DNA of 32,698 nucleotides. Source: a virus. Location: the IMG/VR virus record IMGVR_UViG_3300006919_000217, positions 1-32,698 of that record. One strand, given 5' to 3'. The stretch's first letter is position 1; each line of letters begins with the position of its first letter. Below, piece by piece: positions 1-32,698 of the stretch. A program made the position numbers and the translations under genes. Below the pieces are notes generated by a model. It saw nothing but the letters and a program-made list of their open reading frames with translations, did no database searches and had not been told where the DNA came from.

Positions 1-73
1 CCCAGCCGAAGACCAACTGCTGGTCCTCGTCGATCTTCACGATGTTGGATTCTGCGAGGTGGTCTGTCGTCAT
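1..73 (-). CDS. Prohead protease-like protein, N-terminus only (runs off the left edge)
   Basis: An ATG at 73 opens a frame that stays open to the window edge. It encodes about 24 residues beginning MTTDHLAESNIVKIDEDQQL and then VFGW. A GGAG Shine-Dalgarno lies about 9 bases upstream. The pattern 'hVKhDExxxLVFGW' is the typical opening of phage XkdF-like or HK97-type prohead proteases, which cleave scaffold and head proteins during capsid maturation. Position agrees: in many tailed phages the protease follows terminase, portal and MuF. Here about 15 kb of effector modules separate it from MuF. Only the first residues are visible, so the catalytic residues cannot be checked and the call rests on the opening motif and gene order. 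Confidence 0.55.
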   Translation of the reverse strand, partial: MTTDHLAESNIVKIDEDQQLVFGW

Positions 74-90
74 TGGTGAGGCTCCGATGT

Positions 91-100
91 GCAAGTGTGC
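91..100. promoter_or_regulatory. Intergenic GCAAGTGTGC element (copy 1)
   Basis: This 10-base element sits in the 58-base gap ahead of the protease-like gene. The same sequence recurs in the gaps before the portal (16784-16793), before the gene starting at 21639 (21686-21695, reversed) and in the large noncoding region (24081-24090). Recurrence in gaps of an otherwise gene-packed genome suggests a protein-binding operator or stoperator. No binding protein is identified. Confidence 0.4.
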
Positions 101-131
101 CAGACGGCAGAGCCGATGTCACGACATGAAC

Positions 132-437
132 TCAGGTCTTGAAGAGACCGTCGAGCACTTCCTCGGCTTGCTCAGGTGTGAGCGACACCCAATCATCGGA
201 GCCAGGGCCACCACCGGAGACGATCTTGTAGATGTACTCGTCGTCCCGCATCCACTTCTCTTCGTCCCAGGCCCAGTTCTCGGCCTTCATGGGGACGCCG
301 TCTTCCCAAGTGATGCGGGTGACGCCCTCGACCGGGCCGGGGTACTTCTCCATCCAGCCGTAGAAGGTCAGGCCGCTCTGCTTCTTCTGAAGAATGTCAT
401 ACGCCCATTGGTGGATGTAGAGCTTCTTGTCGCTCAT
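132..437 (-). CDS. Small acidic protein of unknown function downstream of the RelA/SpoT-like gene
   Basis: This frame encodes 101 residues. Its ATG overlaps the stop of the RelA/SpoT-like gene by four bases (ATGA). The ribosome-binding site AAGGGAGCG lies inside the end of that upstream gene, so the two are probably translationally coupled. The protein is rich in Trp, Asp and Glu (for example WAWDEEKWMRDDEYIYKIV) and ends in a helix-like segment, LTPEQAEEVLDGLF. It has no tag motif, no DxDxDG loop, no signal peptide and no membrane segment. I do not recognise the family. Its place directly after a putative toxin domain would suit a protective or chaperone partner, but nothing in the sequence shows that. 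Confidence 0.75.
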   Translation of the reverse strand: MSDKKLYIHQWAYDILQKKQSGLTFYGWMEKYPGPVEGVTRITWEDGVPMKAENWAWDEEKWMRDDEYIYKIVSGGGPGSDDWVSLTPEQAEEVLDGLFKT

Positions 438-452
438 GCTGCTCGCTCCCTT
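434..452 (-). promoter_or_regulatory. C-terminal-tail ribosome-binding site with ATGA overlap (copy 5)
   Basis: The last codons of the RelA/SpoT-like gene (tail SRERAA) read AAGGGAGCG, a Shine-Dalgarno match, followed 7 bases later by ATGA, which is both stop and next start. The same arrangement closes four other effector genes. Confidence 0.65.
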
Positions 453-1492
453 GATGTGCCATCATACACTCTACCGTCACCATCGCCGTCAACAGGAGCA
501 TTGCCCACCAGCGGCGGCTTGTAATCGAGTGCTCGGGCCTGCGCAGCCGGGGACATGGCGTCCCAGATGTGCTCGGGGTGAAAGTAGCCCTCGGGGGCGG
601 GGTGGGCCTTCTCGGTGATCCCGACCTCTGACAAGTACGCAGGAGGCCAGCCACTTGGTGGTTCACCCCGGTTGTAGTTCGCCCACGGCTCGGACATGCG
701 AGCGTACAGCTCCTTCTTCAAGGGGCTTGAGTCCGACAGGTTGCGGTACTCCTCGAAGGCTGCGTGGTTCTGCGTCTCCTTGATGAAGAAAGACTGCTCA
801 GTGTGGAATTGGATCTCAACATGGGCACCTGCGTTCCCAGAGGGTCCGATCCGCTCTACGTTCGGTGGGGTCCACACCGAGTTGAGGCCTGAGTAGTCAT
901 CAACCTTGCCCCAGTAGTCCTCCAGCGTTTCGCCAGGAGAGAGTGTCCACCCAGCATCTACCAGCGACCGAACTGCGCTCTCGACACCGGAGGCGTAATT
1001 GTCATCGCTGAACATGAAGGTGTAGCGGAGAGCGTCCTTGATCTTGGCCTGGGACTCCTCAGCGGTCAGGCCACGGTTGTGCATCCGATCCCGAATCTTG
1101 CGAGTCATCGAGCCTGCGCCCTTGACAGCGAAGTCCAGCCCCGACATCTCCCCACCAGCCTCGCTTGCGAAGCTCACCATCTGAGCTGTGATTTCGGGAG
1201 CGTGCTCGATTGCTTGACCTCGGAGTTGCCCTGCCAGGACCTTCAGAACACGTTCCCTCGCAGGGTCAGCAAACGGCTTGTCAGGGTTCCATCCCTCCGG
1301 CTCCTTCTTCCGCTCGTACTGAGACCCGACCTGAGCAGCCTCTCTCACTGGCACGCCGTTGATGGTGACAGCTCGGTCAGCGGAGGTGAAGCGCCCGATC
1401 TCGTCGTGGTACGGGTTCTCTTTGCTGATCCCGCCGTAGTGCTTCTCCAGGCGCTGCCAAAGGGCGTAGTGCTTGGACTCCCAATAATCCAC
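434..1492 (-). CDS. RelA/SpoT-like nucleotide pyrophosphotransferase-type effector
   Basis: This frame encodes 352 residues. The N-terminus carries a variant head tag, KENPYHDEIGRFTS (about residues 24-37), related to the opening of the 2100-residue protein. Residues about 115-250 resemble the RelA/SpoT synthetase fold: a basic helix SMTRKIRDR (128-136), KDALRYTF (152-159) in place of the usual D-x-x-x-R-[VI] metal and substrate segment, DDYSGLN (198-204) corresponding to the G-loop Y-x-S/G-L, and EIQFHT (226-231) corresponding to the hallmark E-[VI]-Q-[IL]-R-T, with H243 downstream. Family members transfer pyrophosphate from ATP to GDP/GTP or adenine nucleotides; toxic small synthetases of this type occur as polymorphic toxins and phage effectors. 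The protein ends in the acidic loop DGDGDGRVYDGT and tail SRERAA, like its neighbours. No hydrolase domain is present. The fold assignment is by motif only, and activity is inferred. Confidence 0.7.
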   Translation of the reverse strand: MDYWESKHYALWQRLEKHYGGISKENPYHDEIGRFTSADRAVTINGVPVREAAQVGSQYERKKEPEGWNPDKPFADPARERVLKVLAGQLRGQAIEHAPEITAQMVSFASEAGGEMSGLDFAVKGAGSMTRKIRDRMHNRGLTAEESQAKIKDALRYTFMFSDDNYASGVESAVRSLVDAGWTLSPGETLEDYWGKVDDYSGLNSVWTPPNVERIGPSGNAGAHVEIQFHTEQSFFIKETQNHAAFEEYRNLSDSSPLKKELYARMSEPWANYNRGEPPSGWPPAYLSEVGITEKAHPAPEGYFHPEHIWDAMSPAAQARALDYKPPLVGNAPVDGDGDGRVYDGTSRERAA

Positions 1493-1495
1493 GGC

Positions 1496-1705
1496 TCAAT
1501 CCCCAGACTTGCTCTTTGGCATACTTGCACGCTCAGCAGGGGGATTCCAGTAGCCTCTTGCCAGCAAGCTCTGCCAGGGGAACGGGCCAGTAGTCTCATT
1601 GGTGCGCTCGTTGAAGAGCATCACTTCGAGATGAGGGTCGGTCGGGTCAGCGTCTTCCTCGGCCAGGGCGAACTCGTGCTTGCCTCGCTGTGCAACTCTG
1701 ATCAT
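1496..1705 (-). CDS. Small unknown protein between two effector genes
   Basis: This frame encodes 69 residues. Its ATG overlaps the stop of the DUF3626-like gene (ATGA, 1702-1705), and AAGGAGCG from that gene's tail is its ribosome-binding site. The sequence is acidic in the middle (AEEDADPTDPHLEVMLFNER) and basic at the end. It has no tag, no acidic loop, no signal peptide and no membrane helix. The next gene starts 3 bases after its stop. Family unknown. Like the 101-residue gene at 132-437, it is a small untagged gene inside the effector cluster. Confidence 0.65.
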   Translation of the reverse strand: MIRVAQRGKHEFALAEEDADPTDPHLEVMLFNERTNETTGPFPWQSLLARGYWNPPAERASMPKSKSGD

Positions 1706-1720
1706 CCTCGTCGCTCCTTG
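1702..1720 (-). promoter_or_regulatory. C-terminal-tail ribosome-binding site with ATGA overlap (copy 4)
   Basis: The end of the DUF3626-like gene (tail TDKERRG) contains AAGGAGCG followed by ATGA. The stop of this gene is also the start region of the 69-residue gene. Confidence 0.65.
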
Positions 1721-3012
1721 TCTGTGCCCTCGAAGATCCAGCCGTCACCGTCGGCATCGAAGCCGACAACAACCCTCGACTCGTAGCCAGTACTTTCGTG
1801 GACTTTGATTGTGGAAGGGATGCCCCGCTCAGCCAAGCGCTCGATCATGTAGTTGAACTGCCCAGCGTCATGCGGCTCATATTCCACGTCGAACCCGACC
1901 TCTCTCACATCGGCCAGCGAAAGCTCACCGTGGAACTGCAATTCGACATAGGGTACTTCACCTCGCCAGCGGCTGTGATCCCCGGTCCAGAATGGGCGAA
2001 TAGCACGGTTGTCCATCGCTGCCACCACTCGTTCAGGGCTAGCCGACCCAGCGAGAAGGTCGCTCATTCGGACCCCGTGTAGGTCGTCATTGAGGGAATC
2101 ACCAAACGTGACTGTCGTTCGGTCAGCGATCTGGTCCTTGAACCGGAGTGTGATGTCACCGTATTGGCTGACTTTCTCGGACCAGTGCTCTGCGCCTTCG
2201 AGGTAGCCGTATTTCGGGCGCTCGAAGTCATTGATGTCTCTGGGCACCCCCTGGAGCAACTCGACATCTTCTCGGCGGGCGGGGTCGAAGAAACCCCTGG
2301 ACTCGCCCACTATGTGTTGGTTGAGGATCTCCCCCTCGGCACCCCACCTACCAGCGACAATAGATTCCAGCGCTTCCTCGTCGAGACGCATCGCCAGTGT
2401 GCCGGGTTCGATCGACCGCTTGAGGTTGCTGACCGCGTCGGCCAAGTGGGCAGCGTTGGCTTCTTCTGAATTGCGCCCCATGCTGTCCCGCTCCCAGACA
2501 TTGAGGTTCCGCTCGATGTCGATCAGTGTCTGGGCAGTAGACAGCGGGATGACCTTCCCGATTGAGTCGATGCTAACTCGGCCAAGCATCTCACTAGCCA
2601 TCATGACGTTCTGTGCCCGTCGTTCAGGCTCAGCGACATAGTCGAGATACCGACCTGCGCTGCGCTCCAACTGCTCAGCGTCAGGCTCCTCGGCCCAGAT
2701 TGCTACGTTCCCCAACGGGGTGTCTTCACTGGCCCAGTACACCCGGCCGTCGACCGACTCTTTGCGAGTGAAGGTCACCCCGTTCACTGTGAGCGCAGCC
2801 GGGCTGCCATCAGCGTCGTGAATTGTGGAAGCCCTGGCCCAGTTCCCATGAGTCTTCTGGTCGTGTCCTCCGCCTTCGTGCTTGGCCAGGTCACCCCAAG
2901 CCCACCAGGGTTCGGCATCGTCGGGTGCCATCTCAGGCGGGACGTACACGTCCTCGAAGGTCAGCCCCTTCTTCTGCTGTGCCAGGAAAGCCTCATAGCT
3001 CATGCTGGTCAT
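1702..3012 (-). CDS. Tagged effector with a DUF3626-like domain
   Basis: This frame encodes 436 residues. Its start overlaps the stop of the 2100-residue gene (ATGA). Residues 1-43 are an acidic, Trp-rich leader (EPWWAWGDLAK), followed by the tag KHEGGGHDQKTHGNWA (44-59). The C-terminal half has RPKYGYL (265-271), YGDITLRFKD (284-293), RTTVTFGDS (298-306) and a VELQFHGELSL strand (356-366). This pattern matches my recollection of DUF3626 proteins (R-P-x-Y-G-x-L, T-[FY]-x-x-G-D-S and E-x-Q-x-H-G blocks), which are common in actinobacteria and have no established biochemical role. The acidic loop DADGDGWIFEGT and tail DKERRG close the protein. The middle (90-250) is helical and unrecognised. 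The family call is moderately sure and the function is unknown. Confidence 0.7.
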   Translation of the reverse strand: MTSMSYEAFLAQQKKGLTFEDVYVPPEMAPDDAEPWWAWGDLAKHEGGGHDQKTHGNWARASTIHDADGSPAALTVNGVTFTRKESVDGRVYWASEDTPLGNVAIWAEEPDAEQLERSAGRYLDYVAEPERRAQNVMMASEMLGRVSIDSIGKVIPLSTAQTLIDIERNLNVWERDSMGRNSEEANAAHLADAVSNLKRSIEPGTLAMRLDEEALESIVAGRWGAEGEILNQHIVGESRGFFDPARREDVELLQGVPRDINDFERPKYGYLEGAEHWSEKVSQYGDITLRFKDQIADRTTVTFGDSLNDDLHGVRMSDLLAGSASPERVVAAMDNRAIRPFWTGDHSRWRGEVPYVELQFHGELSLADVREVGFDVEYEPHDAGQFNYMIERLAERGIPSTIKVHESTGYESRVVVGFDADGDGWIFEGTDKERRG

Positions 3013-3027
3013 GCGGGGCGCTCCTTG
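3009..3027 (-). promoter_or_regulatory. C-terminal-tail ribosome-binding site with ATGA overlap (copy 3)
   Basis: The end of the 2100-residue gene (tail TDKERPA) reads AAGGAGCGCCCCGCATGA. The Shine-Dalgarno-like AAGGAGCG therefore sits just upstream of the next gene's ATG. Confidence 0.65.
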
Positions 3028-6000
3028 TCGGTGTTGTCGAAGACCGTACCGTCACCGTCACCGTCACGGGGCTTGAGTACTGCGCTGAGGTCGAACTCAT
3101 CGAGGGTATCGTTGACGAGCTTGGCCCCAGGGATCGTGGCACCGGTCATCTCGTAGGAGAAGTGCTCAGCGATCAACTCAGCGGGAGCGTGGATGTGCCA
3201 GTCGTCGGCCCGGTTGAAGTTCTGGTAGAGGTACCACGTTGTCGGGCCTTCGGGGTCCAGCTCCCTGAAGTTCTGCTGGAACCAGTCATTGGCGAGACGG
3301 TTGCGCACCGAGCGCCAGGAGTCCGGCCCCTTCCACTGCGACGTGCGCTCGTGGATCTTGTCGTCGATGTAGTGGCCTGCTTCATGCAAGATGAGCCGCC
3401 TCAGGCTCGCCCTGGTCTCGCTGACCTGCTGGCTCCAACTGCCCCAACGATCAAACTGTTCGGGGAGCTGGCTGTAGGTGTATTCACTCACTGGAAGGGC
3501 AAGCGGGTGAAGAGTGATCGTGTCAGACCCCCACGTGTAGGACGCCCCGTAGATTGGAGGGCCGTCTGGTGGGTTCCCGCCGACTACCACACGGGCAGGC
3601 CGAAGCTCTGGACTGATCTCGTTGAGGGCATCGGTGATGATCTTGCGAGTACGCTCGGTGTCGTCGAAGACCCAATCGCTGTCCTCGACGATGTCCCGCA
3701 CCCAGTTGCCGTCAGCGTCGAACTCCTGGCCGAATTGGATGATGCCCCCACCAGGGAGCTTTCGGAAGCCCTCAGGCCGGTCGATGCCGAATGCGGTGCG
3801 GACATTGGTGTCGAGGCTGATGCGGATGTCTTCTTCGATCCAGCCGTCCCGGTCACCCCGCTTCTTCAAGCGCTTGCCAGGAAGCTCACCCGCCCCTTGG
3901 GTGAACTGCCGGATGCCCGTGGGCTTGGCAGCTCGACCGTTGGCCCAGTTGCCGTGCGACGACTGATCGTCAGTGCCACCGTGTGCTTCACCGCCAGAGT
4001 GCTTCTTCACTTCGTCGGGAGCCTTGGTGATAGACCCCTCAAACCCCTCCAGCCACCAAAGGGGAACAGCCAGGCTTCCCGACTTCGAGACAGCCCGACC
4101 CATGTCTCCCTCTGCCTCGTTCTCCAGCACCCGGCCGTCGCCGTCACCGTCCACCGGCACCAAGGGGACCCCACCCATCAACCGATTCCGCCGAGGAATC
4201 TTCGGGTAGTGAGTCTGGACGACCTGGACACGGACTGTCCCGTCGGGGTCAGTCTCCCGGCCAACCACCTCGAACCGACCAGCGATGACGTACTCGGTCG
4301 GACCATAGTCAGAGACGAGCGAGTACCCACTTTCCGCAGTGGGGTCGTCCATCCAGCCAGACGACGACCCTTCAGCGTTGTAGTAAGCACCCCTCGCTCC
4401 TGGCTGAAGCTCGATGACAACCGAGGGGTTGTCGGTCGAACTCCGCATGAGAAACTCACGGGTCAGGCCACGGTGCTGAGTGTACGAGCCGAGCGGTGTG
4501 ACGTAGGAATCTCCCGGCTGAAGGCTGAGCACTTTGGACGACGGGTCGACATCGAGTAGCACCCGGCGCACCACCGCATCGCTCGGGCTGTTCTGTTCTG
4601 CGGCGGCAAAGGCCTGGATCGCTCGGCCATACGCATCAGCGACAGCTTCATCAACGAAGCCCCTGTCCTCAGCGTCAACATGGCTCAACTTGCGGGTGAC
4701 GATGGCCCCGTACTCGTCAGACACCGGCTCGATCTTGTCCGTGTAGGTCTTCGGCATTTCAAGTCCGAGAAGAGAGGCTGACGCTGCTCGCTGAAGAATT
4801 GACCCTGTGTAGGTCCACCAGCCTGAGCCGTAGTCAGTGAACCCACGCTCAAAGTCATCCTGCGCTGAGTCGAGGTTGACGTAGTAGTCGGTCTCGTCAT
4901 AGCTCTCTCTGTAGAGCGGCAGATCACCGTGCCCCATGAGAAGCAGCTTGCCGTCTCCGTAGACCTGGAACCCAGGGCTTAGGAGGAACCGCCCACCTGA
5001 CCCAGCAAGGTCGTGGTCTGCTGTGGTGGTGCCATAGCGACTGGCCCAGTTCCCATGAGTCTTCTGGTCATGTCCCCCGCCCTCGTGCTTGGTCAACTCA
5101 GGAGGCAGCATCTCGCCCAGCGCCCAAGCCCACGGCTCGATGACGTCGAGGCTGGCCTTGGCCATACGCTCACCAACCTGGCCGTCGAGCACCTTGCCAT
5201 CACCGTCGCCGTCCACCGGCTCCCATGAACTCGTCACGGGGTTGAAGGTCTCGGTCTGGCGCAGGGTCACTTCCCACTGGCCAAGGCCCATGAGACTGTC
5301 GTAAGCGTTCCGATGGACTCCTGGCTTTGCAGAGACGAACTCACGGTGAACCACCTCGAAGCGGCCACCAGTGACCCACTGGTAGGCCTCTTGCATCGGA
5401 GGCTCTCGCCTTGAGATTGTCTCACGACGAGCGAAATTGGGGACCACCTTCGCCCCTGGCTCAACTCGAATAAGCACATCAGGGTAGGTGGTGTGGCCAC
5501 CTGAACCAGGGCCACTGCCACCCAGATACTGGCTCGGCACCGACTTGTTAGGTGCGAACGACCCCAGCGGGAGAGCCACGGTGCTGCCGACCTCCGCCGT
5601 CAGCACAGAAGACTTCGGTGGAATGTTGGACAGCCCTCGGTACAACGACCCAGGGTATTCGGCCTTACCGTAGTGAAGGTCACGCAGGGCCTTGTACGCA
5701 GTGCCGACGAGCGCACGCTCTCTTCGATTGGCACCCATCGCCCACGCCTTCTTGTCACCGTCGATCAAGGCCGCCGTGGCTTCGGGTCCGATAAGGTCCT
5801 CCCCCGCCACTGCACCAGCAGGGACTGCCAAGCCCATAAGGCTGGCCGACATACGACGAAGCTTGGCGTTGCCGGTGTAGTCACCCGTGGCCCACTCTTC
5901 GTAGAAGTCTCCGAACACGGGCGAACCGTAAAGCTCGTGCTGGGCTGGTGGGGTCTGGCGCTCGACATCGTACATCTTCGACCCTTGGCCAAGCCCGACG

Positions 6001-9000
6001 AGGAACGGGTCACTGTCGCCGTATTGGACCTCCAGCAGCTCGATAGGAACCTCGGCGTCGAAGACGATGTCTTGGATTTTGGTGCTCCCCAGCGACTTGA
6101 CCGTAGAAGGAACTCGGGTAGGGCTGATCCCCGGCAACGTGCGCTGGCCATTGGCCCAGTTGCCGTGCGACGACTGATCGTCAGTGCCGCCGTGTGCTTC
6201 ACCGCCAGAGTGCTTAGAAAGAATGCCCTTCAGAGCAGCAGTGTCGAAGGCGTCACGAACCTGACGGGTGTCCTTGGCCCACTCGATCGGCTCGTTGTCC
6301 ATCCACCAGTTCGCCACCTGAACAACGGTCATCTTGGACCAGTCAGGGCGAGTGCCCTTCTCAAAGAGAGACTGCTGGCCGATATACATCTCTCGATCAG
6401 TGCCCTCGTAAATGATGCCATCACGGTCCCGGTCGATCGGCTTTGTGGGCTTCACCCCTCGCCAACTGCCGTAGTCCTTGAGGTACTGGTGGAATGATTC
6501 CTGCATGTCAGCGCCCAAGTCATGCCGAATCCGTGCCGACAGAGCTGCTGGTGACGAAGGCCGATAAGCGGGGTCCCAGTTGATCAGCTTCTCCGTAGTG
6601 CGGTCGAAGTTCCTCTGGGGAAAGTCCAGCGTCATTGCGCTTGCGATGTCACCATTCTGGACACGGTACTTCCAGCCACGGACCAGCTCAACGGTCGAGT
6701 AGTTCGGGTCAGCAAAGTCGTACCCTTGGCGCATCCATGTGTAGCCGCCGTTCATCCCGTACTTGCTAGAGGTAGCCGAGACCTCGATGCGGCCATAGCC
6801 AGCCCTGGCAAGCTGGTCCTCCCAGTGCCGTACCAGGGTTGAGCCGATGCCCTGCTGTTGAGCACTCTTGTTCAGTGTGAAGCTCGCCATGTAGGCATAC
6901 GGGTCAGCGTCGGTGTAGTGCAAGGCTCGCCGGAAATCCCCAACCACCTTGCCGTCGATCTCGACGACACCCCTGACAGTGATGTCGCCACCTGTCTCAC
7001 GCACAGAGTCGACAACCGCCTCAACCTGCTTACCACCATCAACCAGGATGCTGGCCTCGAATATCTCCTTGCCGTGGCGATCCAGCCTTGAACTGCTGTA
7101 GCCCTCGGCAACATCGCTCGCTGTGAGCACCGGGTCGGTAGCGGTGATCAAGTCCCCGGCCTTGGTGGGGTACATCTTCCGCTTGTAGCTCTGACGATGC
7201 ACAGCCTCCTCGCTCTGGAGTCGGCCTTCCGACATGACGATCGTTTCACCACGACGGGCCTTCTCGGCCAGTGCGTTGAGTTGACCGCCCGCTTCTACAT
7301 CGTCAAGCCACCGAACAGCTTCATCGCTCCCGCCCAGCGCCTCGTGTAGATCTCTGCGGTTGACCTGACGCCTTGTCTCTTGGCGAACCAGTGTCCCCAG
7401 CGGCCCGTCAGGTAGGGGGTCGAAACTCAGGGAGCGTTCGGAATGCTCACCCTGGATAGCAGCAGCGAACTCCTCAGCAGTATTGAAGCCCTCCAGGGCG
7501 ATGGCCTTGTCAAGAGCGACTGAGACACCGATCTGCTGGCTAGGCAAGCCGAGGCGGTCCACATAGCTATTGATGACTGAGTTCGTGTGATCGACACGCA
7601 TCTGGTTCATCATCTTTGCGACGTGATCCCAGTTGGTCAGAGAGTCGGTGTAGCTCTTCCCCTCGGCAATAGCACTGCCAATGACCTTGGCCTCAACAAG
7701 AGAACGGACCTCGGCAGTGGTCCATGCGCCGTAAGCGCTCTCCCGCATAGCGTCACCCCACAGGGTGTCAAACTGGCCTGAAGCCACAGAGGCGGCGTAG
7801 AACGTGTCCGATGTCGAAGCACCAGTGAAGTTGCTTTCGGTAGCGAAGAGCCGCTGCTGCGACCCCTCGTAGAGCCGTGCCTGCATCGTCTCCGGCCCCA
7901 GGCCAGGCAGGTCAGTCGTTGGAGCATAATCGGGGAACATCTGCTGCTGAGCGTCCAGGGGCGAGATAACAATGTCGTTGTAAAGAACACTGCCAATGGA
8001 CTCTGCGCTGTCGGGGTATCGTGCATAGGACCAAGGAGAGCGGTCGCTCAAGTTGGCATGAATCACCTGGCCAGGTTCAAGGCCCTCAAGGCGTGCCCTC
8101 ACCGTCTCTGGCACCTCAGCACCTTGCAGCGACTGGAGGAACTCAGTCCCAGTGACGCCCTCTCCAGCAACGTCAACCTGAACCATCTTTCCGGCTACGT
8201 CGAACAGCTGCCCAGGCTGAACGTACTGGTCCATTGGCCCTGGGACCGGCTGGACAATGGCGTAATCATTGCGGCCACCAGCCAAGGCCTCGTCTCGGAA
8301 GGCGCTGAAGTACTCGACAGGGTCTTCACCTTCGGGAACCTGGGAGTATTGAAGATTAATGAACGGCCTGAAGCTGTGCGGGTGAATAGCAACCAAGGCC
8401 CAGTCACCCGAAGTCACGGTCAGCTCTCCATCAACGAACCGGTCAGGGTTCACCGGCCGTCGATAGCGCATCATGACCTCAGAGGCAGTTTCAATATCAA
8501 GCTCCCCAACGACGACCTTCCATTCTCGGCCGAACTCGTCGAAGTAGCTGCCCCCAGTAGGGATGCTGGTCTTGCTGCCCCGTGCCCAGTTACCGTGGCT
8601 CGACTGATCATCAGTGCCACCGTGGGCGTTGCCGCCTGAATGCTTCGAGATTGTGCGGGAGAGAAGGAACTCGACCAGAGCACGGATCTGGTCGTCGGTC
8701 TTGAGGTCGGTCGCCTTGGTGTAAACCACTGGACTTTGACTTGCAGACTTGCTCACTTGATAAGTGCCAGTACCGTCATCTCGCCACTCGGAGAACGTGC
8801 CCAGGTCGAAGAAGGCGATCTGGTTGGTCTGAGCGCTGATTGCTGCGGCCAGACTGGCGTCCTGCACAACGACCGAGACATCGAGGTAGACCGTGCCCCC
8901 GTCGACCCAGGTCCCGAGGTGAGCGTTGGGCTGAGCGAGCAGGTCGGCGTGGCGCTTCATGTAGCGCTTGACGATCTGAACTCCCTCCTCGGTCCAGTCC

Positions 9001-9311
9001 TCCCCCTCGGACGGCTCGATCGGGTACTTCTCCTCGGCCTTGTCAGTGACCGCCACAGCGAAGCCCTTGCGGGCGAAGTTCTTGCGCTTGGGGTTGAAGG
9101 TCAGCCCGCCATCGGTACGGGTGAGCGCCACGAGATGACCGGCCGACCCCTTCATCGAACTCGGCATCGCCCCGATCGTCACCGCATTGCCGGGTGTCGT
9201 GAACCGGCCGATCTCATCGTGATACGGGTTGAACTTCTCGATGCTGGCGAAGGCTTCCCGCCGAGAGATCGTGCGGAAGAGGACAGCGAGCATCGTGTTG
9301 CGACTGGTCAT
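3009..9311 (-). CDS. Giant multi-module effector: GNAT, two ART-like domains and a zincin protease
   Basis: This frame encodes 2100 residues. Order: leader with FNPYHDEIGRFTT (27-39) and an unknown domain (to about 180); tag 1 (223-243) and a large unknown domain; a GNAT-type acetyltransferase (about 750-870, acetyl-CoA loop QQQGIGSTLV 818-827); acidic loop DRDRDG (960-965) and a WWMDNEP segment (1002-1008); tag 2 (1033-1053) and an ADP-ribosyltransferase-like domain (about 1140-1325, LYRG with R1225, S1251, E1308); loop (1367-1378); tag 3 (1408-1423) and a second ART-like domain (about 1500-1685); loop (1721-1730); tag 4 (1770-1790) and a metalloprotease domain with HEAGH (1976-1980) and AELIAEH (2044-2050), the pattern of zincins; final loop and tail DKERPA. 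No signal peptide or membrane helix is seen. Fusion of formerly separate genes is suggested by internal remnants such as GERMAK (1380-1385). Individual activities are inferred from motifs. Confidence 0.85.
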   Translation of the reverse strand: MTSRNTMLAVLFRTISRREAFASIEKFNPYHDEIGRFTTPGNAVTIGAMPSSMKGSAGHLVALTRTDGGLTFNPKRKNFARKGFAVAVTDKAEEKYPIEPSEGEDWTEEGVQIVKRYMKRHADLLAQPNAHLGTWVDGGTVYLDVSVVVQDASLAAAISAQTNQIAFFDLGTFSEWRDDGTGTYQVSKSASQSPVVYTKATDLKTDDQIRALVEFLLSRTISKHSGGNAHGGTDDQSSHGNWARGSKTSIPTGGSYFDEFGREWKVVVGELDIETASEVMMRYRRPVNPDRFVDGELTVTSGDWALVAIHPHSFRPFINLQYSQVPEGEDPVEYFSAFRDEALAGGRNDYAIVQPVPGPMDQYVQPGQLFDVAGKMVQVDVAGEGVTGTEFLQSLQGAEVPETVRARLEGLEPGQVIHANLSDRSPWSYARYPDSAESIGSVLYNDIVISPLDAQQQMFPDYAPTTDLPGLGPETMQARLYEGSQQRLFATESNFTGASTSDTFYAASVASGQFDTLWGDAMRESAYGAWTTAEVRSLVEAKVIGSAIAEGKSYTDSLTNWDHVAKMMNQMRVDHTNSVINSYVDRLGLPSQQIGVSVALDKAIALEGFNTAEEFAAAIQGEHSERSLSFDPLPDGPLGTLVRQETRRQVNRRDLHEALGGSDEAVRWLDDVEAGGQLNALAEKARRGETIVMSEGRLQSEEAVHRQSYKRKMYPTKAGDLITATDPVLTASDVAEGYSSSRLDRHGKEIFEASILVDGGKQVEAVVDSVRETGGDITVRGVVEIDGKVVGDFRRALHYTDADPYAYMASFTLNKSAQQQGIGSTLVRHWEDQLARAGYGRIEVSATSSKYGMNGGYTWMRQGYDFADPNYSTVELVRGWKYRVQNGDIASAMTLDFPQRNFDRTTEKLINWDPAYRPSSPAALSARIRHDLGADMQESFHQYLKDYGSWRGVKPTKPIDRDRDGIIYEGTDREMYIGQQSLFEKGTRPDWSKMTVVQVANWWMDNEPIEWAKDTRQVRDAFDTAALKGILSKHSGGEAHGGTDDQSSHGNWANGQRTLPGISPTRVPSTVKSLGSTKIQDIVFDAEVPIELLEVQYGDSDPFLVGLGQGSKMYDVERQTPPAQHELYGSPVFGDFYEEWATGDYTGNAKLRRMSASLMGLAVPAGAVAGEDLIGPEATAALIDGDKKAWAMGANRRERALVGTAYKALRDLHYGKAEYPGSLYRGLSNIPPKSSVLTAEVGSTVALPLGSFAPNKSVPSQYLGGSGPGSGGHTTYPDVLIRVEPGAKVVPNFARRETISRREPPMQEAYQWVTGGRFEVVHREFVSAKPGVHRNAYDSLMGLGQWEVTLRQTETFNPVTSSWEPVDGDGDGKVLDGQVGERMAKASLDVIEPWAWALGEMLPPELTKHEGGGHDQKTHGNWASRYGTTTADHDLAGSGGRFLLSPGFQVYGDGKLLLMGHGDLPLYRESYDETDYYVNLDSAQDDFERGFTDYGSGWWTYTGSILQRAASASLLGLEMPKTYTDKIEPVSDEYGAIVTRKLSHVDAEDRGFVDEAVADAYGRAIQAFAAAEQNSPSDAVVRRVLLDVDPSSKVLSLQPGDSYVTPLGSYTQHRGLTREFLMRSSTDNPSVVIELQPGARGAYYNAEGSSSGWMDDPTAESGYSLVSDYGPTEYVIAGRFEVVGRETDPDGTVRVQVVQTHYPKIPRRNRLMGGVPLVPVDGDGDGRVLENEAEGDMGRAVSKSGSLAVPLWWLEGFEGSITKAPDEVKKHSGGEAHGGTDDQSSHGNWANGRAAKPTGIRQFTQGAGELPGKRLKKRGDRDGWIEEDIRISLDTNVRTAFGIDRPEGFRKLPGGGIIQFGQEFDADGNWVRDIVEDSDWVFDDTERTRKIITDALNEISPELRPARVVVGGNPPDGPPIYGASYTWGSDTITLHPLALPVSEYTYSQLPEQFDRWGSWSQQVSETRASLRRLILHEAGHYIDDKIHERTSQWKGPDSWRSVRNRLANDWFQQNFRELDPEGPTTWYLYQNFNRADDWHIHAPAELIAEHFSYEMTGATIPGAKLVNDTLDEFDLSAVLKPRDGDGDGTVFDNTDKERPA
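6286..6360 (-). repeat. Near-identical coding repeat, copy B (WWMDNEP segment)
   Basis: About 70 bases here, encoding WSKMTVVQVANWWMDNEP and flanks, match 12897-12971 with only a handful of differences. Both follow a GNAT domain and precede a tag. This is the strongest DNA-level similarity seen between two effector genes and implies recent duplication or recombination. Confidence 0.7.
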
Positions 9312-9326
9312 GCTCGGCGCTCCTGA
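9308..9326 (-). promoter_or_regulatory. C-terminal-tail ribosome-binding site with ATGA overlap (copy 2)
   Basis: The end of the 396-residue gene (tail TDQERRA) contains CAGGAGCG followed by ATGA, which starts the 2100-residue gene. Confidence 0.65.
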
Positions 9327-10498
9327 TCGGTGCCGTCGAGGATGTAGCCATCGCCATCGCCATCACGGATCTCGATGCTCATGACCTCCACTGCATCACC
9401 GGTGGCCACCCGCCACTCACCAAGGGCACTCATCTGCCAACCCTTTGCTCCAGTGACCGCAGGACGCACCGTCACCACACCGATTTGTGAAGGATCGAGA
9501 TTGGCAAAAGCCTCATGGTTGACACTGAAGAACAGCGGGTCAGGCTGCTTCGTGAAGTGCTCTCGCCAACTGGAGAATGTCTGGTAGATGTCAGCCCGGT
9601 CCCGGCTGTCCTCGATCTTCTTCTGGTCCCCGAACTGGCTCTCGTAGGTGACACTGCTCGTAGGGTCCCAACTCCAGGTCTTGGCCTCAGCCTTCATCTC
9701 CTCGACATAGGCGGGGCCAGTGTCATCCCGAACTGCTCGGCGCAGCTCGTGCATCCCAGTGACGATGGCTTCAACAATCTTGCGGTCGCCCGTGAGGCTG
9801 ATTGCTGCGTCAGTGCCACCGCCCAGCCCAGCAGTGTTCTCCAATTCGCTGCGAGTCTTCAGCCCCGTAGCCAGAACCGCTTCAGCGGCTGAGGTGACGT
9901 GGTACAGCTCTTCAGGCAGCTCATCCCAGTTGCCTCGCTCGGGCTGAGCCTTGTAGCCCCAGCGTTGGAAGGCTGGCGACTGCTTCTCCGTCTCACCCTT
10001 GCTGTGGGAGTAGTCGTCGATGAACGCCCGCCCAGCGTCGATCTCGTTCATGGAGATCGCATGCGCAATGGACGCCTCCCACTCTTCAGTGATCCTGCGG
10101 CCAATAGTCTGAGCACCACTCAACTCTTCGGTATAGCCCTGCTCCTTCGAGGCGGCATAGTACGCATCGGTCAAGCCAGGGCCTCGAAAGCCGTTCCGGT
10201 CATTCTCGGCCACTGCCACCGGCAAGCCGTCCTCGGCAATGACCTGTGTGTTGAACCACTCGGGGTGATCCTCGAATGCCTTCAAGCCATCAGCCCAGCT
10301 CTTCTTGCCAATGTCGTTGAACCCCGGCGGCACAGAGCCAGGGACCCAACGACCATCAACAACGCTGCCACCCGGCACACCCTCGGCTGCGCCACCTCGT
10401 GCCCAATTCCCATGTGTCTTCTGATCGTGGACAGCGTGCTTCGAGAGGGCGGCAGCGAGGTTTGTGTCAAGCTCTTCAGTGAGGTCATGGGCCTTCAT
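9308..10498 (-). CDS. Tagged effector with a PARP/DarT-like ART fold
   Basis: This frame encodes 396 residues. The start overlaps the stop of the preceding gene (ATGA). A short leader is followed by the tag KHAVHDQKTHGNWARGG (20-36). The C-terminal half shows ELYHVTS (197-203) with a helix and ATGLKTR, then GLGGGTDAAISLT (224-236), and near the end ALGEWRV (358-364). The layout L-Y-H-[VG]-T, helix, G-L, then a glycine-rich G-x-[IV]-S-x-[ST] strand and a late Glu is that of ADP-ribosyltransferases of the H-Y-E or DarT/PARP-like group, which use NAD+. The protein ends with DGDGDGYILDGT and tail DQERRA. It has no signal peptide or membrane helix. The N-terminal third (40-190) is unrecognised. 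An RNA 2'-phosphotransferase-like relative of the same fold is an alternative. Confidence 0.7.
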   Translation of the reverse strand: MKAHDLTEELDTNLAAALSKHAVHDQKTHGNWARGGAAEGVPGGSVVDGRWVPGSVPPGFNDIGKKSWADGLKAFEDHPEWFNTQVIAEDGLPVAVAENDRNGFRGPGLTDAYYAASKEQGYTEELSGAQTIGRRITEEWEASIAHAISMNEIDAGRAFIDDYSHSKGETEKQSPAFQRWGYKAQPERGNWDELPEELYHVTSAAEAVLATGLKTRSELENTAGLGGGTDAAISLTGDRKIVEAIVTGMHELRRAVRDDTGPAYVEEMKAEAKTWSWDPTSSVTYESQFGDQKKIEDSRDRADIYQTFSSWREHFTKQPDPLFFSVNHEAFANLDPSQIGVVTVRPAVTGAKGWQMSALGEWRVATGDAVEVMSIEIRDGDGDGYILDGTDQERRA

Positions 10499-10513
10499 GC
10501 GGCCCGCTCCTTG
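10495..10513 (-). promoter_or_regulatory. C-terminal-tail ribosome-binding site with ATGA overlap (copy 1)
   Basis: The last codons of the ART gene (tail TDKERAA) read AAGGAGCGGGCCGCATGA. The gene's own tail thus supplies a Shine-Dalgarno and the ATGA stop/start of the next gene. Confidence 0.65.
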
Positions 10514-11484
10514 TCGGTGTTGTCGAAGACTTTGCCATCACCGTCACCGTCTCGCACCGTTTCCACTTCGATCACGAACTGGCCATGCTCGACACTAGTA
10601 CCGACCACCTTCATCGGCAGCCCTACAAGGTACTCACGCTCCTCGGGGATACTCCCAATGCCACTGACGTTCAAGGCTTCGCCTTGGCGCATCACCAAGA
10701 CCACCCTCTTGTCGGGGATCATCAAGTGATCCCTGTTGCTGGAGAAAGACGAAATAGACCGGTGGGTAAGGGTGTCACCCACTTCAATGCCGCTGACATC
10801 AATGTTCATGCCACGGTAAAGCGGAGCAGGCACCTCCATTGAATTACGGCGTACCGCATCCAAGAAGGCGGTTGCCTTCGGCTCTCCTCGCTCCATGTCT
10901 TCCCGAAGAGCCTCCATCTTTGTCATATTGCCTTGCCATCTGTCCACGCCGTAGATCAAGGCTTTGCCCTCATCCCCGTACAGCTCAACCAGCTTGGATC
11001 GGTTGTAGCGAGTCTTCGACGGGTTGCTACCACTCATATCCATCAAGGCCAGAAGCTCACCTGGGCTATGGTGTTCTGGGATTTCATCACCGAACATGCC
11101 ACGGGCGTAAGGCTCGCCCGCTTGGATGCCCCGGTCCAAAGGACTCGCCAGCACTTCGTCCCAGCTAACACTCCCATGCGCCCAGTTGCCGTGAGTCTTC
11201 TGGTCGTGGGTGGCGTGCTTGGCGATACGGCCAAGGAGGAACTCCATCAGAGCCTTTGGGTCCTGCCTCGAAGGTTGTGGCTCACTGAGTCGGCGGTCTG
11301 GCCCATCACGGAGCATGTCCTGCTCCTCGGCAGTGAGGATTACCCACTCGCCATTGCGCTTGCCCACCGAGTTGGCAGCGTCGATCTCAGCTTCGTGCTC
11401 TGCGGGGGTGGGTTCACGGCGGGTCTCTCGCCGCCCTGGTGTGGCGACGTTGAGTCGGCCGACGCCCTCAGTCTTCTCGCTCAT
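10495..11484 (-). CDS. Tagged R-S-E class ADP-ribosyltransferase effector
   Basis: The ATG at 11484 is preferred over in-frame starts further upstream, because it overlaps the MuF gene by only 17 bases and is preceded by GGGGGGAAG. This gives 329 residues. Residues 7-17 (GVGRLNVATPG) repeat a segment of the MuF protein. The tag KHATHDQKTHGNWA is at 89-102. The catalytic domain shows the three parts of arginine-type mono-ADP-ribosyltransferases: PLYRGM with R224, a HRSISSFSSN strand (241-250, the S-T-S element), and PEEREYLV (280-287), which supplies the E-x-E turn. It ends with DGDGDGKVFDNT and DKERAA. The enzyme would transfer ADP-ribose from NAD+ to a host protein or other target; the target cannot be read from sequence. 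Of the effector domains in this window, this one has the most complete catalytic signature. Confidence 0.85.
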   Translation of the reverse strand: MSEKTEGVGRLNVATPGRRETRREPTPAEHEAEIDAANSVGKRNGEWVILTAEEQDMLRDGPDRRLSEPQPSRQDPKALMEFLLGRIAKHATHDQKTHGNWAHGSVSWDEVLASPLDRGIQAGEPYARGMFGDEIPEHHSPGELLALMDMSGSNPSKTRYNRSKLVELYGDEGKALIYGVDRWQGNMTKMEALREDMERGEPKATAFLDAVRRNSMEVPAPLYRGMNIDVSGIEVGDTLTHRSISSFSSNRDHLMIPDKRVVLVMRQGEALNVSGIGSIPEEREYLVGLPMKVVGTSVEHGQFVIEVETVRDGDGDGKVFDNTDKERAA

Positions 11485-14400
11485 CTTCCCCCCAGACATA
11501 GCCTTGACCGTATTGGTTCGCCCAGCGGGTTGCCCCGCCAGTGACACTCTCTGGCTTCCCTGCTCCTTCACCCAACGGAGCAACTCCAGGCATCTGTGAT
11601 CGGAACTCCTCGATGGCAGCGTCAGCCTCGGGACCGTGGCCCAACTCGTGGTGGATACCCCGAGTCACATCAAGCGCCCAGTGCTTCCGTGCCACAGGAG
11701 GCCAGTCGAGACGGTGCTGCTCCCAGGTCACCGACTGCACCTCTCGGGGCAGCACCCCGTGCCGAGCTGCCACGTTGCGATAGGCGTCAGCGATGAGGGG
11801 GTAGGCACCCTTGACCCCGGCCGACACCGATGAGGGCGTTCCCAGAATGCTGAGCGACGACAGACGGCCTCGGGTGCCGTCGTAGCTCAACAGGGCATTG
11901 CGGTCCAGCTTGGTGTCGATCTCCCTGGAAGAGGTGGTCACCGGGATGCCGATAGCGATGCCTGCTGCATGCGTGTCGACCGTGAGTTCTCCGAAGTCAG
12001 CATCGAAGGGGTCCCGCAGGTTGTTGTAGAAGGACCGGATCTTCATGTCGACACCCATCAGGTCATCGACGGCGGTGTAGTCCTCGGTCTTGCCCGCTCG
12101 GAACATCTCCACCGACCGGGCCATGTTGTACTCGCTCTGCCACCGGAAGCTGGCACCGCCAGGGAGAGTGACTCCTTCGTCCTGAGAGATGGAGCGGATG
12201 ACGTGGGCAGCAGCTTCGGGACTCAGGTCACTGACCCGCTTGCCAGCGGTAATGTCAGGCAGCTCACCCTCACCGGCAGGTTGTTTGCGGCGACCATTGA
12301 CGTCGTCGAGCAGACTGTTGGCCGACGCAGCCATCTCCTCGGTGAGCACTGGGTTGGTGCTGAGGACACGCATGACCTCAGCGGCCATCACCATGTTGGC
12401 GTCCCAGTCGCACTGCGGGCTGAGCCGAGCGATGATGCCGTAGGCGATGTCAGGGTGGACGCCAGCCTCGATGGCCAAGGTCTCCCCGAACTCATTCCCC
12501 AGCGGGTACCACGAGCGCCACTGCTCCGAGTCGGGGTTAGTGATGCCTCTGAGGAAGCTCTGCTCGATGTTGTGCTCCATCAGAGCCACAGCCTCTTCGA
12601 GGTCAGTGACATTGCCGAAGCCAGCCAGCTCCTGAACTCGGCCAAGGACCTTGGCCTCCCACTTGGGGTCCCGCTTCGCAGCGCTGGCGTGGTCTGATCG
12701 GTACTCGGATGCTCGGTTGTAGTCGCCCTTCTTGCCTGAGCCGGGAGTGGCTACATTGAGTCGCCCAACGCCAGTGGCCCAGTTCCCGTGGGTCTTCTGG
12801 TCGTGGGTGGCGTGCTTGGAAAGCCGAGACTCCAGCGCAGCCCTAGCTGCAACACCGAGCGCCTCACGAACCTCACGAGTGTCGGCCTCGAACTCAACCG
12901 GCTCGTTGTCCATCCACCAGTTTGCTACCTGAACAACGGTCATCTTAGACCAGTCAGGGTGAGTGCCCTTCCCGACGAACTGCTCTTCGTCGGTCCCGTC
13001 GTTGACGTAGCCGTCTCGGTCTCGGTCAATCATCTGAGTCGGCTTCGTCCCGTACCAGACACCGTCTTCTCTCAAGTACTGGTGGAACGATTCCTGAGCT
13101 TCGTCACCCAAGTCCCGTCGAATGATCTCGGACATTTCAGTAGGTGACTGCGGGCGGTGCTCACGCTTCCACTTCTTGAAGCCCTTCAGTGTGTTGTCGA
13201 GACCGGGGGCGTCCAGTGGTTCTCGGCCAATGGGGTGGGTCGCCTTCCACCCCCAGTCCGCAGCCAGGCGGCTCACTGCTTCTTCAGGGCGCAAGAAGTC
13301 GTAGCCCTGGCGCATCCATGTGTAGCCGCCATTGAACAACTGGCCCAGCGACGTGGCCCGAGTCTCCATCCGCTCATACCCAGCCCTGGCGAACTGGTCT
13401 TCCCAGTGGCGCACAAGAGCAGAGCCAATCCCTTGGTCTTGGAACTCTTCCTTCATATTGAAATACTGCATTTGGACGTAGGGGCTGGGCGGGGCATCAC
13501 CTTCGAGATAGTGCAAAGTTCGAGTGAAGTCGCCTATAACCACTTCGCCCTCATTGCCGAAGTTCACCTTGCCATAGACGCTGATCGTGCGGTCAGGGTT
13601 TGGCGAAGCCATCGTGACCTCTACTTCGATACGAGGTTGGTGGTCACCAGAAATGCTCAGCTCGAAAAGTTCCTTGGCGTGCTGAAGCGCTATCTCTCGA
13701 CTAATTCCAGACCCATTCGCCAGCTTGCGAAGATCCTTCACATGGATCGTCGGGTCCGTTGTGTCAGTCAGCTCCCCCACCTTGGTGGAGTAGCCACCTC
13801 GTGCCCAGCTCCCGTGCGACTTCTGGTCGTGGCCACCGCCGTAGTGCTTGGCGATGTCGTTGAGGGACTCGACCTCGTCGTACCAGTCGGTGCCGTAGGG
13901 AGCCTTGTGCCACGGACCCTTGTGGAGGAACCGGCGAGACATCGAGCTGATCTCCCAGTCGGCGTACTCCTCAGCCGTCTCGGCCTTGAAGAACGTCTTG
14001 TGGTCCTCGGGGGTGAAGACCTGATCCATCACCGGGTCATAGACATTACCCTCGGCCGTCTTGGCCCAGGCATGAGCGATGCGGGGGTTGCCCATCCCCT
14101 CGATGGAGCCGTGGACGAGGGTGGCCTTTGCCTGCACCGCACAGTCCCACGCCAGCTCGTAGCACTTGCCGATGCGGTCCTTGAACTCAGCAGGGGCATC
14201 CCAGTCTGGACGAGGCAGCTCCCCGCCACCGTTGGCCCAATTACTGTGGCTCGACTGGTCGTGACCGCCACCTTCGTGCTTCTCCAACGGCATGAGGGTC
14301 GGGTAGGGGTCGAGCTTGCCGAACTCATCATGGAAGACGAGGCCAGTGGTGCAACGGCAGTGGGGGTGGGCAGGCGGGTGGACGATCTGCTGGCCCTTGT

Positions 14401-15208
14401 TCGAGAGCCAGGTGCTCCCGATTGCTGCCTCAGAACGGTTGAGCGGCCCGCACTCGGGGCAGACCCGTTCGTCGTAGGCAGTGATCCAGACCCGCATCGT
14501 GCGAGGAGGCAACATCCCGGTGGCCTCGACCCGACGCCAGTACTCGTGCTGTCCGGCGTTGACGGCTGAACTCACCTCGGTGCGAGCGATCATCTTGGCC
14601 CGGTAGTTGCGGAGGCGCTTGGCGTAGGCCTCGACCTGCTGGGTGATCTGGAAGCCGGACGCTCCTGAGTTGATCAGTTGGGTCCGGTACTTGTCGACCG
14701 CCACGACATGAGAAGGCAGCAGCCCCACTTGGTTGTAGATCTCTCTGACGATCTCTTCCCGCCGCCAGCTGTCCCGCACACCCTGAGCGACCACCGTGGC
14801 CACACCGTCGTTGGTGGCCTGGCTGGCAGCGACAAGCCTGGTCTGGATGTCTCGGAAGGACTCCTGCACCCACGGGTTGGACTCTTCCCAGCCGACCGTC
14901 AGCCTCGGGTTAGGGAGGCCGACACCCGCTGCCGTTGCTGCACCGCCACCCCAGAAGGCGTCTTGCAGCATCTCGTTCATCACATCGAGGTCCCACTGGA
15001 CCGCTTGCGCTCGGTCGTAAAGCTCCTCGACCGAAATGTCACCAGCGATGAACTCAGCAATCAGGTTGCCCAGCTCGCCACCCTCTTCTGTGGCGATGCG
15101 CAGCCACTCGACAGCGAACTCTTCCTCGTAGCTCTCAATAAACGACACAACCCGATCAAGAACCTCATCACCACTGAAGCTCGGGGCTGTCGGCAGAACG
15201 TCGGTCAC
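11468..15208 (-). CDS. MuF-type head protein fused to protease-like, GNAT and unknown modules
   Basis: This frame encodes 1246 residues, with a GTG start after GGTAGG, directly behind the portal stop. Residues 1-300 are a MuF/head-morphogenesis domain: KMIARTEVSSAVNAGQ (205-220), CPECG (250-254) and HPHCRC (281-286) are its signature. Then come tag 1 (310-326) and a papain-like domain with GKCYELAW (C349), IAHAW (H379) and VYDP (D391); tag 2 (454-470) and a GNAT acetyltransferase (about 520-640, QGIGSALV 592-599), loop DRDRDG (728-733) and WWMDNEP (764-770); tag 3 (798-811) and a long domain (about 830-1170) containing RLSPQCDWDANM and FYNNL..TVDTHA, which recalls an uncharacterised phage family with a helix-hairpin-helix look. 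A HELGH motif (1187-1191) lies near the end. MuF proteins sit inside or at the neck of the head and are often fused to toxins, which suits delivery of these modules. The second half is less certain. Confidence 0.85.
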   Translation of the reverse strand: MTDVLPTAPSFSGDEVLDRVVSFIESYEEEFAVEWLRIATEEGGELGNLIAEFIAGDISVEELYDRAQAVQWDLDVMNEMLQDAFWGGGAATAAGVGLPNPRLTVGWEESNPWVQESFRDIQTRLVAASQATNDGVATVVAQGVRDSWRREEIVREIYNQVGLLPSHVVAVDKYRTQLINSGASGFQITQQVEAYAKRLRNYRAKMIARTEVSSAVNAGQHEYWRRVEATGMLPPRTMRVWITAYDERVCPECGPLNRSEAAIGSTWLSNKGQQIVHPPAHPHCRCTTGLVFHDEFGKLDPYPTLMPLEKHEGGGHDQSSHSNWANGGGELPRPDWDAPAEFKDRIGKCYELAWDCAVQAKATLVHGSIEGMGNPRIAHAWAKTAEGNVYDPVMDQVFTPEDHKTFFKAETAEEYADWEISSMSRRFLHKGPWHKAPYGTDWYDEVESLNDIAKHYGGGHDQKSHGSWARGGYSTKVGELTDTTDPTIHVKDLRKLANGSGISREIALQHAKELFELSISGDHQPRIEVEVTMASPNPDRTISVYGKVNFGNEGEVVIGDFTRTLHYLEGDAPPSPYVQMQYFNMKEEFQDQGIGSALVRHWEDQFARAGYERMETRATSLGQLFNGGYTWMRQGYDFLRPEEAVSRLAADWGWKATHPIGREPLDAPGLDNTLKGFKKWKREHRPQSPTEMSEIIRRDLGDEAQESFHQYLREDGVWYGTKPTQMIDRDRDGYVNDGTDEEQFVGKGTHPDWSKMTVVQVANWWMDNEPVEFEADTREVREALGVAARAALESRLSKHATHDQKTHGNWATGVGRLNVATPGSGKKGDYNRASEYRSDHASAAKRDPKWEAKVLGRVQELAGFGNVTDLEEAVALMEHNIEQSFLRGITNPDSEQWRSWYPLGNEFGETLAIEAGVHPDIAYGIIARLSPQCDWDANMVMAAEVMRVLSTNPVLTEEMAASANSLLDDVNGRRKQPAGEGELPDITAGKRVSDLSPEAAAHVIRSISQDEGVTLPGGASFRWQSEYNMARSVEMFRAGKTEDYTAVDDLMGVDMKIRSFYNNLRDPFDADFGELTVDTHAAGIAIGIPVTTSSREIDTKLDRNALLSYDGTRGRLSSLSILGTPSSVSAGVKGAYPLIADAYRNVAARHGVLPREVQSVTWEQHRLDWPPVARKHWALDVTRGIHHELGHGPEADAAIEEFRSQMPGVAPLGEGAGKPESVTGGATRWANQYGQGYVWGEDERED
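12897..12971 (-). repeat. Near-identical coding repeat, copy A (WWMDNEP segment)
   Basis: This is the partner of 6286-6360. It encodes WSKMTVVQVANWWMDNEP in the MuF fusion protein, between its GNAT module and its last tag. Confidence 0.7.
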
Positions 15209-15215
15209 GGCCTAC

Positions 15216-16721
15216 CTACCCCTTGGGGCTGGCGGCAAAGGGTGCTGGCTGGTCGGAGACCCCGCCCTTCGACTTGGCACCGTTCTTCTTCGGATCGGCG
15301 TTGCCCGCCGCTGGCCCCTTCGGCTTGGGCTGGTTGGTTGCCGGATCGGCGTTGCCCGCTGCCGGGTTCGGCATTGGCATCGGCTTCTCGTCTGTCCCGC
15401 CGTCGTCTTGGCGAGTTGGCAGATTGGCAATCCCTCGGAGGTAGTTCTCCAAGTCGATGTCGGGGAACAGGGGAACTCCCGAACCGGCGAGCACCTGGAT
15501 GTAGTTGCCGACTGCGCCGAGGTCTGGCGTCTCGATGTCGCCCGGCAGGATCGACGGAAGCCGGGACTGGTCCATCTTGTTCAGCTGAAAGAGGCGGGGC
15601 ACGGCCTGCTTGTTGAGCACCTCGCTGATCGACATGATGTAGGAGTGCAGTGAGGTGGCGAAGAGGTCGGTCTTGTCGCTCGACATGGCGAAGGAGCCAT
15701 GCGTCTGCTGGCCGAGCATGATGAAGTCGGCCAGGACTGTCGAAGCGATGCGCTGGTCGTAGCGGGTGACGATCTCGCTGGTGTCGAACTGGCGGTTGCC
15801 GCCCGAGCTGAGCAACTCCAGCTTGAAGAGCTGGTGGCCCGCCTCGTCGTACACCGACGGGAGGATGGCCCCTTCCAGCTCGTCTCGCCGGATGTTCTTG
15901 ACCATCTCCTTGTACTCCTCGAAGACGAGCTTCTGAGCAGCAGTGGCGTCGGAGCGCATGATCTGCGGGTCGACGTAGATCATCGGAAAGCCAGCGAGAT
16001 CACGCTCGACGCCGATGGCCTCGATCTCTTCCATGCGCTTCTTGAACAGCCAAGGGCGGTAGGCGTTCCGCAATACGGAACGGCCCTCGGGGTTGTTCTT
16101 GTGGGTGGTCGTGCGAAAGAGCAGGCCCTTCTTCATCGGGATGTCCCGAATCTGGTAGTCGGGTGCCGAGACCTGGCGCATCCCGACGATGTCGCCGTTG
16201 TCCTCGAAGAACCACTCTTGCAGCGAATCCTGCGAGCGGATCGGCATCTTGCGCCAGCCGACCTTGGCGTCGGTGTAGCGGGAGTTGTAGCGAAGGTTCT
16301 TGTTGTCGCCCTTGCGAATCTTGTAGACGACCTCGTGGAAGCTCCAGCCGTACACCAGCATGGAGAGCACCTCAGAAATGAAGTCGCTCCACGACACTTC
16401 CATGTCGTGCATACATTCGTGGACGAAGGCCGCTGCCTCTACATCCTTGGTCGAGTGGGAGAAGGGCTGAACTCGCCAGGAGACCCCACGCAGGAGCTTG
16501 TCGATGGCGTAGATGATCGAGCCGATGACTGGGTCGTTGTCCCGCATCTCTCGATAGACCTGGATGGCCCGATAGCCCGAGAGAGCTGGAATGAACTCCT
16601 CATGGACGTAGCCGCCCTGGCGCTGCAAGCCAGTGACACCAGCCTCGATGTAGGGACTTGTCGAACCCGTCTGCATCTCACTGCCCGAAATGGGAACTGA
16701 CAGTCGCTCTTGTGCTGGCAT
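15216..16721 (-). CDS. Portal protein
   Basis: This forms the dodecameric ring at the head vertex through which DNA enters and leaves. The ATG at 16721 is chosen because AAAGGA lies 7 bases upstream; the in-frame ATG at 16742 has no ribosome-binding site and would add seven residues. The protein has about 501 residues. Recognisable stretches are YREMRDNDPVIGSIIYAID near the N-terminus, GRSVLRNAYRPWLFKK in the middle, and FDTSEIVTRYDQRIASTVLADFIMLGQ, a pattern shared with Mu gp29/DUF935-type and related portals. The C-terminal 60 residues are low-complexity with a doubled PAAGNADP unit. Neighbours fit: large terminase upstream and MuF immediately downstream (7-base gap). Confidence 0.85.
   Translation of the reverse strand: MPAQERLSVPISGSEMQTGSTSPYIEAGVTGLQRQGGYVHEEFIPALSGYRAIQVYREMRDNDPVIGSIIYAIDKLLRGVSWRVQPFSHSTKDVEAAAFVHECMHDMEVSWSDFISEVLSMLVYGWSFHEVVYKIRKGDNKNLRYNSRYTDAKVGWRKMPIRSQDSLQEWFFEDNGDIVGMRQVSAPDYQIRDIPMKKGLLFRTTTHKNNPEGRSVLRNAYRPWLFKKRMEEIEAIGVERDLAGFPMIYVDPQIMRSDATAAQKLVFEEYKEMVKNIRRDELEGAILPSVYDEAGHQLFKLELLSSGGNRQFDTSEIVTRYDQRIASTVLADFIMLGQQTHGSFAMSSDKTDLFATSLHSYIMSISEVLNKQAVPRLFQLNKMDQSRLPSILPGDIETPDLGAVGNYIQVLAGSGVPLFPDIDLENYLRGIANLPTRQDDGGTDEKPMPMPNPAAGNADPATNQPKPKGPAAGNADPKKNGAKSKGGVSDQPAPFAASPKG
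15293..15366 (-). repeat. Direct repeat encoding PAAGNADP twice
   Basis: The plus-strand sequence GGATCGGCGTTGCCCGC occurs at about 15293 and again at about 15342, both coding PAAGNADP in the portal tail. The region is low-complexity (Pro, Lys, Gly, Asn) and probably disordered. Confidence 0.7.
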
Positions 16722-16783
16722 GAAGGCGTCCTTTGATGCCATTGATGAGGCAAGTCAGACAGTCGTTCTCACCAATCTAGCGT

Positions 16784-16793
16784 GCAAGTGTGC
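16784..16793. promoter_or_regulatory. Intergenic GCAAGTGTGC element (copy 2), flanked by CTAGC/GCTAG
   Basis: This copy lies in the 60-80-base gap between the terminase stop and the portal start. It is embedded in CTAGCGTGCAAGTGTGCTAG, whose outer five bases on each side are inverted repeats. This gap is one of the few in the structural cluster, and an operator is the simplest reading. Confidence 0.4.
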
Positions 16794-16804
16794 TAGAAGG
16801 CTAG

Positions 16805-17851
16805 TCAGCTCTTGAGAATGGCAGCAGGGGAGACAAGCGGGATGTACGCATTGCGCCTCGACCAAGCCAGCGCATCAGCGATGAACGAGTCTGGTGGGTG
16901 GCCCGACCCGTAGAGATCGTTGGCCGTGGCGTACTTCAGCTCCTCGAAAGCGAACTTGATCCTCGGGCCGGTCATCGCCCGCTGCTCGACCCCTGAAACG
17001 AACTCATTGAACGCCGCCTCACGCTGACGTCCACGCAGGACGAAGTCCGTGGTCTTGTTCCGGTCGTAGACGATGAGATCATCGAGCACATCACCCAGGC
17101 CGGTGGCGTCATGGACCAGCAGACCGCCGAACATGTCGAGCCGGGTCTGAAGATCACCGACCATCTGGGGCCACGGCTTGCGACCCGTTCGCAAGAAGGC
17201 AACTCGACGCCAAGGGTTTACGTCGGTGCGCCAGGTGGACATGATCGTCCAGTCCAGCTCCTTGGCCCAGTCAACACCGGTGACGTAGGTGCCCTCGGGA
17301 ACCGGAAGCTCGAAGATGAGTCGCTCGTCGAGGTCACCCTCGTAGACGCCCAGCTCAGGGTCGAACATGGCCTCGACTGCCTCGGTGTTGATGGCACGGC
17401 CAGCGTGAGACGGCTCTTGGAGGTCGTACTCCGTGTTCCACATCGTCTCGGAGACTTCCTGCTTCTTGCGCTTGATGGCCTCCATGGACAGCCAGCCGGG
17501 GTGCTCCTCGGTCCCGACGGACTCACGCCAGCACCAGTGGTGGACTGGCCACCCTTTCTGGTTGGCACGCTTGAGCAGCTGGGTCATTGTGCCGTTTGGG
17601 TATTGGTGGGTCGAGCTGATTACCGTCTGAGCGAGTAGGCCCCGAGCATCCATCGGCTGGCCCTGGGCAGCCTCGAAGATTTCCATCTCCATCTCGTCGA
17701 CCTCGTCGAGGCGCAAGCGCTGAGGGTGCGGCCCTCGCACAGACTTCTGGATGCCATCAGGGCCGTGATCCAGGCCCCACCTTTGAGCTTGGTCTTGAAC
17801 TGCGTCGGGTCGTCCTTGAGCAACTGCTTCGGTGCCCGGTCGCTGTACCAC
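16805..17851 (-). CDS. terL: Terminase large subunit, C-terminal part (Walker B and nuclease), out of frame with the N-terminal part
   Basis: Homologous sequence starts at about residue 35 of this frame (QKSVRGPHPQRLRLDEVDEM). LRLDE (46-50) is the Walker B strand with its catalytic Glu, and TVISSTHQYPNG (76-87) is the ATPase coupling motif. The nuclease domain follows, with TGVDWAKELDWTIMS (D194), VHDATGLGDVLDDLI (D248) and DSFIADALAW (D326), the three metal-binding acids of the RNase H-like terminase nuclease. The first 34 residues are out-of-frame translation and have no terminase character. The N-terminal half lies in the next frame upstream, and a single missing base near 17745-17751 would explain the break. 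Together they give about 452 residues, a normal length for a large terminase. Confidence 0.8.
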   Translation of the reverse strand: MVQRPGTEAVAQGRPDAVQDQAQRWGLDHGPDGIQKSVRGPHPQRLRLDEVDEMEMEIFEAAQGQPMDARGLLAQTVISSTHQYPNGTMTQLLKRANQKGWPVHHWCWRESVGTEEHPGWLSMEAIKRKKQEVSETMWNTEYDLQEPSHAGRAINTEAVEAMFDPELGVYEGDLDERLIFELPVPEGTYVTGVDWAKELDWTIMSTWRTDVNPWRRVAFLRTGRKPWPQMVGDLQTRLDMFGGLLVHDATGLGDVLDDLIVYDRNKTTDFVLRGRQREAAFNEFVSGVEQRAMTGPRIKFAFEELKYATANDLYGSGHPPDSFIADALAWSRRNAYIPLVSPAAILKS

Positions 17852-18162
17852 ATCTCGTGGGTGACCTCATGCACTCGCTGCGACTGGGAAGCAGACCCAC
17901 CCAGCACCGTGACCTGTGCGCCCAGCGCTACGGCCTCTGTGAGCGACAGGACGCCCATCAGCGTACTCTTACCCCCGAAACCACGAGAGGCCTTCCAGAG
18001 GCTGATGGGGGCCTCTGCGAAGAACGCTTCAGCGAAAGCGTCGAAGGGTGCGCTGTGATCCTCGCACACGCTGTGCCGTGGAATCTCGAAGCCCCACATG
18101 GCCTTGACGTACCACCAGAGTTCCTCCTTGGTCTTCGGAGGACGAGCAACGATCATCGTCAT
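17620..18162 (-). CDS. terL: Terminase large subunit, N-terminal part (Walker A), frameshifted after about residue 137
   Basis: The start overlaps the stop of the upstream gene (ATGA, 18159-18162). Residues 58-67 (KASRGFGGKST) are the terminase-type Walker A motif, with K65 binding ATP. LGGSASQSQRV (87-97) is the adenine-motif helix, and GGAWITALMAS (128-138) leads towards the Walker B strand. After this point the frame becomes Arg/Ser-rich nonsense (CASTRSTRWRWKSSRL), while the true continuation is in the -1 frame of the companion feature. One extra C after TCC (about 17749) would restore a continuous protein. A sequencing or assembly deletion or a genuine inactivating mutation is more likely than programmed frameshifting, because no slippery heptamer is seen. 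Confidence 0.8.
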   Translation of the reverse strand: MTMIVARPPKTKEELWWYVKAMWGFEIPRHSVCEDHSAPFDAFAEAFFAEAPISLWKASRGFGGKSTLMGVLSLTEAVALGAQVTVLGGSASQSQRVHEVTHEMWYSDRAPKQLLKDDPTQFKTKLKGGAWITALMASRSLCEGRTLSACASTRSTRWRWKSSRLPRASRWMLGAYSLRR

Positions 18163-18485
18163 TCGGGAGACCTGACTTCGATGACGATGTCGTCAGCGGT
18201 GGGGAAGGTCTGGGTCGTGCCGCCCCCGAACGTGACGTGAAACCGGCCGTAGTAGGTCCCCGCCTCGGTGAAGACCGGGATCGTAGAGACTTCACCGCTG
18301 GCTGGCGTATCGAGGGTGACAACCGCAGTGACGTCATCGCCCGGCCCGTAAGCCCTGAACTCGATTGTGGCCCCGCTGACATCAACCACGTCGCCTGCAC
18401 CGTCTTTCAAGACGACAGACATCACTGAGCCAGTGTCGTTGGCCCTCGTGTACCAGTCGGCGTCGACAGTGAAACGGTTGCTCAT
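18159..18485 (-). CDS. Small beta-rich structural protein, possibly BppU-N/Ig-like
   Basis: About 108 residues from the ATG at 18485; a GTG three codons upstream is the alternative. The sequence alternates strands and turns: GATIEFRAYGPGDD, AVVTLDTPASGEVSTI, EAGTYYGRFHVTF, DIVIEVRSPE. The order 'modifier added to coefficient, define x, produce y-type strand' is like the N-terminal domain of baseplate upper proteins (BppU_N) and other Ig-like phage domains that attach to virion parts. Its position between the repeat protein and the terminase is compatible with a virion or fibre accessory. The family match is from memory of pattern only. Confidence 0.65.
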   Translation of the reverse strand: MSNRFTVDADWYTRANDTGSVMSVVLKDGAGDVVDVSGATIEFRAYGPGDDVTAVVTLDTPASGEVSTIPVFTEAGTYYGRFHVTFGGGTTQTFPTADDIVIEVRSPE

Positions 18486-18488
18486 GGT

Positions 18489-18497
18489 TTGCACACT
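18489..18497. promoter_or_regulatory. TTGCACACT element (partial copy) at the start of the 108-residue gene
   Basis: A shortened form of the recurrent GCAAGTGTGCAAG element lies directly ahead of the ATG at 18485, in the 28-base gap after the repeat protein. Confidence 0.3.
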
Positions 18498-18513
18498 TTC
18501 AGATTGGCAAGGA

Positions 18514-20241
18514 CTATAGCGCAGGCACTACTTGCTGTTGAGCAGCCAACTCGTTCTTGTCCAGCACTGTGGCAGTGAGTTGGTTTGCCCCCGCCACCGA
18601 AGTGGTCAGCTCGTTCTTGTCGGTGATCGTGACCGAGGTCGGAGTGAGAACCGGGTGAGCGCCAACCGCCAGGGCGTCGATGAGTGTCGAGACTGTCAGT
18701 GCAGCAGCGGTGACGCTTGCGTCTGCCGTAGCAGCCGGTGCGCCGACGACGACCCCGGTCGAGATGGGGCCAGGAGTGGTTGAAGCGCCTGTGCCACCTG
18801 CTGCTGCCGCTGAGATGGACGCTGTGGTCGTGATGGCCGATGGACTCGTCGAGCTGCTCAAGCCTCCTACGGCACCCGGCGTTGGCATGGAAGCCGTCGT
18901 CGAGATAGCGGCAGGAGAAGTGGCAGCATCACCACCGCCAGCCGCAACTCCTGCGACTGAAGTGCTCGTGGCAACCGCTGCCGGGACCACCGACGCATCT
19001 GCCGACTCTGTGCTGGAAAGGGTCGTCGAGGCTGTCGCAACTGCTGGGCCAGCTACGGCATCACCCGTAGCAGTGCCTGCCAGCGACGCTGTCGTCGTGA
19101 GAGCTGTTGGAGCGACAACCCCATCACCGCCAGCACTGGCAGTAGCAGCAACCGACGTGGTCGTTGCGATGGCGTCAGGTGACGCCTCACCGCTGGTAGT
19201 GGTAGCAGCAGAGATCGCCGTCGTCGTTACGACAGGTGCAGGGGCAACATCGGCATCACCCGCCGTAGCAGGCCCTGAGAGCGCTGTAGAGGCGACGATC
19301 GCTTCAGGGGTCGTAACCACCCCGCTACCTGCTGCGGCGACACCAGCGACCGTCGTAGCAGCGCTGATGGCCCCTGGAGCGACTGTGGCATCTCCCGTAG
19401 CGGTTCCGGCAGCGGTTGTTGAGGTGGTGATGGGTGAAGGAGCCGTTGCAGCGCCGCTACCGGCAGCTGCCGTACCAGAAACAGAGACTGTGGCAGCTAT
19501 GGCAGCTGGAGATGTAGCTGCGCCAGCGCCGCCGAGCGCTGTACCCGAGACCAAGGTTGATGCACTGATGGCCCCTGGAGCGACTGTGGCATCTCCCGTC
19601 GCAGAGACGTTGCACAGCCAGTTGAGGAAGTCGTCTGCGTACTGCTGGAAAGCGGTGTTGCCGTTGGCGTAAGAACCATTGAACAGCCAACCGGCCGAAT
19701 CGTTCGTCAACGGCGACGAACCCGAAGTGTTGGCGTGGAGCGTCGATCCGTCGGCCAGCACCCACACAAGCATCGCCGTATCTGCCGAGCCGAGCTGCAC
19801 CAGAGCCGTACCGCCCGTCAACAGTGAAGACGCCGGGACCTCGTCGTGTGTGACGGTTGTAGCCGACACGGTGACCGTCGAACTAGTCGATTCGCCGGTC
19901 CATGCAAAGTGCGTCGCCCCGTCGAGGTAGTACACCGAAGCCGTCGTCTGGCCTGATGCACCGGAACTGCCTGAACGGATGCCCCATTTGTTCGCCTTCG
20001 TGACGTTTCGGCTAGTCGCCGCCGATCGTGGCGCACCCGAGAAGTCGGACAGCCATTTGCCGTTGATGCGGAAATCTGCGGCTGTGGTAACGAGATGCCC
20101 GTCCAGGCCGGTCGTAACCTCGGCGTCCTGATCGTCGTACACAGTGACGGTGAACCCGAGCGCTTCGGCCCGGTCCTTTAACCACGTTTCGTCTGTAGTG
20201 AGCGACGTATCATCGGCAACGACCAGCGCGAGAACGGTCAT
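18514..20241 (-). CDS. Ala/Thr/Ser-rich tandem-repeat structural protein (fibre-like)
   Basis: This frame encodes 575 residues. Its ATG overlaps the previous stop by one base. Residues 1-215 form an N-terminal domain with CBM/lectin-like or phage-structural composition (ASVYYLDGATHFAW, AMLVWVLADGSTLHAN, Trp and Tyr rich). From about 216 to 535 come roughly thirteen imperfect repeats of 20-25 residues of the type 'G-x-A-T-x-[AS]-P-x-A-I-x-[AT]-x-T-x-V-x-G-x-A', almost wholly Ala, Thr, Ser, Gly and Val. The last 40 residues (VTITDKNELTTS and VLDKNELAAQQQ) contain a doubled DKNEL. Such repeats are typical of extended beta-rich fibres or surface decorations. No enzyme motif is seen. Repeat number could vary between relatives. 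Confidence 0.7.
   Translation of the reverse strand: MTVLALVVADDTSLTTDETWLKDRAEALGFTVTVYDDQDAEVTTGLDGHLVTTAADFRINGKWLSDFSGAPRSAATSRNVTKANKWGIRSGSSGASGQTTASVYYLDGATHFAWTGESTSSTVTVSATTVTHDEVPASSLLTGGTALVQLGSADTAMLVWVLADGSTLHANTSGSSPLTNDSAGWLFNGSYANGNTAFQQYADDFLNWLCNVSATGDATVAPGAISASTLVSGTALGGAGAATSPAAIAATVSVSGTAAAGSGAATAPSPITTSTTAAGTATGDATVAPGAISAATTVAGVAAAGSGVVTTPEAIVASTALSGPATAGDADVAPAPVVTTTAISAATTTSGEASPDAIATTTSVAATASAGGDGVVAPTALTTTASLAGTATGDAVAGPAVATASTTLSSTESADASVVPAAVATSTSVAGVAAGGGDAATSPAAISTTASMPTPGAVGGLSSSTSPSAITTTASISAAAAGGTGASTTPGPISTGVVVGAPAATADASVTAAALTVSTLIDALAVGAHPVLTPTSVTITDKNELTTSVAGANQLTATVLDKNELAAQQQVVPAL
19369..19401 (-). repeat. 33-bp exact direct repeat inside the repeat protein (copy 1)
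   Basis: The segment beginning GATGGCCCCTGGAGCGACTG is repeated exactly at 19568-19600. Both encode GDATVAPGAIS. Exact DNA identity among otherwise diverged repeats indicates recent unit duplication. Confidence 0.8.
19568..19600 (-). repeat. 33-bp exact direct repeat inside the repeat protein (copy 2)
   Basis: This is the second copy of the 19369-19401 sequence, 199 bases away. Confidence 0.8.
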
Positions 20242-20870
20242 CAGTCCAACCTGACCGCGGCGTCACGCAGCGGCCGATCGCCGCGGGTGAGCGGCCCAAA
20301 CGCTTCTTCCCAATCCGCTCGCAAAGCGGTGCGGATGCGAGCGGGCATGTCGTCGATCACGTCGAGCAACACGTCACCATCGACGGGCAGCCCGGCCGCC
20401 TGGATCTTGGCGGACAGCACGTCCGAATCGCGCAGCTTTGGGCGGGTGCGGACCGACCATTTCGGCACCGGGTCGTCCCAATCCAACGCCCGCCCCTGGG
20501 CACGGGTCAACGGCACTATCACACGAGGCACACGACCATCGACACCAAACTGGCCTTGTAACCCGTTAAACACGGCCTGTCTCTGGGCGGGGAGCCACGG
20601 CACCGGTAGACGTTTCGTTGGATGCGTCGTCCCAGACGGCACATCCAACGCGGTTAGGTACTGCTGCGGGGCGTCCTGCGGCAGCCATTTCGACACCAGC
20701 GACGGGATACCGCAAACATGGTGATAGCCGAACACGGCGACCGCACCGTGCGGGCCTGCGTCTGGGTTCACGGCCAACCCGCACACATAGTCAGTGCCTG
20801 CGTTGAACCTGGCCTTAGCTGTCCACGCCATGTGTCCCCACTTCAGGATCTCGGCCATCGGCCCCTTCAT
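20241..20870 (-). CDS. Unknown protein of about 209 residues
   Basis: The ATG at 20870 gives 209 residues; the ATG at 20858 is a near alternative, with GAAGGGG just ahead of it. Visible segments are NAGTDYVCGLAVNPDAGPHG and AVAVFGYHHVCG near the N-terminus, a Pro/Gln-rich middle (VPWLPAQRQAV), and a C-terminal stretch GDVLLDVIDDMPARIRTALRADWEEAFGPL. There is no membrane helix and no recognisable catalytic motif. It sits between two virion-type genes and couples to the fibre-like gene by a TGATG overlap. GC content and CG-rich codons look higher than in the effector region, which might mean a separate origin. Function unknown. Confidence 0.65.
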   Translation of the reverse strand: MKGPMAEILKWGHMAWTAKARFNAGTDYVCGLAVNPDAGPHGAVAVFGYHHVCGIPSLVSKWLPQDAPQQYLTALDVPSGTTHPTKRLPVPWLPAQRQAVFNGLQGQFGVDGRVPRVIVPLTRAQGRALDWDDPVPKWSVRTRPKLRDSDVLSAKIQAAGLPVDGDVLLDVIDDMPARIRTALRADWEEAFGPLTRGDRPLRDAAVRLD

Positions 20871-20886
20871 AGGGCTAGGGGAAGGA

Positions 20887-21357
20887 TCAGGGAACGAGGT
20901 CCATCTGAACGTAGCCGTTGGCGTCCAGGGTGACCGTGAAGGTGCCGCTGGTCGAGGTGACCGTGCCGCCGAAGTCGACCATGCAGAGCATCTGGTCGGT
21001 GTCGGCCGTGGCGGCGTCGTCGTAGATCACGAGGGCGTCAGCGTCGATCGTCGTGCCGGACCAGGCGGGGCAGGTGCCTTTGATGTCGAGCACACCGGTG
21101 GCTCGGGTGCCGACGACGATCTCCTTGGTCGTGATCGAGCTGTCGATCGTGTTCCCACCGGCCGTGTAGCCCGCAGAAACAACCTCGTTGCCAGACAGGT
21201 CGGCCCAGGCCGGGGTGGTCTGGTTGAAGTCGGGCGTCGAGGGAGACGTCGAGTCGAGCATCGCACCCTTGATGGTGCTCGTGTAGTCGAACGCACCTGC
21301 CACGCCGTTGAGAAGATCAGCGAAGGTCTGGAGGTAGAGGCCTGAGGATGTTGCCAT
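20887..21357 (-). CDS. Structural-type protein of 156 residues
   Basis: The ATG at 21357 has AGGA 7 bases upstream. The protein is Thr/Ser/Gly/Asp-rich and beta-stranded: LLNGVAGAFDYTSTIKGAMLD at the N-terminus, then WADLSGNEVVSAGYTAGG, VLDIKGTCPAWSGTTIDADALVIYDD and FTVTLDANGYVQMDLVP at the end. The pattern 'D-x-A-L-V-I-Y-D-D-A, then a short glycine-rich beta hairpin' is common to small phage virion proteins found near the head genes. No Cys pairs, membrane helix or enzyme motif. Probably a virion or decoration protein, based on composition and neighbourhood rather than a confirmed family. Confidence 0.7.
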   Translation of the reverse strand: MATSSGLYLQTFADLLNGVAGAFDYTSTIKGAMLDSTSPSTPDFNQTTPAWADLSGNEVVSAGYTAGGNTIDSSITTKEIVVGTRATGVLDIKGTCPAWSGTTIDADALVIYDDAATADTDQMLCMVDFGGTVTSTSGTFTVTLDANGYVQMDLVP

Positions 21358-21366
21358 GGAAGGTTC

Positions 21367-21639
21367 CTATCTGAGCAAGGTTGTGACAGGCTCCGGCCGA
21401 ACAACCGCATCCTGATGATTGTCGAACTCGTGTTCTGAGTGTCCGAGGTCGCTACAGCGAACCTGAGCGATGGGCTTGCCGAAGTGGTTGTAGATCGTGC
21501 GGGTCTTGTTCTTGCGCTGAAGGAAGCCGAGCCGAAACTTGCTCCCTTTCACTTCACGAGCCATTTCCTCGGATGCCGACGTCACCCAGAGGTTGACCTC
21601 GTTGTCATAGGCGAAGTCGCCAGTGAATGCTGTCGGCAT
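21367..21639 (-). CDS. Small unknown protein of about 90 residues
   Basis: The ATG at 21639 gives MPTAFTGDFAYDNEVNLWVT onward, about 90 residues; a TTG at 21675 would add twelve. The N-terminal half is a short beta-rich segment, and the centre is basic (KGSKFRLGFLQRKNKTRTIYNHFG). It is 9 bases upstream of the 156-residue gene and follows the terminase small subunit gene after a gap holding the recurrent GCACACTTGC element. No family recognised. Confidence 0.6.
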   Translation of the reverse strand: MPTAFTGDFAYDNEVNLWVTSASEEMAREVKGSKFRLGFLQRKNKTRTIYNHFGKPIAQVRCSDLGHSEHEFDNHQDAVVRPEPVTTLLR

Positions 21640-21682
21640 TGCATCAGGGTAGCGCAGCAATTTCGCCAACTGCAATGGCCAA

Positions 21683-21695
21683 CTTGCACACTTGC
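21683..21695. promoter_or_regulatory. Intergenic CTTGCACACTTGC element (copy 3)
   Basis: Reading CTTGCACACTTGC on the plus strand (GCAAGTGTGCAAG on the minus strand), this is the longest form of the recurrent element shared with 24081-24093. It lies just after the terminase small subunit stop and ahead of the following gene. Confidence 0.4.
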
Positions 21696-21702
21696 TGAAC
21701 TG

Positions 21703-22308
21703 TCAGCCTTCGATTACTTCTGCGTCGACAATGTCTTCCCGTTGCGCTGCTGCTTGCTGAAGCGCCCGCAGGTAGGTTTCGGTGTCGCCTTCTGCGATGA
21801 CGATGGTTTCTCTCGTCTGTGTGGTGTGCTCGGTCTCCGAGGGGGCAGAGAGGCCGTAGAGGCGCTCGATCCGATCCATCGTAGAACCCACCCGGTCGAA
21901 GGCAGCCAGGTCGCCAGTGAGCGCCCGGTCCCAGTGGACCGAGAGCATCATCTCCAGGCGGTTGTAGTGCAGATGGCGAAGCTCCTGCACGCTTTCGTGC
22001 AAGGCCTCGTCCATGGCAGCAGACACCCAGCCCTTGGCGGTCTTGGGTTGCACACCGAACTGTTCGGCAATCTGGCGGTAGGAGCACCCGGCAGACTTCA
22101 TGCGGACCGCAGCGATCTTGCGCTCGGCCGATGACAACTCAGGAAGGATCACCGGGTTGCGCACCTCGATGTCCTCGGGCTGAAGGTCTTCGCCCTCGGA
22201 GGTGTGGATCGCCGTGATCTCACCCCACTCGCCCGTGTCGTCGACAAGGCCGTGGCTTTGCACGAGCTTGAGACGGCGCTCTTCTTCTTCAGGCGTGAGG
22301 TCGCTCAT
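21703..22308 (-). CDS. Terminase small subunit-like DNA-binding protein
   Basis: This frame encodes 201 residues. Residues about 60-95 (ERKIAAVRMKSAGCSYRQIA and EQFGVQPKTAKGWVS) form a clear helix-turn-helix of the homeodomain-like type used by small terminase subunits to recognise packaging sites. This is followed by a long helical region (DEALHESVQELRHLHYNRLEMMLS, then WDRALTGDLAAFDRVGSTMDRIERLYGL) suited to oligomerisation, and an acidic C-terminal tail (DIVDAEVIEG) that would contact the large subunit. The N-terminus is acidic. It stands at the head of the packaging and structural genes; the large subunit is about 3.5 kb downstream. A transcription regulator is possible but less likely given length, tail and context. 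Confidence 0.75.
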   Translation of the reverse strand: MSDLTPEEEERRLKLVQSHGLVDDTGEWGEITAIHTSEGEDLQPEDIEVRNPVILPELSSAERKIAAVRMKSAGCSYRQIAEQFGVQPKTAKGWVSAAMDEALHESVQELRHLHYNRLEMMLSVHWDRALTGDLAAFDRVGSTMDRIERLYGLSAPSETEHTTQTRETIVIAEGDTETYLRALQQAAAQREDIVDAEVIEG

Positions 22309-22326
22309 GCCGACGACCCTAGCGGC

Positions 22327-22635
22327 TCACTGAAGGCCGGTGCTCGCCTGCACGGGCCGAGGGGTGATGCTGCCGTCCTGAGAGTTGTCAGAACCTGCTT
22401 CACGCAGGACCCAGACCTGGACCGTGTTGTCTTCCTGGTGACGGGCAACAACCTGCTCTGCCTTGGCCCCCATGGACGTGCGAAGGCTTGAAGCGTCCTT
22501 GCCGTCGAGGTTCTTGAAGACGACCCAGACGCCAGGGTCAGCTGCTTGCACAGCGAAGTGTGCGTCGGCCCATCGACCCCTTCGGCTGACACCGGGCGGC
22601 GGTCCTTCATGGGAAAGTTCGATCTCGACGCTCAT
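22327..22635 (-). CDS. Small unknown protein with a conserved-looking core
   Basis: The ATG at 22635 is chosen because AAAGGAGC lies 8-10 bases upstream; the longer reading from a TTG would run into a repeat-bearing leader. The protein has 102 residues. The core reads WADAHFAVQAADPGVWVVFK, then NLDGKDASSLRTSMGAKAEQVVARHQ and NTVQVWVLREAG, an alpha/beta arrangement that could be a small nucleic acid-associated fold. The tail is low-complexity. I do not recognise the family. Its leader (ACCAAGCAAAGGAG) matches that of three other genes in the window. Confidence 0.65.
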   Translation of the reverse strand: MSVEIELSHEGPPPGVSRRGRWADAHFAVQAADPGVWVVFKNLDGKDASSLRTSMGAKAEQVVARHQEDNTVQVWVLREAGSDNSQDGSITPRPVQASTGLQ

Positions 22636-22702
22636 ACTCTTGCTCCTTTGCTTGGTGCCGATCACCTTACCGACACACGACAGCATGGGCAAGCAAACTT
22701 GC

Positions 22703-22756
22703 TACCTGACCAGCTTGGCCTACCTGACCAGCTTGGCCTACCTGACCAGCTCGACC
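22703..22756. repeat. Three tandem 18-bp repeats in a leader region
   Basis: TACCTGACCAGCTTGGCC occurs perfectly at 22703-22720 and 22721-22738, and with two changes at 22739-22756. The array lies in the 160-base gap between the zinc-ribbon gene stop and the next start, in no convincing gene. Spacer-free tandem units do not fit CRISPR. Binding sites or replication slippage are possible. Confidence 0.85.
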
Positions 22757-22795
22757 CGCCACTCGTCACGGCTGTGGATGGTCAGGGTCCAGGCC

Positions 22796-23143
22796 CTAGT
22801 ACAGCGCCTCCCATAGGCCACTCCTGCACTTGACGCAACGAAAGTCTGGGCTGGAAGGCTTGGCTTGGCCAGAGCGCTTTACTGGTCGGTTGTCCCAGAA
22901 GCGACCGTGCCCACATCGAGGGCACAGGCCCAGGCACTCACCATCGCTCCCCTTGTCAGTGCTGGAGACTGGAGGGAAGTGCCTTTCGGATTGCTCTCTC
23001 TTCCTTTCTTCCCACGCCCTGACCTCCTTCGTGCCCTGGCGTAATCGTCTCCGCTGCTTTCTCTTGTACCGACGCTCCTCATCGCCGTACATACCTCCCT
23101 GACCAGGGACATAGTCCTGACCAGGGTTTCCCACCTCGGCCAT
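22796..23143 (-). CDS. Basic zinc-ribbon protein, first gene of the leftward structural operon
   Basis: This frame encodes 115 residues, and the ATG is preceded by AAAGGAGGG, the strongest ribosome-binding site in the window. Residues about 25-55 are highly basic and probably helical (RYKRKQRRRLRQ, REWEERKREQ-like). The C-terminal half carries two Cys pairs, CPRCGHGRFW and FRCVKC, spaced like a zinc ribbon. Such proteins bind nucleic acid. As the first gene behind the tandem promoter candidates at 23479-23537, it could regulate the operon or packaging. Family and role are not known. Confidence 0.75.
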   Translation of the reverse strand: MAEVGNPGQDYVPGQGGMYGDEERRYKRKQRRRLRQGTKEVRAWEERKREQSERHFPPVSSTDKGSDGECLGLCPRCGHGRFWDNRPVKRSGQAKPSSPDFRCVKCRSGLWEALY

Positions 23144-23215
23144 TCCGCCCTCCTTTGTTGGTTACCTGACGGTACCAAAGGGTTCAATGGCCTCAAAGCT
23201 CCCAATTACAATTTC

Positions 23216-23249
23216 TAAAAAAATGGAATCTGTAGATGGGTTGATCTAC
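23216..23249 (-). terminator. Hairpin followed by a T-run in the operon leader (possible attenuator)
   Basis: On the minus strand, GTAGAT-CAACCC-ATCTAC (23232-23249) is a perfect 6-bp stem. Seven Ts follow after an 8-base gap. The gap is larger than usual for an intrinsic terminator, so this may only be a weak attenuator ahead of the structural operon. Confidence 0.25.
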
Positions 23250-23293
23250 GCCCACCCCAGGGGGTTCCCTTCAATTTTCCGAGGGGGGTGGGG

Positions 23294-23329
23294 TAACCAC
23301 CCAGAGTGGTGGAATAACCACCCAGAGTG
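23294..23329. repeat. Two 15-bp direct repeats (TAACCACCCAGAGTG)
   Basis: Perfect copies lie at 23294-23308 and 23315-23329, spaced 21 bases start to start (two helical turns). The first also forms an inverted repeat CCACC-CAGAGT-GGTGG. Same-face spacing suggests cooperative protein binding in the leader of the leftward operon. Confidence 0.6.
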
Positions 23330-23478
23330 ATGAGGAATGCAGGGGGATGAGGGGTTGTGAGGAGGGAGATGATTTGAGGTTGGGCTTGCACACTCGTGGT
23401 GGTGCCCTCTCCGGCCTCTGCTCCCTGCATCCCCGTTTAGGCCTGTGACCTGGGGTTATGTAGTGCTTCCCCGTTAAG

Positions 23479-23537
23479 AGACTAGGTAGATATCACACGC
23501 TGTCAAGCTGTCTAGTCTACCCCTGGCTCCCTGTCAA
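23479..23537 (-). promoter_or_regulatory. Tandem minus-strand promoter candidates for the structural operon
   Basis: Two perfect -35 hexamers TTGACA stand 31 bases apart inside the direct repeat AGCTTGACAG. The upstream one (23537-23532) has TAGACA 17 bases on (23514-23509). The downstream one (23506-23501) has TAGTCT 16 bases on (23484-23479), which fits the loose actinobacterial -10 TANNNT. Both point at the zinc-ribbon gene, about 340 bases away. The assignment is by sequence only. Confidence 0.45.
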
Positions 23538-24080
23538 GCTCATCACACACATTTCTTCAGGCTCATCCTAGCTTTACATAATGACTATTTCCGGCGGGTA
23601 GTAAGGGCTATGACCTCTCCACCAGGGCACGGGTGATTGCTGCTGGCTGGAGGGGCTGCGGTGTGGGTGCTGCTGAGGGCCTATCACAGGTACCGCTAGG
23701 GCCACTAGGGCCTCTAGGAGACCACCTCTAGGGCCACTACTAGGACCACTACAGGTACCCCCTACCCACAGCCTCTCTTACCCCCTGTGTGTGCTCTATC
23801 CCCTCTAGTAGGCCCTCTAGCACTCTCTACCCCCGCATCTTGGATGCCTGAGTGGATTCTCATCCCGGCTCTCACAGGGCCTGTGGTGTGTCTCTCAGGG
23901 CAGCCAACTACAGAACAGCCTTTCTCCCCCACCCCCTCCACACGAATAGGCCAATGAGGGGCTTGTCATATGCCCCCTCTACAGGCTCTCATTGATGCGC
24001 TTCCCCTAAGAGGCTCTCTCGAAGAAGCCCCTATACGGCCCCCTCTAGAAGGCCCTCTCTATGCAAGCGTGCTAGTAGGT

Positions 24081-24093
24081 GCAAGTGTGCAAG
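24081..24093. promoter_or_regulatory. GCAAGTGTGCAAG element (copy 4)
   Basis: This is the full-length copy of the recurrent element, preceded at 24063-24075 by a related GCAAGCGTGCTAG. It lies upstream of the only plus-strand gene candidate. Confidence 0.4.
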
Positions 24094-24189
24094 TACATCT
24101 CTAGGGAAAGGCCCTCTATAGCGGCCTCTGTGTGTGCTCGTGCATGGCGGGCCTACAGCACCTCGTGGGAGCTGTGGCACCTCTACACC

Positions 24190-24378
24190 ATGGAGTCCCG
24201 CTCAGAGGAAGACATCACCATGGTACGGCTCTATCTGGAGGAGCTGGGTGAGCTGTCGGGTATTTCAGCTCCCGCCGTGCTCGACCTGCACGAGTTCTGC
24301 ACCTCAGACGATGCCGATGTCTGGGAGCTGGCCATGGTCACCATCGAGCGCATGGACGATCCCCTCGGCTACGTCTAG
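24190..24378 (+). CDS. Small acidic protein, the only plus-strand gene candidate
   Basis: From the ATG at 24190 the frame gives 62 residues; GTG starts at 24130 or 24079 would extend it and cannot be excluded. Sequence: MESRSEEDITMVRLYLEELG, LSGISAPAVLDLHEFCTSDD, DVWELAMVTIERMDDPLGYV. It is strongly acidic and probably all-helical. Its stop lies 17 bases from the stop of the thermonuclease gene on the other strand (convergent). Three CCATGG words occur in it with ATG in frame, as in its minus-strand neighbours, which supports coding. No clear Shine-Dalgarno is close to the start. A small acidic protein beside nuclease genes could be an inhibitor or DNA mimic, but this is speculation. Confidence 0.45.
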   Translation: MESRSEEDITMVRLYLEELGELSGISAPAVLDLHEFCTSDDADVWELAMVTIERMDDPLGYV

Positions 24379-24395
24379 GAAGCGACCTCTCAGCT

Positions 24396-24743
24396 TCACC
24401 AGTTCTTCCAGTCCTCGGTGTCGAACCCGGCTTCCTTCAGCGCATCGGTGACCCAGACCTCACCATCGGCATGGCGGAGGTCGGCCAACCATCGGCCGTA
24501 CTTCCCCGTCTTCTCGGTCGTGATGATGAACGGCCAGCCATGGTCGGCGTCAGGGCCGAGCCACTCCACCAGGAAGTCCTTGGCAGCGAGTCCCCACACA
24601 CGCTCTTCACCACGGACCTCGGGTGTGTCGATGTTGAACAAGCGCACACGCACCTTGTGGACCATGCGAAAGCCGAGGTCGATCTCCACCCAGAACGTGT
24701 CGGCGTCGTAGATGCTCACCACACGGCATCGGTATTCCCACAT
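24396..24743 (-). CDS. Staphylococcal-type thermonuclease (SNase) homolog
   Basis: The ATG at 24743 is chosen (AAGGGC 9 bases upstream, typical domain start MWEYRCRVVSIYDADTF) over a longer frame that runs through a membrane micro-ORF. The protein has 115 residues. All the catalytic landmarks are present: D13 in YDADTF, R34 in VRLFNID, D39 and E42 in NIDTPE, and R84 in GKYGRWLADL, corresponding to D21, R35, D40, E43 and R87 of the staphylococcal enzyme. It would hydrolyse DNA or RNA with calcium. No signal peptide is seen, so it probably acts inside the cell or virion. It is the last gene of the leftward early run. Shorter than secreted SNases (about 150 residues), but the fold core is complete. 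Confidence 0.85.
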   Translation of the reverse strand: MWEYRCRVVSIYDADTFWVEIDLGFRMVHKVRVRLFNIDTPEVRGEERVWGLAAKDFLVEWLGPDADHGWPFIITTEKTGKYGRWLADLRHADGEVWVTDALKEAGFDTEDWKNW

Positions 24744-24745
24744 GG

Positions 24746-24823
24746 TCAGATGCCCTTCATGGCTTGCCACATGAGCAGGACGCCTCCCACCATGGCCATC
24801 CACCGCAGAGCCTGGATCACCAT
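24746..24823 (-). CDS. 25-residue membrane micro-protein
   Basis: ATG at 24823, stop at 24748-24746. The peptide starts MVIQALRWMAMVGGVLLMWQ and ends AMKGI, a single hydrophobic helix with a positive residue near each end. Placement argues for coding: the ATG lies inside the last codons of the preceding gene (ATGGTGA, 7-base overlap), and its stop comes 2 bases before the thermonuclease ATG, filling the gap between the two genes exactly. It could be a small holin-like or membrane-stress peptide. Function unknown. Confidence 0.45.
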   Translation of the reverse strand: MVIQALRWMAMVGGVLLMWQAMKGI

Positions 24824-24999
24824 GGCTCGGCTTCCAGGCGGTCGGCGGTGAGCCGAAGGTCCAGCAGCATGTCCTCGACGTCGGCCATGGCGATCAGGCT
24901 TCGGCCATGAAGGCTCAGGAGGAACTCGTCGATCAGGGCAAGAAGGGAAGCGGGCGATCCGAGAAGCTCGCCCGGCTCGACTGCATCTTGGGCAACCAT
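24817..24999 (-). CDS. Small helical protein overlapping the end of the WhiB gene
   Basis: The ATG at 24999 gives 60 residues: PGELLGSPASLLALIDEFLL, HGRSLIAMADVEDMLLDLRL and TADRLEAEPW. The composition suggests a helical pair. The start overlaps the last 67 bases of WhiB, which is long for this genome; a later non-ATG start near 24930 would give about 37 residues and a short overlap. No family recognised. The micro-ORF that follows overlaps its stop, supporting translation of this frame. Confidence 0.45.
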   Translation of the reverse strand: MVAQDAVEPGELLGSPASLLALIDEFLLSLHGRSLIAMADVEDMLLDLRLTADRLEAEPW

Positions 25000-25463
25000 G
25001 TGATCGGCTCCTCCTCGGCTTGCTCTTCGGCTTCAGTGTGCCACAGTGTCAGCTGCTCGCTCACCCGGCTGTGGTATCGGGTCATGAACCATCGTCTTTC
25101 TGCCTCGGTGAGTCCTCCGGCCACCCCGCATTCGAGTTCGGATTCAATGGCCCAGATGCGACAGTGTGCAAGTACTGGGCAGGCCGAGCAGATGCTCTTG
25201 GCGTAGGCGACCCGGTCACTGACGATGCACTTCTCACCATGGTGACGGTGGCAGTAGGCGTTGCAGCGGTGGCCGAACATGACCTCGGTGCGGTGATGGC
25301 ACGCCGCCAGTGGTGCCCAGCCCTCACTCGGGAAGGTTGTCCTGCCCCCAAAGGGCAATGGCGGCAGCGTCGATGAGGTCCTGATCGCTGCCTGCACCTC
25401 TGATGAAAGCAGGCCATCGAAGTCGTACTCCTTCGGCCACGTCGTCCTTGGATGCATGGCCAC
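24933..25463 (-). CDS. whiB: WhiB-family iron-sulfur transcription regulator with extra Cys/His insert
   Basis: The core matches WhiB: C55 in AACHH, then AKSICSACPVLAHC giving C92, C95 and C101 as [4Fe-4S] ligands, and GVAGGLTEAERRW (113-125), the WhiB G-[VI]-x-G-G turn. Between the first and second ligand is an unusual insert, GHRCNAYCHRHHGEKC (64-79), with three additional Cys and several His. WhiB proteins are restricted to actinobacteria and their phages; phage TM4 WhiB interferes with host WhiB2 and with superinfection. The real start is uncertain: the ATG at 25463 overlaps the RuvC-like gene by 140 bases, so a TTG near 25358 may be used. The acidic C-terminal tail has EEEP. Confidence 0.8.
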   Translation of the reverse strand: MAMHPRTTWPKEYDFDGLLSSEVQAAIRTSSTLPPLPFGGRTTFPSEGWAPLAACHHRTEVMFGHRCNAYCHRHHGEKCIVSDRVAYAKSICSACPVLAHCRIWAIESELECGVAGGLTEAERRWFMTRYHSRVSEQLTLWHTEAEEQAEEEPITWLPKMQSSRASFSDRPLPFLP

Positions 25464-25833
25464 TGCCTATGGCCTCTTTCTTCCAGGTCGATACGTTGAC
25501 CATGGTGACGGTGCAACCGGCGTTGACCATGGTGGCCTGGAGCGCACCCGACGTGAAGGCCTGCACCATGGTGCTTCGCACGCCGCCCTTGCCGACCAGC
25601 GGCGACTCGATGAACGCATGGATGGCTTCATTCGCCCACCGCACTTTCAATTGCTCGACGAAACTGGCGGTGACCTTAGCCGCTTCGCCACACGCCATGG
25701 GTGACCATGGCGAGCGCTTCTTCCCGCCCGACAGGTTCGAGACCTTCGAGGAGATGTAGCTGGAGCCGAAGGTGGAGCGAGCGACCATGGCCAGCTTGGT
25801 GCTCGCCGGGTCAACGCCGACAATGACAGCCAT
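25324..25833 (-). CDS. RuvC-fold nuclease (Holliday-junction resolvase type)
   Basis: This frame encodes 169 residues. D8 in IVGVDPASTKLA, E76 in AFIESPLVG, and the C-terminal DQDLIDAAAIALWG (D152, D155) supply the acidic residues of the RuvC/RNase H fold. STWKKEAIGSGHASKDDV (115-132) is the characteristic basic helix of resolvases before the last acids. Such enzymes resolve branched DNA before packaging. The ATG at 25833 overlaps the previous stop by one base. The repeated TMV tripeptide (88-90, 101-103, 110-112) comes from in-frame CCATGG words. No other catalytic domain is present. Confidence 0.8.
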   Translation of the reverse strand: MAVIVGVDPASTKLAMVARSTFGSSYISSKVSNLSGGKKRSPWSPMACGEAAKVTASFVEQLKVRWANEAIHAFIESPLVGKGGVRSTMVQAFTSGALQATMVNAGCTVTMVNVSTWKKEAIGSGHASKDDVAEGVRLRWPAFIRGAGSDQDLIDAAAIALWGQDNLPE

Positions 25834-26093
25834 CAGACGAAGACGTGGAAGACGAGGTCCATGGTCCCAGCATCCAGAGTGAGCGTGGCGAGGTGCTTGG
25901 CATCCTTCGGGGCGTCATCGCCGGTGAAGCGGACATAGACCATGGTCGTAGCTGCACGGGCACCCATGGTGTTCCCTGCGGTCCAGACGACGAGCTGGTC
26001 GCCTTGGAAGCCCGCAGAGATGACATGGGCACCAAGGCCGTGCTCGATGGCCCAATCACCCGGCATGGGCGTGACAGTGTGCTTGTGGATCAT
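25833..26093 (-). CDS. Small phage protein resembling DUF7352
   Basis: This frame encodes 86 residues. The start overlaps the zinc-finger gene (ATGA). The arrangement is an N-terminal strand IHKHTV, then HVISAGFQGDQLVVWTAG, ATTMVYVRFTGDD, and LDAGTMDLVFHVFV at the very end. A final [VF]-x-H-V-F strand and the QGDxLxxW centre recall the small phage-associated family DUF7352, whose function is not known. The protein looks all-beta, with no Cys, membrane helix or catalytic signature. The family assignment is from memory of the pattern and is only moderately certain. Confidence 0.65.
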   Translation of the reverse strand: MIHKHTVTPMPGDWAIEHGLGAHVISAGFQGDQLVVWTAGNTMGARAATTMVYVRFTGDDAPKDAKHLATLTLDAGTMDLVFHVFV

Positions 26094-26353
26094 GAGTTCT
26101 CCTTCAGGAAGCCGAATGCGTCGGATGGCTCACGGCCTCGGGCCACGGTGTCTCTGAAGAGCGCTACGAGGTCGACGTGGTCATCGCAGAGCCATCGGCC
26201 ACCCTGGGCCGTGTTGGCCCGCACGAAGCAGCCATCAGCCTCACAGTCGCCCCTGTACTTCTGCTGCGCAGGCGGCTTGAACTCGGCACGATGCTTGGAG
26301 CAGAAGACGCTGCCCGTCATGGCCTTGCGAGAGCAGGTCAGGCATGTCTTCAT
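26090..26353 (-). CDS. Small zinc-finger protein with CxxC and CxxH pairs
   Basis: This frame encodes 87 residues. Cysteine/histidine layout: CLTCSRKAMTGSVFCSKH (two Cys, then C-x-x-H), followed by GDCEADGCFVRANTAQGGRW with LCDDH. This forms two treble-clef or ribbon-like metal sites. The C-terminus is a helical DLVALFRDTVARGREPSDAF. Phages carry many such small zinc proteins near replication genes, often without known role. The start overlaps the stop of the 35-residue membrane ORF (TCATGA), and its own stop overlaps the next gene (ATGA). Confidence 0.7.
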   Translation of the reverse strand: MKTCLTCSRKAMTGSVFCSKHRAEFKPPAQQKYRGDCEADGCFVRANTAQGGRWLCDDHVDLVALFRDTVARGREPSDAFGFLKENS

Positions 26354-26457
26354 GAGCTGGTCACGATCCGGTGGATGAGCCAGCCGACCACTGCCCAGAA
26401 CGGCAGCGAGAGCAGGCAGCCCCAGAACAGCCCTTCTATGGCGTTTCCATCACTCAT
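26350..26457 (-). CDS. 35-residue single-span membrane protein
   Basis: ATG at 26457 (inside the end of the preceding gene, 8-base overlap), TGA at 26352-26350 overlapping the next ATG. The peptide starts MSDGNAIEGLFWGCLLSLPF and continues WAVVGWLIHRIVTSS: one strongly hydrophobic helix with a basic end (inside-positive). Perfect tiling between two genes argues that it is translated. With the neighbouring 90-residue membrane protein it could form a lysis or exclusion pair, which is unproven. Confidence 0.5.
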   Translation of the reverse strand: MSDGNAIEGLFWGCLLSLPFWAVVGWLIHRIVTSS

Positions 26458-26722
26458 CGTCATCGTCACCCAGCAGGAAGGCCAGCAGCCTGGCTCGGCT
26501 GTAGAGGTCGGCGGGGACCGGCTCTTCCATCACCCGCTGTGGGTGGTGGCGATCGCTGTAGCCCTGGTCGACGTTTGAGGCGTAGCGCCCCATGTGGGCA
26601 TCCATGTGCTGCATGAACCGGGCCTCACGACGCTCGCAGAATCCGTACCACCAGTAGATGGCCCACGACCCAAGGATGATGACCATGGCCACGGCTCCGA
26701 GCCAGGCCCCGCCGCTGCTCAT
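26450..26722 (-). CDS. Small membrane-anchored protein, acidic C-terminus
   Basis: This frame encodes 90 residues. Residues 5-26 (GAWLGAVAMVIILGSWAIYWWY) are a transmembrane helix with no cleavage site. The rest is cytosolic-looking, with Met/His-rich RFMQHMDAHMGRYASNV and a terminal run LLGDDDDE. The start overlaps the preceding gene (ATGA). No family recognised. Two adjacent small membrane ORFs in the early arm are compatible with host-takeover or exclusion functions, but a holin cannot be excluded. Confidence 0.6.
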   Translation of the reverse strand: MSSGGAWLGAVAMVIILGSWAIYWWYGFCERREARFMQHMDAHMGRYASNVDQGYSDRHHPQRVMEEPVPADLYSRARLLAFLLGDDDDE

Positions 26723-26943
26723 AGTGTTTCTCTCTTTCGGTTTAGTGGCGTCACTCTGACACCATCGGAGGTGGCCTTGATGTGGCCCTCGAAACGAATA
26801 CGTCGACCGACTCGCTTCAGCTCTTCCGTGCAGTTGCGCTGCACCTTCCCAGGCTCGACCGGAATGACAATAGTCTCCCCAGCTTGGGCCTTGCGGAGAA
26901 AGACCGCAGGCTTGGCCATGGCGTCGCTGAGCTGAACTATCAC
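26719..26943 (-). CDS. Small basic protein with a Phd-like N-terminus
   Basis: This frame encodes 74 residues. The opening MIVQLSDAMAKPAVFLRKAQ and then GETIVIP resembles the first half of Phd/YefM antitoxin-type proteins (short strand, helix, G-E-x-h-h-I), which bind DNA as dimers. The second half is basic (ELKRVGRRIRFEG, RVTPLNRKRETL) and unlike a toxin-binding tail. No toxin partner is obvious next to it. Overlaps both neighbours by 4 bases. The similarity is weak. Confidence 0.5.
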   Translation of the reverse strand: MIVQLSDAMAKPAVFLRKAQAGETIVIPVEPGKVQRNCTEELKRVGRRIRFEGHIKATSDGVRVTPLNRKRETL

Positions 26944-27173
26944 CGCTTCAACTCACTGATGATCTCACGAAGATGGTCGTCGATCCTCTCCAGGGCGTCC
27001 AGGAGCTGCTCTGCGGTGCTCGGGGAGTTCTTCTGGGGGTGGAGGAGGCCGAGAGGGTCAACAGTCCCCACGACGACGCCAGGGGCTTTTGTGTCGTCCA
27101 GGGCATGGAGTGCTCGCTCGCCTGCCTTGCCTCGTGCCCGCTCGACTCGCTGCTGGTGCTTGCGGCCGGTCAC
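26940..27173 (-). CDS. Small unknown protein with basic N-terminus and helical C-terminus
   Basis: This frame encodes 77 residues: MTGRKHQQRVERARGKAGER is strongly basic, then a short VVVGTVDPLGLLHP strand region, and a C-terminal amphipathic helix TAEQLLDALERIDDHLREII that could be a coiled coil. It overlaps both neighbours by 4 bases (ATGA). No recognised family. Confidence 0.6.
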   Translation of the reverse strand: MTGRKHQQRVERARGKAGERALHALDDTKAPGVVVGTVDPLGLLHPQKNSPSTAEQLLDALERIDDHLREIISELKR

Positions 27174-27598
27174 GTTGCCCGCTCGAAGTTGCGGCCCTTG
27201 GTCCAGGCGGCGTAGATGGTCTGATTGTCGATGAAGGTGTCGAACTCACCCTCGACGCCCAACCGGTCCCGGTCGGTGGCCTGTCGGCCTCGGAGGCGGC
27301 TGGCACCCTGCATGGCAGCGGTACGGGTCTTAAGTTCCATGCTCACGTACTGGCCGTTGGCCATGCGGACCATCTCGGCAAAGCGTCCCCACTTGCCTCG
27401 GGGCGCTTGGCGCTCCAGGCGCTTCGGGGTGCTGGAATGGACGGTGAACTCACCGGGGACTTGCGGCACCTTCGGCTTCTCCTCCTGCTTGGGCTTGCGG
27501 TTCTGATTCTCGAAGCGGCTCCCGCTCTTCTCGGACACCTCGTATCCGTCGGCTTCCAGAATCGCTCTGGCTCGGTCCTTCACTTCCTGACTCGGCAT
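27170..27598 (-). CDS. Unknown protein of 142 residues
   Basis: The ATG at 27598 follows a leader with CCAACCAAGGGAG. Residues 1-30 look helical (VKDRARAILEADGYEV). 31-50 is Lys/Glu/Pro linker. The conserved-looking C-terminal domain reads GKWGRFAEMVRMANGQYVSM, then ELKTRTAAMQGASRLRGRQA and GEFDTFIDNQTIYAAW. A pattern of 'aromatic residue interval, W-x-x-h, then a basic SRLR helix, then G-E-F-[DE] strand and a final aromatic strand' is common to small actinophage proteins near replication genes and might be nucleic-acid binding. No catalytic residues are evident. Confidence 0.65.
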   Translation of the reverse strand: MPSQEVKDRARAILEADGYEVSEKSGSRFENQNRKPKQEEKPKVPQVPGEFTVHSSTPKRLERQAPRGKWGRFAEMVRMANGQYVSMELKTRTAAMQGASRLRGRQATDRDRLGVEGEFDTFIDNQTIYAAWTKGRNFERAT

Positions 27599-27619
27599 GG
27601 TTGACTAGCTCCCTTGGTT

Positions 27620-27634
27620 GGTTGAGGGTCAACC
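27620..27634. promoter_or_regulatory. Perfect inverted repeat GGTTGA-GGG-TCAACC in a leader
   Basis: A 6-bp perfect stem with a 3-base loop lies in the 65-base gap ahead of the gene starting at 27598, close to its ribosome-binding site. Several ATTGGTTG-like words follow it. It could be an operator or translation-control hairpin. Confidence 0.35.
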
Positions 27635-27663
27635 TAGTGCATCAATCACACCAATGCAACCAA

Positions 27664-28047
27664 TCATCCGCCAAGCCTTCCCGAAAATTCACGCATGGCG
27701 TCGGTGAGCCGTCGAGAACCAAGATCCTGGGCAGCCTTGGCCAGCTCGATGAAGTCCCGAAGCTCGCCAGTGCGGAACCGGTAGAGGTCACTGCCCTTGT
27801 GGATTTCACCCAGGCGCTCGCCCTCGTGGATGCGGAACTCGATCTCCTTGGCTCGGCTGTAGTAGGCGTTGGCCACCTCCATGAGGGTCATGACACCGTT
27901 CTCGATGGGCGGGTCCACACGGCCCATGAGGACATGCATGTAGCCGAGCAGCTCGGCGCTCATCTCCTCGGTGGGCTTGAGGCCAGCAGTGATCCAGAAG
28001 TCCCTGACGCTGCCGACAGGGGCGATGGGGTGGGTCTCGATGGTCAT
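27664..28047 (-). CDS. Unknown helical protein beside the Cas4-like gene
   Basis: This frame encodes 127 residues. Its start overlaps the stop of the Cas4-like exonuclease gene (ATGA). Predominantly helical: SAELLGYMHVLMGRV, LMEVANAYYSRAKEIEFRIH, LRDFIELAKAAQDLGSRRLT. There is a short basic loop (RFRTGELR) and no Cys pair or membrane helix. Tight coupling to a recombination nuclease suggests a partner in the same pathway. Family not recognised. Confidence 0.7.
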   Translation of the reverse strand: MTIETHPIAPVGSVRDFWITAGLKPTEEMSAELLGYMHVLMGRVDPPIENGVMTLMEVANAYYSRAKEIEFRIHEGERLGEIHKGSDLYRFRTGELRDFIELAKAAQDLGSRRLTDAMREFSGRLGG

Positions 28048-28811
28048 CCTGCTACCTCACAGGTCCGTCGGTAGGCACAGTTGGCGTACTCGTCGCCGGT
28101 CTTGGCCTTGCAGTCGGGGAGCATGTCAGGGAGCGTCATGTTGTCGACGTGCTCGTTGAGGTCGTCGAGGATGGCCAGGATTTCAGCGATGACCTCCTCG
28201 TCCCGCTCGACGATGATCTCGATCCAGTCCTGGTTCATCTTGGACTCGTAGATGATGATCGCCTCCTTGAGACCTGACGCTGCCAGGTAGGCCTGGACCT
28301 GGAAGATGTGCGCAGGCAATGCGCCCTCCTTCTCCAGCTTGGCCAGCGAGATGCTCGTGCCCTTCAGCTCGAAGAAGAACTCCTCGCCGTGCTTGTCGGT
28401 GCCCTGACCATCCATGGAGCCAGTGAGCCGCCTCGACGGGATGTTCACCGGCACCTCGGTCGAATGGAGGATGCCGAGCTTGGTCAGCATGAGCTGCCAG
28501 CGTGCGTGCCGCCAGGTGCCATCGTTGAAGATGTTCTGGAGCTGCGCACCATGGCTGTAGCCCTCGTCCTTGCTGTCACCATAGAAGCCGAAGAGCTGCT
28601 CCCGCTGGCATCGGGTCAGCCCCGATGGGTGGAAGGCCCCCGCCCTGCTCCCCTCTTCGGGGATCATGAGCAAGCGGACCATCAGCTCGGCCTCTTCCTC
28701 GGTCTCGATCCCGACTCCTTCTGGGTGGCCAGCCAGCCATGCACGGATGGTCGGGGTGATCTTCACCCGGTGGGTGGCGATCTTGTTGATGCGCTTCAGT
28801 GAGGCGCTCAT
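28044..28811 (-). CDS. Cas4-like PD-(D/E)XK exonuclease with a predicted 4Fe-4S cluster
   Basis: This frame encodes 255 residues, and the ATG is preceded by AAAGGAG. One N-terminal Cys (C68 in LTRCQREQLFGF) and three C-terminal Cys (C234, C245, C251, in DCK, NCAYRRTC) are placed as the iron-sulfur ligands of Cas4/AddB-type nucleases. The nuclease core has D134 in GSMDGQ, E148-x-K150 in FFFELKG, and Q171-x-x-x-Y175 in HIFQVQAYLA, the motif II, III and IV residues. Family members resect DNA ends 5' to 3' for recombination. No CRISPR array or other cas gene is present, so a CRISPR role is not implied. Phages of actinobacteria commonly carry it near the polymerase. Confidence 0.85.
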   Translation of the reverse strand: MSASLKRINKIATHRVKITPTIRAWLAGHPEGVGIETEEEAELMVRLLMIPEEGSRAGAFHPSGLTRCQREQLFGFYGDSKDEGYSHGAQLQNIFNDGTWRHARWQLMLTKLGILHSTEVPVNIPSRRLTGSMDGQGTDKHGEEFFFELKGTSISLAKLEKEGALPAHIFQVQAYLAASGLKEAIIIYESKMNQDWIEIIVERDEEVIAEILAILDDLNEHVDNMTLPDMLPDCKAKTGDEYANCAYRRTCEVAG

Positions 28812-28826
28812 TACTTGCTCCTTTGG

Positions 28827-29210
28827 TTACTTGAAGTACTTGCTCAGGGTCCCCTCGGGACCTTCCTGAGTCCAGCGTAGGCCGAGGGTGTGACAGAGGT
28901 CGATGGTGTCAGGGCGGAGGCTGGCCATGGCGAGCTTCACGTCACCGTTGTGCAGCGACCTGTGGCACTCATGGCAGAGGGCTACACCGTTGGCCGGGTC
29001 GTCATGGTGCTCGGGTGCGCAATGGCTCCTGAAGATGACATGGTGCGCAGCGAGGCTGTTGCCGGGTGGTGTGTCCCAGGCCTTGCAGATGGCGCAGCGG
29101 TACTTCGACCGGCGCAGCACCTCCTTGCGCCACCGACCCATGGAGCCTGGGTTGCGGCTCTTCTTGGGCAGGCCCTTCTTGAAGTTCGGCTCGACGTGGC
29201 GCTCGTTCAT
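28827..29210 (-). CDS. HNH endonuclease
   Basis: The ATG at 29210 is chosen. The frame is open further upstream, but that part (encoding GFNSLAW) translates the T-arm of the structured RNA at 29215-29336 and is not protein-like. The protein has 127 residues. HNH landmarks are CAIC (39-42), AAHHVIF (H56, H57), DPANGVALCHECH (N74, C79, C82), and a final His in SLHNGD. The Cys pairs bind structural zinc. The N-terminal 35 residues are basic and would contact DNA. Such free HNH enzymes act in packaging, recombination or homing. It lies between the RNA and the Cas4-like gene. No ribosome-binding site is visible, which is odd. Confidence 0.85.
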   Translation of the reverse strand: MNERHVEPNFKKGLPKKSRNPGSMGRWRKEVLRRSKYRCAICKAWDTPPGNSLAAHHVIFRSHCAPEHHDDPANGVALCHECHRSLHNGDVKLAMASLRPDTIDLCHTLGLRWTQEGPEGTLSKYFK

Positions 29211-29214
29211 GGTG

Positions 29215-29336
29215 TGGGACCAGGCCAGGGAATTGAACCCTGGAGCAGTGTCGAATCTCCCCAAAGGAGAAAGTGGAGTTTCGCACTGCCGCTGACTACC
29301 TCGGCGGTAGGTAGCCGTGAACCAAGCCCTGGCCCC
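29215..29336 (-). ncRNA. tRNA-like structured RNA with a T-arm and an oversized middle arm
   Basis: Starts two bases after the polymerase stop and ends just before the HNH start codon. On the minus strand, the ends GGGGCCAGG and CCTGGTCCC pair over 9 bp (one G-U). A perfect T-arm CCAGGG-TTCAATT-CCCTGG sits next to the 3' strand. Between are CTACCT-ACCGCCG-AGGTAG (6 bp) and a long arm GCAGTG...CACTGC whose top is TCTCC/GGAGA. It is not a standard tRNA: 122 nt, 3' end ACACC rather than CCA, and no normal anticodon loop with U33. It might be a degenerate or atypical tRNA or another tRNA mimic. It is far too short for tmRNA. Confidence 0.5.
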
Positions 29337-29337
29337 G

Positions 29338-31989
29338 TCATTCTGGGAGTACTCCGAGTGAGGAGAGCGCTCTACTGTCCCTCAGCTTCGCCAGCACACC
29401 GATCAGTTCTCCTTTGGTCTCCCAATTCTTACCACCAGTCACGACCTTCGAGGGGGTTCTCTCGATGATGTCGTCCACAGAAGTGTAGGGCTGGGCCTCT
29501 GCAAGCGCTACTGCTGCCTTCGGCCCGAGCACTGAGGAGAGACCTCGGCGGATGGCCCCCTTGTCGTGGTCGAGGGTCCAGTTGACACCCGAGATGTTCA
29601 CGTCGGGGCTGAGGAGGCGGATGCCAACCCGCCGTGTCTCGGCCATGTACTCCTTCATCTTCGGGCCATGGGTGGTGGCCAGCAGGGCCGTGTGGAACTC
29701 CAGCGGATGGTGGACCTTCAGATAGGCCAGCTGGTAGCCGAGGAGCGCATAGGCCGTGGCATGAGCCTTGTTGAAGCCGTAGGCAGCGAAGCCCTCGACC
29801 AACTCCCACGCCCGATCAATCTCACCCTCCCACATGCCATGGTTGTGGCACAGGCGGTCGAAGTCAGCCTTGGCTCCCGCCACGAGGGCGTCAGAGTAGT
29901 CCGAGTAGCCACCCTGGGCGTGCTTGCCCTTGACGGCGGTCAGGAAGTCGTTGAGCTTGTCGACCGGCATCCCGAGGTCCCGAAGGATGGCCAGCACCTG
30001 CTCTTGGAAGACCGGCACGCCATGGGTCTCCCGAAGGTGCTTCTCGAAGATGGCGTGCGGGTAGGTCACCAGGGAGCTGTCGGCCCGGTTGGCGATGAAG
30101 GCCGAGGTGTAGCCATGGTCGATGGTGGCGGGCCGGTACAGGGCGTTGATGAGGATGAGGTCCCGCACCGTCTTGGGCTTCATCTCCTCGCAGCCCTTGG
30201 CAGCGGTGTAGCCCTCAAGCTGGAAGATGCCCGTTCCCGGCTTGCCCTTGCGGAGCATCTTCATGGTTTCCTTGTCGTCGAGAGGAATCCACGAGAGGTC
30301 ACCGGCTGGCTTGCCCAGGAGCTTCAAGGCGTGCGCCATGGTCGAGAGCGAGCGCAGGCCCAGCAAGTCGATCTTCACGAAGCCTGCGTCTTCGACGTCG
30401 TCCATCGTCATCTGAGTGACGGTGGTGTCAGAGCTGGCGATAAGCATGGTCGGAATCCAGTCGGTGACTCGCAGCCCCTCCTGGCTCAGGACGAAGCCCG
30501 CAGCATGAGCACCACCCGAGGTCCGCAGCGGCTGCTTGGCCAACTCGACGAGGTTGCCTGCCGTGGAGGGGTCGACCTTGGCCAGGTCATACACGTCCTT
30601 CACTCGGCCCAGCTTGCGGGGGAAGTCGTCACCCAAGAGCTTGCGCTGCCCGCTCATGTACTTGACAAAGACGCTGCCTCGCCCGGTGTCGTCGTCGAAG
30701 CCCATGCGGTTGAAGGTGCCGATCTGGGTGAGGTCGTACTTCTCGGCCAAGTAGCTGACCACGTCGGCCCGTCGGGTGTCCTCGATGTCGAGGTCGATGT
30801 CGGGTGGTCGCACACGGTCAGGCGTCAGGAAGCGGTCGAAGGTCAAGTCCCAGTAGATCGGGTCTGCTTGGGTGAAGCCGAGGAGGTGGCATACGATGGA
30901 ACCGGTGGCCGAGCCTCGGGCCATAACGAGGATGTCGTTCTCCTCGGCCCATGAGACGTAGTCGTAGACGAGGAGGAAGTAGTCCTCCATGCCCAGCTCC
31001 TTGATCACGCCCATCTCGTAGGCGATGGCATCGACGTAGCGCCGGTCGCCCCAGTGGTCGCTGGCAGCGAAGCGATCGTTGACGACCTCTTCGAGGGTCT
31101 TCGGCTGGTCGAGCACGTTGGGCACGACGTACTGGTAGCGGTCCAGTGGTGGAAGTGTGAAAGTGTGCAAGTCAAGAAGGTGCTTTGCGCCGAGCAAGCC
31201 TTCGGTCCAGATGGGTGTGCCTTCGTAGTGGCGCTGGACCCAGGCCGAGCTTGCCAAGTGGTACGAGTCGCCAGGGAAACCAACATCACCAGGCTCGGCC
31301 CCGTAGCTCACGCCCTTCATGAGCGTGTGCAGCTCGCCGTGGGACTTGTGCAAGTAGTGGCAGTCCTGTGTGACCATGATCGGCAGCGACAGCTCACCGG
31401 CCAGGTCGTAGAGCGCCATGGCCATCTTGGTGTCGTCCCACTCGTCGCCATGGTCGGTGTGGTGGTGCTGGACCTCGACGAAGAGTGTCGGGAAGATGTT
31501 GCGCAGCGCCATCGTGATCCTCTTAGCGGCGTCAGGAGCGCCTCTGACGAACGCTTGCTGTACCGGGCCGAAGTAGCACCCGGTCATGCACACGATGCCG
31601 TCGGTGGCCTTCTCAGACGCCATAGCGGCCAAATCAGCCCAATCGAACCGTGGCTTCTTGTGAAAGTTGGGCCGCACATGGCTGAGGGACGACAGCTTCA
31701 CGAGGGACTGGTAGCCAGCGGTGGTGTACGCCAGGAGCGTCAGGTGGTGGCGTGGGGCGTCCTTGTCGTGGACGTCGTCCACAAAGTAGGCCTCAAACCC
31801 AGGGAACGGTTTCATGTCGTGCTGGCGGCAGGCCTTGTAGAGGCTGAAGGCCCCGGTCATGTAGCCATGGTCGGTGAGACCGAGGGCGGGCTGGCCCAGT
31901 GACGCAGCCTTCTCAACCATGGCGTCGACGCTCTGCATCCCGTCGAGGGTGCTGAACTCGCTGTGGCTATGGGCGCTAAACCACGTCAT
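29338..31989 (-). CDS. dnaE: Phage DNA polymerase III alpha subunit (DnaE-like)
   Basis: This frame encodes 883 residues, against about 1160 in bacterial DnaE. The N-terminal PHP domain has FSAHSHSEFS (5-12) and LGLTDHG (36-42). The C-family polymerase core has MARGSATGS (356-364), PPDIDLD (395-401, catalytic D397/D399) and GFVKIDLLGLRSL (536-548, third catalytic D541), with HAAGFV (495-500). The fingers region, YGFNKAHATAYALLGYQLAY, is intact. The C-terminal end lacks the OB fold and tau-binding tail, as is usual for phage versions. It would copy the phage genome. The ribosome-binding site is weak (GAAGAGTGAG). Next gene downstream: the tRNA-like RNA. Confidence 0.9.
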   Translation of the reverse strand: MTWFSAHSHSEFSTLDGMQSVDAMVEKAASLGQPALGLTDHGYMTGAFSLYKACRQHDMKPFPGFEAYFVDDVHDKDAPRHHLTLLAYTTAGYQSLVKLSSLSHVRPNFHKKPRFDWADLAAMASEKATDGIVCMTGCYFGPVQQAFVRGAPDAAKRITMALRNIFPTLFVEVQHHHTDHGDEWDDTKMAMALYDLAGELSLPIMVTQDCHYLHKSHGELHTLMKGVSYGAEPGDVGFPGDSYHLASSAWVQRHYEGTPIWTEGLLGAKHLLDLHTFTLPPLDRYQYVVPNVLDQPKTLEEVVNDRFAASDHWGDRRYVDAIAYEMGVIKELGMEDYFLLVYDYVSWAEENDILVMARGSATGSIVCHLLGFTQADPIYWDLTFDRFLTPDRVRPPDIDLDIEDTRRADVVSYLAEKYDLTQIGTFNRMGFDDDTGRGSVFVKYMSGQRKLLGDDFPRKLGRVKDVYDLAKVDPSTAGNLVELAKQPLRTSGGAHAAGFVLSQEGLRVTDWIPTMLIASSDTTVTQMTMDDVEDAGFVKIDLLGLRSLSTMAHALKLLGKPAGDLSWIPLDDKETMKMLRKGKPGTGIFQLEGYTAAKGCEEMKPKTVRDLILINALYRPATIDHGYTSAFIANRADSSLVTYPHAIFEKHLRETHGVPVFQEQVLAILRDLGMPVDKLNDFLTAVKGKHAQGGYSDYSDALVAGAKADFDRLCHNHGMWEGEIDRAWELVEGFAAYGFNKAHATAYALLGYQLAYLKVHHPLEFHTALLATTHGPKMKEYMAETRRVGIRLLSPDVNISGVNWTLDHDKGAIRRGLSSVLGPKAAVALAEAQPYTSVDDIIERTPSKVVTGGKNWETKGELIGVLAKLRDSRALSSLGVLPE

Positions 31990-32060
31990 CGCAACTCACT
32001 CTTCGACCAGCGTCACTACGAGGGCAGGGGCATCAGGGTCAGGGATTTCCCGGTACTCCT

Positions 32061-32423
32061 TCATCGCCTTGCCCTTCTTGCTGCGCCACTCCTTGGCTTG
32101 ATGACAGGCCTGCCGAACATCACCTGCTTGGGGAGGTTCTTCAGCATGAAGGCCCGCCTCTTGACCACCTCGTCAAGCTCGTCCAGGAAGGGGTCGAGTT
32201 TGCCCGACAGGACCGAGGTCTTGATGCGGTCGGCCACCTCGTCAGGTCGTAGCGTGCGAGGCTCGGACAGCCTGGGTGCCGGGGGCGGGTAGGCCTCGCT
32301 CTGGATGCGCTTGAGCATGGCCATGGCACCAGCCCGTGCTGCGGCGACCTCAGCCTTGGTCTCGAAACTGCCAAGGTTGTAGGTGCGCTTGTCGTAGTAC
32401 AGACGTGCGTACTTCTTCTTCAT
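32061..32423 (-). CDS. Basic protein with an integrase-arm/AP2-like N-terminus
   Basis: The ATG at 32423 is chosen (AGGAG 4-5 bases upstream and ATGA overlap with the preceding gene). About 120 residues. KYARLYYDKRTYNLGSFETK followed by AEVAAARAGAMAML resembles the three-strand-plus-helix 'arm' DNA-binding domain of integrases and AP2 proteins. Then a Pro/Arg linker, and a helical, acidic to basic C-terminal half (DEVADRIKTSVLSGKLDPFL and RARR end). No catalytic domain follows, so it is not an integrase. Probably a DNA-binding accessory of the replication genes. Confidence 0.65.
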   Translation of the reverse strand: MKKKYARLYYDKRTYNLGSFETKAEVAAARAGAMAMLKRIQSEAYPPPAPRLSEPRTLRPDEVADRIKTSVLSGKLDPFLDELDEVVKRRAFMLKNLPKQVMFGRPVIKPRSGAARRARR

Positions 32424-32698
32424 GGTTCTCCTCTGCGCCACACCAGAGGTGCGGCCTTGGCCGATTCGTGGGTGTCACGCTCTCGGGCGGTCTCAACCCA
32501 AACGTAGGTGCTCTTCGACCGAGGCACACCCGCCGTCCGCAGTGCCCAGGTGGAAATGTGCTGAGGGCATCGGCAGACCCGCACGTTGGTCGCAGGGTTG
32601 ACCGCCGAGAGCCACCAGTCTGAGGCTTCTGAGTCGGGCAGGCACACCCGCTCGCAGACATCACAGACCAGTGGGACTCCCGGTGGTCGCTGACCCCG
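32420..32698 (-). CDS. Zinc-ribbon protein, 5' end beyond the right edge
   Basis: The frame is open to the window edge and ends with a TGA that overlaps the next ATG (ATGA, 32420-32423). The visible 92 residues include PLVCDVCERVCLPDSEASDW and VRVCRCPQHIS, i.e. a C-x-x-C pair, a further Cys, and CRCPQH, in keeping with one zinc site. Then come basic and Trp-containing segments (TYVWVETARERDTHES). A GTG at 32647 is a possible internal start, but the first Cys pair lies upstream of it, so the true start is probably outside the window. Function unknown. Confidence 0.55.
   Translation of the reverse strand, partial: RGQRPPGVPLVCDVCERVCLPDSEASDWWLSAVNPATNVRVCRCPQHISTWALRTAGVPRSKSTYVWVETARERDTHESAKAAPLVWRRGEP

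Follow-up and report, generated by a model that had tools for sequence, protein, structure and literature searches.

Among the closest described systems to the locus analysed here is mitochondrial tRNA punctuation, with which it shares a structured tRNA unit placed exactly between reading frames with few or no nucleotides left over, and a downstream message predicted to be leaderless or nearly so. Another relevant case is mascRNA, a eukaryotic product of 3′-end processing that is cut by tRNA enzymes without being a tRNA. For cleavage by RNase P, guide complexes resembling the acceptor stem and T-stem-loop are sufficient (PMC11143913). In Cutibacterium (Propionibacterium) acnes, cleavage inside the CCA triplets at tRNA 3′ ends always fell between the Cs (PMC3848588), and in mycobacteria an RTG at the 5′ end of an mRNA is enough for initiation (PMC4633059). 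A literature search, with preprints and most subscription papers outside its scope, found no description of tRNA punctuation in phages.

The window (the whole stretch of DNA analysed, a 32.7-kb virus record) has a GC content of ~61% and is coded chiefly on the minus strand. A tRNA-like element fills the junction between two genes of this strand, beginning 1 nt past the stop codon of a dnaE-like polymerase gene and ending 5 nt ahead of the ATG of an HNH endonuclease gene. The features of the locus are as follows.

29338..31989, minus strand: gene encoding an 883-aa DnaE-like DNA polymerase III alpha, 5′ of the element
29328..29336, minus strand: 5′ strand of helix P1, GGGGCCAGG, acceptor-like, starting 1 nt past the polymerase stop codon
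29291..29327, minus strand: second arm as folded, with GCT/AGC, the 8-nt bulge TGGTTCAC, an 8-bp stem and the 7-nt loop ACCGCCG
29244..29290, minus strand: third arm as folded, an imperfect 47-nt hairpin, GGCAGTGCGAA...TTCGACACTGCT
29225..29243, minus strand: T-arm, 6 bp (CCAGGG/CCCTGG) with the 7-nt loop TTCAATT
29216..29224, minus strand: 3′ strand of P1 as folded, CCTGGTCCC, directly stacked on the T-arm
29211..29215, minus strand: spacer ACACC ahead of the HNH start codon, without a Shine-Dalgarno sequence
28827..29210, minus strand: gene encoding a 127-aa HNH endonuclease, 3′ of the element

The element is a 121-nt RNA encoded on the minus strand (29336 to 29216), and free folding places it in a four-way junction with 0 unpaired nucleotides between helices. 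The initial annotation had proposed pairing ends, a T-arm with TTCAATT and two further arms, and this outline was recovered by free folding, on the minus strand and over 121 nt. P1 comprises 9 bp (GGGGCCAGG/CCTGGTCCC), and the stack of P1 and T-arm reaches 15 bp (9+6), which is longer than in tRNA. The second and third arms are neither a D-arm nor an anticodon arm. The second-arm bulge TGGTTCAC carries a D-loop-like GG, and TTGGTTC in the same arm resembles L019, a more distant DnaE phage, by eye. The loop ACCGCCG has no U33, in agreement with the earlier remark that a normal anticodon loop is missing. The reported lack of CCA depends on how P1 is read: in the 9-bp P1, CCC lies within the helix, and when 12 stacked bp are counted from the T-loop, CCCA follows as the next four bases.

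The minimum free energy of the fold has z = −4.5 on the minus strand (141-nt segment), and the plus-strand copy has z = −3.8. Among 1,629 sampled 121-nt minus-strand windows, the element is narrowly the most stable (−60.8 versus −60.4 for the next), and Markov shuffling of the window (300 replicates, both strands) yielded no P1/T-arm unit of like strength. We are confident that the element is a real RNA structure.

The element shares with tRNA (RF00005) an acceptor stem stacked on a T-arm with a TTCRANN loop. A D-arm and a 7-nt anticodon loop with U33 are not present, as the D-stem is absent and the sole 7-nt candidate is ACCGCCG. ARAGORN found no tRNA in the window, and the Rfam models of tRNA, tmRNA and tRNA-Sec gave no match to the element (156 nt, permissive filters, E ≤ 10). 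A canonical tRNA, a tRNA-Sec and a tmRNA were rejected on these results, and the earlier suggestion of an atypical tRNA, in the sense of a working tRNA, likewise found no support. The tRNA-like domain of tmRNA (RF00023) resembles the element in having an acceptor and T-arm and a D-loop without a D-stem, but the element does not match the covariance model and has no tag frame and no pseudoknots. The likeness to mascRNA/menRNA (RF01684) is confined to the T-arm, which matches over 17 nt with 15.8 bits, under the 42.5-bit cutoff. A search of this type does pick up two separate RNAs of ~80 nt (L251:48-128, plus strand; L245:1092-1173, minus strand), which match full-length RF00023 with 51.6 and 46.0 bits (cutoff 47); the mRNA-like part is absent from both and AC|GTG follows. 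Their sequences are compatible with phage tmRNAs consisting of the tRNA domain only, which is a possible assignment.

A homologue of the exact element was not found, and a search of phage DNA returned tRNA T-arm fragments only. Polymerases of L004-L012, L045 and L048 share 54-60% identity with that of the window, and no element lies 3′ of dnaE in the examined relatives at this level of identity. Two phages of the same identity range have small tRNA-like elements elsewhere (L186 11196-11268; L207 6598-6655). Several relatives have a RecA-like gene 3′ of dnaE (translation judged by eye), and the RNA and HNH gene of the window (28827-29336, minus strand) are located at the site of that gene. The next conserved gene of the window encodes a 255-aa protein (28811-28044, 45-47% identity to relatives), and thus the element and the HNH gene occupy the place of other genes. 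Homologue searches found no close homologues of the HNH protein, and single-protein scans with the polymerase and the portal gave no result. Elsewhere on the densely coded minus strand, ~1 kb (23431-24395) has no ORF of at least 60 aa. The host was assumed to be actinobacterial from the similarity of the polymerase to those of Gordonia and Streptomyces phages and from GC content; assignment via genome contigs gave distant bacterial DnaE only, with no prophage recognised.

Related DnaE phages and whole contigs were scanned with a descriptor that calls for a P1 helix carrying a stacked T-arm. More distant DnaE phages have elements directly 5′ of dnaE (L029/L030, L019, L032/L034 and L042), whose 3′ ends lie exactly 2 nt ahead of the dnaE start, and L017 has a true tRNA-Leu directly 5′ of dnaE. 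The whole contigs contain further elements, several of them followed by a Shine-Dalgarno sequence (G011, G012, G013 and G014). Most elements of related phages have 11-12 stacked bp, the tRNA value. ARAGORN overlooks the non-canonical elements, as does Rfam for those seen here. The element of the window lies 3′, not 5′, of dnaE, and neither sequence nor a shared locus links it to the dnaE-adjacent elements.

In six cases (L029, L019, L032, G011, G012 and G013), the upstream gene is homologous (33-63% amino acid identity) and its stop codon is 5-8 nt ahead of P1; the sequence of the helix varies among them and pairing is kept. The window differs from these six in its 1-nt gap and in following an unrelated gene, dnaE itself. 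The P1 strands of these six, the window and G014 were permuted, the stop codon defining the position of the 5′ strand and the T-arm that of the 3′ strand. As a set, the strands pair best with their own partners, the own-pair sum being reached by 3 of 20,000 permutations, which is approximately what identity and one trivial swap yield. This result is support and not proof, because the scan that found the elements required pairing, though not at this position. A MAFFT alignment of five relatives left the 5′ strands of P1 unaligned and was therefore not used to count pairs.

Other unusual tRNA-like RNAs were encountered. L254, L281 and L290 contain tRNA-Ser-like RNAs with a very long variable arm and a short hairpin inserted in the anticodon loop, different in each, and these RNAs end ahead of AC|GTG. 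A tRNA with normal D- and T-arms and a shortened anticodon arm (L209:18283-18351, minus strand) was overlooked by ARAGORN.

The dnaE start codon of L029, L032, L019, L042 and L017 directly follows N73-C74, i.e., it occupies tRNA position 75. Among phage tRNAs from contigs chosen by one tRNA-ACGTGA instance, with the other tRNAs counted, an ATG or GTG at position 75 is the start of an ORF of at least 60 codons in 19 of 36 cases, compared with 53 of 466 at positions 76-92 (Fisher, 1e-8). In the frame control, frame +1 is partly biased by the TGA that the pattern fixes, and frame +2 is the sole fair comparison. The excess is absent from a second, independently chosen set (0/4); therefore, the arrangement is real but restricted to certain lineages, and it was rejected as a property of all phages. 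The HNH ATG of the window does not directly follow N73-C74 but lies 5 nt past P1, at position 78 with the 9-bp P1 or at 81 by the 12-bp rule. The fit is thus looser than in the relatives, with 15 stacked bp and an ATG 3 or 6 nt beyond position 75.

Taking together the fold, the loci of relatives, the starts at position 75 and the cited work on cleavage and initiation, we infer that the element serves as a processing signal. We would give even odds to its being a non-decoding tRNA-like RNA that punctuates a polycistronic phage transcript. At the sequence level, the acceptor and T-arm half of a tRNA is kept, the decoding half is absent and the gap is filled, and elements of a similar kind occupy gene junctions in other phages. 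This half would be recognized by RNase P at the 5′ side and by the tRNA 3′-end endonuclease at the 3′ side. The host tRNA-maturation nucleases would excise the element, so that the polymerase message would end just past its stop codon and the HNH message would be left with a leader of ~3-6 nt. The latter would be read by leaderless or near-leaderless initiation in the presumed actinobacterial host. Leaderless translation is not general, because a Shine-Dalgarno sequence follows the element in several relatives (G011-G014). If cleavage occurs between the Cs, as in the tRNA 3′ CCA of C. acnes, an RTG at position 75 would be freed; with the ATG 3 or 6 nt further on in the window, cutting after A-C would yield ACC-AUG. 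The initial annotation had also raised a mimic of tRNA that serves either processing or the control of translation. Processing is the favoured half of this option, as the junction elements of relatives keep pairing and abut start codons, and translation control is retained as a rival. More tentatively, and a little short of even odds, some phages, probably actinobacterial, may use non-decoding tRNA-like RNAs and true tRNAs as portable intergenic cutting signals, by which host tRNA-maturation enzymes would cut polycistronic transcripts and set leaderless mRNA 5′ ends, in places to the exact nucleotide.

Several alternatives were considered. The element could be a disused, decayed class II (Ser/Leu-like) tRNA gene that lost its D-stem and kept a swollen variable arm. 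Its T-arm and phage tRNA-Ser genes match weakly over 21-24 nt (E 0.4), its third arm is long, like the variable arm of class II tRNAs, and large-armed tRNA-Ser-like RNAs occur in L254, L281 and L290. We consider this unlikely, as decay of the remainder should have affected the 9-bp P1 and the perfect T-arm too, a nucleotide-exact fit to the gap is not expected of a decaying gene, and orthologous elements elsewhere keep pairing despite changed sequence. An origin by decay would, however, be consistent with the element having later been recruited as a processing signal.

The HNH ATG (29210) lacks a Shine-Dalgarno sequence such as many other genes in the window possess, and this bears out the earlier observation that the element stands in place of the HNH ribosome-binding site. 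The lack would also be expected of a cis-acting leader, whose uncut fold gates the start codon or brings in the ribosome when no Shine-Dalgarno sequence is present. In an alternative fold of equal energy (−64.0 versus −63.8 kcal/mol), P1 is open and the region of the start codon is paired; in this predicted fold (29345-29150, minus strand), the D-like GTTC pairs with GAAC just past the HNH ATG. The alternative fold may be a switch or a coincidence, and equal-energy alternatives are common. Moreover, this type of element precedes varied genes (dnaE, small ORFs and HNH), some with their own Shine-Dalgarno sequence, and a cis-acting leader is accordingly rather improbable.

A stable small RNA acting in trans, either engaging tRNA-binding enzymes or decoying tRNA-cutting host defences, would account for a stable fold with a tRNA-like upper half. 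Host immune systems are known to target tRNAs, Cas12a3 being an example (PMC12851939). The element is nevertheless locked in position to gene junctions and start codons, and the anticodon arm to be cut is absent, making such a role improbable. A chance fold in GC-rich intergenic DNA is hardly credible, since other windows reach a similar minimum free energy at this GC content but none of the shuffled windows contains a T-loop, 6-bp T-stem and 9-bp P1 together.

A further likeness is seen in the annotated isolate Streptomyces phage Jay2Jay, where the 3′ end of a tRNA-Arg is at 88439 and a CDS runs from 88440. In the stretch 70000-90000 of that phage (L539), annotated CDSs begin on the base directly following the annotated 3′ ends of tRNA-Asp(gtc) and tRNA-Arg(tct), at 11589 and 18441 (gp161 and gp148). 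The Jay2Jay tRNAs are canonical, whereas the element of the window has no D-stem or anticodon arm and the ATG is a few nucleotides further. If the proposed use of such RNAs as cutting signals is true, it would explain some phage tRNA remnants and "orphan" tRNAs of little decoding sense, and would provide a testable origin for leaderless phage mRNAs without a promoter. Compared with mitochondrial tRNA punctuation, the unit described here is a non-decoding RNA, is located in a phage genome and has a cleavage that is only predicted; it would then represent the counterpart of that system in a bacterial virus.
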